From Dromiciops gliroides (taxonomy: Eukaryota; Chordata; Mammalia; Microbiotheria; Microbiotheriidae), in assembly GCF_019393635.1 (NCBI RefSeq), contig NC_057866.1, positions 3,436,223 to 3,500,222 of the forward strand: DNA of 64,000 nucleotides, in the 5' to 3' direction. Position numbers and translations under genes: made by a program. The notes beneath the pieces were generated by a model. It made no database searches, was not told the origin of the DNA, and worked only from the letters and a program-made list of their open reading frames with translations. Shown here piece by piece: positions 1 to 64,000 of this stretch (positions are counted from its first letter, which is position 1; the number at the start of each line of letters is the position of its first letter).

Positions 1-741
1 AATATCTTCTTGGAAAAACTGCTGACCTGAAAAATAGATCCAGAAGAGATAATTTGAAAATTATTGGGCTACCTGAAAACCATAATCAAGGAAAAAGCTT
101 AGACATCATCTTCCAAGAAATTGTTAGGGAAAATTACCCTTATATTCTAGAAGCAGAAGGTAAAATAGAAATTGAAAGAATCCACTTATCACCTCCTGAA
201 AGAGATCCCAAAAGGAAAACTTCCAGGAATATTATAGCCAAATTCCAGAGCTCCCAGGTCAAGGAGAAACTATTGCAAGCAGCCAGAAAGAAGCAATTCA
301 AATACTGTGAAGCAAGGATAGCACAGGATCTAGCAGCTTCTACATTAAAGGGTCAGAGGCCATGGAATATGATATTCCAAAGGGCAAAGGAATTAGGTTT
401 ATGATGAAAAATTACCTACCCAGCAAAACTGAGTATAATCTGTTAGAAGAAAATGGAACTTCAATGAAAAAGAGGACTTTCAGGTATTTGTGATGAAAAC
501 ACCTGAACTGAATAGAAAACTTGACTTTCAAATGCAAGACTCTAGAGAAGCATAAAAAGATAAACAGGAAAAAGAAATCATGAGAGATGTGAAAAGGTTA
601 AATTGTTTACATTCCTACATGGGAAGATGATATGTCCAAATCATAAGAGCCTTCTATTTGGGCAGATGATAGGAATATATTTAGACAGAGGGCACAGGTG
701 GGAATTGATTACAAAGGGATGATACCTGTAAAGCATTATTT

Positions 742-882
742 GTTTCTTTTTTGGGGGTGTGGGGGGGGGGCGGAGAGCGCAGTCAGGGTTGATGAGTGTC
801 TTCCATCCAAGACCAAATTTGGGCTCAGGTCCTCCATGGTCCAGGGCAGGTGCTTTGTCCACTGTGTTACCTAGCTGCCCCA
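742..882 (-). mobile_element. tRNA-derived SINE, diverged
   Basis: Antisense copy in the L1 inter-ORF region, recognisable by TACCTAGCTGCCCC at its right end; the body is heavily mutated, so it is old. Confidence 0.75.
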
Positions 883-1764
883 TGAGGACATCTTTGGAGT
901 AAAATTGAAGGGGGAGAAGAATACACTGGGGGAGGGGAGTGGCAGAATGGGGTGAAATCTCACATGAAAGAAGCAGGAAAGGGCATAAGGAGTGGGGGGG
1001 GGGGAGATGGGGGAGGTGTGAGGAAGTGAAGGAGCCTTCTAGATATCAGAATTAGCTCAAAGACCTTAATCTCATCAGAGTTGGCTCAAGGAGGAAATAA
1101 ACATACACACCCAACTCAGCAGAGTAATCTAACCCTTCGGGAAAGGAGGGAAAGGGGATAAGGAGGGAAGGGTGAAAGAAGGGAGGGCAGAGCAGGAGAG
1201 GGGCAGTCAAAAGCAAAACACTTTTGAGGAGGAATAGGGTAAAAGAAGATAGAAAATAGAATATTATGGGAAGGGAAAAGGATAGAGGGAAACAGTTATG
1301 AGGATTGATTATAATGGCAAAAGTATAGTACTTATTTTTCTGGGATATTGTGAAGAAAATTCTTTGTCAAGTTTAAGGTATTATATAAGGACAGGATGCT
1401 ACCAGAAGAACCTGGAAAGACCTACATGAACTGAAGCAGAGTGAAATGTACTGTATACAAAATAGTAGCAATAGTGTGAGATGATCTGCTGTGAAAGACG
1501 TGGTTATTTTCAGCAAAGCAGTGAACTAATATAACTCTGAAGGACTTATGAAAATTGCAGTCCATCTACAGAGAAAGAACTGATGGTATCTGAAAACAGA
1601 TTGAAGCATATTTTTTTTGGTTTTCTTTCACAACCTGGCTAACATGGAGATGTTTTGCATGACTACTCATGTATAAGTTATATTGAATTGCTTGAGTTCT
1701 TGGGGAGGGGGGAGGGAGGGAGGAAGAGAAGTTGGAACACAAAGTTTTTAAAAATTGATGTCAA

Positions 1765-1923
1765 GGGGCAGCTAGGTGGCGCAGTGGATAGAGCACCAGC
1801 CCTGGAGTCAGGAGTACCTGAGTTCAAATCCAGCCTCAGACACTTGACACTTACTAGCTGTGTGACCCTGGGCAAGTCACTTAACCCCAATTGCCTTACC
1901 AAAAAAAAAAAAAGAAAAAGAAA
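1765..1923 (+). mobile_element. tRNA-derived marsupial SINE, full length
   Basis: Representative copy: GGGGCAGCTAGGTGGCGCAG head with an A-box-like TGGCGCAGTGG, B-box-like GAGTTCAAATC, body ACTAGCTGTGTGACCCTGGG, A-rich tail. Flanked by AAAATTGATGTCAA (1751-1764, 1925-1938). Confidence 0.95.
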
Positions 1924-1963
1924 AAAAATTGATGTCAAAATTTGTTTTTACATGTCTTTTTTT

Positions 1964-2060
1964 TTACATATATATATATATGTAAAATATATATATTTAC
2001 ATATATATATTATATATATATATGTATTTTATATATTTTATACATATATATATATGTAAA
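1964..2060. repeat. AT microsatellite
   Basis: Alternating TA runs with short interruptions, next to the L1 3' end. Confidence 0.9.
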
Positions 2061-3001
2061 GAATTGACCATTAGTCTTCTCAACTTTATGTGTCTCAAGC
2101 CACTTGGTAGAGGAAGCAGGGCGAGAGGAGCTTCAGCATGGCACTCAGTGAGAGCAAGAAAAAAGCCGCAAGAGACCCAAGTTCTCTCCTAGAGAGAGAG
2201 AGAGAGAGCACATGGTCTCAGGGAGACCTAAGAGCACTCAGAAGATCTACAAGCCAGAGAGCCAGGAGCCAGGAGCCAGGAGCGCTCTCTCTCTCTCTCT
2301 CTCTCTAGAGAGAGAGGGCTCTTGGCTCCTACTAATTGGTTAGCACCATTCAGTTCCATGGGTTGACATGACTTGAGGGTGGTGTACATTAAGGGAGAAG
2401 AATGTTAAAGACCCTCCCTGAAGGCAAAGGCAAAGTCCATTATCTAGGTGTGGTTTGATCCCATCAGTCCTTCACTGAGCTAGCCAAAGGATCTGTCTCC
2501 ATTTCTTTTGTTCCCTTGGGTTTGTCCCAAATAAGGTTTGCTGAAGTTTCTTAAGAACTGGACAGTCTGGACTGGGGGGAGAAAGCACTGAGAAACTGAT
2601 CCCCAAGAAATCCAACATTAATAATTATTTCCTGTCAGGGTGGAGGGAGCAGCAATCTTGGACCAGGCAGAGAGAAGGTGCCCAAGTCATCAGGGGCTTC
2701 CTCTCAGCAGAAGCTAAGACAGCTTGGCTCCAGTTGGCTTCTCCTTGACAACAAATGCACAGATCAGAGTTCATGATTTAGCCTTCTTTTGTCTACCTAG
2801 AGTGAATTAAAAAGGAAGGAGAGAAAATGACCATGAGATACCCCCCTCCCCCCCCAACCCCAGCAGGACAGTGCTGCTAAGACACTGGTATTCAAATCCG
2901 GACCTGTTTGGGACCCTTGGGAGAATCACTGTCCTTGGACAGGCTGGGTCCACCCAGGGCCAGAAATCACCTCCACTCAGCCTGAGCATTCACACAGCTT
3001 A
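2061..3001. other. Unassigned sequence with short GA/CT inverted runs
   Basis: No gene seen. It contains a (GA)n run near 2191-2210, a (CT)n run near 2283-2306 that can pair with it, three copies of GCCAGGA between them, and a poly(C) stretch near 2840-2857. Parts may be an old LTR, but no terminal motif could be fixed. Confidence 0.4.
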
Positions 3002-3148
3002 GAATGCAGGCTGCTAGAAGCCGCTAGGTGGCACTGCAGTGGAGAGAGCACTGGCCCTGGAGTCAGGAGGACCTGAGCTCAAATCCGGCCTCAGACACTT
3101 AACACTTACTAGCTGTATGACCCTGGGCAAGTCACTTAACCCCAATAG

Positions 3149-3196
<48 letters not shown>

Positions 3197-3210
3197 GAAT
3201 GCAGGCTGCT
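3002..3210 (+). mobile_element. SINE with (CA)n tail and 14-base target duplication
   Basis: A tRNA-derived SINE (3016-3150) runs straight into (CA)22 (3150-3194). Both together are flanked by GAATGCAGGCTGCT at 3002-3015 and 3197-3210, so the CA repeat grew from the SINE tail after insertion. Confidence 0.88.
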
Positions 3211-3440
3211 GTGGGATAAGCCACCAGTAGGGTCCCTTTCTACCTTTCCCACCCACTCTTCTGACAAACCAGAATTCCCTGGGGGGCCTCTCAGCCATCA
3301 CCCTCATACTAATTACCATGTTGGACTCTCAGGCAATGGGAGGTGCCATGGGACCTCCTTGGATGGATGCCTTTCCTGACCCTCCAGAGACAAACCCTCT
3401 TCAACTCCAGCTCTGACTCTTCCCCCTGCCCTCCATTTCT

Positions 3441-3590
3441 TTTTTTTTTTTTTTTGCAGGGCAATGGGGGTTAAGTGACTTGCCCAGGGTCACACAGCTA
3501 GTAAGTGTCAAGTGTCTGAGGCCAGCTTTGAACTCAGGTACTCCTGAATCCAGGGCCAGTGCTTTAACCACCGCGCCATCTAGCTGCCCC
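3441..3590 (-). mobile_element. tRNA-derived SINE
   Basis: Antisense, full length, target CTCCATTTCT on both sides; the right copy was reused by the L1 at 3602. Confidence 0.9.
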
Positions 3591-3861
3591 CCTCCATTTC
3601 TTTTTTTTTTTTTTTTACATATAAGGTATTTTATTTTTTCTGTTACATGTAAAGATAGTTCTCAACTTTTGTTTATACAAGCTTTACAGTTTCAGATTTT
3701 TCTCCCTCCCTCCCCTCCCTCCCCCCTCCCCTAGACAGCAGGTAATCTGATATAGGTTATATCTTTATATCTATATATCTATATACATAGACATATAGAT
3801 ATCTATATATCTATACACACACATATATATACACATAATAACATTAATCCTATTTCTGCAT

Positions 3862-4307
3862 TGTGTAATTTAAGATTCTAAATGTGGATTCTAATGTGTT
3901 CCCCCAGTTTGGGGGAAACTGACTAAAAATCACTGATAAAACGAGTTTAGGTTTTTAAGGGTTTATTGGAAAATAGAAAGAAAACGATTGAGAACAGAAT
4001 TCTAACAGCCTGGCATTCCTATCTTTCCTCAAATTTCCTGTGAAGTCCTCTGCCGTCACCACCATCAAGTCCGGAAGCCAAAAAAGGCCAGTGCTCTCTG
4101 CGCAGGCTCCCTTTCCTCCTTCCTGTCTCCTCCCAGACCATAGGAGGCTCCTCCAGTTGATTGGCTGGTAGACTTGATAGACAGCACCCATGAGCAAGTG
4201 TCATTTCCTGACGCCAAGGAAAAGCCACAATGCCTCTGAGGCATTTTCCTCATGGTGGAGCTCTCCACAGCAAGTCTCCAGTAGGTGGCGTCATTCCAAT
4301 CATTACA
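3862..4307 (-). mobile_element. Solo LTR, endogenous retrovirus family A
   Basis: Fossil LTR of about 446 bases bounded by TGT...ACA and by a 4-base duplication GCAT (3858-3861, 4308-4311), inserted in an L1 3' UTR. It shares its U3 start with the LTRs at 28833 and 57938 (same family). A 4-base duplication fits class I/gamma-like viruses. Its age is younger than the host L1. Confidence 0.85.
4278..4290 (+). promoter_or_regulatory. CTCF-like motif in LTR
   Basis: CCAGTAGGTGGCG fits the CTCF core consensus CCASYAGRKGGC. It sits close to the 5' end of the LTR (minus-strand sense). Confidence 0.5.
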
Positions 4308-4890
4308 GCATTAATCCTGTTATAAGAGAAAAAATCAGAGCAGTAATGCAAAACCTCAAAATAGAAAAAACAACAGCACCCAAAACAAAAGAAATAGTAG
4401 GGTTCAATCAGCTTCTATACTCCAGTTCTTTTTTTTTCTTGGATTTGGAGATCCTCTTCTATCATGAGTTCCCTGGAACTCTTCTGTACCACTGCATTGG
4501 TGAGAAGAATATAGTCCATCACAGTAGATCAACACTCAATGTTGATGATACTGTGTACAATGTTCTTCTGGTTCTGCTCATCTCACTCATCATCAGCTCA
4601 CGTAAGACCCTCCAGGTTTCTCTAAACTCCTCCTGCTCATCGTTTCTTACAGCACAATAGTATTCCATTGTATTCATATACCACAACTTGTCCAGCCATT
4701 CCCCAATTGATGGGCACCCCCTCAACTTCCAATTCCTTGCTACCACATAAAGAGCAGCTATAAATATTTTTGTACATGTGGGCCCCCCTCCATTTCTTAA
4801 GGAGCACGAATGAACCTTACTTAACTCATCCCCAACAAGGGGTGGGAACAGATGAAAATTTTTTTTAAGAGAATATGTTCAGTTTTTTGT

Positions 4891-4891
<1 letters not shown>

Positions 4892-4973
<82 letters not shown>
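4892..4973. repeat. (CT)n microsatellite
   Basis: About 40 CT units joined to the tail of the antisense SINE at 4974-5110. Confidence 0.95.
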
Positions 4974-4974
<1 letters not shown>

Positions 4975-5110
4975 GGCATGGCGATGAGGGTTTAAGTGGC
5001 TCACCCAGGGTCACACAGCTTGTGAGTGTCAAGTGTCTGAGGCCAGATTTGAATTCAGGTCCTCCTGAATCTAGGTCTGGTGCTTTATTCACTGCGCCAC
5101 CTAACTGCCC
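4974..5110 (-). mobile_element. tRNA-derived SINE
   Basis: Antisense copy ending CACCTAACTGCCCC, tail expanded into (CT)n. Confidence 0.9.
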
Positions 5111-5928
5111 CAGGAGCAGATGAATTTTTACAAAACACCTTTCTGCGTGCTCCTACCCCCAACCCCAAAATCAAGCAAAGAGGGGATGTCACATACACCC
5201 CAACCCCTCCCAGTCAAAGGCCCATCATTTACCAATACTGTTTCCTCATGCAGCGTCTATAAGCCCAGCAAGTTCCCCGTAATGGGAATGACAACCAAAA
5301 GCATCAGACTCCAAAGTGAACTGTGTACTCCTACCAAGGGAAAATAAAGAAAGCGTTCATGAAAGGAAGGATAGAGTCCACCCTTCCTTTTTTTTTTCAT
5401 GCAACAAACATTTGTTTTATTTTTTCCAGTCACATGTCAGGGTAGTTTAAATTCATTTTCATAGGATTTAGAGTTCCAAATTTTTCTCCCTCCCTCCCTT
5501 TCCTCCCCGCTCTACAAGACAGCTGCCAATCTGATAGAGGTTGTATACATACAATCCACAAGTGCTCTTTTGATCGGTTCTTGCTATGGGGGTGGATAGC
5601 ATGCTTCATCATTAGTCTCTTGGGATTATTTTGGATCATTGTATGGCTGAGAGTACTTAAGCCATTCACAATTGCTCACCATCATTCCCAATACCGCTGT
5701 CACTATGCACAATGTCCTCCCACTTCTGCTCACTTCAGTATACATCAGTTCATATGAGTCTTTCCAGGATCATTCTGCTTGTCATTTCCTATAGCACAAT
5801 ACCATTCCACTACAATCATATACCACAGCTTCTTCAGTCATTCCCCAGTTGATGGACATTCCCTTGATTCCCAATTTTTAGCCACCACAAAGAGTTGCTA
5901 TAAATATATACATACATATATATGTATG

Positions 5929-6068
5929 TATTTTTTTGGTGAGGCAATTGGGGTTAAGTGACTTGCCCAGGGTCACACAGCTAGTGTTAAGTGTCTAAGG
6001 CCAGATTTGAACTCAGGTCCTCCTGAATCCAGGGCCAGTGCTCTATCCACTGCACCACCTAGCTGCCC
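5929..6068 (-). mobile_element. tRNA-derived SINE
   Basis: Antisense, in L1; followed 50 bases later by another copy in the same orientation. Confidence 0.9.
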
Positions 6069-6116
6069 TTTTTTGAATTTGGCTTTGGGTTTTTTTGTTG
6101 TTGGTGGTGGTGGTGA

Positions 6117-6279
6117 GTTTTTTTTTTTGTTTTGTTTTGTTTTGAGTGAGGCAATTGGGGTTAAGTGACTTGCCCAGGGTCACACAGCTAGTAAGTGTTA
6201 AGTGTCTGAGGTCGGATTTGAACTCAGGCACTCCTGACTCCAAGGCCGGTGCTCTATCCACTGCACCATCTAGCTGCCC
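6117..6279 (-). mobile_element. tRNA-derived SINE
   Basis: Antisense with (TTTTG)n-type tail; L1 sequence TATAAATATTTTTTG resumes at its right. Confidence 0.9.
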
Positions 6280-6420
6280 CTATAAATATTTTTTGTACAA
6301 TTTTCCCTCTTTATTCTTTTTCATGATTACTATTGTTAACTGTTTCCCTTCATCTTATTCCCTTCCCTATGATATTTACTCTATTATCTATCTTCTTTCA
6401 CCCTATCCCTCTTCTTCTTC

Positions 6421-6561
6421 TTTTTTTTCCAGGGCAATTCGAGTTAAGTGTCTTGCCATGGGTCACACAGCTAATGAGTGTCAAGTGTCTGAGGTTGGAT
6501 TTGAACTCAGGTCTTCTTGAATCCAGGGCCAGTGTGTTATCCACTGCTCCACCCAGCTATC
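6421..6561 (-). mobile_element. tRNA-derived SINE
   Basis: Antisense; the flank CCCTATCCCTCTTC is present on both sides. Confidence 0.88.
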
Positions 6562-6614
6562 CTTTCTTTTTCTTTTCTTTTCCCCACCCTATCCCTCTTC
6601 AAAACGGATTTGCT

Positions 6615-6786
6615 AGGGGCAGCTAGGTTGGGCAGTGGGGCAGTGGATAGAGCACCGGCCCTGGGGGAGTCAGGAGGACCTGAGTTCAAATCTGGCCTCA
6701 GACACTTAACACTTACTAGCTGTGTGACTCTGGGCAAGTCACTTAACCCTAATTGCCTCACCAAAAAAGGAGAAAAAAAAAAAAAG
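6615..6786 (+). mobile_element. tRNA-derived SINE with duplicated A-box region
   Basis: Sense; the GGCAGTGG piece occurs twice in the head (GGGCAGTGGGGCAGTGG). Flanked by GGATTTGCT. Confidence 0.9.
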
Positions 6787-7079
6787 GATTTGCTTCTGTC
6801 TGTCCCCTCCCCCAATCTGCCCCTCTCTCTTTATCCCCCCTTCCCCTCCTATTTTCCTACAGGGAAATTGAGCGTGTATATTATTTCCTCCTTGAGCCAA
6901 TTCTGATGGGTATAAAGTTCATTTACTGCCCTGCTCCTCCCCCATCTCTTCCCCACTCCATAAGCCCTTTCCTGTTTCTTTCATGTCAGATTTTACCCCA
7001 TGTTACCTCTGCCCTTCCCCCTCCCCCTGTGCATTCCTTTTACCCCTCAATTTTTCCCTAAAGATGTCATCATGGAAAA

Positions 7080-7559
7080 AAAAAAAAAAAGATGGCATCA
7101 TGTGAGAGCCCACCCCTCCTGAGCTGATCTCTTGCCTCCCTCCTATCTCTGACAAGGGATGAGTCTCCTGTGGAGGTGATGCCTGGCAGGAGGAGAATTA
7201 GTGTGTTACTGTGACCTGGGGGATAGAGCCTGGGTACTGACTCGAGGGAAGTCAAGTCACTGATTCCTCAGCTCTCAGGGAAGCCTCTGGCCTGATGACC
7301 CCTGAGGCCTCCTCCAGCTCTAGGGCTTTAGAGGGGGCAGGAGGGGGGGGACTGATGGGAGGGAGGAGGGGCTTCCACCTCTTTCAGGGCTGCCTCTGAG
7401 GACCTTCTTGCTGTGAGATTTGGGGATTCTGGGACACTGGTGGGTAGGCAGTGTGGGCTGCGGGTCTAGGCTCTTGACTGACTCCAGGGCATCAGAGGGA
7501 CACCCACATCCATTTTGACAGGGAAGAGACCTGCTTCCTCCTTACCTCCATGCCCTTAC
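7080..7559. other. No gene recognised
   Basis: Unique-looking sequence downstream of TNFR-like exon C. The transmembrane exon of the receptor would be expected here or further left; no convincing hydrophobic exon with splice sites was seen. Confidence 0.4.
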
Positions 7560-7633
7560 CTGTGCTGGATACTCCACACAGTGTGTTAGCTGTGGCATTG
7601 CATGGTTGAAGAATGTGCTTTCCCTCCGGGCAC
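7560..7633 (-). CDS. TNFR-like exon C: end of last cysteine-rich domain
   Basis: 74 bases between acceptor tctggtctcag and donor ACAG|gtaagg. With the two bases from exon B it reads RCPEGKHILQPCNATANTLC then GVSST, with one N-glycosylation sequon (NAT). In human TRAIL receptors the matching exon also begins in the middle of a Cys-Pro motif and has almost the same length. Confidence 0.75.
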
Positions 7634-10600
7634 CTGAGACCAGAAAACAGTGAAGGCTGTCGCCCCCTGCCCCCTGGCAGAGCCATCCCTAGCCCCATGG
7701 TCTTGGATGATTATGGCTCCACTGATGCCCTCTTCTTCTCCCAGGGGCCAAGGAGCCTGAAGCCCAGCCTTTTCCTTGAACCCAGGGACAAAGGAACATC
7801 TCTCTCCTTATGGCTGGGAAACCTTCTCCTCTTCCAGTGATGTGCTCAGTGTGAGCCAGGGTGGTCAATAGGCTGGGTCTCTTTGAGAGTCCCCAAATCT
7901 AAGCAATCCTGCAGATGCCACTGTGATGACCCCCATTCAACCATCTCCTCTCGCATCCCCATTCAAGCAGACTCGGCTTTCAGCTCTCATCTGCCTTTCA
8001 TCTACTCTCTCCAGTTAGCCCCTGGTCTCTTGCTGGTGGAAGCAAAATTCACATTTCAGAAGTGCTTGGGCAGACCTCAGGATCTATGGCTAGATGGGCA
8101 CCTGGAGAGAACTGAGGGAAAGAGCTCAGGAGGTGAGCACAGCTGCTGGCATCAGCCCAAGCATCCTGCCCCAAGATGTCAGGGGAGTCCATGGCCCTCT
8201 TCTATCTCCCCCTTCCCTGCCACAGCTCAGTCCTACCTTCTCTTTTTTTCTTTTCAAATAGGATCATATCGTTTATTGTTTTGTTTTGTTTTGTGGGGCA
8301 ATGAGGGTTAAGTGACTTGCCCAGGGCCACACAGCTGGTGTCTAGTGTCTGAGGCCAGATTTGAACTCAGGTCCTCCTGAATCCAGGGCCGGTGCTTTAT
8401 CCACTGTGCCACCTAGCTGCCCCAAAATCATATTGTTTAATGAGAAAATACCAATAAATACCTTATCCAGTTCCTGTCACACTGTAGGTGCTCAATAAAT
8501 GCTTGTTCCCTTCCCCATGCTTCCCCTTTCAATGGCTGCCTGAGGAAGCCAGGACTTTGGGGTCCCCTCTGAATGTGCTCACTCCTTCCTTCTGCTACCA
8601 GACACTTGGGATTTCTCCTGCTTTCCTTCCAGCCCCCCAATTAGAGCAGGCCTTCTCTGGCCCTGAGTTCTGATTGGTTGCTTCCATCAGAAGCCCTGCC
8701 CCCCCCCCCCGACCCCCAATGCTGCAAGCCTCAGCCCAAACTCTGCCTTCTCCATGAAGCTTTTTTCCTTCTGCAGCCCTGCCCCTGTGCAGCCCTCCGG
8801 CCCAAGCCAGCAGCTACCCTGCCTGGAATCCCTCACATGGCCTGCCACTGTGGACACACCGGGGCAGACACCTACCTCTCAGTGCAGCGCCAGCATGCCT
8901 CACAGCTTGTGGCCTCACAATAGTATCCTTCTTTACAGTGGCATTCAGTATTTTGTACCCCCGTAACAGGGCTTCACCATCACTTCATCTGCCAAAAAGG
9001 GACACATTTGGTCAGGTGACCCCAGAGGGGCTCTCAAGCCGGCCAGATGCCATTCTAGGGGGGCTTCCCTGGGACAGTCTAGTGTCCAGAAGTGCTATTG
9101 GCTCACGTGGTCGGCCAGCTGACCTCAGCGCTCCACTAGGGCTGGTGGGAGTAATTACCCTGGGGGGATGCCAGACCCTGCCTCACCTAGGGGCTGGTCC
9201 TCCGATCTGTGTGACAATAACGAAAGCACCTGGGGACGCCCAGCAAGGTGGGAGGGGGGGGGCAAGGATACCGTTCACACTGGGCTTAGCTCTGCTGACC
9301 CCCGAAGCCCATCCACTCTATACAATACATCCTGTGTACAGTCTGCCCATCACCATGCAATCAGGAGAACTCAGGCACTGACTAGCTGTGTGACCCAGTT
9401 CTGTTTGCCTCAGGGTCCTGGGGATCAAAGGAAGTGTTTGTAAGGGGCCTAGCGAACCTTGAGGCCTGTGGACATGCTGGCTGTGCTTATTCTTGCTCTC
9501 ATCATTGTTATTATTCCCAACAGTGGGGAGCCCTCCAAGAGGCCCTGGGCACCAGGGCAGGGCAGGGCGGGGGAGATGCCATATGCAGCTGTTGTTCTCC
9601 CTCCCCCCACAAAGAATTCAACAAACATGTTAAGTACCCAGTCCCTGCCAGGTACTGTGCTGAGCAGAAAGGCAAAAGACAGTCCTGCCTTCAAGGAGCT
9701 TACAGTCTACTAGGGGAGTTTGTGGTTTGGCTTTTTCAGTCGTGTCTGTCTCTTTGTGACTCCTTTTGGGGGTTTTCTCGGCAAAGATCCTAGAGTGCTT
9801 TGCCATTTCCTTCTCCAGCTCACTTTACAGATGAGGAAACTGAGGCAAACAGGGTAAAATGATTTGTCCAGGGTCACACATTTAGTAAGTGTCTGAAGCT
9901 TCATTTGAACTCGGGTCTTCCTGATTGCCAGTCCCTGGCATTCTACCCATAGTGCATACTAGCCAGCCACAGTAAAGGAGACAACGTGTTTACAAATCTA
10001 CATAAAGCAAGTTCTGTGCAGGATAAATAAGAAATCATTCAAAGAAGACACTAGAACTAGGAGGGGTCAGGGAAGGCTTCCTGTAGGAGGTGGGATTCTA
10101 GTTGGGCCTTAAAGGGAGAGCCTTCCAGGTCTGGGGACCCCTCAATGGCTGGAACTCCCACCAAAGGAGAAAAGAAACAGTAAGTGTGACTGGGTGTGAG
10201 GGAGTGAGGAACAGGGAGGACAATGTCACGGTCCCCACCACCTGGGGCAGCACAGATGGGGAGTCTGGGGAGGGAAGCCTGGTGGGCACCCCTGGGGGGG
10301 GATTCGGGCCCCTGAGCCACATTCTCTGTGTCTCAGAACCAGCCCCCCCCCAAACTTCTGTGACCCTTCTCCCGTTTGGATTCCCCCTGAGTTAGCCAAG
10401 CTCTGGCCTCTGACAGGGGGACAATTGAGGGGCAGGACACTTCCAGAAGACCAGCCTTGTCCTGTCCCTGGGTGTCCCCACTGGCACCCAGGCTTGTTCC
10501 CCCAGACAACAAGGGAAAGCTGCAAAGGACCCTTTTGTACCTGTGCTCACCTGAATTTGAATTGAAGGACAATCAAAATTCTCCAAAGCCTGCCCTTCTC

Positions 10601-11042
10601 TCACTGCCCCACCCCACCCAGATAGGCTCTTCTCTGGAGGGAGGAAGTGGGCCAATCCTGCTCATCTTCAGTGACGTGTCCCCTCCCACTCTGGTCCTCC
10701 TGTCCATGGGCCCCAACTTCCAACTCTTTGCCCCCCTCTCATCACATCAGAGACCCAAGGCTTGGCCTAAAAGGATGGCGACAGTGGTCTGCCATCAATG
10801 CCCAGCTCTGATTCAGGGGAGGCGGTCACTCCTCCTGGTCTAATGCCCAAGTCCCCTGGGCTGGCCTCCCTCTCCTCATAGAAGCTTGTGCCTTTCCAGC
10901 TCAGCAACATACTGACCTCTTCTGCACTGGGCACACTGTCTGCAGGTGGCCAGTCCATTTTTAAGGGCGTATTCTCCAAGGGGGCAGTTCTCACAGATTC
11001 CCATAGTGTGAGGCACAGTGCAATGCTTGAGGACACGGGTGC
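7560..11042 (-). CDS. TNF-receptor-superfamily gene (TNFRSF10/FAS subgroup), three extracellular exons
   Basis: Three minus-strand exons at 10917-11042, 8876-8988 and 7560-7633 together encode two to three cysteine-rich domains of a TNF receptor. Their order, lengths and splice phases follow the death/decoy receptor pattern: the middle-exon segment HCKEGYYC...CEACWRCTE resembles FAS CRD3, and RCPEGKHILQPCNATANTLC resembles the last CRD exon of TRAIL receptors (GCPRGM...DCTP). These receptors are type I membrane proteins binding TNF-family ligands. The transmembrane and cytoplasmic exons should lie to the left; none was recognised in 1-7.5 kb, a region full of repeats. The middle exon holds one base more than phase allows, so the locus is either a pseudogene, a decoy with altered structure, or has a consensus error. 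Confidence 0.7.
8276..8424 (-). mobile_element. tRNA-derived SINE
   Basis: Antisense, (TTTTG)n tail, target ATCATAT(T/C)GTTTA on both sides; a L2/MIR-like 3' end follows at about 8470-8510. Confidence 0.9.
8876..8988 (-). CDS. TNFR-like exon B, with a one-base frame conflict
   Basis: Acceptor cctttttggcag, donor GAGAG|gtaggt. The first part continues exon A as DEVMVKPCYG; the second part, in the next frame, reads NTECHCKEGYYCEATSC then EACWRCTER and joins exon C in phase. The exon is 113 bases where 112 would keep frame. The shift lies near a run of five G (five C on the plus strand at about 8960), so either a real inactivating insertion or a homopolymer error is possible. Confidence 0.7.
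9600..10140 (+). mobile_element. L3/CR1-like LINE 3' end with MAR1-like SINE inside
   Basis: The 3' region TACTGTGCTGAGCAGAAAGG...GGCTTCCTGTAGGAGG belongs to an old CR1/L3-type LINE. A MAR1-like SINE (about 9736-9945; TTTGCCATTTCCTTCTCCAG, GAGGAAACTGAGGCAAACAG) interrupts it. Confidence 0.7.
10917..11042 (-). CDS. TNFR-like exon A: first cysteine-rich domain
   Basis: 126 bases between acceptor ttcctcacacag and donor AGAG|gtcagt, phase 1 in and out. It encodes TRVLKHCTVPHTMGICENC followed by PLGEYALKNGLATCRQCAQC, the C..CxxC..GEY...L..CxxCxxC layout of TNF-receptor CRDs (compare FAS, DCTV...CVPCQEGKEYT). The half-domain before it must be in an upstream exon. Confidence 0.75.
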
Positions 11043-11503
11043 CTGTGTGAGGAAGTAACAAAGGTGGGAAAGACTTAGTAGTTACTAAGAGTCAAAGAAA
11101 AGGGGCGATTGGAGTCGCATGGTGGAGAAAAAAGCAGGGACTCACCTGAGTTCTCCCCCAAACCCCTCCAATCAACTTTAAATAATGCTTCACAACAAAT
11201 TCTGGAGTGGCAGAACCCACAAAAGGATGAGGTGAAACAATATTTTAGCTCAAGACAACTTAGAAGGTTGGCAGGAAAGGTTTGTCACACTGGGGTGAGA
11301 GTGGATTTCAGGCCACACCCCAGTGAACCAGCAGCAGACATTGGGGGGTGACTGAATCAGTGGCAATTTCCAGACCTCTCAGTCTACAGATGATAAGGGG
11401 GCCAGACAACTGGTCAGAAAGAGATTACAAGGGTCCTTTTGCTGGCACCTGGGGGAGGACTCTGTTGCTTGCCCACACTTGGATCCAGGAAGAAGTCCTA
11501 ACC

Positions 11504-12430
11504 GCTCTTTCCTGTCTCTCAAGATGGCGGACCAAACCCCCTCAAAGGAGCTAAAGGAAAAAAAGGTCAAAAAAGAAAAAAAGGAAAGAAGCCCAAAAAG
11601 GAAGATGCTGCTGAGAAGGTGGTGAAAAAAGCCTCGAAGGCATTGCAGCCGCAACCCGGCCCTGGCCAGAGGGATCAGCAGATACTCAAGGTCTGCCATG
11701 TATTCCAGGTGGGCCAAGCACAAACGCAAGTACACTGCACCCAAAACCTGGATTGAAAGGAAAAAGAAAGAGAAGGTACCTGCTACCATCTCAAAGCCAG
11801 TTGGTGGGGATAAGAATGGAGGAAACCGAGTGGTAAAGATCCGCAAAATGCCTCGGTATTACCCTACCGAGGATGTGCCTAGAAAGCTGCTCAGTCATAG
11901 CAAAAAGCCCTTCAGCCAGCACGTGAGGAGACTCCGATCTAGCATCACCCCAGTCACAGTTCTGATCATGCTCACTGGCCGCCACAGGGGCAAGCGAGGG
12001 GTTTTCCTGAAAGCCACTGGCTAGTGGCTTACTACTGGTGGACTGGGACCTCTGTCCATCAACCGTGTTCCTCTGCGAAGAACCATCAGAAATTTGTCAT
12101 TGCCACTTCTACCAAGGTTAACCTTTCAGGTGTGAAAATTCCAAATCATCTTACCGATGCTTACTTCAAGAAGAAGAGGCTCTGTAAACCTAGACACCAA
12201 GAAGGAGAGATTTTGGACACAGAAAAAGAAAAATATGAGATTACAGAGCAGCGCAAGGCTGACCAGAAAGCAGTGGACTCTCAGATCCTGCCCCAAATCA
12301 AGAAGATTCCTCAGCTCCATGGCTACCTGCGCTCTGTATTCTCTCTCTCCAATGGAGTCTATCCTCACAAACTGGTGTTTTAAATGCCTGGCAGAGAACT
12401 CTTATTAAAATATTTGAAATTAAAAAAAAA
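11504..12430 (+). pseudogene. RPL6: Processed pseudogene of ribosomal protein L6
   Basis: Intronless copy of the RPL6 mRNA with a remnant of the 5' UTR, the ATG at 11524, the coding region to a stop at 12381-12383, a short 3' UTR with ATTAAA and a poly(A) tail. Recognisable RPL6 blocks include [38 protein letters not shown] and YPHKLVF. Frame is lost early (Lys-rich N-part) and again after FLKATG at about 12020, and several residues differ from the known protein. A 14-base target-site duplication (AAGAAGTCCTAACC, 11490-11503 and 12431-12444) flanks it, showing L1-mediated retroposition. Confidence 0.95.
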
Positions 12431-12595
12431 AAGAAGTCCTAACCCTAACCCCTACTTTAGCATAGAGTGAAAAGTCAAGAAATAGGATGGAAAAATGAAC
12501 AAAGGAAGAAAAATATCCAATTATAGAAAGTTACTATGGTCAGGAAAGATCAAAACACAAACTCAGAAACCAATAGTCAAAACTGCTTCATCCAA

Positions 12596-13199
12596 GTTGA
12601 GGGGATGCCCATCCATTGGGGAACGGCTGGGACAAGTTGTGGTATATGAATACAATGGAATACTATTGTGCTGTAAGAAAGGATGAACAGGAGGAGTTCA
12701 GAGAAACCTGGAGGGTCTTGCATGGCTGATGATGAGTGAGATGAGGAGAACCAGAGGAACATTGTACACAGTATCATCACCATGGAGTGTTGATCTACTG
12801 TGATGGACTATATTCTTCTCACCAATGCAATGGTACAGAAGAGTTCCAGGGAACTCATGATGGAAGAGGATCTCCAAATCCAAGAAAAAAAAAAGAACTG
12901 TGGAGTATGGATGCTGAATGAACCAAACTATTTCTTTGTTTTTGATGCTGTTGTTTTTTCTATTTGAGGTTTTTCATCATTGCTCTGATTTTTCTCTTAT
13001 AGCATGACTAATGCAGAAATAGGATTAATGTTATTATGTGTATATATATATATAACCTATATCAGATTACCTGCTGTCTAAGGGAAGGGGGAGGGAGCGA
13101 AGGGAGGGAGAAAAATCTGAAATTGGAAAGCTTGTATAAACAAAAGTTGAGAACTATCTTTACATGTAATGGGAAAAAAAAAAATTAATTAATAAAAAA
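12596..13199 (+). mobile_element. 5'-truncated L1, young
   Basis: Last part of ORF2 and 3' UTR with A-rich tail, flanked by the exact repeat AACTGCTTCATCCAA (12581-12595, 13200-13214). It is inserted in an older L1 (12450-13530). Confidence 0.92.
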
Positions 13200-13368
13200 A
13201 AACTGCTTCATCCAAAGCCTCAAAGAAAAATTTGAATTGGTCTCAGACCATGAAAGAGCTCAAAAAGGATTTTAAACATCTAGTAAGTAGAGGAAAAATT
13301 GGCAAGAGAAACAAGAGAGATGAAAGAAAATCATCCAAAAGGTCTCATTTCTCTCTCTCTCTCTCTCT

Positions 13369-13512
13369 TTTTTTTTCCAGGGCAATGGGGGTTAAGTGAC
13401 TTGTCCAGGGTCACACAGCTAGTAAGTGTCAAGTGTCTGAGGCCACATTTGAACTCAGGTCCTCCTGAATCCAGGGCTGGTGCTTTATTCACTGCGCCAC
13501 CTAGCTGCCCCC
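13369..13512 (-). mobile_element. tRNA-derived SINE
   Basis: Antisense, (TC)n-T tail, between TCATTTCTC and TTATTTCTC. Confidence 0.9.
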
Positions 13513-13540
13513 TTATTTCTCAAATATATAGAGAATGGAG

Positions 13541-16500
13541 GAAGATGGCGGAGAGGAAGCAGCAAGCTGCCTGAGCTCTCCTTCTGTTCCCTCAAAACAA
13601 ACATTAAATCAAGCGTCTGGACGAATTCTGAAACTACGGAACCTGCAAAGAGACAGAGAGACACAGTCCTCCCAACCAGAGATAATTTAGAAGACTTCAG
13701 GAAAAGGTCGGTCTGACTCGGGCAAAAGGGAGGCCCAGCACGGGCAGCAGCCCAGTGCTGAGGGGTCGGGGCAAGTCAGCAGGAGCTGCGGGCCACAGCC
13801 AAACAACTGAGGCCCCTGGAACCTGGTTCAAAAATCTGGTGGCCAAGAAGGACAGTGGAAAACCTACCTGCACCGGCCGAGAGGGCCACAAACGGGTCGG
13901 CCGGGATCAGACGCCGGGGTCCAGCGCCTGACTGGCCGAGCACAATCAGACAGGAAGTGCAGGGTGGGGGATCTCCACACACCAATAAAGGACTCAGAGT
14001 AAAAAACCCGGTCACACAGCACCTATACCCCTGCACAAGAAGCCCAAAACAGGGACCCTGGTGCCCCCAGAGCAGACCTCAACTTAAAAAATAATAAATA
14101 AGCTGCAATAATGAGTAAGAAGCAAAAATAGAGCCCTCTCCATTGAGAGCTTCTGTATCAATAGGGAAGAAGCCAACACAAACTCAGATGAGGACAATAG
14201 CCTCAAATTACCTACATCTGAAGCCTCACGAGGAAGGTGAATTGGTCTCAAGAACAAAAAGCCTTCCTGGAAGAGCTCAAAAAGGATTTTAAAATTCAAT
14301 TGCAAGAGGTAGAAGAAAAAATGGGGAGAGAAATGAAAGCAAAACAAGAAAACTATGAAAAAAGAATCAGCAGCTTGGAAAAGGAAGCACATAATTTCAC
14401 TGAAGAAAACAAAGCTTAAAAAATTCATTTGGCCAAATGGAAAAAAAGGTGCATAATCTCACTGAAGAAAACAATACCTTAAAAAATTCATCTGGCCAAA
14501 TGAAAAAAAGGTGTATAATCTCATTGAAGACAACACTGCCTTAAAAAATTCACTGGCCAGATGGAAAAAAAGGTGCAATAATCTCACTGAAGAAAACAAT
14601 GCCTTAAAAATTAAAGTGGGACAATTGGAAGATAAGGAATCCATGAGACACCAGGAATCAGTCAAGCAGAATCAAAAAAATGAAAAATAGAAGATAATGT
14701 GAAATACCTCATTGGAAAGACAACTGATCTGGAAAACAGATCGAGGAGAGACAATTGAGAATCATTGGACTGCCTGAAAGCCATGACCAGAAAAAGAATC
14801 TAGAAACCATATTCCAGGAAATTATTAAGGAGAACTGTCCTGATATCATAGAATCAGAGGATAAAATCATCATTGAAAGAATCCACCGATCACATCCTGA
14901 AAGAGACCCCAAAAGGAAAACTCCAGGATATTGTAGCCAAATTCCAGAATTATCAGGTGAAGGAGAAAATACTCCAAGCAGCCAGAAAGAAGCAATTTAA
15001 ATATCATGGAGCCACGTCAGGATTGCTCAGGACCTGGCAGCTTCAACATTAAAGGACCGCAAGGCTTTGGAATATCATATTCCGGAAGGCAAAGGAGCTT
15101 GGATTGCAGCCCAGAATCTTTAACCCAGCAAAAATGTGCATTTTCTTTCATGGGGAAAAGATGGACATTTAATGACATTGGGGACTTTCAATCTTTCCTG
15201 GTGAAAAGACCAGAACTGAATAGAAAATTCGATCTCAACATACAAGACTCAGAGAAGTTTAAAAAGGTAAACAGAGGGGGAAAATAAAGGTTACCCTATT
15301 AGGTTAAAACTGTTTATATCCCTACACAGGAAGATATACTACTCATAACTCTTAAGAACTGTAAATGTATTTGGGCAGAGAGAAGGACTTTACATAGAGG
15401 ATATAAATATAAATTGTCTTTGATGTGAAGATACAAAAGAATTAAGGGGGTTAAAAAGGGAGTCTATGGGGAGGAGAGGAAAGAGGAGGAGAATGGGATG
15501 AATTATATCATATGAAGAGGTGGAAAAAAAAAACCACTATTACAATAGAGGGAAAGAAAGAGGGGAACATTGTTTCAACCCTATTCTCATTAGATTTGAC
15601 TCAAAGAGGGAATAACATATACGTTCATTGGGATAAAGAAACTTAACTCATTCTTTAGGCAAACAAAAGGGGGAAGGGAAAGGGGGGGGACTGATAGAAG
15701 GGAGGGACAAAAGCAAGGGAGAAAAAAGGTAAAGAAAAGAGATGGAGGTGATAAAAAGGGAGGGCAGATGGGGGGAGGGCAGGGGTAAGAAGTAAAACGT
15801 CGGTGAGGAGGAATAGGGTGAAAGAAGTGGGGAAAAAGTACAAAGGGGTAAATAGAATGGAGGGGAATAGACAGTCAGTAATAACAACTGTGAATGTGAA
15901 TGGATGAACTCTGCTATAATAAAAGGAAGCGAATTGCAGAGTGGATTAAAACCAGAACCTACAATATGCTGTTTACAAGAAACACATTTGAAGCAGAGAG
16001 AATACACACAGAGTAAAGGTAAAAGGCTGGAGCAGAATATATTATGCCTCGGCTAAAGTAAAAAGGCAGGGGTAGCAATCCTTATCTCAGACAAGGTACA
16101 GGCAAAAATAGATTCTCATTAAAAGAGATGAAGGAAGGAAATTACATCTTACTTAAAGGTACTAATAGATAGTGAAGTAATATCAATATTAAATATGTAT
16201 GCACCAAGTGGTATTAGCATCCAAGTTCTTAGAGGAGAAGTTAAATGAGTCACAAGAGGAATTAGACAGTTATACTATACTAGTGGGGCATCTGAATCTC
16301 CCCCTCTCAGAATTAGATAAATCTAGCCGAACAATAAATAAGAAAGAAGTGCAAAGAAGTGAATAGATTACTAGAAAAGTTAGACATGATAGATGTCTGG
16401 AGAAAATTGAATGGGGATAGAAAGGAATTACCTTTTTTCTCAGCAGTACATGGCACATTTTCAAAAATTGACCATGTATTAGGGCACATAAAAACATCAT

Positions 16501-19500
16501 AGTCAAATGTAGAAAGGCAGAAGAATAGTAAATGCATCCTTCTCAGATCATGATGCAATAAAAATTACATGTAAGAAAGAGCCAGGGAAAAGTAGAATGA
16601 AAATCAATTGGAAACTTAAATAATTTCATTCTAAAGAATGAATGGGGCCAAACAAGAAATCATAGAAACAATCAATAACTTTATCTAAGAGAAATGACAA
16701 TAATGAGACAACATACCAAAACTCATGGGATGCAGCCAAAGCAGTGCTTAGGGGAAAATTTACAGCTCTAAATGCTTACATGAATAAAAAAAGAGAAAGA
16801 GGAGATTAATGAATTGGCATGCAACTTAAAAAGCTAGAAAAAGACAATTAGAAACCCCACTTAGATACTAAACTAGAGTCTGAAAAGTTAAAGGAGAAAA
16901 CAATAAGATTGAAAACAAAAAACTATAGAATTAATCAATAAAACTAAGAGCTGGTTTTATGAAAAACCAATAACATAGATAAAATATTGGTTAATTTGAT
17001 TAACAAAAAGAAGAAGAAAACCAAATTACCAGTAGCAAAAATGAAAACGGTGATGTTACCACAATGAAGTGGAAATTAAATCAATAATTAGGAATTATTT
17101 TGCCCAACTGTATGCCAATAAATTTGACAATCTAAATGAAATGGATGAATATTTACAAAATACAAACTGCCCAGGTTAACTGAAGAGGAAATAAAATCCT
17201 TAAATAGGCCCATATTAGAAAAAGAAATTGAACAAGCCATTAATGAACTTCCTAAGAAAAATCCCCAGGGCCAGATGGGTTTACAGGTGAATTTTACCAA
17301 ACACTTAAAGAACAATTAATTCCAATATTATACAACATTATTTGGAAAAATAGGTGAAGAAGGAATTCTACCAAATTCGTTTTATGACACAAATATGGTG
17401 GTGATACAAAAACCAGGCAAAAGCAAAAACGAGAAAGAAAATGATAGACCAATTTCCCTAATGAATATTGATGCTAAAATCTTAAATAAGATATTAGCAA
17501 GGAGATTACAGCAAGTGATCACCAGGATAATACACTATGACCAGGTGGGATTTATACCAGGAATGCAGGGCTGGTTCAACATTAAGGAAAACTATTAACA
17601 TAATCAACCACACCAATAAGAAACCAACCAAAATCATATGATTATCTCAATAGATGCAGAGAAAGCTTTTGAGGAAGTACAACACCCATTCCTAATAAAA
17701 ACACTAGAGAGATTAGGAATAGGTGTAGCTTTCCTTAGAATAATAACAGTATCTACCTAAAGCATCAGCAAGTATTATATGCAATGGAGATAAGTTAGAG
17801 GCATTCCAATAAGATCAGGGGTGAAACAGGGATGTCCATTATCACCCCTATTATTTAATATTGTCCTAGAAATGTTAGCTTTAGCAATCAGAGAAGAGAA
17901 AGGAATTAAAGGAATTAGAATAGGCAAGGAGGAAACAAAACTATCACTCTTGCAGATGATATGATGGTATACTTAAAGAATCCTAGAGAATCAACTCAAA
18001 AATTACTTGAACACAATTAACAACTTTAGCAAAGTAGCAGGATATAAAGTAAATCCACAATAAATCATCAGCATTTCTATACATGACCACAAAGTCCAGC
18101 AGCAAAAAGATAGAAAGAGAAATTCCATTTAAAGTAACGGTAGATAATATAAAATACTTGGGAGTCTACTTGCCAAGACAAACCCAGGAACTCTATGAAC
18201 ACAACTACCAAACACTCTTCACACAAATCAAATCAGATCTAAATAATTGGGAAAGATATCAATTGCTCATGGATAGGCAGAGCTAATATAGTAAAAATGA
18301 CAATACTGCCCTAAATTAATTTATTTATTCAGTGCCATACCAATCAGACTACCTAAAAATTATTTTATAGAGCTAGAAAAAAATAATAACAAAATTCATC
18401 TGGAAAAACAAAAAATCAAGAATATCCAGGGAAATAATGAAAAAAAATTCACAGGAAGGTGGGTTAGCGGTACCAAACCTGGAGCTTTACTAATAAAGCG
18501 GCAGTCATCAAAACTATCTGGTACTGGCTAAAAAATAGAGTGGTAGATCAATGGAATAGGCTAGGCTCAGGAAATGCAGTAGTAAATGACACTAGTAATG
18601 TAGTGTTTTGATAAACCCAAAGACTCCAGCTTCTGGGTAGGAACTCAGTATTTGACAAAAAACTGCTGGGAAAACTGGAAGATAGTATGGCAGAAATTAG
18701 GCATAGACCAACATCTTATACCTTATACTAAAAATAAGGTCAAAATGGATACATGATTTAGACATAAGAGGTGATACCATAGGTAAATTAGGAGAGAAAG
18801 GAATAGTCTACCTATCAGATCTTTGGAAAGGAAAACAGTTTTTGACCAAACAAGAGATAGAGTATATTATAAAATGCAAAATGGATGATTTTGATTATAT
18901 TAAATTAAAAAATTTCTGTACAAACAGAAGCAATGCATCCAAAATTAGGAGGGAGGCAGGAAAGCTGGGAAACAATTTTTGAGGCCAGTACTTCTGATAA
19001 AGGCCTCATCTCTAAAATATATAGGGAACTAAATCAATTGATAAGAATCCAAGTCATTCCCCAACTGAGAAATGGTCAAAAGGATATGAACAGGCGGTTT
19101 TCTGATGAAGAATCCAAAGCTATGTATTCCCATATGAAAAAATGCTCTAAATCTCTAATGATTAGAGAGATGCAAATTAAAACAACTCTGAGGTACCACT
19201 GACACCTATCAGATTGGCTAAAATGACAAAAAAAGAAGATAATAAATGTTGGAGAAGCTGTGGGAAAATTGGAACGCTAATTCATTGTTGGTGGAGCTGT
19301 GAGCTGATCCAACCATTCTGGAGAGCAATTTGGAATTATGCCCAAAGGGTGATAAGCTGTGCATACCCTTTGACCCAGCAATACCCACTTTTGGGTCTTT
19401 TCCCCAAAAGATCATGGAAGGGGGGAAAGGGAACCACATGTACAAAAATATTTAATAGCTGCTCTTTACGTGGTAGCAAGGAATTGGAAGTTGAGGGGGT

Positions 19501-20148
19501 GCCCATCAATTGGGGAATGGCTGGACAAGTTGTGGTATATGAATACAATGGAATACTATTGTGCTGTTAAGAAATGATGAGCAGGAGGAGTTCAGAGAAA
19601 CCTGGAGGGTCTTACGTGAGCTGATGATGAGTGAGATGAGCAGAACCAGAAGAACACTGTACACAGTATCATCAACCATTGAGTGTTGACCTACTGTGAT
19701 GGACTAGATTCTTCTCACCAATGGCAATGGTACAGAAGAGTTCCAGGGAACTCATGATAGAAGAGGATCTCCAAATCCAAGAAAAAAAAAAAGAAAAAGA
19801 ACTGTGGAGTATAGATGCTGATTGAACCATATTATTTCTTTTGTTTTGGGTGCTTTTGGTTTTTTTTTTTATATTTTGAGGTTTTGCATCACTGCTCTGA
19901 TTTTTTCTCTTGTAACAGGATTAATGCAGAAATAGGATTAATGTTATTATGTGTATATATATGTGTGTGTATAGATATATATATCTATATGTATATGTAT
20001 AGAGATATATAGATATAACCTATATCAGATTACCTGCTGTCTAGGGGAGGGGGGAGGGAGGGAGAAAAAATCTGAAATTGTAAAGCTTGTATAAACAAAG
20101 TTGAGAACTATCTTTACATGTAACGGAAAAAATAAAATACCTTATTTG
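13541..20148 (+). mobile_element. Near full-length L1
   Basis: Begins with a GC-rich 5' UTR (GAAGATGGCGGAGAG; about 13541-14108), then ORF1 from ATG 14109 (coiled coil, IIGLPESHDQ, ERIHRSHPERDPKRK), a purine-rich spacer, ORF2 from about 15880 (endonuclease; reverse transcriptase pieces such as [18 protein letters not shown], a cDNA-binding end) and a 3' UTR with ATATA run and A-rich tail. Flanked by TATAGAGAATGGAG (13527-13540, 20150-20163). Both ORFs carry many stops and frameshifts, so it is dead. It inserted into an older L1. Confidence 0.93.
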
Positions 20149-20900
20149 TATAGAGAATGGAGTCAAATTTATAGAATTAAAAGCCATTCCTCAATTGATA
20201 GTCAAAGTATAGCAACAGGAGTTTTCAAACAAAATCAACCTGTCTATAGTCATATGAAAAAAAATGCTCTAAGTTAGAGAAATGCAAATTAAAAACATAG
20301 TCTGGGGTACCGCCTCACATCTATCAGATTAGCTAATATTGAAAGAAAAGGAAAAGTAACAAATATTGGACAGGATGTGGGAAAAAATTGAAATATTAAT
20401 GCACTATTGGTGAAGTGGTATAGATCAAGCTATACCACTGCTGGGCCTATATGCCAAAGAGATTAAAAAAAAAAGGACCTATACATACAAAAATATTTAT
20501 TAGCAGCTCTTTTAGTGGCAGCAAAAGAACTAAAATTGAGGAGATGTCCATTAATTGGGGAAGCGCTGAACGAGTTGTGGTATGTGACTGTGATGGAATA
20601 CTACTGTGCTATAAGAAATGACAAGCAGGATGCTCTCGGCAAAACCTGGAAAGACTAACCTGAACTGAGCAGAAACCAGAAGAACATCGTAACTCAAATA
20701 TTCTATGATGGTCTACTGTGGATCACTCAGCTACTCTCAGCGATACAATGATTCAAGACAATGCCAAATGACTTATGATGAAACTATCCATCCCCAGAGA
20801 AAGTGCAGACTGAAACACTTTATTTTTCTTCCTTTTTTTTGTCTGTGTTTTCATTCACAACATGACTAACATGGAAATGTTTTGCATAATTGCACATGTA

Positions 20901-21276
20901 CAGAGTGGGCCAAAAGTCATGAAGGGGTTGCAAATATTTGATGAACTCCTTTATTTTAATTAATTTATTTTTTTTAGTGAGGCAATTGGGTTAAGTGACT
21001 TGCCCAGGGTCACACAGCTAGTAAGTGTGAGTTAAGTGTCCAAGGCCGGATTTGAACTCAGGTAATCCTGACTCCAGGGCCGGTGCTCTATTCACTGCGC
21101 CACCTAGCTGCCCCCTTATTTTTTGTTTTTAATTCACAATACCATAGCATCACAGACAGTATATATAGGAAATGTATTTGCATTATGTGTGAAAAATCAG
21201 AATCTCACAAATGGCAACAAATAAATTATGATTTTCAAAAAGATATTAAAAACATTGTGACTTTTGGCTCACCCTG
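20901..21276. mobile_element. Mariner-type MITE carrying a SINE
   Basis: Terminal inverted repeats CAGAGTGGGCCAAAAGTCAT and its diverged complement (CTTTTGGCTCACCCTG) with TA on both sides (20899-20900, 21277-21278). L1 3' UTR joins perfectly if it is removed. No transposase; about 230 bases without the SINE. Confidence 0.85.
20968..21114 (-). mobile_element. tRNA-derived SINE in MITE
   Basis: Antisense copy, the youngest of three nested elements (SINE in MITE in L1). Confidence 0.9.
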
Positions 21277-22755
21277 TATGACCTGTGTCAAATTGCTTGC
21301 CTAATTAACAAAGGGTAGGGAAGACGATGGGAAGAAGAGAATTTGGAACTAAAATTATTTTTAAAAGTTAAAAATTGTGTTCACATGTAATTGGGGAAGA
21401 AAATTAAATATCAAAATTTTTAAAGTGAAGAGACAATTCCTCCTGGTCACCAAGTAGAAGATTCCCTTTTGGGTATATAGAGTATTTTACTTCCATAGGG
21501 CCCTCACCTCTGAAAAAGAAGAGGGAGGTCCTTTTTCCTAGCTTTTCTCCAGGGCCAGCCCAGGTCTTTCCAATTATGCTTCCAATGACCTTTAAGACCA
21601 TTATTCTTTCCATTTACACTGTTGGAAGCCTTCCTGACTCTACTTGCCTCACTTTACATCAGCTCCCATCCACCTTCCCAGGCTTCTCTCTCTCCCCTAC
21701 TTGTCTCTTTCACAGGGCAGAAACACTCCCCTGCATTTAGTACCATAGTCTGTTAACCAGGCCTGCTCAAGGCTTCTAGTTTCCTCAGCACCGCAAAAAG
21801 ATGTGTTCCTTTGGGTTCCATCCCAGTCTCATGTGCCTGGAGAGCTGCCCTGGCTGGGCTGGGCTGGGCTATTGGAGGGATCTCTGGGTCTCAGGCACAC
21901 TTGCTCCACAGCAATGTCCTTCTGTTCCTGTGCCTGTCTTCCCATAAGCCTTCCACTAGTGGAGTCAAGATGGTGGAGAGAAGCCATCGGGGCTGTCTGA
22001 GCTCTCTGGTGGTTCCCTCAAAAACAATGTTAAATTAAGCCTCTAAACAGGTTCTGAAACTACAGAACCTACAAAAAGACAGAGAGACACAATCTTCCAA
22101 CCTGAGATAATTTAGAAGATTTCAGGAAAAGGTTGGTCTCCCTCGGGCAAAAGGAGGGGCACAGCACAGCTCAGCTCAGAGCAGCACAGCATGGAGAGGG
22201 TCGGGGCAAGTCAGCAGGAGGCTCTTAGCCACAGCGGAGCAACTGAGGCCCCTTGATCTGGCTCAGCAAGCTGGTGGTGTAGCAGGCCAGTGGTGAGATC
22301 GACCAGTACCAGCAGAGAGGGCAGGCTACCAGCTGGAGGACCACCCACAGGACAGGCACACCTGGGCCTGGCCCTGGCCATCCCAGTGCCAGGAGCAAGT
22401 GCAGGGAAACAACCCAGGGCAGTGAGAAACCCAAAAGCCACAAAGGCCTCAGAGTAGAGAGCATTGACATAGCCCCTACCCCCCAGCACAAGAAGTTTGA
22501 AACAGTGACCCTGGTGCCCCAGGAGCAGACCTCAACTTTAAAAAAATAAGCTGCAATATGAGTAAGAAACAGAAGAAGGCCTTTACCATTGAGAGCTCCT
22601 TGTGTGGACAGGGAAGAGCAAAACACAAATTCAGATGAGGACAATATTCTCAAATTGCCTCCATGTGAAGCTTCCAAGAGGGAAGATGAATTGGTCTCAA
22701 GACCACAAAAGCCTTCTAAGAAGAGCTCAAAAAGGATTTACAAAATCAATTGAGA

Positions 22756-22902
22756 GGGGCAGCTAGGTGGCAACAGTGATAGAGCAACGGCCCTGGATTC
22801 AGGAGGACCTGAGTTCCAAACCCGGCCTCCAGACCACTTAACACTTACTAGCTGTGTGACCCTGTGCAAGTCACTTAACCCTAATTGCCTCACCAAGAAA
22901 AA
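22756..22902 (+). mobile_element. tRNA-derived SINE
   Basis: Sense, target AAAATCAATTGAGA repeated at both ends. Confidence 0.92.
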
Positions 22903-23024
22903 AAATCAATTGAGAGAGGTAGAAGAAAAAATGGGGAGAGAAATTAAAGCTACACAAGGAAAATTATGAAAAAAGAATCAACAGCTTAGGAAAGGAAGCA
23001 AAGATTGACAGAAGAAAACTGTGG

Positions 23025-23885
23025 TAAAAAGTTTTAACAGTTGGTTTAGATAAATTGTCTGCTAGACACAGGAGCCTCTAAATCAGTATTAGTAAGCAAA
23101 CCAGATGCTGGGTGTAGACCTGTAGGATTGTTTGAATGTAGTGGGATTCTCAGGAAGAGCCCAGAGAGTGCCCAAAATTGAATCCCTCGCATGGTAATCT
23201 TATGGGGGCCCTTAACAAGTTTAGAACATTCATTTTTCCTCATGCCTGATGCCCCTGTAAATTTATTAGGTCATGATCTCCTTTGCACAGCTTAGAGCAA
23301 CCTATCTTGTGCCTCCAGATGGGGCATGGCTGTCTCCATACCATTGCCAGAGGTGGATACTGTTCATCTATTACCAATTTACTTACAGAAGCTCAAGGAA
23401 CAGTAGGGGAAGTATCCAAATTCCCTCTGACATTCCTGAGTTTTTATGGGCCTCATCCCCTAATGAGGTGGGGCTCCTTAAGTCTGCCATGCCTGTTACC
23501 TTTAAAGTTAAGGGGGGACCACCCCCCTCCATTCCACAGTATCCCTTGTCTAGGGAAGCAATAGAAGGGATCATACCTATAATTGAGGCTTTGAAAAGCC
23601 AGGGTATTATTATTCCATGTCATCACTCTCATGCAATACTCCCATTTTGCCAGTTAAAAACCCAAGCCTGGGCCAGATGGTAAATCTGTTTATTGTTTTG
23701 TGCAAGATCTTAGAGCGATTAATAATTATGTTATTCCTGTCCTTCTAATCAACATCCCCTTGTGACTACCATACAATAAAAGCTCTAACTAGAAAAGCAG
23801 AAGCTTCTTCCATTTACTAGTCTGGGAGATAAATTAAGGAAAGGTTAAGTAGGGGAGATTTATGATCTAATATCCAATTTTAATC
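23025..23885 (+). mobile_element. Retroviral protease/RT-start fossil inside an L1
   Basis: About 0.85 kb of retroviral pol remnant: a protease active-site segment (LLDTGAS type), a following LGxDLL-like segment, and the beginning of reverse transcriptase. Most like class I (gamma-like) viruses. No LTR borders it; L1 ORF1 sequence resumes on both sides. It is broken at several points. Confidence 0.7.
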
Positions 23886-25060
23886 TCACAAAACAATTCC
23901 TTAAAAAATTCATTGGGCCAAATGGAAAAGGAAGTGCAAAAAGCCTTACTGACGAAAAACAATGCCTTGAAATTTGAATTGGACAGATGGAAACTAATGA
24001 CTCCATGAGACACCAGGAAATCAGTCAAACAGAATCAAAAGAATGAAAAAAAAAATAGAAGAAAATGTGAAATACCTCATTGAAAGACAACTGAACCTGG
24101 AAAATAGATCCAGAAGAAATAATTGAGACATTATTGGACTACCCTGAAAGCCATAATCAGAAAAAGAGTCTAGACACCATATTCTAGGAAATTATCAAGG
24201 AGAACTGCCCTGATATTGTAGAATCAGAGGGATATAAAATCATCATTGAAAGAATCCACTGATCACCTCCTGTAGAAGAGACCCCAAAAGAAAAACTCCA
24301 AGGAATATTGTAGCCAAATTCCAGAATTATCAGGTGAAGGAGGAAAATACTGTAAGTGGCCAGAAAGAAACAATTTAAATATCATGGATCCACAGTCAGG
24401 ATTGCACAGGGCCTGGCAACTTGAACATTAAAGGAGTCGAAACGCTTGGAAGATGATATTCTGAAAGGTAAAGGAGCTTGGATTGGCAACCAGAATCAAC
24501 TACCCCAGCAAAAGTAAGCATTCTCTTTTAGGAGAAAAGATGGACATTCAATGAAATACGGCCTCCTTTCAAGGTTTCCTGATGAAAAGGACCAGAACTG
24601 AATAGAAAATTTGATCTTAAATGTACAAGACATTCAAGAATTATAAAAAGGTAAACGGGGAAAAGGGAAGACAAAAGTTATTCCATAAAGGTTAAACTGT
24701 TTACTCCCTACATGGGAAAATAATACTTATAACTCTTGAGACCTGTACCATCTATTTGGACAGACAGAAGGATTATACACAGAGGGTATGATTATTAAAG
24801 TGTCTTTGATGTGATGATAAACAAACTTAAGGGTTTTAAAAAAAGGAGTTTATGGGGATAGAAGAGGAAAGGGGGAGGTGGAATGGTGTTAATTACATCA
24901 TATGAAGAGAGGCATAAAAAAACCTATTACAATAGAGGGAAAGAAGGGGAGGGGTGCGCATTGTTTCAATCTTATTTTCATCAGATTTGGTTCAAAAAGG
25001 GGATAACATATATGCTCACTTTGATCAGAAATTTAGCTTATTCTTTGAATTAGATGATTT

Positions 25061-25204
25061 GGGGGGGGTGGGCAATGAAGGTTAAGTGACTTGCCAGGGG
25101 TCACACAGCTAGGAAGTGTCAAGTGTCTGAGGCCAGATTTGAACTCAGGTCCCTCACTGAATCCAAGGCCGGTGCTTTATCCACTGTGCCACCTAGCTGC
25201 CCCA
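25061..25204 (-). mobile_element. tRNA-derived SINE
   Basis: Antisense, first of two copies; AGCTTATTCTTT stands before, between and (slightly changed) after the pair. Confidence 0.9.
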
Positions 25205-25210
25205 GCTTAT

Positions 25211-25382
25211 TCTTTTTTTTGTTTGTTTTTTTTGTTTTTTTTAGTGAGGCAATTGGGGTTAAGTGACTTGCCCAGGGTCACACAGCTAGTAAGTTGTTAA
25301 GTGTCCTTGAGGCCGGATTTGAACTCAGTTACTCCTGACTCCAGGGCCTGTTGCTCTATCCACTGCGCCACCTAGCTGCCCT
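25211..25382 (-). mobile_element. tRNA-derived SINE
   Basis: Antisense, second copy in the same target as the one at 25061, with small insertions in the body. Confidence 0.9.
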
Positions 25383-25902
25383 CCAGCTTATTTCTTTAGG
25401 GAAATAACAGGGGAAGGGGGGAGGGGAATACTGATAGAAGAGAGGGCAGAAGCAGGGGAGAAAAGGGTAAAGAAAAGGGAGGGCAGCTGATAAAAAGAAG
25501 GGCAGATTGGGGAAAGCAGGGGTCAGAAGCAAAACACTAGTGAGGAGGAACAGGGTGAAGGAAGGGGAAAAAGTACAAAGGAGGTAAATAGGATGGAGGG
25601 AAATAGACAGTTAGTAATAATAACTGTGAATGTGAATGGGATGAACTCTGCCATAAAATGGAAGCGAATAGCAGAGTGAATTAAAAACCAGAATCCTACA
25701 ATATGTTGTTTGGAAGAAACAGATTTGAAACAGAGAGATACACACAGGGTAAAGGTAAAAGGTTGGAACAGAATATATTATGCTTCAGCTGAAGTAAAAA
25801 AAGCAGGGGTAGCAATCCTTATCTCAGACAAAGCAAAGGCAAAAATAGATCTAATTAAAAGAGATAAAGAAGGAAACTGCATCTTGCTAAAAGTCAAGAT
25901 AG

Positions 25903-26055
25903 AGGGGCGGTTAGACATGGCGCAGTGGATAAAGCACGGATTCAGCCCTGGATTCAGGAGGACCTGAGTTCCAATCTGGCCTCAAGCACTTGACATTTAC
26001 TAGCTGTGTGACCCCTGGGCAAGTCACTTAACCCTCATTGCCCACCCCCCCCAAA
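25903..26055 (+). mobile_element. tRNA-derived SINE
   Basis: Sense, diverged head (GGGGCGGTTAGACATGGCGC), C-rich end. Confidence 0.88.
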
Positions 26056-26253
26056 AATCCTCTATATAAAAGGTATGATAGATAATGAAGATAATATGAA
26101 TACTAAACATGTATGCGCCAAGTGGTTATAGCATCCAAATTCTTAGAGAAGTTAAAGAGTTACAAGAGGAAATAGCAAAACTATACTAGAGGGAGATCTG
26201 AACCTTCCCCTCTCAAAATTAGATAAATCTAACCACAAAATAATAAGAAAGGG

Positions 26254-29200
26254 GGGGCAGCTAGGTGGCTCAGTGGATAAAGCACCAACCCTGGATTCAG
26301 GAGGATCTGAGTTCAAATCCGGCCTCAGATACTTGACACTGTTAAGGGCTAAAATTCTAGCTAAACATGCCTACTAAAATCTCTAATGAGTGGTCACCAA
26401 TAAATTATAAGCTTTAGCAAGAGTTAGACTTTTAAGCATTTATTAAGGAGAATAAGAATCTGGTAAAGAGAGAGAGAAAGGCTCTAGATTCCTATCTTAT
26501 TTAAAGGGACAGTACATTTCTAGCTCCCTTCTCCACCAGAGTCCAGAGGAACAGACCCCCAGAGACGACGCCAGTCTCTTCCTTCCTTCTCCCACTAGCC
26601 CGCGTCACTTCTGACAGACAATATAGAGGGGTTAAAGAAGGAGAAAAAACCTTGAGCTGAATAAGAATGACAATCATCAACATAGTTCAAGACTCTGCTT
26701 CTTTTGCCATGGAAGGATATATATTTTACAGAAATGTAGAAGTAAGCAGCAATGGTATTGAATATGAGTATTGGGGATTTTAGATATCGGAATCCAGAAG
26801 TGTTTCTGAATTCACTCAGAGTATTAATGTCAGTTCAGAGGTTACATAGGATTTCTATGCTATTACATATACATTTTGAAAATTAATGGTATGGGTCTAC
26901 TTTTCATTAGAGATTTTCATGCTTGTGAGATTGTGTCTATATACTTAGTTTTTAAAACAAGGAGAATATTTGTAAAAGCTTTTATAGTCATGTGATCAAG
27001 TTTATATTTTATAATAGTCTTATTAATATTAAGGTTCATATTATTTAGATTTCCTTAGTTTGAATTTCATTGTCTTTTATTGTTCATGTGTATTTTCTTC
27101 TATTCATTTGTCTATCTAATTTTGAAACATTGCAGAGATGGTTTTGATTTCATAATACAATGTTAATTCTAGGAGTATTGTGCTCCATATTCTGAGTTGT
27201 TTGTTTTTGTTATTTTTTCTCAACTGATTATTTGATCAAACTCTGAAGCATTTCCCTGGCAAATTGGTTGCCATGGCAAGTGTAAATTGATTCTAGAAGT
27301 ATTATTTTGATAAGCATATTCCAAAAAAATAAGAGGGGAACATTTGTAAAAGTTTTCTTTTTTCAAAAACAAAGTTTTCTTTGAGATTCTGTTGTGCTTT
27401 AACTTGTATTTAAATATGTTCTGATTTTTCACAAAAGTAATTGTATACTAATGTAAAAAAAAAGGGGTATTATTTGAAATTGTTGCATAATTATATATTG
27501 TGTTCTGAGTCAAGATGTATTCACATTTTTGCAATCATTTATTATCCTCAATTTTTAAATCCATATGAGACTTGGATTATGGGAACTTATCTTTAAGACA
27601 TTATTGCCTTATTCTGAGTTATCAGATGCCAGTTGGCCAGATGCCATCCAATCACAAGAGGAATACATGCAAGAGCAGAACACTGAACTGTCACATGAGG
27701 GGAGACATGCATGAAGTCAAGGTATGGCCGAGGGAACGGCTTTTGACTAATGTTGAGGTTGGATTCTCTTGGTTTAATATTTTATTTTATTTTTCCCCAC
27801 AATATTGTACAGATGGCTGGAAGTATTCATCCCACCCATCTCACTTCTACACCTGGCTTCTATTGCTCCCTCCTATATGCCTGCTGCCAGTGGACCATCT
27901 CAATCCCATGCATCTGATTAAGTCTGACTCAGTTTCCTCCAATATGTTCGGTGGCATGGACATATATTCCATCCACCTATTTTAAGCCTGGCATTAACTG
28001 CATGGGCAGTCATATATTGCTCATGTGTGGGAATGCTCTTATCCCATCATTTCTCTGTTCTTTTATGGTAACCCACATAATTATCTCAGGTGTCATGATA
28101 AATACAGTGTTGAATTTGGCCTTTACACCTGTTACCAATTATATTAGATTTTTAATTTCTCCTAATGGCATGAGGATGATTAGGCAGATGATGCAAAAAG
28201 TGATGAAACAAAGATAAAAATTATTTTTAATAATTAAGATCGCGGCAATTGTCTTCTCAATTGCCCTCCATAAGGGGGGGAACTTATTAATTTTAAAGAA
28301 TGTTTCAATTTTTGATTTATTATATGTTTCATGTGTAACAACTAAGATTCTGAATTCCCTTAGACATGTTTTTGAGAACTTTCATTGTTTGATTTGATTA
28401 TTGACAAAGCTATTTTAAAAGTTGTTTAAGCTCAATTTTGTAGGAAATTTTCCTGGCTGATTACCAGCATCCCCACCCTCAACCCCTGAAAAGACTTCCA
28501 TTCCACGACTACACTAGAGGACATCTGGAGAAAAGACTTTCAGAGACTTTAAATGAACAGTTTTTGATTTGTTGTTATTTTTCTCTTTCTGTTATAATAT
28601 ACACATCTGTAACATGTATTCTCTGCAGAGGCCCTCCCTTTGCAAGAACTAATGTCAAGCGTCGGTTCATGAGGACCAAAAAAAAAATCGCCCCTTGGAC
28701 AAAAATTTCCTCTCTTCCTTTTCTATATTGTTATTAACATATTATTAGTTAGCATAGGTTATTTATATTCTGTATTTTTTGACTGTTTCATCCAGGAAAC
28801 ATACCGTTTCTTGAGGAAACAAAGCGGGGAACTGTAACGATTGGAATGACGACACCTGCTGGAGACCTTACTGTAGAAGAGTTCCACCCATGAAGCGAAG
28901 GTCATTTGAGGGCAAGACCAGGAGTCTTTTCTTTGGCGTCAGGAAGTGACGCGGGCTAAGTGGGGAGGAGGAAGAGAGACTGGCGCTCGCTCTGGGCGTC
29001 TTCTTTTTTTTCTCTGGACTCTGGTGGAGAAGGGAGCTAGAAACTGTGCTCTCGCTTTAATAGATAGGAATCTAGGCCTTTCTCTCTCTCTTTACCAGAT
29101 TCTTATTCTCCTTAATAAATGCTTAAAAGTCTACTCTTGCTAAAGCTTATAATTTATTGGTGACCACTCATTAGATATTTTAGACAGTTTAGCTAGAATT

Positions 29201-29330
29201 TTTAGCCCTTAACAACACTTACTAGTTGTATGACCCTGGGCAAATCACTTATAACCCCGCATTGCCCTGCAAATGAATAAATAAAATGAATGAATAAATA
29301 ATAAATAAATATCAAACAAATAAGTAAATA
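26254..29330 (+). mobile_element. tRNA-derived SINE split by the inverted-LTR element
   Basis: The left half (26254-26339) stops at ...ACTTGACAC and the right half (from 29215, ACACTTACTAGTTGTATGACC) resumes; a tail of AATAAATA repeats runs to about 29330. The split dates the retroviral element as younger than this SINE. Confidence 0.9.
26340..29214. mobile_element. Endogenous retrovirus remnant with LTRs in inverted orientation
   Basis: Fossil of 2.9 kb. On the right is a complete plus-strand LTR (28833-29214) preceded by a purine tract (GAGGAAACAAAGCGGGGA); on the left a partial LTR of the same family in opposite orientation (26340 to about 26615). Both outer ends are the same (3') LTR end, TGTTAAGG...CCTTAACA, and a 4-base duplication ACAC (26336-26339, 29215-29218) flanks the whole in the middle of a SINE. 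The interior is AT-rich, with an open stretch at 27572-28217 of membrane-like composition that might derive from env; otherwise unrecognised. Broken and non-coding. Confidence 0.75.
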
Positions 29331-29642
29331 AATAAGAAGCTAAGTTAAAGAGGTGAATAGAATGCTAGAAAAGTTAAATGTGATGTCGAAGAAAATTGCA
29401 TGGGGACGAGAAAGGAACATACCTTTTTCTCAACAGTACCATGGCACATATTAAAAAAAACTGACATGTATTAGGGCACAAACCCTCATAGTCACATGCA
29501 GAAAGGGAGAAATAGTAAATGCATTCTTCTCAGATCATGATGCACTAAAAATTACATGTAGTAAAGAGCCATGGAAAGGCAGACTGAAAATTCATTGGAA
29601 ACTAAATAATCTCATTCTAAAGAATGAGTGGGTCAAACATAA

Positions 29643-30544
29643 GTCCTCCGCTACCAGAGCCAGGCTGGGGAAGATTTGGAAAGCCCAAGGGCGGGGTTTC
29701 TAGTTTCTTCCCAAGGGTCACCGATGCTCAGGGGGCAGATTAGATTAGGATGTGGTCAGCTGTGGGGAAGATGCAATTGGAGAGGGGAGGAAGGAAGGGA
29801 CCAGAGCCCCTCCAGAAGGAAATCTGTTGCCAGAAAGCCAGAACCAGAGGTGGGGCAGATGAAGGAGGGCAGAAGGGGTGCTGTAGGGGTGTGTGAAGTG
29901 GGAGCCACCCCTCCAGGCAGGTTTAGAGAAGAGTGGGCACAATGCAGAAGAGGGTGGAGGGGAGCCTGAGGAACACAGTGAACAGCGTCTCGTGGAGCTC
30001 CGCTGGACAAGGACCTTGTGAAGGGGCAGAAAGTGAGATCAGGCTGGAAATGCCAGGCTGAGGACTTGGTATTTTCACCTAAAAGGCAGTCGGGGAGCCA
30101 CTGAATATATTAGAAGGGGGGTGAGAAGAGCTGTGGTGCTTCACCCCTAGGCATGTTTATAAGGTGGGGGGAAAGGCTTTGAAAACTTTAATGAACCCTA
30201 GAAACAAACCTTGACTCTTAGACCTGAAGCTTTGGGGTCTCAAGTGAGATTGAGTGGAAGGAGAGGGTTTTGCAGTTGGCCACCTTCATGGGAGGATGTG
30301 GTGGGGTGGGGGTCAATGAACTGGGTAGGAGGGAGCCACTCACCAGCAGGGCAGTAAGAACAGCAGTGCTTATCATGCAATATTCAATTTCCATGGTCAC
30401 AGGAGCCCCAGGTGCTAAGTTGTTTTGGTTTGATCCCAATATTCTCAAAACCTGGCAAGAGCAAAATGTTTTCAAGGTAAAACAGTCTGAAGGTGGCTCT
30501 CCTCCTCTAGAGTCCTTGCACATCTGCCTAAAATGTGCCCTTCC
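29643..30544. other. Unique sequence, no confirmed gene
   Basis: GC-moderate sequence without recognised repeats. Open frames on both strands overlap and have no family signature. It contains the possible signal-peptide exon at 30344-30394. Confidence 0.4.
30344..30394 (-). CDS. Possible short signal-peptide exon
   Basis: On the minus strand a strong start context (GACCATGG) opens 17 codons, MEIEYCMISTAVLTALL, ending at donor CTG|gtgagt in phase 0. It looks like the start of a signal peptide interrupted by an intron. It may be an alternative first exon for the receptor gene to its left or belong to another gene; the evidence is only this short stretch. Confidence 0.25.
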
Positions 30545-30698
30545 TGTTTTGTTTTGTTTGTGCTGTGGGGCAATGAGGGTTAAGTGACTTGCCCAGGGTG
30601 ACACAGCTAGTAAGTGTCAAGTGTCTGAGGTCGAATTTGAACTCATCATCTGAATCCAGGGCTGGTGCTTTATCTACTGTGCCACCTAGCTGTCCCCC
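30545..30698 (-). mobile_element. tRNA-derived SINE
   Basis: Antisense, (TTTTG)n tail, short deletion near the B box. Confidence 0.9.
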
Positions 30699-31480
30699 TT
30701 CCCGTTATTTTTTTAGAGGGGGTCCCAACTTGCCAAGGAGTCCTTCAATTCCTGGGAGCTTCCCCAAACCAGAGGCTGGCTCAGGCCACAGGATCCTCTT
30801 TGCTCCTCTATGACTGATGCCAAGTCCCCTGGCATCACTGGCTCACTGCCCCATGGGCCAGCCTTCTGCTTTCATTCTGTCTTTTGTTTGTACATCTCTG
30901 GAGGACTTGGAGACAGAGGCCCTTGGTGGGTTTGACCAAGCAATGCCAGGTCATGGCATCAGAGCCCGCAGGCCAGGCTAGCACAGAGACCAGAAGGTCT
31001 CAGAGCCCAGCCACCAGCTGTGGCCCAGAGTGTGCAAATGACTTCCCAGAAACACAGACCTCCAACCCCACTCATTGCTGTCCCAAGCTCTGTGTGAATA
31101 GCCTGGAGCCACAAGAGCGTAGACAGTGTGCTGGGAAGACAAGTCTTCAGTTCTTGTTCTGTTTGGGGCTAATTCTACTGGGAAAAGTCCCTTTAACTCT
31201 GCATGGGAACAGCTCCTAGTGCCTTAGAAACCTAGTGCCTGGGGGCACTGAGGGGTTAATAGACCTGTCCCATGTCCCAGAGGGTAGGTGGAGGTGGAAA
31301 GACTTGAACTCAGGGCTTCCTGACACTGAGGGCAGTCCCACTATCCCCGAGGCAACTATGCCGTGCTGCCTCTCACCTTCAGAAGTTCTGAGGCCAAAAG
31401 TGGCATCACCCGCTCACCTAGGGATGAACCCCAACAACAACCTAGGAAATAAATGCTAGGGAGTCTGTCAGAGACCTGCT
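30699..31480. other. Unique sequence with MIR-like piece
   Basis: No gene recognised. An old MIR/MAR1-like fragment lies at about 31235-31345 (GACTTGAACTCAGGGCTTCCTGAC). The 111-codon cysteine-containing frame at 30884-31219 has no splice or family support. Confidence 0.4.
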
Positions 31481-31917
31481 TTAGACATTCCAGAGAACTC
31501 ACATCTTCTGTAGAAATGACTCCAATTCAGATAAGGGGCAGGAGGTGATAGAAGGGAGGGCAGATTGGGGGAAGAGGGCAGTCAGAAGCAGAACACTTTT
31601 GATTGCCAGTACTGGCATCCTGTGCCCATAGTAAAGGAGACAACATGTTTATAAATCTATATAAAGCAAGCTATGTACAGGATAAATAAGAACTCATTCA
31701 AAGAGAAGACAAAAAAAGGAGATAGAGAATAGAATAAATGGTTGCGGGGAGGGAAATAGGGTGGAGAGAAATACAGCAACAGTAACTGTAAAAACATCTG
31801 AAGCAAGTTTGTTCTGATAAAGGCCTCATTTCTCAAGCACATGGTAAGAACTGAGTCAAATTTATTAAAATAAGAGCCATTTTCCAATTGATAAATGATC
31901 AAAAAGATATGAACAGT

Positions 31918-32064
31918 TTTTGTTTGTTTGTTCTTGGGGGGGGCAATGGGGTGTTAAGTAACTTGCCCAGGGTCACACACCTAGTAAGTTGTCAAGTGTC
32001 TGAGGCTGGATTTGAACTCAGGTCCTCCTGAATCCAAGGCCTGTGCTTTATCCACTGCACACCA
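31918..32064 (-). mobile_element. tRNA-derived SINE
   Basis: Antisense, truncated at CACTGCACACC, between AGATATGAACAGTTTT and AGATATGAATAGTTTT. Confidence 0.88.
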
Positions 32065-32170
32065 AGATATGAATAGTTTTAAGATGAAATAAACCAAAGT
32101 TACCTATAGACATATAAAAAAAAATGCTCCAACTCACTATTAATTGGAAAGATGCAAGTCAAAACAATTC

Positions 32171-32330
32171 GGGGGTGGGGGCGGCTAGGTGGCGCAGGTG
32201 GATAAAGCACCGGCTCTGGATTCAGGAGGACCTGAGTTCAAATCCGGCCTCAGACACTTGACACTTACTAGCTGTGTGACCCTGGGCAAGTCACTTAACC
32301 CCAATTGCTCACAAAAAAAAAAAACAACAA
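32171..32330 (+). mobile_element. tRNA-derived SINE
   Basis: Sense, full length; CAATTCGGGG on both sides. Confidence 0.92.
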
Positions 32331-33217
32331 ACCAATTCGGGGTACTACCCATACCTACTGGATTGGATAAAAAGAAAGCAGAAGAAAATTACAAATATTA
32401 TATGGGATGTGGGGAAAATGGAGACATTAATGCACTATTGGTGGAGTTGCAAACTGATTCAACCATTCTGTAAAGCAATTTGGAACTATGTCCAAAGGGC
32501 TATAAAACCCTGCATACTCTTTGACTTAGCAATACCACTACTAGGTCTGTATCCAGAAAGAGAAAAAAATGATAAGGACCTATATAAAAAATGATAAGGA
32601 CCTAATATGTACAAAAATATCTATAGCGCTCTTTTCTGGTGGCAAAGAATATGAAATTGAGGGGATGTCATCAGTTGGGAATGGCTGAATGAATTTTGGT
32701 ATGTGATATGAGGGGATAATACTGTGCTAAGAAATGATGAGCACAATGCTCTCAGAAAAATCTGGAGAGAGTTACGTGAGCTGATGCAAAGTGAAATGTA
32801 CTGTATATAAGTAAACAGCCATATTGTAAGATGATCAGCTGTGAATGACTTGGCTCCTTTCTTAGCAATACAATGATCCAAGACATTCTCAAGGGACTTA
32901 TGATGAAAATTTGATCCATCCCCAGAGAAGAATTGATGTTGTCTGAATATAGATTGAAGCATAATTTTTTTTACTTTATTTTTCTTGAGGTTTTTTTGGT
33001 CTGTTCTTTTACAACATGACTAATATGGAAATGTTTTGCATGACTACACATGTATAATTTATATTAAATTACTTGTCTTCTCAAAGGGGGGTAAGGGAAG
33101 GATGAAGGGAGAGAATTTGGAAATAGATTTTTTTAAAAGGATGTTTAAAATTTTTTTTTTATATGTAATTGGGAAAAATAAAATGCTAAATAAAGGGGAA
33201 AAAAGAAACTCCAATTT

Positions 33218-33372
33218 GGGGCAGCTAGGTGGTACCATAGTATACAGAACAAGAGCCCTTGGAGTCAGGAGGACTCAAGTTCTAATCCAGCCTCAGACAC
33301 TTCCTCACTGCGGGACCCAGCACAGGATGTGACACATTGTAGGTGCTTAATACACCGTTTACTGACTGACCC
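33218..33372 (+). mobile_element. SINE remnant with L2-type end
   Basis: SINE head (GGGGCAGCTAGGTGG) with diverged body, running into GTAGGTGCTTAATACACCG and TTTACTGACTGAC, a L2/MIR 3' end. Confidence 0.7.
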
Positions 33373-33524
33373 AATACACCAGAGAAAATTGTCCTCCCTC
33401 AATCCTGAGGTTTTACCTACTGCACAGGCTATCCACTTAGATTCTCTAGTAAGCCCCACACCCGCTTCCGAAGACAGGGTGAGAATCGTCCATTGGATTC
33501 CACTGTTCGTCCAGTGACATGTGA

Positions 33525-33645
33525 CAGGAGGTAGTGGGAACGAGCTCTGAACTCGGGAGCCAAAAGGACCTGGGTTCGATCCCACGTATTTACTCACCCT
33601 GTGAGCCTAGCAAGTCAGGGTCCTGGTCTGTTGTTCCTGCGTGAC
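33525..33645 (+). mobile_element. MIR-like SINE
   Basis: tRNA-like B box GGGTTCGATCCCAC in a diverged sequence; not a functional tRNA gene because no cloverleaf can be formed around it. Confidence 0.5.
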
Positions 33646-33674
33646 CACAGGTGTCACTGTTGCACTCTGGCAAC

Positions 33675-34010
33675 AACAAGCCTTTATTAAGAGGCTACTA
33701 TGTGTCAGGCAGTGTGCTAAGCCTTAGTGGGGGATACAAAGAAAGGGAAGCCAGCCCTTTGCCTGAAAAGAAGTCTGTAAGAACAAGCTACGTCCAGGAA
33801 TAACGAACTGAAGAGCAGGTCGGCCCTGGAGTGAAGAGGCTGCAGGAACGGCCCTCCTGGAGAAAGGGGAGTTTTAGCTGGGGCCAGAAGAAGAGATGAA
33901 GGGTGGGGGGGGCATTCCAGAGATAGAGGACAGAGAATGGGGCTGCCCTGGGAGGGGATTGCGGCACAGGGAGGAGGATACAGACCAAGTTGCGCTCTTT
34001 TACTGCTTCC
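33675..34010 (+). mobile_element. L3/CR1-like LINE 3' end
   Basis: GGCTACTATGTGTCAGGCAG, TGTGCTAAGCC and a downstream GGCATTCCAGAGATAGAGGA block are the conserved 3' end of old CR1/L3-type LINEs. Confidence 0.65.
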
Positions 34011-34298
34011 CCCGGATCAAGCATGGCTCCTGCCGCCCAGGACTCGCTTTCTAGCCTTGTGTCCAGAGGGATTTTCCTTTCCCGCTGTTTTGGAGAGCTG
34101 AAAGACACAGATGAATCCAAATCCCAAAATAAAGCTCTGGAGCCTCCAGATGAGACATAGAGTTGAGTCGAGTCACTAGGACAGAGTTTGGTCCCTCTGG
34201 CCCATCTTTACTTTGGCCACTTTGTTTCCCCAATCAGGAGCAGACTCCCATACAGACATTTAAATACAGTGCATTCGTGGTCATGGGTTCATGTATTT

Positions 34299-34454
34299 TT
34301 CTTTTTCCTTTTATTCCTTTTGCAGGCATGAGGGTTAAGTGACTTGCCCAGGTCACACAGCTAGTAAGTGTCAAGTGTCTGAGGCTGGCTTTGAACTCAG
34401 GTCCTTCTGAATCCAGGGCCAGTGCTTTATCTACTGCTCTATCCAGCTGCCCCC
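34299..34454 (-). mobile_element. tRNA-derived SINE
   Basis: Antisense; with the next copy it shares the target CATGTA, present three times (34290, 34457, 34620). Confidence 0.9.
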
Positions 34455-34463
34455 TCATGTAGG

Positions 34464-34618
34464 TTTTTTTTTGTTTTTGGTGATGGCGCAATTGGGCTTA
34501 AGGACTTGCCCAGGGTCACACACGCTAATAAATGTCAAGTGTCTGAGGCTGGCTTTGAACTCAGGTCCTCCTGACTCCAGGGCCGGTGCTCTATCCACTG
34601 CACCACCTAGCTGCCCCC
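34464..34618 (-). mobile_element. tRNA-derived SINE
   Basis: Antisense, second insertion in the same target. Confidence 0.9.
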
Positions 34619-35650
34619 TCATGTATTTTTATATAAAGCAGAAAACCAAGATAAAGAAGCAGCTGATACACCTGGTGCACTATGGTCCCACTCTCTCTAG
34701 GGCCAGGCAAGTCATCTCTCCCTCAAGGTTCCAGGGTTCCCTGAGGGAGTTATGGGTGTCCCTTCTCTCTGCCATCAGCTCCAGCCCCTACTATGTTCCC
34801 CCTGTCCCATGTGTGAGGGGAACCAGTAACCAGCACCAAGTTCCCATTAACCATTCAACACCAAGTAGCTTTTACAAGGGGGTTATTACACTATACAGAT
34901 AGAGCCAGAGGAAACCCAAGACTTCCTGGACACAATCCCTCCAATTCCACGTGGGACTAGACTATAAAGTAGTTCAGTTCCTCCAATGGCAATGGTCCTA
35001 GCAGGTCATGCCCAGAAGTGGCATGGCCGGCCAAAGGATCCTTTGGCTGAAACCCGAAGGACCCAAAGTGCTTCCTTGCTTCTCAGGACATCAGTGATGA
35101 CCCTGGTGGCAACACTCAACTTAGATGTTCATGGCTCACTCTCTCAACCTTTGAAATGCTCAATGCCCAGGAGCACTCTACTTCTGTGGTGTCCCAGAGA
35201 TGACGGCCCCCACAGGGTCCTCACTGAAGACCAATGCGAGCATCAGGGAGGCTCCTGCAACTCCTCCCAAACCTGCTAGTGTAACCAATCACACCAGGCA
35301 CGACAACCCTTCAGGAAACAGCCACCCCATCTGTTTTGAGAGATGGCTATTTGAGGACCACCAGGACCTCTACCGCCAATAATACAAAACAAGGAAAAGT
35401 TGCATAAAACCCCCATTAGCAACAGGCACAGGGAGGGGAGTTTGGAGAGAATGGACCTATTTCTGCGCAAGTTACTAAAGGAGGGTTTCAGAGTTTTTGC
35501 TCCAAGACATACCAAGGGGCTGAGTGACAATCTGCCTGTGCTGATCCCTCTCTCAAGTGCCCCTTCATCATCCATGTTCCCCTTCAGCTCTCTTCTTTCC
35601 CTGGTTCTAAGAATGTACCAGATCACCATAGGCAGACTATGTAAACCTGC
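34619..35650. other. Unique sequence, no gene recognised
   Basis: Overlapping open frames of 89-143 codons on both strands without signal, domain or splice support. Composition gives no clue. Confidence 0.4.
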
Positions 35651-35654
35651 ACTC

Positions 35655-35780
35655 CATGTGACCCACTAGCATGGGAGCGCCTTGAGCATGGGGACCATCT
35701 TCTGCTCTTTTTGTATCTCCAGCACTTAGCCCAGTGCCTGAAACATAATAGTCACTTGAAAAATGTTTGACTGACTAGTC
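35655..35780 (+). mobile_element. L2-like LINE 3' end
   Basis: GGGAGCGCCTTGAGCATGGG, TTTTTGTATCTCCAGCACTT and TGTTTGACTGACTAG match the conserved 3' end of L2. Confidence 0.75.
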
Positions 35781-35834
35781 TTTGTGCTGACTTCTGTTCT
35801 GTCCCTCCTGCTCTGGTACAAAATCCTCCCTTTT

Positions 35835-35998
35835 GGGGCAGCTAGGTGGTGCAGTGGATAGAGCACTGGCCCTGGAGTCAGGAGGACCTGAGTTCAAATC
35901 TGGCCTCAGACAGTTAACACTTACTGGCTGTGTGACCCTGGGCAAGTCACTTAACCCCAATTGCCTCACAAAAAACCCCAAAAACAACTAACAAAAAA
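35835..35998 (+). mobile_element. tRNA-derived SINE
   Basis: Sense; AAATCC(C)TCCCTTTT on both sides. Confidence 0.92.
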
Positions 35999-36231
35999 CA
36001 AAAATCCCTCCCTTTTTACACTTTAGAGAGTGTTGTGAGGATGTGTCATCAAGTGCCCTGGACTTTGGAGCATGTGTAGGCAATGCCCAAAGTGGTCACC
36101 GTGTTCTTTAGCTTATGTGGTGGCTAACTGCTTCACTGGGAGGCCCTTGGAAAGGTTTTGGTCAAGTCTCTGCCTCTTCTCTCTTGAATAGATACCTCAT
36201 TGGGCCTCTTCTATTATTATTCTTATTATTA

Positions 36232-36367
36232 TGGGGGGCAATGAGGGTTAAGTGACTTGCCCAGGGTCACACAGCTATTAGGTGTCAAGTGTCTGTGGCC
36301 AGATTTGAACTCAGGTCCTCCTGAATCCAGGGCCGGTGCTTTATCCACTGTGCCACCTAGCTGCCCC
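36232..36367 (-). mobile_element. tRNA-derived SINE
   Basis: Antisense with (ATT)n tail. Confidence 0.9.
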
Positions 36368-37070
36368 TGGACCTCTTCCCTTGACCTGACTCCTTCAAGG
36401 ATGGCTGATGCAGGACGGAGCAAGGCCAGCTCCCTCCTAGGACCAACATACAGCACCCATGAATATGGTCTTGCTTTCTTTGCCCACCTTGCTGTTCATT
36501 CCTTCATTTTGTGAAGGGAATCAGAGCCTTGTGAGTTCTCACATGGCAAGTGAGGGAGAACCGAGGTCTGGGTGTATGGGAGCTGAATCCACAGGCACTG
36601 AGATGGATGTGAACATAGTGTTACTTGGCAGAAGCTGTTCAATCTGAGTCATTCTCCCAGAAATGAGGTGAGATGGGTGTGGTGGGGAAGAATGTCTGTC
36701 CTTTAGTGCTTATTCTATCTGGTCCCATTCATTTATGGATTGGGCCCCTGTGTGGTACAAGAAATCTCTACATTAGCACCTCAAGGAAACCTGGGACTCC
36801 CCCTCACTCCAAACATAAGAACTTCCATTGCAATCCCTGAGATGGAGTATAAGAAGCCTTCATTTGACCCCAAACTCCACTGGACTCCAGAAACATTTCA
36901 ATAAGACCCCCCAAAGTCTCCTCTCAGTGCAGGAGTATCTGCATGCTTAGTCAGGGTGCCCTCACCTGGTCCAGTTCAGCTGGGACCTCGATTTGCATGA
37001 GGCTCACTGACTAAGGGAAGGTCAGGCAATGTGAAATTCAAGTGTGTTAAATCAGACTTCAAAAAATGAC
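36368..37070. other. Unique sequence, no gene recognised
   Basis: A stretch near 36740-37020 has a TATAAGA and a CAATAAGACC in LTR-like spacing, but no borders; left unassigned. Confidence 0.35.
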
Positions 37071-37075
37071 ATACA

Positions 37076-37240
37076 GGGGGGCAGCTAGGTGGCGCAGTGG
37101 AATAAAGCACCGGCCCTGGATTCAGGAGTACCTGAGTCAAATCTGGGCCTCAGACACTTGACATTTACTAGCTGTGTGACCCTGGGCCAAGTCACTTAAC
37201 CCCCATTGCCCCACAAAAACAACAACAACAAAAAACCAAA
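37076..37240 (+). mobile_element. tRNA-derived SINE
   Basis: Sense, (CAA)n tail, target AAAAAATGA(C)ATAC at both ends. Confidence 0.92.
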
Positions 37241-37457
37241 ACAAAAAATGAATACAAGGATAGGAAACCACATTCACCACAAAGCCTCTGAGGGTTGAGG
37301 CCTAGCCCCTGACCGAACAGCAGAAAAAATGACATCCTCCAAGAGCCCAGCTCCCTTGGGAAGGCCAAGACAAAAGGCTCTTCTCCAGCCAGGCGGGCCC
37401 CAAGCTCAGAGGTCCCACTGAGCAGCAGCTGGATAACAGTAATAAAGAATGAGGGTG

Positions 37458-37615
37458 GGGGGCAGCTAGGTGGCACAGTGGATAGAGCACTGGCCCCTGG
37501 GATCAGGAGTACCTGAGTTCAAATCTGGCCTCAGACACTTAACACTTGCTAGCTGTGTGACCCTGGGCAAGTCACTTAACCCCCATTGCCCCGCAAAAAA
37601 AAAAAAAAAAAAAGA
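37458..37615 (+). mobile_element. tRNA-derived SINE
   Basis: Sense, full length with A19 tail. Confidence 0.92.
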
Positions 37616-37849
37616 GAGAGAAGCCAAAATGATCTCTACTTGTCAAGGACATGATGGCTAATTTTGAAAAATCATCAGGAACCAGCAAAATTCTCATTGA
37701 GATATAGCTTTAGCAAAGGTGAAAACCCACATAAATAAACAGACCTTCTATAAATGACTAACAATACAAGAGGCAAGTGAAAGGGAAATCCCCTTCCAAA
37801 GATCTCTAAAAGGAATCAGATATTGGGTGTTTAATTTACTGAGGCATGA

Positions 37850-37975
37850 GTGCCAATAGTCTCAGTGCCAAAGCACTGAAAAGGAAAGGTAACTGGTGGC
37901 ACCAGACCCTCCAGTGTCTCTGCCAAGAAAACCCCAAATGGGATTGTGAAAAAGTCCTACTCGACTGAACACCAG
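37850..37975 (-). mobile_element. MAR1-like SINE, partial
   Basis: Antisense head of the second SINE family (complement of GTTTTCTTGGCAGAGACACTGG). Confidence 0.7.
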
Positions 37976-38290
37976 CACCACCCACCACATGAACTGGGAG
38001 AGGAGATATTTCTCCAAGAACATTCCCAGTGGCTCTCCAAAATGGCTGACCTGCCCAGCCCCACTAACAGTACATTTATGTGCCTGTTTTCTCACAGCAC
38101 CTGTAGAGTTTGTCATTTTGCCTTTTTGTCAACTCTGATAATCTGATGAGTGTGACTAGTAGCCAATTCATGGCCTTTATCCATTTTATCAATTGGAAAT
38201 GCCTCTTGTTCTTACCAACTTGACCCAGTGCCCTGTTATCTTAGAAATCACCTTTATCAGAGCAACTTGCGGCAAAGATTTTTTTCCCTT

Positions 38291-38429
38291 GGGGCACAGT
38301 GGATAGAGCACCAGCCCTGGAGTCAGGAGTACCTGAGTTCAAATCCGGCCTCAGACATTTAACACTTACTAGCTGTGTGACCCTGGGCAAATCACTTAAC
38401 CCCAATTGCCTCACTAAAAAAAAAAAAAT
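38291..38429 (+). mobile_element. tRNA-derived SINE, 5'-truncated
   Basis: Begins inside the A-box (GGCACAGTGGATAG), A13 tail. Confidence 0.9.
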
Positions 38430-38849
38430 TCCCTCAATTTCCTGCTTCTAATTCCAATGATGGCTAGCAGCATTATAATAATACATTAAACATATCGCAT
38501 ACTCTCTACTAGCTATTATTATTTTAGCTTCATTGGCTCAGCACGGCTGGTTCCTCAGCATGATTTACGGTGTCTTGTGGCATTTCCTGAACGCCTGGAA
38601 ATGGGAACATGGGATAAGATATGTGAGCCCAGGCCCGCTCAGGGCTTGTCCCCTGGCGGCCCTCTGGTTCGCTGGGCCACAGCCTCTCAGGAGGCTTATC
38701 ACATTTCATGCCCCGCGTGACCACACTTAGGTTTGGCCTGCACTCCCCCAAGATCGCTCCACTCCACAACTCAATGTGTGCACACAGCGGCGCTGCCCAC
38801 CTAAGAATAACGAGGTTAACTCGTTCTAGACAGAGTTTGGAGAGCTGCT

Positions 38850-39460
38850 CGGCTTCCGCCCCCGCCCCCGGATCCCGCCCCCCGGATCCCCGCCCCCCGG
38901 ATCCCCGCCCCCCCGGAATCCCCCGCCCCCCCCCCCGGATCCCCGCCCCCCCGGATCCCCAGCCCCCCCCCCCCCGGATCCCCGCCCCCCCCGGATCCCC
39001 CGCCCCCCCGGATCCCCGCCCCCCGGATCCCCCCGCCCCCCCGGATCCCCGCCCCCCCGGATCCCCGCCCCCCCGGATCCCCCGCCCCCCGGATCCCCGC
39101 CCCCCCCGCGATCCCCGCCCCCCCGGATCCCCCGCCCCCCCGGATCCCCGCCCCCGGATCCGCCCCCCCGGATCCCCGCCCCCCGGATCCCCCGCCCCCC
39201 GGATCCCGCCCCCCGGAATCCCCGCTCCCCCCCGGATCCCCGCCCCCCGGATTCCCCGCCCCCCGGATCCCCGCCCCCCGGATCCCCGCCCCCCCCCCGG
39301 CTCCCCGGAATCCCGCCCCCCCCGGATCCCCCCGCCCCCCCCCGGCTCCCCGGCTCCCCGCCCCCCCGGGATCCCCGCCCCCCCGGCCCCCCCCCGGCCC
39401 CCCGCCCCCCCGGCCTCCCCGGCTCCCCGGCCCCCCCGGCTCCCGCTCCGCTGGCCAATG
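38850..39460. repeat. C/G-rich minisatellite (unit CCCCCGGATCCCCGC)
   Basis: About 40 imperfect copies of a 13-17 base unit built from C5-8, GGATC(C) and CCCCGC. Near the right end the GGATCC core is replaced by GGCTCC. On the minus strand each unit is a G-run, so the array can form many G-quadruplexes. All frames are open because the unit lacks stops; the Pro- or Gly-rich frames are not genes. Confidence 0.9.
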
Positions 39461-40552
39461 CACTGCTCGGTGGGCTTGTAGTTCTAAGGCCCAGGTTACA
39501 ACCTCTCCAGCCTAAGAGGCTCGGGAGAGGTCTCACTTATCTGGCGGCACTTCGCACGAGCAGTTAAAGCGGCCAGGGTTTCCAAGCCTGCCCCTCAGTC
39601 ACTTGCTCCCTCGGGGTTTGGAGGGATCTGGGATGGGGGGGCGGGGCGGGGGGCCCCCAGGCCAGACCACCTGATCAGGTGGAGGGCTTGAGCTCCAGAG
39701 GGCAGTGTGGTCAGGACTGAAAGGGAGTGGTGGGAACATGCCCCCCCCTGAACCATGGCACCCCAAAGCGCCGGTCGGTTGGGAGGCTCAAGAAGTCCCC
39801 CCCATCCCCAGCCAAGACCCATTCGGGTCCCCCCCCAGCGGTCGGGTCTTGTCTTTTACCACCCCCCCCCCCCCCCCCCCCCCCCCCCGCGTCGGGTCTC
39901 CCGTATTCCTCCCCACTTCCCGCTACTTGCAGGCGTAAGCGGAGGACTCTCTCCCCGCTCTTCCTGTGCAGTCAGGCAGGTCGGTGTGTGCCCCCCTCAA
40001 ACTGGGGCTTCACCAGCGCCGGCCCCGGGCCCCACCCCACGACCCAAGGCCGCTTGGGCGCTGCTAGCCATCAGCCCGAAGAAGGGGGGGCGGCCGGAGA
40101 TTCTAGCAGTAGCCGGCAGTGGGGACTGGCGGGGCTTCAGACACCCCCCGCCCCGCGCACACCCACACCCACACTCACACACACTGGAGACGGCCCGGGT
40201 CGGACCCGGGCTGTCCTCCCTGAAGGTAGTAGACCGAAGCCCCGCAGCTGGGTAAGCGAAGCAGACGGACACTCACACACATACACACGAGTGGGGGGGG
40301 GGGGGAAGGAAGGGGAGGAGGAACCTCCGTCGGACCCGAACCATTCCCCAGAGGGCAGTAAGCGGCCCGCAAGCAGGACTCCGCCCGCCCCCCCCCCCCC
40401 CCGCAATCTCTGGGCAGTTGGGGGAGGGGGCGAGGGGTAGCCTCAGTAGGGTCCCTTCGGGGTCACTAGCTGCCGAACCTGGGAATTTTTCTACGGACCG
40501 AGACCCCGGGAAGGCTCTACCCAAGCCGGGCCGGAGGACCGGGCATACTCAC

Positions 40553-40690
40553 TTGCGCCCTGGCCGAGGCCAGGTTCAAAGCCAGGGTCAAGGCCCAAAT
40601 CAAGGCTCCATACCGATGCTGCCGCTTTCTCGGGCTCGGTCCTCCCGGACCCCGGGACGGCTCTCTCCAAAGACAGTACAACATTGCTGT
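40553..40690 (-). CDS. Signal-peptide first exon in CpG island (possible TNFR-like exon 1)
   Basis: On the minus strand an ATG at 40684 opens 44 codons ending at donor CAA|gtgagt (phase 0). The product has a long basic n-region (PSPRKRQHRYG) followed by a hydrophobic core and a small-residue site (ALIWALTLALNLASARAQ), a typical cleavable signal peptide. TRAIL receptors have the same design of exon 1. A TATA box lies 31-36 bases upstream, which leaves a very short 5' UTR. The link to the receptor exons 30 kb away is inference: an intermediate exon that starts in phase 0 and ends in phase 1 is required and was not found. Confidence 0.5.
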
Positions 40691-40714
40691 GCGCGTGGGT
40701 CGCCGGCAGCAGAA

Positions 40715-40720
40715 TTTATA
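40715..40720 (-). promoter_or_regulatory. TATA box
   Basis: TATAAA on the minus strand, directly above the signal-peptide ATG at 40684 and inside a CpG-rich block; the GC-rich surroundings make the AT-rich hexamer stand out. Confidence 0.45.
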
Positions 40721-41798
40721 CTGGGGGGGCGGAGCCTGAGGCGGGGGAGGAGCCGGAGCCGGAGCCGGGACGGAGGCGAGGCGAGGCGGGGGCGGGGCCT
40801 GAGCCCAGCGCCCAGGCACAGCCCACTTTCCCATGGCAGCCCACGCCTCCGGGGCCCAAGTGGACCCCCGCCGACCCTGGACGCACCTTTCCAACCCAGG
40901 AGAGCAACCCGGGTGGGGGAAGGGCAGCTCCCGGCCAGGGAGGGAGAACGCGGAAAGATTTAAAGCTCGTCCAGGTAAGTCACATCGCTCCAGGTTAAGT
41001 CGCTCCTCCGAAAGGCTGCAGAAAAGCCCCCGAGAGATACCGGAACGCCACTCCTCCGTTTGCAGGGGGGAGCATTGAGGCCGGAGGCGGATGAGGAGGG
41101 CGGGGAGAAGGCTCACTGTGGGCAGCCGGGGTCCAGGCGAGCCCGGGGGCTCCGGCGGCCAGTCCAACCCTTGTCCCAGTCGATCCTCCTCAGAACACTC
41201 GAGCTGGACTGGGCCGAACAGGAGAGAGGCACCGCCCTCATCCCTTCCCAGAACGTGCCACCCAATGGTCCCTAGCGTGGGGTTTGTTGCCCTCCAAGGG
41301 GAGGAGGGTGGCGGCGGCGGGCAGAGCCCGAGCAGGGCCTACAGACAGACACCCCGCTTCCGTGTGCTTCTTGGACACTTTCCGCCTCTGCCCAGGGCTC
41401 TCTGCACCCCCTGGTTTGCTCCCAGGGCCAGGAACAAGAGACTGAAGTCGTTTCCCCCAGGTAGCCCTTCCTTCATATATTGGAGGTCAACTTTCTCTCT
41501 GGTGGGAAGGAGAAAAGAAAGGAAATGGAAAGGAAGGGGAGGGGAAAGGAAAAAAGAAAGGAAAAGGAGACAGATCTCTTGGCTCGGCATCTTCCTTTTC
41601 CTTCAGCTGAGCCTTCTCACCAGGATCTATCCTCTCCATTTCCTCCAAGTTAATATTATAAACATTTTCATTTTAGGGAACTGATTTACTTTTGGAAGTA
41701 ATCCTTTTTTGTTCTTTATGAATTGCAATGTTTATATTTATTGTTGATAAGACATATTTTTTTGATGGAGGATTTATTTTTTTTTTAAGTAATAAACA

Positions 41799-41942
41799 TG
41801 GGGCAGGTAGGTGGCGCAGTGGATAAAGCACCGGCTCTGGATTCAGGAGACCTGAGTTCAAATTTGGTCTCAGACACTTGACACTGTGTGACCCTGGGCA
41901 AGTCACTTAACCCTCATTGCCCCGCAAAATAAAATAAATAAA
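41799..41942 (+). mobile_element. tRNA-derived SINE
   Basis: Sense, lacks the TTACTAGCTG part of the body; AGTAATAAACAT repeated on both sides. Confidence 0.9.
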
Positions 41943-42230
41943 GTAATAAACATTTTATTTATAGTTTTGGGTTCCAATTTTTATCCCTCCTTCCCTCTCT
42001 CCCCTCCCTGCTTCCTGAGGCAGTAAGCAATCAGAAATAGGTTATACACGTATGATTACATAAAACATTACCATATTGGTCATTTTGTATAAGAAAAGAA
42101 ATAAAAGAAAAAATGGAAGTGAAAAATATCATGCTTCAGTATCAGTTCTTTCTTTGGAGTTGGATAGTATGTTTCATCCATAGTCCTTTGGGATTGTTTT
42201 GGATTATTGTATTGTTAAGAGTAGTTTGGG
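41943..42230 (-). mobile_element. L1 3' UTR fragment
   Basis: Antisense 3' end (TTTATCCCTCCTTCCCTCTC, GGTTATACACGTATGATTAC) similar to the element at 5391. Confidence 0.7.
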
Positions 42231-42382
42231 GTGGGGCGGCTAGGTGGCCCGGTGGATAAAGCACCAGCCCTGGATTCAGGAGTACCTGAGTTCAAATCCG
42301 GCCTCAGACACTTGACACTTACAAGCTGTGTGACCCTGGGCAAGTCACTTAACCCCCATTGTCCCAAGAAAAAGAAAAAAGA
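42231..42382 (+). mobile_element. tRNA-derived SINE
   Basis: Sense, full length. Confidence 0.92.
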
Positions 42383-42394
42383 AAAGAGTCGTTA

Positions 42395-42654
42395 GGGGCA
42401 GCTAGGTGGTGCAGTGGATAGAGCACTGGCCCTAGATTCAGGAAAACTTGAGTTCAAATCCGACCTCAGACACTTGAAACTGACTAGCTGTGTAACCCTG
42501 GGCAAGTCACTTAACCCCCATTGCCCTGAAAAAAAAAACACAACCAAAAAAACAAATAAGCTAGTAAGTGTTAAGTGTCTGAGGCCGGATTTGAACTCAG
42601 GTCCTCCTGACTCCAGGGTTGGTGCTCTATCCACTGCCTCACCTAGCTGCCCCT
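42395..42654. mobile_element. Two SINEs in tail-to-tail inversion
   Basis: A sense copy (42395-42540) is followed directly by a truncated antisense copy (about 42560-42654), giving an inverted repeat with about 90 pairable bases and a short A-rich loop. Confidence 0.85.
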
Positions 42655-42721
42655 GAAAGACAATTTTTTAAAGAAGGAATGAGGGTTTTAGTAGACAGTC
42701 TGACAGCTGGGCGAGAAGCAT

Positions 42722-43465
42722 GTATTAGTCACCTACTATATGCCAGGCACTGTGCTGGGGCTACAGGAAAAGGACAGTTTCAGACCTTGAGGAATCCAGT
42801 CTGTGCCCAGAAGGCTGACACAGTGGAAGGGAGGGGGCTGCAGGGGCGGCCCCAGGAAGGGGAGGGAGGGGCTTCTTGCCCAAGGTGAGGTTTGATCTGA
42901 CTTTTCCAGGACTCCCGGGAGGGAAAGGCCAAGGCATGAGGGGCACTAATGGGAGGAACAGCCCAGTGGCCGCCTTGCTACATCATGAGGTGCATGGAGG
43001 ACAGTGAGGCTTGAGGAGGCAGCAAAAGGAGCAGGGGCCAGGCTGGGAAGGGGAGGGGAGCCTCTGCAGCTGACTGTGGGGATGGGAGGAAAACAGACCC
43101 CAGGGAATGACTTTACATCCCAGGCCTCTGAGGTTCTCCTCTCTTTGGAGTCTCTCTTGCTAGGGATCCTTCCCTGCTCTGAGTCACTGGGGAATTCGTT
43201 ATTGTGGTCCTTGGGCCTTTATGCAAGTTGCTCATTGAACCATTAAACAGCACAGGGTGTGCCAAGCATGGATCCCTAGAATGGCTGCTAGAGGATTCCC
43301 ACCAAGGTGACCAAGAACCACTAGGGACTCCTTGGGCTCATCGGTCAAACAGTTCTGAGTCTCTCGTCCACATGTATCTTTAAAAAAAAAACAAAAACTG
43401 AATCTAATGAAATCTGTGAAAATTCAAATCAACCCCCTCTTGGTTGATCCACCAGTTAGGAGCCC
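42722..43465. other. Unique sequence with L3-like start
   Basis: An L3/CR1-type 3' piece (ACTATATGCCAGGCACTGTGC) at 42735-42960, then unassigned sequence. No gene recognised. Confidence 0.5.
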
Positions 43466-43467
43466 TA

Positions 43468-43615
43468 TTTTTTTTTTGGGTGAGGCAATTGGGGTTAAGT
43501 GACTTGCCCAGGGTCACACAGCTAGCAAGTGTTAGGTGTCTGAGGCCAGATTTGAACTCAGGTACTCCTGACTCGAGGGCCGGTGCTCTATCCACTGCGC
43601 CACCTAGCTGCCCCT
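43468..43615 (-). mobile_element. tRNA-derived SINE
   Basis: Antisense; flanks TAGGAGCCCTATTTTT and TAGGATCCCTATTTTT form the target duplication. Confidence 0.92.
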
Positions 43616-43726
43616 AGGATCCCTATTTTTTAAAAAAGGAAGTGAGTTTCTCATTACATGACTTCATGCAGAAATATGTTTAATGTAATTGTACATATAT
43701 AACCTATATCAGATTACTTGCTGTCT

Positions 43727-43880
43727 GGGGGGTAGCTAGGTGGCACAGTGGATAAAGCACCGGCTCTGGATTCAGGAGGACCTGAGTTCAAATCTGGTCT
43801 CAGACACTTGACACTTACTAGCTATGTGACCCTGGGCAAGTCACTTGACCCTCATTGCCCTGCAAAAAAAAAAAAAAAAG
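43727..43880 (+). mobile_element. tRNA-derived SINE
   Basis: Sense, A17 tail, in an L1 3' UTR piece (TAACCTATATCAGATTACTTG). Confidence 0.9.
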
Positions 43881-44565
43881 GAAGTGAGGTGTGAGGGCCA
43901 AAATTTGATATATGGAGCATTATTTGGGTGACTCGCCTTAATATTGGGGTCCTGGAAATAATGAGGGACCTTTTAGGTTCACCCTCCCCTCTGAACTGCC
44001 CTTTTTAGATATTTCTCCCAGGCCAATAAGAAAGGAGCCTTACAGCTTTAATTCACAGAAGGATCAGATTTTATTACTTGGGAATTAATTAAACAACAAA
44101 GGTGAAACTAATAAAAATCAAAGACAAGGAAATAGGAAAAAAAAAGAAATACAGATAAATGCTCTTAACTCTAAACTTAACCTATGCAATCCCCAGACCG
44201 TTTCCAGTTAAGCTAGTTCAAAGGAATTTAGGGTTTTCTGTAATTAACTCACCAACACCTGGACAGTCTACAGTTGCACACCACTGGGAAAAAGCAGCCG
44301 CCCAAGAGAGAGAACCCATTCCTGAAGAGCCCTAGCGTTCTGGAAGAGCCTCCTCTTCCCTTCAGGGAGTATTCAATATTTCCTCCCCTAAAAGGGGAGG
44401 TCCTTCAAAAACTGCCTATGAAAAAAAACAAAAAAAAGCAAAACCAAAAACTGCCTATGGAGAGTTCTCCTTCTGACCTCAGTAGCATATGTAACTTCGG
44501 GGTGGGCCAGGTGTGGCCCCTCCCAAATTGCAAAAAACTGCAATAATAATTTTACCACAAATAAC
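43881..44565. other. No gene recognised
   Basis: AT-rich, with AAAAACTGCCTATG repeated at 44408 and 44446. Nothing else identifiable. Confidence 0.4.
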
Positions 44566-44708
44566 TTTTTTTGGTGAGGCAATTGGGGTTAAGTGACTTG
44601 CTCAGGGTCACACAGCTAGTAAGTGTTAAGTGTCTGAGGCTGGATTTGAACTCAGGTCCTCCTGATTCCAGGGCCGGTGCACTATCCACTGTGCCACCTA
44701 GCTGCCCC
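44566..44708 (-). mobile_element. tRNA-derived SINE
   Basis: Antisense; TTTTACCACAAATAA(C/T)TTTT on both sides (44551, 44708). Confidence 0.92.
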
Positions 44709-44794
44709 CACAAATAATTTTTACCACAGAGGTGAGGTGAGGTGGTGGCCTGACCTGCTCCTGGTGGCATCTGGCTGACTCCTTCTACTAGGCA

Positions 44795-45015
44795 GTTACC
44801 TGGCACAATGGGTGGAGACATGCAAGTCAAGAAATCAGGAAGACCTGGCCTCAGACACTTACTAGCTGGGCAAGTTACTAAGTCTCTGCCTATTTAATGT
44901 GCCCAGTCTGTAAAATGCAAAATACATACATAATGGCATCATAATACACCCATCTCAGGGTTATTGTGAGGATTCAGTGAGATATTATCTGTAATGTCCC
45001 TAGTACTCCTGCTGG
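44795..45015 (+). mobile_element. MIR/MAR1-like SINE, old
   Basis: CCTGGCCTCAGACACTTACTAG followed by the CORE-SINE 3' block (CTCAGGGTTATTGTGAGGATT). Confidence 0.65.
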
Positions 45016-45149
45016 CACCACCAAGCAGGAACTGCTGAACTGCTTTTTACTTCCCTTTGCTGCCTTTCCTTAATGCTCATCAACCATTTAACATCACAGC
45101 CTAGAATTTGGCCAGGAATTGAAATCCAGTTCTTGGTACACATTCTCTA

Positions 45150-45153
45150 TTTC

Positions 45154-45237
<84 letters not shown>

Positions 45238-45671
45238 CCTCTCTCTCTCCTCTCTCATCTCTCTTCTCTCCTCTCTCTTCTCTCCTCTCTCTTCTCTCCT
45301 CTCTCTCTCCCTCCCCCTCTCCCTCTCTCTCTTCTCCCTCTCCCTCTTTCTCTCCCTCCCCCTCTCCCTCTCTCTCTCTTCTCTCCTCTCTCTCTCCCTC
45401 CCTCTCCCTCTCTCTCCTCTCTCTGGTCTCTCTCTTCTCTCTCTCCTCTCTCTTCTCTCCTCTCTCTCTCCCTCCCCCTCTCCTTCTCTCTCCTCTCTCT
45501 CTCCCTCCCCCTCTCCCTCTCTCTCCTTCCTCTCTCTCTTCTCTCCTCTCTCTCTCCCTCCCTCTCCCTTTCCCTCTCCCTCTCCCTCTCTCTCCTCTCT
45601 TCTCTCCTCTCTCTTCTCTCCTCTCTCTCTCCCTTCCTCCCCCTCTCCCTCTCTCTCCTCTCTCCTCTCTT
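45150..45671. repeat. CT-rich satellite-like tract
   Basis: Over 500 bases of pure pyrimidine: (CT)n on the left, then irregular TCTCC/CTCCCT units with higher-order repeats of about 40-90 bases. Every frame is open (Leu/Ser/Pro or Arg/Glu/Gly), so frames of up to 252 codons here are artefacts. Confidence 0.95.
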
Positions 45672-45673
45672 GC

Positions 45674-46089
45674 TGTAACCGGGCAGGGGCAGACTAGAAA
45701 GGAAAGAAAACACGGACTCTTTCTGATGCTCAAAGAGAGACACTTTATTGAGGCAAAAGCACTGCCTTTTATGTACCCACAGTAACAAAGATGTGCCAGA
45801 GTCAGTATTTTGCAGGATGGAGGCAAGGCTAAGGATCCAGGATGTTTGGCACTTCTCAAGTCACAAGATCATGAGTTTACATAAACATTCTTTATGTTAT
45901 CTCCAAGGTTAATCTCCAGCCCCAAGATGCTTCTGCTACATGCTCCTGGTCATGTCCGCACTTCTCTTTGACTCAGGCAGGAGTGCAATGCCTGTTTGTA
46001 AGGCCCAAGGGTGAGGGGAACGGCCTGAGGGTCTTTTATATTCAAAGATGGTCCTCAGTGTTCTCTACACACTCTCTCCTCTCTCTTCC

Positions 46090-46137
<48 letters not shown>

Positions 46138-46600
46138 ATTTGCACATCTGTCCTTGTCTGAAGCAGCCAGCACTTCAGATCTAGGGAACACAAAAGGGGG
46201 CAGAAGGCGAGACGACTGACAGGAGGGAGGTTTCTTCTCTAAAACGCAGCAGGCTCTACTCTCCTTTATTTCCCAGCTTAGCAATTCTCTTACAGTAAAA
46301 CAAAGCATGAGTTCGTGAGAACATTTTTTGAATAACAAAACCATTCCTCAAATTATCATTGACAGTTCCAGCACATTCCCAGGAATGGGTGCAAGACATT
46401 GAGACCACCTGGCTTCTTGTTGACCCTTACAGCCATGAGAATTTTTCCTCCCGGCTAGCGTTTTGTTGTGTTGTCTTCCTTACTCCTCTGCCCTTGATGA
46501 TCAGAACATTTGGACCGACCCTTGACATGCCTAAAGGTTTGGACTATTGCCTGGAACACTTTTAACCATTCCCCCTCAAGCCTAAGGGTTTGGGCATAAC
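45674..46600 (-). mobile_element. Possible LTR remnant
   Basis: On the minus strand the sequence ends in ...GGTTACA with an AATAAA about 70 bases before it, the layout of an LTR R/U5 end. The other border was not found and a (CT)n run (46076-46136) interrupts it. Weak call, based on ends only. Confidence 0.3.
46076..46136. repeat. (CT)n microsatellite
   Basis: About 25 CT units. Confidence 0.95.
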
Positions 46601-47138
46601 ACTGGGGAGGGCAACTTCAGAAAAGGCCTCTGGCCCTCTGAGCTCTCTACACTTCTCTGCTCGAGAAGTCCTCATCTATCATGGATGGGGGCTTGACAAT
46701 CACACCCATTAGTTCTTTTGGTAGCAAAAAATGTAGTTCCTCTGGGCTAGGGGACTCAGGTGTGTGAAGGGCTTCAAGGCGCCCCCTTCCTATCTTATTA
46801 CCTCATCTTGGGGGTCGGCTCTCTATTGGCCATTTGGGTTCTCCCCATTTAGATCCAAAGGCCTTTGATCTTGGTAGCTAAAACAGAGGCAATGTTAGAG
46901 TTGAGCACTTCTGCCTTCTCTGCTTTCAGTCATCATCCCATCCATCCCAAACAGAAGTCCCGGCCACCTTCACATCATGAACAATATCCTTTTGTTGTCC
47001 TAAGTTTTCCTCAGCCACCTCACTTCACTCAGAGCTCGAGCACTTCCATCCCTTTACCACATCCTGTTGTGTTTTTCTGGTCACCTGTTATTTGGCTTTG
47101 TTTCTGCCTATGTCTGTCCTTTAAAAATCTAACTTGGT
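46137..47138. other. Unassigned sequence
   Basis: No gene recognised. It may be the rest of the possible LTR element that begins at 45674. Confidence 0.35.
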
Positions 47139-47298
47139 TGGGGCAGCGAGGTGGCACAGTGGATAAAGCACAGGCCCTGGATTCAGGAGTACCTGAGTTC
47201 AAATCCGGCCTCAGACACTTGATACTTACTAGCTGTGTGGTGACCCTGGGCAAGTCATTTAACTCTCATTGCCCCACCAAAAACAAAAACAGAAAAAC
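47139..47298 (+). mobile_element. tRNA-derived SINE
   Basis: Sense, full length with a GTG insertion in the body. Confidence 0.9.
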
Positions 47299-47478
47299 CA
47301 AAGGCAAATCTCATAATTACCTTGACACCATCAGCTAAGTTCAGAGGATGGAAATAGTCCTCTACATGCCCCTTGACCAAGATGTCAGAGCCTATGGATG
47401 CAAAACGAAGTATCCATTTTTTGGGAACACAAATATTTTCTATTTTTAATGCAAACATTTAATAAAAATAGATAAAAT

Positions 47479-47630
47479 ACGGGCAGCTAGGTGGCACAGT
47501 GGATAAAGCACCGGCTCTGGATTCAGGAGTACCCGAGTTCAAATCCAGCCTCAGACACTTGACACTTACTAGCTGTGTGAGTCTGGGCAAGTCAATTAAC
47601 CCTCATTGCACCACAAAAAAAAAATAGATA
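47479..47630 (+). mobile_element. tRNA-derived SINE
   Basis: Sense; AAATAGATAAA on both sides. Confidence 0.92.
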
Positions 47631-48031
47631 AACTAATCAACAATTTTAAAGTATTATTGAAGTTTTAAACTTTCAAAATTAGCTAAAAATACATGCCACA
47701 GAAAACCAGTAACTAACTGTGAGCTACTTAGAGTCTGTAAATTAAATGAGTTTAATTTTTTGGGAGGAGACTTACAGGGAGATCAAAAACTTTTAAAAAC
47801 TATTTTTATCCTGCTTCATTCTGGGTGCAAATCATTGTTCAATTGAAACATATAGCCAAGATCTATACCTGGCAATGTAATGTCATGTCCTATACTAGAT
47901 GGTTGGCAGTTTCATTCACCTTCTTGATTTATCATCCATCCACCCACCCATGCATCCAGGCACTCATGCATCCATCCATTCTCCCTGAAGGTCCAACTCT
48001 GTTATCATCACAATGTAAAAATGTTTCCAGA

Positions 48032-48185
48032 GGGGCAGCTAGGTGGCGCAGTGGATAGAGCACTGGACCTGGAGTCAGGAGTACCTGGGTTCAAATCCGG
48101 CCTCAGACACTTAGCACTTACTAGCTGTGTGACCCTGGGCAAGTCACTTAACCCCAATTGCCTCACTAAAAAAAAAAAAAAAAAG
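48032..48185 (+). mobile_element. tRNA-derived SINE
   Basis: Sense; exact duplication AAAATGTTTCCAG (48018-48030, 48186-48198). Confidence 0.94.
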
Positions 48186-48570
48186 AAAATGTTTCCAGGT
48201 TCTCCAGGTCAAACGCAGTGGAGTAACACCCCCTTTCCTCCTCACCAATCTGAAAAGGTTTCAAAGGAGGAACAGATTACTAGGTGCTAGGAGGGGTCAT
48301 GTTGTACTGCCTTTGATTATTTTTGTCTTCATGAGATGCGGGAGTGAGGCCTTCATGGCAGATGCATGACACTGTGCATCTGCCCTCTGAAGCCAAGCCT
48401 AGATAAGTCTGCCAACATCTGTCAGTAGCTCTGTGGTGATGAAATCAGACCAGACTGACTCTTGCAGGCTATTCCCTGGAGAGTTAACTTCCCTCTCCAT
48501 ACCTAGCAGTGTTGGCATAGGGACTTTCATAGCAAAACTTCCCAATGAACCCATAAATATGCTAACTTTT

Positions 48571-48782
48571 GTTTGGTTGGTTTTTTTGGGTTTTTTTACA
48601 TATAAGGTATTTTATTTTTTCCATTACATGTAAAGATAGTTCTCAACTTTTGTTTATACAAGCTTTACAATTTCAGATTTTTCTCCCTCCCTCCCCCCTC
48701 CCCTAGGCATCAGGTAATCTGATATAGGTTATATCTATATATCTATATACAGATACATATAGATGTGTATATATATATATAT

Positions 48783-48813
<31 letters not shown>

Positions 48814-49036
48814 CCCATAATAACATCAATCCTATTTCTGCATTAATCCTGTTATAAGAGAAAAAATCAGAGTAGTAATGCAAAACCTCAAAATAGAAAA
48901 AAAAAATAACAGTACCCAAAACAAAAGAAATAATATGGTTCAATCAGCATCTATACTCCACGGTTCTTTTTTTTTTTTTTCTTGGATTTGGAGATCCTCT
49001 TCTATCATGAGTTCCCTGGAACTCTTCTGTACCATT
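48571..49036 (-). mobile_element. 5'-truncated L1 3' end
   Basis: Antisense 3' UTR with TATA/CACA run (48735-48812), flanked by AATATGCTAACTTTT at both ends. Very similar to the copy at 3602 and so rather young. Confidence 0.9.
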
Positions 49037-49071
49037 GAATATGCTAACTTTTAATAAAATGACATTACGTG

Positions 49072-49228
49072 GGGGCAGCTAGGTGGCCCAGTGGATAGAG
49101 CACTGGCCCTGGAGTCAGGAGTACCTGAGTTCAAATCCGGCCTCAGACACATAACACTTATTAGCTGTGTGACCCTGGGCAAGTTACTTAACCCCAATTG
49201 CCTCATTAAAAATAAATAAATAAATAAA
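49072..49228 (+). mobile_element. tRNA-derived SINE
   Basis: Sense; AAAATGACATTAC on both sides. Confidence 0.92.
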
Positions 49229-49239
49229 ATGACATTACA

Positions 49240-49911
49240 TGTTTGGAACCATGCCCAAAGGGCCATAGAACTGTGCACGCCCTTTGAGCCAGCAATAGCA
49301 CAGCTAGGTTTACATCCCAAAGACATACCAAAAAAAGGGGGAAGTACCTATTGTGTAAAAATATTTATAGCAGTTCTTTTTGTGATGGCTAATAATTGGA
49401 AATCAAAGGAATACCCATCAATTGGGGAATGGCTAAACAAGCTGTGGTAGATGATGGTGATGGAATATTACTGTGCTATAAGAAATGACAAGCAGGAGGA
49501 TTTCAGAAAGTTTTGCAAAGACTTGTGTGAACTGATATATAGTGAAGTGAGCAGAACCAAGAGAATGTTGTGCACAGAGACAGCAACATTGTTTGATGAA
49601 GAACTGTGAAGGACTTAACTATTCTCAACAATACAACGATCCCAGACAATCCCAAAGGTCTAATGATGAAGCAGATGATCCACCTCCAGAGAAAGAACTG
49701 ATACTGACTGAACACAGGCAGGACATTTTTCACTTTCTTTCATTTTCTTTCTTTTAATCAAGTCTTGTTATATGACTAATATGGCAACGTTTCATATAAT
49801 TGCACATGTGTAACCCACATCTACTGCTTCAGGGAGTGAGTAGGGAAGGCAGGGAATGAGGAATAATAATTGCAACTCAAAACGAAATAAAAATGTTTAT
49901 TATTTAAGAAA
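49240..49911 (+). mobile_element. L1 3' end, diverged
   Basis: End of ORF2 (CCATCAATTGGGGAATGGCT) and 3' UTR with A-rich tail ending near 49911. On the minus strand its tail offers AATAAA signals just past the last exon of the integrase/PHD gene. Confidence 0.85.
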
Positions 49912-50408
49912 TAACATTGTGCGTCTTGGTGAAGGGAGTGGGTTAGGGGTTCAGAGCCAGAGACGCAGTCTCAGATACGACATCTCCATTTCTGCCTTTC
50001 CATCCCCGGTCTGTGGACACGGTGACTATCCCATGGCAGGTGACTTGTCTCACCATACTGGCTCCTTGGAGGAGTTAGCAGAAGCTGGAGAAGCAATGAG
50101 TGGCTTTCCCAGCCAGTGTAGGACTTTCGGAGGCCTCGTAAGTAAATGTTGGGGTGGGTGGGGAAGAGAAGGGCAGTGGATCTGCTGTTTTTAGCGATCG
50201 GAAGACTAAAAAATACCAAAGAGACACTGGAAGTCCAATCGATTCCGCCAGTCACTGCAGGATCTTTTCATGGTCCTCACTGTGCACATGTGTCTGCCCT
50301 GGCCAGCCCCCCGGCTCAGGGCCCTGCAGCTCCTTGGAAGGTGGGAAGATGACGGCTGCGCAGTGCCCAGTGGTGCCCGTGGCCAGCTCGGCTGGTTCAA
50401 CGGCCTCC

Positions 50409-50585
50409 TTAGTGCTCCAAGCTGCTTGCCCCACCGTCTCCTGCTTCCCTGGCTCTGGAGCTCCCCACGCTCACATCTGCCAGGATGCAGGTTCTACAGC
50501 GGATGAGCGTTTTCTGATACACGTATCCATGTTTCCTCCTCACGCACAAGTCATGGGCCCATACCTGACATTTGTCACACTGTAT
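50409..50585 (-). CDS. Integrase/PHD gene, last exon: PHD finger C-part
   Basis: Acceptor tgtgcccccag, 58 codons and a stop. It begins IQCDKCQVWAHDLCV and reaches CRTC about 15 residues later, giving the remaining six ligands; with exon g all eight ligands of a C4HC3 PHD finger are present at normal spacing. A 25-residue tail follows. No poly(A) signal is seen in the next 500 bases downstream; the first AATAAA on this strand is in the tail of an L1 fragment near 49.90 kb. Confidence 0.87.
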   Translation of the reverse strand: MQCDKCQVWAHDLCVRRKHGYVYQKTLIRCRTCILADVSVGSSRAREAGDGGASSLEH

Positions 50586-53500
50586 CTGGGGGCACAAACA
50601 CACAGTGGCTGAGCCCCCACACCTCCCAGGCAGCCAGAGTCAGCTGAGCTCAAGGCAGGTTGTGTGCCCTGCCCTGTGCTCTGGGACTGCAGGATCCCTC
50701 CACCCCAGGGGCCAGAACCAGTGCCCGTCTGCTGTGCTTCCGAGCCTCCTGCTGTTTGGTGGTCTGCTCCCTCCGCCCAGAAGGCTGGACATGGCTAGCT
50801 CCAGAGCAGTTAGAATCCCAGGGGCCAAGCTCCTGTGGGTGAAAGGGTCTACTCACCACAGCGAACACATCACTGTCCCCCTCGTCAGGAAGCCTGTTAC
50901 AATAGAAACATGTGTCCCTGCTTTGGGCTTTTACCAGGGACTCCCTCTCGCCATCTGCAGAGCCCCCTGGGGCTTCTGGGGCACAGATGGATGGGGGCCA
51001 GTTTTCAGCAGGAGCAGAGGCTTCTTGCAGCTTGACCTTCAGACTACTCAAGTCCTCTTCCTCCACCTCCTCTTGCTCCTCTTCCACCTCCTCTTGTTCC
51101 TCTACCTCCTCCTCCTCTACCTCCTCCTCCTAGAGATGGAGAAGTGAAGAAAGCTGAGCATCAGGTGTGATTCCTCCAGAAACGCCTGCACTCGGGCCGT
51201 GCCCTGCAGCCTCCTTCCACGACACCTGTGCCCAGCCCACGGCGTTCTGCGGTAACGGGGTAGTTACTACCCCTGCTATACAGCTGGTCACCCTCACTCG
51301 AGTCCTCTTTTCCCCAGATGTTGTTCAACAGTCTTTCAGTCATGTCTGACTCTTTGTGACCCCACTTGGGGTTCTCTTGGCAAAGATCCTGGAGGGGTTT
51401 GCCATTTCTTTCTCCAGCTCATTTTGCAGATGGGGAAACAGAGGCAAACAGGGTGAAGTGACTTGCCCAGGGTCACACAGCTAGTAATTGTCTGGGAAGA
51501 ATATGATAAATGAATGGGTTAGTAGGAGATCCACAGCAGATGTGATGGGCCCAGAACTGAGCCAGAGTGATCCAGGAACATTTGTGAAGAGACCTCCAGA
51601 TCTGACTAATTCTTCCCCTACTCCCAAGCACCACGCTCACACCCCCCACAACCTGTGAACCTCTCTTCCCTCCCATGCTCATTGCTCATTGACTGAGCTA
51701 TAATTCCTGTGTCTACAGAAGCTAGGGGGGCTAAGCAAAACCTCTACAAGGCAGGGCAGAGTGGGGGGGGTGGGTGGGGCAGGGCAGGGAGGACTTGCCA
51801 GCCAAGGCACTTACACAGCCTGGGTATCTGTTCGGGAGAAAAAAAACCTTATGTAAATGTTGGTCCCAGTCAGCTGGGTTGGCCGTCAGCACCAGGGAAA
51901 GAAGCCTGAAATGAAAGGGGGTGGTTTGGGATGGACGGATGGATGGATACACAAACATGGAGTAGACCAAGTCTTGCCTACAGCCATGTCTTTCTTTCTT
52001 TCTTTCTTTTTTTTGGTCGGGGCAGTTGGGGTTAAGTGATTTGCCCAGGGTCACACAACTAGTAAGTGTCAAGTGTCTGAGGCTGACTTTGAACTCAGGT
52101 CCTCCTGAATCCAAGGCTGGTTCTTTATCCAGTGCGCCACCTCACTGCCCCAAGCTATGTCTTCTTTTTTTTTTGGTGAGGCAATGAGGGTTAAGTGACT
52201 TGCCCAGGGTCACACAGCTAGTAAGTGTCAAGTGTCTGAGCCCAGATCTGAACTCAGGTCCTCCTTCAGGAATCCAGGGCTGGTGCTCTATCCACTGTGC
52301 CACCTAGCTGCCCCAAGCTCTATCTTCTTAATGCAGGATCTCATTAATCCAAGACCTGACAGGGAGGACAGCCAGGCTCCTTTGGATGTGGGCGCCCACC
52401 AGAGCCCACGTGGGCAGCTGACCCACCCTCTGGGGACTCGCCAGGATCCAAGGACAAGGGGATGGGGACACGAAGCTCAGGAACCAAACACACAGGCCAC
52501 TGTGCTCTCCCAGGCTGTCCCCACACCTGGCAGAAGAGGGGCTCATTCCCAACCCCAAGCTCACCTCCTCACGAAGGACGTGGAATTTTCTAGGAAGCAG
52601 TCTGTTTGAGGGTTGTATTGAACAACCAAGTTACGCTGTATTTTCAAAGCCATTTTCAAAATTGTATTTAGCTGAAAGGATAAGACCAAATAAGTAAATT
52701 AATCAGAAGTGAGAGGCAATGTTAGCTATGGACACACTGGAATTTGAGGCCTAAGCTTCAGCCAGTGAGAGGCAGTAGCCAATCTGGTGGGAGCAGGGGG
52801 CAGCACTCCCCCAATGGGAAATTTCAAGGCACCAACCCTAGACCCAAAAGAATCTCATCTCTTGGATACCTTGATGATGGAGAGCCCATTACCTTACACA
52901 CAAAACGGCCCACTGTCCTGTTAGGATATTTGCCAGTGTTAGCTATCTATATTCTTGTGAGCAGTGTTAACCCATCCACCTCATCTTTCAGTCCCTAGGA
53001 GTTCTGGGACTCCACAAGGGCAGGTAGCCACTCACTGGAAGGAAGCTTTCAGAAGGAAAAAAATACAAGCTCTCCAAAGCCACATTAAAAACAAAGAAAC
53101 AAACAAACCCCTAACAACACCCAAAACATCAGATTGGCCAAGAGGATGACAAAAAATGAAAAAGGAAATTGTTGGAGAGGACTTAAGGAACACTGGTACA
53201 TGGTTGGTGGAGTTGTGCCTATGGTGTAGCCATTTGGGAAAGCAATTTGGAACTATGTCCTCAGCTGCTAAACGGTGCATCCTGTCAATCCAATGATGCC
53301 TGTACCTCCAAAGAAAACAGGGACAAAAGGAGAGGAGACCTGTGTTTACAAAAGAAGCATCTTTTCATGGTGGGCAAGAACTGGAAATTCAAGGGGATGC
53401 CCATCCATTGGGAAGGGGTGCAACTGGGATGTTATTCCCCAGACTAACAAAAGGGATCATTTCAGAGGAAGCTGGGAAGACCTGAATGAAGTGAGAATCA

Positions 53501-56500
53501 AAAGGGAATGGAAACGTGGCGGCTGAGCTCAGGTTAAATGCAGTGACAGATCCATCCCTCTAAGGACAGATGGCAACAGAGAGGTGGACGCCAACAGCCA
53601 TGTATCCACATCCAACAGGAAGTGGCCATGGGGTGGGGGTGGGGAGCTAGCTGTACTTTACTGGCTTTTCTTTCTTGCAGAGGAGGACTCATGGGGTGGA
53701 CAAGAGGTGTTCTGTTAAACAAGTATTCACGTAGAAATAAGTGGTATTAAAAAAAAAGCTTAAAGAAATTAGAAAAAAAAAGAAATTTAAGCTTAAAGCT
53801 TAAAGAAACACTTTGTTCAGTTCCTGGACCCGAGTTCCAATCAGAGCTGCACCCCTAACTAGATGGCCTCTGACATAGGACTTTAGGTTAAAGCTAGAAG
53901 CGCCAAAGCTCTGAGGTCACGCAATCAAACTCCCTCATTTAAGAGATGAGGAACATGAGGCCCTGGGCCACTCGAGGCCACACAGGTAGGTGTAGATCTC
54001 TCTAGTCCACACTCTCCCCTGTGCTGTCTGCCTCAGTTCTTCTCTGTAAAACCAGGGCTTAGGTGAGAGGGAGGAGCTCTATGCTCCAACTCTGGAGCCC
54101 AGGAAATCGCTGCTGACCTCCAGTTCTGACGCCACTTCTGCCTTTTGAGCCCTTTCTCACATCCTCCCCTTCCCCTGGGATGCCATCCCCAGGCTTCTGG
54201 GGCCTTTGGCGCCCAGCAGGTCATATGCTGCCCTTTCAGTGAGGCCGGGCCGACCACCCAAGTGGTGTCTGTGTGACAAAGCCTCCTCAAGCACAACACA
54301 CACACTGACCACTCTTCACTGCCTCCCTCATGTTATGCATCTGGGTCCCATCAAGCTTTCCCTGCCACTAGGGGCGCCACAGTCCCACTGCACCAGGTGG
54401 ACAAGCTGCAGTTGGCTTCAGTTTCCTCACCTGTAGAATGAGGACAATAAGTAGCCCCCCTCCTGGGACTGTTGTAAGGCTCCAAGGAGCCACTCTGTAA
54501 AGCGCTCAGCCCCTAGTAGGTGCTTTATCATTATCATCGTTTCACACTTCACTCCCTGCTACCATTCCTGCCAACTCGTCCTTCTGTGCTCACACCGCAT
54601 CCTGCCTGTGCGCCCAGGGTCCTCTCCTTCCTCAGCCTCTTGGAACCCTGGCTGTTTGAGGAGCCGCCCGGGCCCCCCATCCTGGCAGCCCTTGGGGGTC
54701 TGTCCAGGTCCCTGTGGCCCGTGCCCTCTAGTGCCTCCTGACTCACCCACTCTGTCTTGCTCTCATTTCCCACTTCCCTGGTAACCTTCCTGGGGTGGGG
54801 CCCTTCTACACTTCTTCCTCAGACCCGAGCAACGCCCTGCCTGCCACGCGCCGTTGTGTTGGGGCCGGCGAGGGGGTGTCTTCAGCTGTGGATGAGCAGA
54901 GAGCATCTCCCTCCCTACCTGGTGGAGGAAGCTGTGCTGCTGAGTGCTGATGATCCCTTCCGGTAAGCCGAACCTCTTCACCAGTTTAAGGATCTGTGCG
55001 CCGGTCTCCTGGGGGGAGCAGGTCTGCATAGGGGCTGCATGGACTGACTGGGTGAAGTAGTCGACAGCCACAAAGGCAAAGCGGGCTCCCGTGGCCGTCA
55101 GCTCCAGGGGCCCAAAGAGATGCAGGCTGGCGAAGCTGAAGAGCCCTTTCTCCTAGGGAGCGGGAGGGAAGCCCAGGCTCTGGCTGCCTGCCGAGGTCAC
55201 GAGCACCAGGGAAAAGCTCAGGAGCTGCCCAGGCAGGCACAGCAATGGAGGCCCATGGGAGCCCTGCGGGGAGGGGAGGTAGGAAGCCTGGGCACACACA
55301 ACGGGGAGTGAATGGAAAAGTCTCTGCGCACAAGGAAGGAGGGCTGGGGGCAGTGGGCAACTCCGGGCCCTCCCTCATCTGAACTGGCCAAAAGGAGGGA
55401 AGATGACACCTGCTCGTGGCTGGGGCCTGAAGCAGATGTCATTCAGCAGGGAAACTGGAGGGGGGTGGGGGGGCACTGAGGGGCCAGCCCCAAGCTAAAC
55501 ACACTCTTTCCAGAGTGATGGGCACCCCCCCCCAATTCCAAAGGCCTCATGATGAAGCAAGCCACCTGCATGGCAACCATTGCTTGAGGCAGGGACAGCT
55601 CCTGGGCATGCAACAGTACCTGGGGTACCAAGGACTGAAGGCCGGTCCTGCTCTCTTCCTTAAGGCCTCCCAGTGAGCTGGCTTCCTTCAAATGGAGTGG
55701 AACAAAGGAAGTGACTGAAGCCAGGCTGAGAAAGGGATCGAGAGCCACCGGCCTCCCCCCAAGCCCTGGCGCTGCCCCCTCTCCACCCTGTGCCCCCAAG
55801 TGCCGGGTCGGGTACGCATGCTCCCGACACATCCAATCCCAGACCCGGGGAGGGAAGCCTATCTGCACCCCCCCAGGGAGGCCCCCTTGGGCTCACTGTC
55901 TCCCTGCACTCACCAGGGCAACCTGTGCTGCCATCCGTATGTGTTTGTCTTCACATTTCTTACACTTCTTGATCTGGGGGTTGTGAGAGCACAAAGCTTC
56001 CGAGTCAGGCCAGGAGGAGGAAGGGGGCTGGCTCTCTCCAGCCAAGGGCCTCCTCCCCCAGGCCTCTTGGGCATTTCTCATTGACATGGCAAGGACTTGT
56101 GGGAGACTAGGAAAGGTCACAGCAGTATCTGAGAGTAACCGACAAGGAGCTTGGCCCACAGCAACGCTCCCTAGCATAGACACATGCTCCCCATTGTAGA
56201 GATGGGCAGACCGAGGCTCCTAGAACTTCATGGACTCGCCCAAGGTCACATACCCAGGAAGGGTTTAGAGTCAAACTGCAGGTCCCAGCCCGAGTGGTTG
56301 CTCTCTGTGCAGCGACCTCCCCCCCACCCACATCCCAACCAGGGCACAAGCTCTGCCCAGAGCCTCTGAGCTGCCAGGGCTCTCTGCATGCAGCAGCGTA
56401 GGGCTGGGGTTGCTAAGTCTCCCTAACCAGCTTTATTCCTGAGAAAAAGCTAAGCTGGATGAACTCTCCAGAGGGAGGAGGGAGGCTCCAAAGGTGAGCC

Positions 56501-59500
56501 TTCAGAAACACCCACGAGCTTGTGGCCTTGGAGATGGAAGACCCAGCTCTGGCCCCCCCATCACCTGAGTGACCTTGGGCCCCCTTCCATGTCCGGAGCT
56601 CCAGCTTTCTCTCTGGCTCTATGATCTAAGCTCCTGTGAGCATTCAGGATTAAACTAGTCACCAAAGACACACCCCTGGACTTACGAGGGGAAGCCAGGA
56701 AGATGTGAGCGGCCAGGCTAAGATCAGAGGATCCTACTTAGAGGCGACGTGAACCTGAGAGGCCACTGAATCCAGAGCCCCTCCTTTCTTACAGGTGAGG
56801 AAGTCGTGGCTGAGAGACACGGTCACCCGGGGTCACCCAGGCAGGATCGGCCGCTGTGTCCAGAGCTCCATCCACTGTGCCACCCAGCCTTCCTTCCCCA
56901 CACCGCTTGAAGGAAGGCTGTTGTTTCCATGATTGCTCATACCCGTTTCTGGACATCAGTGGCCATCTCCGGCCAGTAGTATTTCCTCCTGAGATTGGCA
57001 TGGGTAGTTCGTGAACCATAGTGCCTGCGTTTCACAACATGGGCCTCCCAAAAGGCCTTTTTCTTCTCCCCCTCGGTGAAGAGACACTTCTGATTTCGAT
57101 CTTTGCTCTGGCGATAAAGGATGCCATCTTGGGGAAGAAAAAGAAACAGGGTGTGTGATTGGCCCATGGCTCCTCCTCCTTCCTCTCCTAACCAGCCCAC
57201 GTGGCAGTGCCCAGCTGGGTTCCGTGCCCTTCCCCTTCCTGCATTTAGGCTCTGTCCTTGGTCCTCATCTCCCCTGACTTCTTTGGGCATCGATCATCAG
57301 CTCCATCCCTGTGCAGTCAAAACACTGTCTAGGCGCCATGTTCCCAGAGCTGTGTTGGGTCCTGGGCAGCCCAAGAGAAAGCCCCCGCCTTGAAGTGAAT
57401 TCTGTTTGACCGAGGAGAAACTGTGGGAACCTGGGAGCAAGAAGATACCGAGGGGTTTTGTCTCCTCTCCACGGGGAAGGAGGGCCCACAGAGGTATAGG
57501 GCACATTTGTGGCAGACAGTTGGGGAAGCAGGAGATGCCTCCTGCAAAAGATGGTGCCATGCATCCACTACCCCCAGGCGGTAGTGAGGGACAGCCCAGC
57601 CAGAGGCACCAGTCCCAGATGGGGCCTCCTCAGTCTGGGCCTGTGTCAGGCTGGGGAGGGATTTGTATAAATGGAAGCTGATGGTCACTGAGTAGGGTCA
57701 GCCCCCCCACCATGTGGGAAAGGCCTGGATAGATGGATCTAGCAGCGTCTACAATTAAACCCAGGAGTTTCATCTTTCTGGCTTTCTCAAGGGAAGGTAG
57801 GATGGTGAGAAAACAGATCTTTGCTCACAAATAAAAATAAAAATTTTAACAAGTGCAATTGTTTTAAAAGCATGAAAGGCAATGAGATAAGGAGGATCTA
57901 AAAGAGGGAGCCCAGGCCAGAGCCTGCAGTTGGACTGTGTTAAGAGCTAAAATTCTAGCTAAACTGTCTAAAATATCTAGTGAGTGGTCGCCAATAAATT
58001 ATAAGCTTTAGCAAGAGTTAGACTTTTAAGCATTTATTAAGGAGAATGAGAATTTGGTAAAGAGAGAAAGGCCTAGATTCCTGTCTATTAAAGGGAGAGC
58101 ACATTTCTAGCTCCGCTCTCCACCAGAGTCCCAAGGAAAGAGCCCCAGACCGAGCGCCAGTCTCTTCCTTCCTCCTCCCACTAGCCGACGTCACTTCCTG
58201 ATGCCAAAGAAAAGACTCCTGGTCTTGCCCTCAAAGACCTTCACTTCATGGGCAGAACTCTTCTACAGTAAGTCTCCAGCAGGGGGCGTCATTCCAATCA
58301 TTCCGGGGAAAGAATGGTTAGGGAAACCAAGGGGTGAGGGGACGGAGAAGCACCCAGTGTCCCAGCAGAAGATGGGCTGAGAAGGGCAAGCTGAGAAAGC
58401 CCCTCAGGTCTGGTGATGAAGAGATGAGCCGAAAAGGCACCAGGGAGTACTCCCTGACCCCGGGCAGAGCTCTGGGGACATCAAGGCAGCCAGGTGACTG
58501 CTGAATCTCCCAGGCAGTGAGAAGTGCCCAGGGGGCTGGGAGGCACTTTCTCTGAAAGCCTGGCTGACATAGGGAGGGCCATGGATAGAAGGGTGAGATG
58601 TGGAGTTTGGGGGAGCCCTGGGTGGGGGTAGGCAGCAGTGATTAGGGAGAGCCTGGTAAAGAGAAAGAGAGAGAAAGGACAAGTGGATAAGCAATGGGGG
58701 GAGGTGCTGGAAATGAGGTCTATGGCACTTGTTGGAGACTGGACTAAAGGATTAAGATAAAGAATGAAAAGAGGAGACAGGAAACTTCTAAAGAATTATT
58801 ATTATTATTATTTGTGGGGCAACGAGGGTTAAGTGACTTGCCCAGAGTCACATAGCTAGTAAGTGTCAAGTGTCTGAGGATGGATTTCAACTCTGGTCCT
58901 CCTGAATCCACTGCTGCCCCCCAAAATGAATGTTGTTCAGTTGTGTCCGTCTCTTCTTGACCCCATTTGGAGCTTTTTGGGCAAAGATACTAGAGTGATT
59001 TGCCATTTCCTTCTCCAGCTCATTTTACAGAGGAAACTGAGGCAAACAGGGTGAAGTGACTTGCCCAGAGTCACACTGCCAGGAAGTGTCTGAGGCCAGA
59101 TTTGAACTAGTGGTAGAGGGCCAGGGAGGCAGGTGAGGACAGAAGAGAGGGACTCCTAGACCTATAATCTCTAAACTCCAAGCCCTTGGCTACTTGTCCT
59201 GCAGACACCTGCAGCTCCAGCCATCCCCAACTGACCTTCCCCCAAACCTGGGCCACTGTTGCTCTCTCTATTCCCAGGTCCAGCATCACTCAACTCCCCA
59301 GGCCTTCTCCCTATGGGATTCCATCAGCTGGCAGCCCTGCATGCCTGCACTGGACTGTGCTTTCCCATCTCTTCTGGAGAGATGTTATTCTACCTTCCCA
59401 GGTGCTCATCACAGCTGTCACCTCTTCCCCAAGGCCCCTCCCCAACCCCCTCCATCACTCTCCCTCTGGTACCCAGCCTTAGGCTATGCGTGCACACACC

Positions 59501-60418
59501 CCATCCCCACTTGGGAAGCAAGGGATCCTGGCTTCGTTTGGCTATGGATCCCTAAGGCCAGGACTTGGCACAAATTAGCAGGTTAACAGTGCCCAGTCAC
59601 TCTAAGGCAAGGAGGAAGGTAGAGGCTACCTGTGAAAACCTTCCTTCGGGCCCAGCCATCAGCTAAACACAACTGGAAGTCTGTAATAGCAGACGTGTGT
59701 GTGTGTGTGGGGGGGTGGGTCCTCTCCAAATCTGGGACTTATCCCTACTCTGAGCTCATGACCCAGGGCACCTGGAGGAGGGGGGAAGAAGGCTGGCTGG
59801 ACAGTGAGTGCCCAACAGAGCCGGGGGCCCCTACCTACCTCCCCAGTCTGACTTCATGCAAGTCAGACTTATCTAGTAGTCTCCGAGACAGGTCCCTTCC
59901 CACCTCCTTATCTTTGCATAGGCCGTGCAGTGCCCAAAACCTGAAATTCATTCCCTCTTCAGAAGCCAAGTGCCCCACCCCCCAAATTAGCAATTTGCAT
60001 TTAATTAGTTAAGTGAATGCAAGTCTCAGGAAGGTAAACACCCTCAGGGCAAGATCTGGAGGAGCCATAACAGGTTTTAGGTAAATTGAATTCAGTGGAA
60101 AGTAAGACTAGTCCTGTGGGGGTGGGGGGTCGTCACCCCTTAGCCAAACTGGGGTAACTTTGCCAAGTCCTTTGGCCATTCAGCCAAGAGATACCCACCT
60201 GTCTGGAAGTAGTTAGCCTTTTTCCATCTCGGTGTTTTCACGGGCAATCCTGTGTCCAGAAGGGTGTCCCCAGCGGCCAGCCCCGAGGCATCCAGACCAG
60301 GGGCAGCTGGGGCCTGGGCAGGCCTTTCAGCTGCCAGGCCCTCCGGCTCCACAGTCTCCACTGCTGGGGCTGTGGCCAAGTACTTGGCCTTCTCCAGGTG
60401 AAGAGGAGACAGAACAAA
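50409..60418 (-). CDS. Domesticated integrase gene with PHD finger (GIN2-like), 8 exons found
   Basis: Eight minus-strand exons (60199-60418, 56943-57127, 55914-55973, 54919-55152, 52565-52671, 51815-51905, 50857-51129, 50409-50585) have AG acceptors and GT donors, and their phases fit without exception, giving 448 codons and a stop. In this partial model (residue 1 = first codon of the 60199-60418 exon) the order is a Pro/Ala-rich N-part (1-73), an integrase-type HHCC zinc finger (about 74-142), an integrase core (about 156-299), a run of Glu (300-325) and a C4HC3 PHD finger (373-423). Known families: Gypsy integrases, Ginger1 DNA transposons (some with PHD fingers) and the vertebrate genes GIN1 and GIN2. 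Preserved frame over 10 kb and introns point to a host gene rather than a recent element. The catalytic acidic positions look partly replaced, so a nuclear, non-enzymatic DNA- or chromatin-binding role is inferred. The start codon and promoter were not found. The GIN2 assignment is by memory of family features, not by search. Confidence 0.82.
50857..51129 (-). CDS. Integrase/PHD gene, exon g: Glu-rich linker and first PHD cysteines
   Basis: 91 codons, phase 0 both sides, acceptor ccatctctag and donor GTG|gtgagt. It opens with about 25 residues that are nearly all Glu, coded by a purine-rich GAG/GAA repeat, passes through a Pro/Ser-rich linker and ends with CFYCNRLPDEGDSDVFAV, the first zinc-ligand pair of a PHD finger. 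The acidic run may vary in length between individuals because it is a coding microsatellite. Confidence 0.85.
51318..51494 (+). mobile_element. MAR1-like SINE
   Basis: CAGTCATGTCTGACTCTTTG, TTGCCATTTCTTTCTCCAGC and GTGACTTGCCCAGGGTCACA in order; intronic in the integrase/PHD gene. Confidence 0.85.
51815..51905 (-). CDS. Integrase/PHD gene, exon f: end of integrase core
   Basis: 91 bases between acceptor tttcatttcag and donor TGT|gtaagt; the first base completes the Arg codon left open by exon e and the exon ends on a codon boundary. It encodes TANPADWDQHLHKVFFLP, matching the HPxDWDExLPxxxFAYR helix that closes the core in Gypsy integrases and GIN1. Confidence 0.83.
52008..52150 (-). mobile_element. 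tRNA-derived SINE
   Basis: Same-strand as the integrase/PHD gene, intronic; the target CTATGTCTT is reused by the next copy. Confidence 0.9.
52166..52314 (-). mobile_element. tRNA-derived SINE
   Basis: Second insertion in the same target (AAGCT(C)TATCTTCTT to its right). Confidence 0.9.
52565..52671 (-). CDS. Integrase/PHD gene, exon e: integrase core, middle
   Basis: Acceptor ttatcctttcag, donor GAG|gtgagc, 107 bases, phase 0 in and 2 out. It encodes a helix (LNTILKMALKIQRNL), then VVQYNPQTDCFLENS, which corresponds to the YHPQTDGxxE segment of Gypsy-type integrases that carries the third catalytic residue (a Glu is present at that place). Confidence 0.85.
53074..53760 (+). mobile_element. 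L1 ORF2 end, old
   Basis: Diverged ORF2 end (TGGTTGGTGGAGTTGTGC, GCAATTTGGAACTATGTCC, GGGATGCCCATCCATTGGG), in the intron between exons d and e of the integrase/PHD gene. Confidence 0.75.
53860..53990 (-). mobile_element. MIR-like SINE, old
   Basis: CTCATTTAAGAGATGAGGAA and GAGGCCACACAGGTAGG, the usual MIR central block. Confidence 0.6.
54412..54545 (+). mobile_element. MIR-like SINE 3' part
   Basis: CAGTTTCCTCACCTGTAGAATGAG through AGTAGGTGCTTTATCATTAT. Confidence 0.7.
54919..55152 (-). CDS. Integrase/PHD gene, exon d: integrase core, first part
   Basis: 78 codons between acceptor ccgctccctag and donor CAG|gtaggg, phase 0 in and out. It reads like the first two-thirds of an RNase H-fold integrase core: a GPL turn (HLFGPLELTATG), the strand FAFVAVDYFTQSVHAAP, helix ETGAQILKLVKRFGLPEGI, then IISTQQHSFLHQ where active integrases have the second acidic motif. 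The fold signature is clear, but the acidic catalytic positions are not all conserved. Confidence 0.87.
55914..55973 (-). CDS. Integrase/PHD gene, exon c: zinc-finger C-half
   Basis: Exactly 20 codons between acceptor tcacaacccccag and donor CTG|gtgagt, phase 0 on both sides. It encodes IKKCKKCEDKHIRMAAQVAL; the CxxC pair completes the HHCC zinc finger started in the preceding exon. Too short to be seen without the neighbouring exons. Confidence 0.82.
56190..56290 (-). mobile_element. MIR-like SINE fragment
   Basis: ACCGAGGCTCCTAGAACTTC, CTCGCCCAAGGTCACATACC. Another such fragment lies at about 56790-56890 (GTCACCCAGGCAGG, CCATCCACTGTGCCACCCAG). Confidence 0.6.
56943..57127 (-). CDS. Integrase/PHD gene, exon b: zinc-finger N-half
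   Basis: Acceptor ttcttccccaag, donor CGG|gtatga, 185 bases, phase 1 in and 0 out. It encodes DGILYRQSKDRNQKC and continues with the His pair of an integrase HHCC finger (HVVKRRHYG) and the hallmark KYYWPEMATDV. The same segment order is seen in Gypsy integrases and in GIN1. Confidence 0.85.
57128..57937. other. Intron sequence, no element recognised
   Basis: Between exon b and exon a of the integrase/PHD gene. Minus-strand frames of up to 119 codons lack splice or family support. Confidence 0.4.
57938..58305 (-). mobile_element. Solo LTR, endogenous retrovirus family A
   Basis: Fossil LTR of about 368 bases, closely similar to the LTR at 28833-29214 (shared blocks include the poly(A)-signal region AATAAATGCTTAAAAGTC on the minus strand). 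No target duplication could be recognised. It lies in an intron of the integrase/PHD gene, in the same orientation as the gene. Confidence 0.82.
58276..58288 (+). promoter_or_regulatory. CTCF-like motif in LTR
   Basis: CCAGCAGGGGGCG, an excellent match to the CTCF core, at the same place in the LTR as the motif at 4278. The homologous position at 28850-28862 (minus strand, CCAGCAGGTGTCG) has one mismatch. Confidence 0.55.
58815..58921 (-). mobile_element. tRNA-derived SINE, shortened
   Basis: (ATT)n tail, head incomplete (ACTGCTGCCCC); next to a MAR1-like SINE. Confidence 0.85.
58930..59110 (+). mobile_element. MAR1-like SINE
   Basis: TGTTCAGTTGTGTCCGTCTC, GATTTGCCATTTCCTTCTCC, AACTGAGGCAAACAGGGTG. 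Confidence 0.88.
59111..60198. other. Intron sequence, no element recognised
   Basis: Unique sequence between exon a and the SINE pair at 58.8-59.1 kb; short (GT)n at 59695-59710. Confidence 0.4.
60199..60418 (-). CDS. Integrase/PHD gene, exon a (most 5' found)
   Basis: The exon starts after an acceptor ending in CTACCCAG and ends at donor CAG|gtgggt. It encodes 73 residues plus one base, with Pro/Ala-rich sequence (AERPAQAPAAPGL) and a basic end (TPRWKKANYFQT). The last base joins the next exon to form an Asp codon. A nearer acceptor (CACCTGGAG) would shorten the exon by nine codons and keep frame, so the 5' edge is uncertain. It has no in-frame ATG; coding must begin in an upstream exon not identified here. 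Confidence 0.7.
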
Positions 60419-60557
60419 CTGGGTAGAGTGCACCTGGCCGGGCCTCAGGCCTCGGCCCCCCCCCCCCCCCCCCCCGCCCCCCCAGCCCCCACTCTTCTCC
60501 CTCTTCCCATCCTCTGCCCTCAACCAACCCCCCCTCCCCCCAGCACTGGACGTTTGA

Positions 60558-60706
60558 GGGGCAGCTAGGTGGCGCAGTGGATAGAGCACCGGCCCTGGAT
60601 TCAGGAGGACCTGAGTTCAAATTCGGCCTCAGACACTTAACACTTACTAGCTGTGTGACCCTGGGCAAGTCACTTAACCCCAATTGCCTTACAAAAAATA
60701 AAAGAA
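60558..60706 (+). mobile_element. tRNA-derived SINE
   Basis: Sense, close to the family consensus, so young. Confidence 0.94.
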
Positions 60707-60819
60707 TCTTGTTTTCATTGAACAAACACTTCAGTATAAGATTCCCCAATACATCTGACCCAAGCCCACCCCCAGCGAGGGGGATGTCTGCATAGCCCAC
60801 TGATGAGGCTGCAGCCAGT

Positions 60820-60940
60820 AACCCCATTTAACAGGAGGAAACTGAGGCTCTTTGGGGAAGGGATTTGCCTGTGGTCCCAACAACCACTAAGTGTTTGGGG
60901 TAGAATTTAAACTGAGGGTTCCTGGTGAATCTTTCTATCA
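60820..60940 (-). mobile_element. MIR-like SINE fragment
   Basis: AGGAGGAAACTGAGGCTC followed by a diverged body. Confidence 0.55.
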
Positions 60941-62603
60941 TGCATCCCTCTGTCTGTCCAGTGTCTGTCTAGGTATCTGGTCAATTATGTGTCTGTCCGT
61001 ACCCAGCATTTAGTTCCGTGCCTAGCATTAAGTGCGGTAAGATGTCCCAGGGCAGGGGCAGCGCCAAGAAAGGTCACTTGAAAGATGCCAGAAAAAAATT
61101 CAGATTTCCTGAAGGGTGGAAGGAAAGCTATGCAGGGGTGGGGGGTGGTCGGCAGAGGGGGCTGAAGAAAGATGGGGGTAGGGGGGCACAAGTCAGCATC
61201 GGACATTTGCTCCAGGGAGCACTAGGGAGCCACTGGCCTTAAAACGAGAGAGGTGACCTGGGCTTCAGGAAAAGCGACTGGCGGAGAGACTGAGGCAGGC
61301 AGATCCCCCCCCCCCCAAGCTGGCTACTGGCTTAGTCCAGGCCTGAAGGGATGAGGGTCTGCGCCAGTCGGGGGGCAATGCTGAGAGGAGAAATTGGGGA
61401 GATGTGTGAGGGCCCCCCCTCATCCAGAAGAGAAAGGGAATCGCTGAGGTTATAGGACTGGCTGACCTGGGAGAAGGAGGGTTGTACCCTCCAAAGTAGC
61501 AGAAACAGTAGGTGCTTAATATATGCTTGTTGAGGTGAAACCAGGCAGGCCTAGACTCCATTGAGCCTCTTATGTTCCTACCAGCATAGGACTGGTGCCA
61601 ATGGCATGGACTGATCTCCCAGGCCGGGCAAGCTCAGTGTGGGCCAGCTGGCGGGGTGGGGGGAAGAGGAGGCCTAACAGGGACAAGGGCCTCCCAGGCT
61701 GTGCTGGACCAGCCAGCCATCACCTCCCATTTCTTGGGGCTCAGCGGGGTGCCAAAGCTTTTCAAACTATTTTCTCACAGGAACCTCACTTACTATTAAG
61801 GACAGGGGTGGGGGAAGGGCGTAGGAGCTGTTTTATGATGAAAATGAGGCTCAAGAAAGGGGACATGCCCAGCAGGAGACATCAAGCAGAGATCTGCAGT
61901 CTGGGTAATGGGGGCTCTAGCCTTAGGAGATGGACGGTCATTACCCAAAATGAAGGACAGCACTATGTTAGTCATGTTACAGTGTGTCCCCAGGACACAT
62001 ACCCAGGAGCATGTGGGTAAGGACAGAGCTCCAGCATCCTCAGCCCAGCCAACAGGACTGTGATGTCCAGGGCCTCGTCCCTCCAATCCAATTGCTCTCG
62101 CCGTGCTCATGGATACCCACCCCCAACAGCGGGCAGAGAGAGGAGGGGCAGATTGACCCACAGAATAAAGGGTGGGGAGTCCCCAGGGACAGTGGGGAGG
62201 GGGATTCCAGCGGCCTCTTAGAGGGAGGATTAAGCCTTCAGAGAGTTTAGGAAGCTAAAGGGAGATAGAGCCCCATTTCCTACATGAAGCCACCCCACCC
62301 CATGCTCACCCAGGCCAAGGGTCACTGGAGCCAAACACTAGTTACAGGAATCACCACAGGTTCCACTTTGCCCAAGGAACTGTTCCCTTGGACCCAGCTG
62401 ACCCTGCAGGCTTCCCATTCCCCCATGCCTACTTACAGCCAGATTGCTCTATAAGACCCTTCCTCCATGTCCCTCCATCCCTCATGTGCCTCTGTGTCAG
62501 CCCTGTCTGTGTCCCTTATCAGTCTGTCAGTCCGTCTGGCCATCCATCCAGTATGTCTGATGGCAGTCAAAGAAACTCACAAGACTGCCCCCCCAGTAAG
62601 CGT

Positions 62604-62605
<2 letters not shown>
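60941..62605. other. Unique sequence, no gene confirmed
   Basis: The 5' exon(s) of the integrase/PHD gene may lie here or beyond the window. A L2/MIR-like end (AGTAGGTGCTTAATATATGC) lies at 61508. Nothing else recognisable. Confidence 0.4.

Positions 62606-62648
<43 letters not shown>
62606..62648. repeat. (CA)n microsatellite
   Basis: About 21 CA units. Confidence 0.95.
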
Positions 62649-62649
<1 letters not shown>

Positions 62650-63026
62650 CTACACTGGTTCCCTTCAACAGAATTAAGCACTTTCTTTTTTTGGTTTTCG
62701 TGCCCCCAAAGCCCAGTTTTAGGGTGCCCTCCCTCTCCTGGGGCTATCTCGCCCACAGCCTGCCCTTGGCCTTTGGTCCCTGGGCCTCCCCCACATTCTG
62801 CAATCAGGAACCTTGATCCACACCAGTAGATCTTTGTTCCAGGCCAGGGTGTGTCCCTCTGGGCTCTCTTGGGCCCCATCTGATCCTTTGCATCCACTAG
62901 ACCTGACCGATGGTTTGGCCCACATAATTGGGCTTTTCAAATTCCCTCAGAAAGCCTGGTTGCCAGGCCACCTCGGTAGACAGACAGATTCAAAGAAGGA
63001 CAGAGGACTGAGAAACAAATATATGT

Positions 63027-63240
63027 TGAATGTTCAGTCATGTTTGACTCTTCCTGACCCCATCTGGGGTTTTCCTGGCAGAGATAATGGAGAGGTTTGC
63101 CATTTCCTTCTCCAGCTCATTTGACAGAGGAGGAAACTGAGGCAAACAGTTTTAAGTGACTTCCCCAGGGTTGAACAGCTACTGTCTGAAGCTGGATTTG
63201 AACTCAGGTCCTGGGCCTCTCTCCACTATGCCAAGGTGCC
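63027..63240 (+). mobile_element. MAR1-like SINE
   Basis: GTTCAGTCATGTTTGACTC through GGATTTGAACTCAGGTCC. Confidence 0.88.
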
Positions 63241-63782
63241 TCACATGAAATGAGAAGACACATTCCAATCCTGCCTCAAACATTACCTGGGTAGCCTCAG
63301 GCGGGGCAGCCCACCTTAACCATACCTTGCCCCCGCCTGCCCCCCAGAACACCTGGTGGTGTCTGAAGCCTCTCACTGTTCAGCAGGGGTCACACATGTG
63401 GACGGACCCTGCAGTGGAGACCAAGCTCCACATGAATTACCCCCTTCCCACCCCCACAAAGACAAAGTCCTGCTTGGACAGGCCTATGACAGAAGTCTCG
63501 GCCTGTACAACTTCCAAAACAGGTTGGTTAACCAATGGATCCGCTTCTATTTATTGAGATTTATGGAGCAGTTGGGTGGCCGGGGGATGGCGCAGCACTC
63601 AGAGTCTTAACCCCACATTCATTTACTCGCTGAGCTGGTCACCCTGAGCAAGGGACTTAGTCACAGTTTTATAATAATAGCACCCACCTCACAGAGCTGT
63701 GTAGATAAAAAAGCTATAATATATCATTTCAAATCTTGAGCACCTCCCCACCTTACCCCAGTCAGGGTACTTTCCCTATTCC

Positions 63783-64000
63783 TTGTTCAACCATTTCAGT
63801 CATATCTGACTCTTTGTGGCCCCATCTGGGATTTTCTTGGCAAAGATACTGGAGTATTTTGCCATTTCCTTCTTCAGCTCATTTTACAGATGAGGCAAGC
63901 TAGGCAAGTCAGGTAAGGTGACTTACCCAGGGTCACACAACTAGGAAGAGTCTGAAGCCAGGCTTAAACTCATGATGACGACTCTTAGTGACTTATCCAC
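63783..64000 (+). mobile_element. MAR1-like SINE, cut by window end
   Basis: TTCAGTCATATCTGACTCTTTG, TTTTGCCATTTCCTTCTTCAG, GGGTCACACAACTAGGAAG. Confidence 0.85.

Follow-up and report, generated by a model that had tools for sequence, protein, structure and literature searches.

The window analysed here is the 64,000-nucleotide stretch C6:3436223-3500222 of the 3.30-Gb Dromiciops gliroides assembly. It holds nine of the ten coding exons of a minus-strand gene, which we call gene A. The start exon lies outside. The 1470 nt coding sequence encodes 489 amino acids. It is interrupted by GT-AG introns and forms a single open frame, with no stop or frameshift. From N- to C-terminus, the protein comprises an HHCC zinc finger, an integrase core, a Glu-rich linker and a PHD finger. 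Gene A is real: it combines the integrase of an ancient jumping gene with a zinc finger of the histone-reader type, was spliced and has been kept by selection. A sequence-only reading had proposed that this marsupial retains a gene domesticated from a Ginger/Gypsy-type integrase and carrying a PHD finger, and the gene proved intact, spliced and constrained.

The exon model is given in Table 1. All eight exons of the sequence-only reading were recovered, on the minus strand and with GT-AG introns, but exon 5 had been missed. Two boundaries also moved. The CxxC exon ends at 55914, not 55923, and exon 2, the 5'-most in the window, starts at 60388, where a processed copy places the junction, and not at 60391 or 60418. 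The start codon sits in exon 1, outside the window. An open stretch running on from exon 6 (54918 down) was rejected as coding because exon 7 fits both the orthologs and the processed copy.

Table 1. Coding exons of gene A and positions of its paralogs, in window numbering
Feature	Position	Strand	Content and evidence
Gene A exon 1 (start exon) MSAAETLKHTSSSFMLQSQRGQLPPSNPE	69518-69432	-	Start codon; processed copy
Gene A exon 2	60199..60388	-	Variable N-terminal region; frame and donor; acceptor from processed-copy junction
Gene A exon 3	56943..57127	-	First part of HHCC (H2C2) zinc finger; Pfam Integrase_H2C2; joined in processed copy
Gene A exon 4	55914..55973	-	CxxC half of HHCC finger; gtgagt donor; processed copy
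Gene A exon 5	55620..55685	-	Variable; homologous to P0003 residues 8-29; in processed copy
Gene A exon 6	54919..55152	-	First part of integrase core; catalytic Asp 1 retained, Asp 2 lost (IISTQQHSF)
Gene A exon 7	52565..52671	-	Second part of integrase core; catalytic Glu retained
Gene A exon 8	51815..51905	-	Integrase core end; frame; processed copy
Gene A exon 9	50857..51129	-	Glu-rich linker, then N-terminal half of PHD; processed copy; Pfam
Gene A exon 10	50409..50585	-	Second half of PHD, C-terminus, stop codon; processed copy; Pfam
Gene B	72390-80525	+	439 aa; HHCC, core, acidic linker, PHD; beyond the window
Gene B CxxC exon	74645-74707	+	
Gene C	88578-100799	+	428 aa; HHCC, core, acidic linker, PHD; beyond the window

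Pfam identified Integrase_H2C2 in the spliced gene A protein (E 1.7e-9) and all HHCC ligands are present, as the sequence-only reading had claimed. For the complete PHD finger that it called, the match spans the full profile (1-47 of 47) and all eight zinc ligands are present, but the score of 16.4 bits is under the Pfam gathering score of 24. Full-length PHD matches in paralogs B and C scored 18.6 and 19.7 bits. For one database relative, P0012, PF00628 is annotated in a precomputed domain list. The claimed integrase core is encoded by exons that are in frame. However, the integrase-core profile (rve) gave no match for gene A at E<=1, whereas B and C do match.

Genes A, B and C are adjacent paralogs; A is inverted and B and C are co-oriented. 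An apparent loss of the CxxC exon from gene B was rejected, since a variable exon had been mistaken for it. The core1 exon and its flanks are 96.8% identical between B (75346-75686) and C (97273-97613) over 341 bp, compared with 77.6% in the core2 region. Between B and C, dS was 0.06 in core1 and about 1.7-2.2 elsewhere, with one short HHCC estimate saturated. Given this high identity and low dS relative to other parts, the simplest reading is gene conversion between B and C at core1.

The closest protein relatives of gene A are marsupial. In a first protein search (7987 scored, the list being filled by the poly-Glu linker) we found four marsupial and three weak non-marsupial integrase matches. 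The search of translations against proteins, as had been proposed, yielded four marsupial proteins that align along gene A. Identity to the orthologs is 55-71% over the aligned proteins. It falls to 22-30% in the N-terminal region and 33-68% in the linker, indicating fast divergence there. Two of the models, from koala and wallaby, are short and lack the HHCC part; four PHD residues are also missing from the koala model. In a tree of 12 sequences (UFBoot/SH-aLRT), the A group contains Sarcophilus, Macrotis, Notamacropus and koala (100/100), the B group Vombatus and Sarcophilus (92/95) and the C group Vombatus, Notamacropus and Sarcophilus (94/95). Both support marks were passed only by A and by the split of A from B plus C. 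An Antechinus protein (P0014), outside the tree, was placed in the B group by similarity.

A genome search used the core of paralog C as query, and 150 of 1730 candidates were scored. Besides the three cluster genes, this identified stop-bearing places where matches span exon borders; most of the other entries listed were LTR-type integrases in long frames. One, on the same contig (C6:247645000-247647300), is an intronless processed pseudogene of gene A. It matches the predicted transcript at 86.7, 89.7 and 88.6% identity over three pieces; the match begins 133 nt ahead of the ATG and reaches at least 377 nt past the stop, the limit of the retrieved sequence. The pseudogene confirms exon 5, the donor of the CxxC exon and the start exon, and fixes the exon 2 acceptor. 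Since exons and UTR sequence are joined in this copy, one spliced mRNA encoding both integrase and PHD finger existed. The mRNA would have been made in the germline, since retroposition is inherited. Together, the four aligned marsupial proteins and a pseudogene that reproduces the exon joins mean that gene A is not a chance arrangement. Gene C also has a processed copy (on C3), 67.8% identical over nucleotides 1-827 of the C coding sequence and without the variable exon (94924-95064 in gene C), which C transcripts may not always include. A third candidate place is C1:302158815.

The pseudogene also provides a neutral comparison for gene A. It carries four in-frame stops and seven frame-changing gaps; as a single repeat insertion accounts for two of the gaps, we count six events. 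Neither stops nor such gaps occur in gene A (p 0.002). Over 477 comparable codons, there were 39 synonymous and 70 non-synonymous differences, stops included. Using the four orthologous marsupial proteins as outgroups, 45 of the 66 non-stop amino-acid differences could be polarised: 32 fell on the pseudogene and 13 on gene A (p 0.0066). Inside the HHCC, core and PHD regions the counts were 23 and 5, respectively (p 0.0009). Exon 2 has more on gene A (6) than on the pseudogene (4). For the pair, dN/dS was 0.44 over the whole comparison and 0.39 within the domains, roughly the values expected when one member is constrained and the other evolves neutrally.

Selection was also evident from a three-branch codon model of A, B and C (272 codons). 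The neutral model had lnL -2521.58 and a single omega of 0.246 had lnL -2469.30. Omega on the A branch was 0.211; fixing it at 1 gave lnL -2491.33, a cost of 22.6 lnL units. With the converted core1 exon removed, omega for A was 0.327 and 2 delta lnL against omega 1 was 4.56, which is weak support. We conclude that the trio is under purifying selection, with omega about 0.25. These data bear on whether gene A is a decaying pseudogene, its frame intact by luck, while B and C are functional. Such decay would fit the modest identity of gene A to its orthologs, the short koala and wallaby models, and loss of the catalytic Glu from the Sarcophilus and Macrotis A proteins. Conversely, 1470 nt free of stops and frameshifts, when the neutral copy has collected both, the smaller share of amino-acid changes on A and the retained zinc ligands make decay improbable.

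The cluster could alternatively consist of surviving copies of a mobile Ginger1 element, rather than host genes. The integrase-like domains are compatible with this, and at least one Ginger1 family, Ginger1-9_HM, has a PHD finger (PMC2836005), as the sequence-only reading had stated. However, intron-rich copies were found at one locus only among the 150 of 1730 candidates scored, and retrocopies elsewhere are intronless. The genes also form orthologous clades across marsupials, and every sequence covering the site has lost the second catalytic Asp. We consider a mobile element very improbable.

The fate of individual residues differs between the domains. HHCC ligands are intact in 11 of 11 sequences that reach the region. 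The C4HC3 ligands of the PHD finger, with the W-x-H motif, are intact in 11 of 12, the exception being the koala model; gene A itself keeps the Trp of this motif, the one cage residue that could be clearly recognised. In the integrase core, the first catalytic Asp is kept in all 11 sequences covering the site. The catalytic Glu is retained in A, B and C and lost in Sarcophilus and Macrotis A (P0001 and P0002). An active DDE integrase or transposase needs the D, D, E set, and the second Asp is absent from 12 of 12 sequences covering the site. Hence, the integrase of the A/B/C family is probably catalytically dead.

A profile built from ten marsupial proteins matched the Ty3 (1.4e-11) and PFV (1.9e-11) integrases. 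The same profile had weak matches (0.007-0.09) to the PHD fingers of EBS, BPTF, MLL and PHF2. Several of these are readers of methylated H3K4. Two structure predictions came out too poor for interpretation (mean pLDDT 47.3 and 43.1). With one of these poor models, P0008, Foldseek returned seven matches at E<=0.001, all to PFV integrase with TM 0.15-0.20; the best PHD match had E 0.16. There are few domesticated integrases, and what most of them do is not known. The HHCC finger of ZBTB11 is a parallel: it is integrase-like and required for transcriptional repression, and neither activity nor repression of TP53 is retained if any one of its four ligands is lost (PMC5384227).

Intact zinc ligands, a lost Asp, weak matches to PHD fingers and the ZBTB11 parallel together favour a chromatin-targeted regulator. 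We therefore lean towards gene A being a functional host gene, derived from a Ginger/Gypsy-type integrase, that works in this way. The gene A protein would no longer cut or join DNA. Instead, the HHCC finger and RNase-H-like core may have a role in DNA binding or multimerisation, while docking on the histone H3 tail may fall to the PHD finger. So equipped, the protein could act as a chromatin-targeted DNA-binding or bridging regulator, with expression presumably in the germline or early embryo at least. A family of three genes that each combine a probably inactive integrase with a PHD finger, with a neutral retrocopy as built-in control, makes a possible passage from the DNA-binding part of a transposon to a chromatin-targeting protein directly testable.

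The neighbours of the cluster were identified from a scan for coding exons that used a human codon table; 60 of 66 candidates were listed and eight segments passed to Pfam. Left of the cluster, minus-strand segments match the cysteinyl-tRNA-synthetase family PF01406 (two of three CARS-like segments). To the right, also on the minus strand, are a PH domain (PF00169) and the oxysterol-binding family PF01237 (three of four OSBP-like segments). Between these CARS-type and OSBP-type genes lies a C2H2 frame, whose zinc-finger segment is just under Pfam cut-offs. We take the neighbours to be CARS1 and OSBPL5, with the C2H2 frame presumably resembling ZNF511. CARS1 and OSBPL5 adjoin on human 11p15. 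OSBPL5 is placed in the telomeric part of the KCNQ1 cluster by PMC2904374. In the accessible text of a marsupial KCNQ1-domain paper (PMC2427030), neither CARS nor OSBPL5 is named. Across 334 kb, a scan that split exons could escape found no ABC-transporter Walker A or B strings; two bare LSGGQ strings were present.

The sequence-only reading had pointed to GIN1 and GIN2. Its statement that GIN2 is absent from placentals agrees with PMC3424704, which reports the gene in marsupials; Bao et al. (PMC2836005) give Gin-2 as absent from mammals and describe one Hydra Ginger1 family with a PHD finger. An identity of gene A with GIN1 or GIN2 was not supported, given the CARS-OSBP-type neighbours, three clustered paralogs, no GPY/F seen and another exon-split integrase locus on C1. 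That locus (C1:9107970-9110470) has an H2C2 match at C1:9107970-9108113 and a core at C1:9110243-9110470 (41% to C), and may be GIN1 or GIN2.

The comparison with GIN2 was made with its published description. Like A, B and C, GIN2 is an intron-rich host gene that keeps the HHCC finger and has lost the second catalytic Asp; opossum GIN2 is noted as atypical at these features (PMC3424704). However, the same paper gives marsupial GIN2 eight coding exons and a site flanked by OGFOD2 and ABCB9, and describes a GPY/F domain for GIN proteins. By that description, gene A differs in its CARS-OSBP location, its ten coding exons, its two paralogs and its PHD finger; a PHD is not mentioned in the available text of this 2012 paper. 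A motif scan, as opposed to a profile search, found no GPY or GPF string in A, B or C. Gene A has a GPL string, upstream only, and the processed copy joins the last core exon directly to the Glu-rich/PHD exon. No non-marsupial GIN2 was among the matches listed in word-limited protein searches. The cluster could still be GIN2 itself, as tandem duplicates, either relocated to the marsupial CARS-OSBP interval or resident there from the start, that lost GPY/F and carried a PHD finger unnoticed before. In view of the different location and exon count, and of the separate C1 locus, although that may be GIN1, this is possible but somewhat doubtful.

A bolder reading, plausible though slightly less likely than not, is that mammals have a third lineage of domesticated Ginger-type genes, separate from both GIN1 and GIN2. 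It would consist of three integrase-PHD genes clustered where CARS1 borders OSBPL5, next to the KCNQ1 imprinted cluster; gene conversion would act between B and C, and marsupials would have kept the proteins as catalytically dead chromatin readers. If distinct from GIN2, the lineage is an addition not reported in the searched text of earlier surveys. Among the matches listed in the open-access literature, none described a marsupial gene of the integrase-PHD kind.

A Ginger1 origin of A, B and C is suggested by architecture and by published descriptions, against which the following comparisons were made. GIN1 is likewise a domesticated Ginger1-type integrase with an HHCC finger in amniotes but, as reported in PMC3424704, it keeps the catalytic residues, unlike A, B and C. 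The Ginger1-9_HM transposase of Hydra also combines an integrase with a C-terminal PHD finger; by its description (PMC2836005, Table 1), it differs in also having a Ulp1 protease and TIRs and in being active as an element. Imagin, a malacostracan gene derived from Ginger1, is an independent domestication, but in crustaceans, and the accessible main text of its paper does not mention a PHD. Finally, the PHD region of gene C also matches Pfam Znf_SCAND3 (18.6 bits, under the cut-off of 27); PMC3257199 lists SCAND3 among the genes derived from an integrase (rve).

Two neighbouring integrase-PHD paralogs, B and C, share a tract of 341 bp with 96.8% identity (75346-75686 versus 97273-97613; window coordinates continued past 64000). 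Outside this tract the paralogs are diverged. Hence, the confined identity suggests gene conversion.

The genome was searched with the integrase core of paralog C. The exon-split locus is a candidate for GIN1 or GIN2, known vertebrate domesticated integrase genes. Pfam scores of the C2H2 frame beside the cluster fall slightly under cut-offs; we take this frame to resemble ZNF511.

The window is rich in GC and CpG at 38500-41700 (CpG o/e ~0.6), where low-complexity Gly/Pro-type frames occur. Three further resemblances were recognised by eye. Of these, the RPL6-like frames are probably a processed pseudogene.

Integrase-like loci and other features (Dromiciops gliroides; C1, contig; L017, stretch with its own numbering)
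Feature	Location	Strand	Remark
Third stop-bearing copy, integrase-like	G000:C1:302158815-302159069	+	57% to C core, among matches listed
Separate H2C2 and integrase-core locus	G000:C1:9107970-9110470	+	split into exons; genome search
C2H2 zinc-finger frame	L017:4058-4588	+	between integrase-PHD cluster and OSBPL5
RPL6-like frames	window 11626-12380	+	intronless
RPL27-like frame	left flank, window coordinate -117414 to -117052	+	intact, without introns
LTR-element pol fragment-like frame	window 23270-23680	+	one frame
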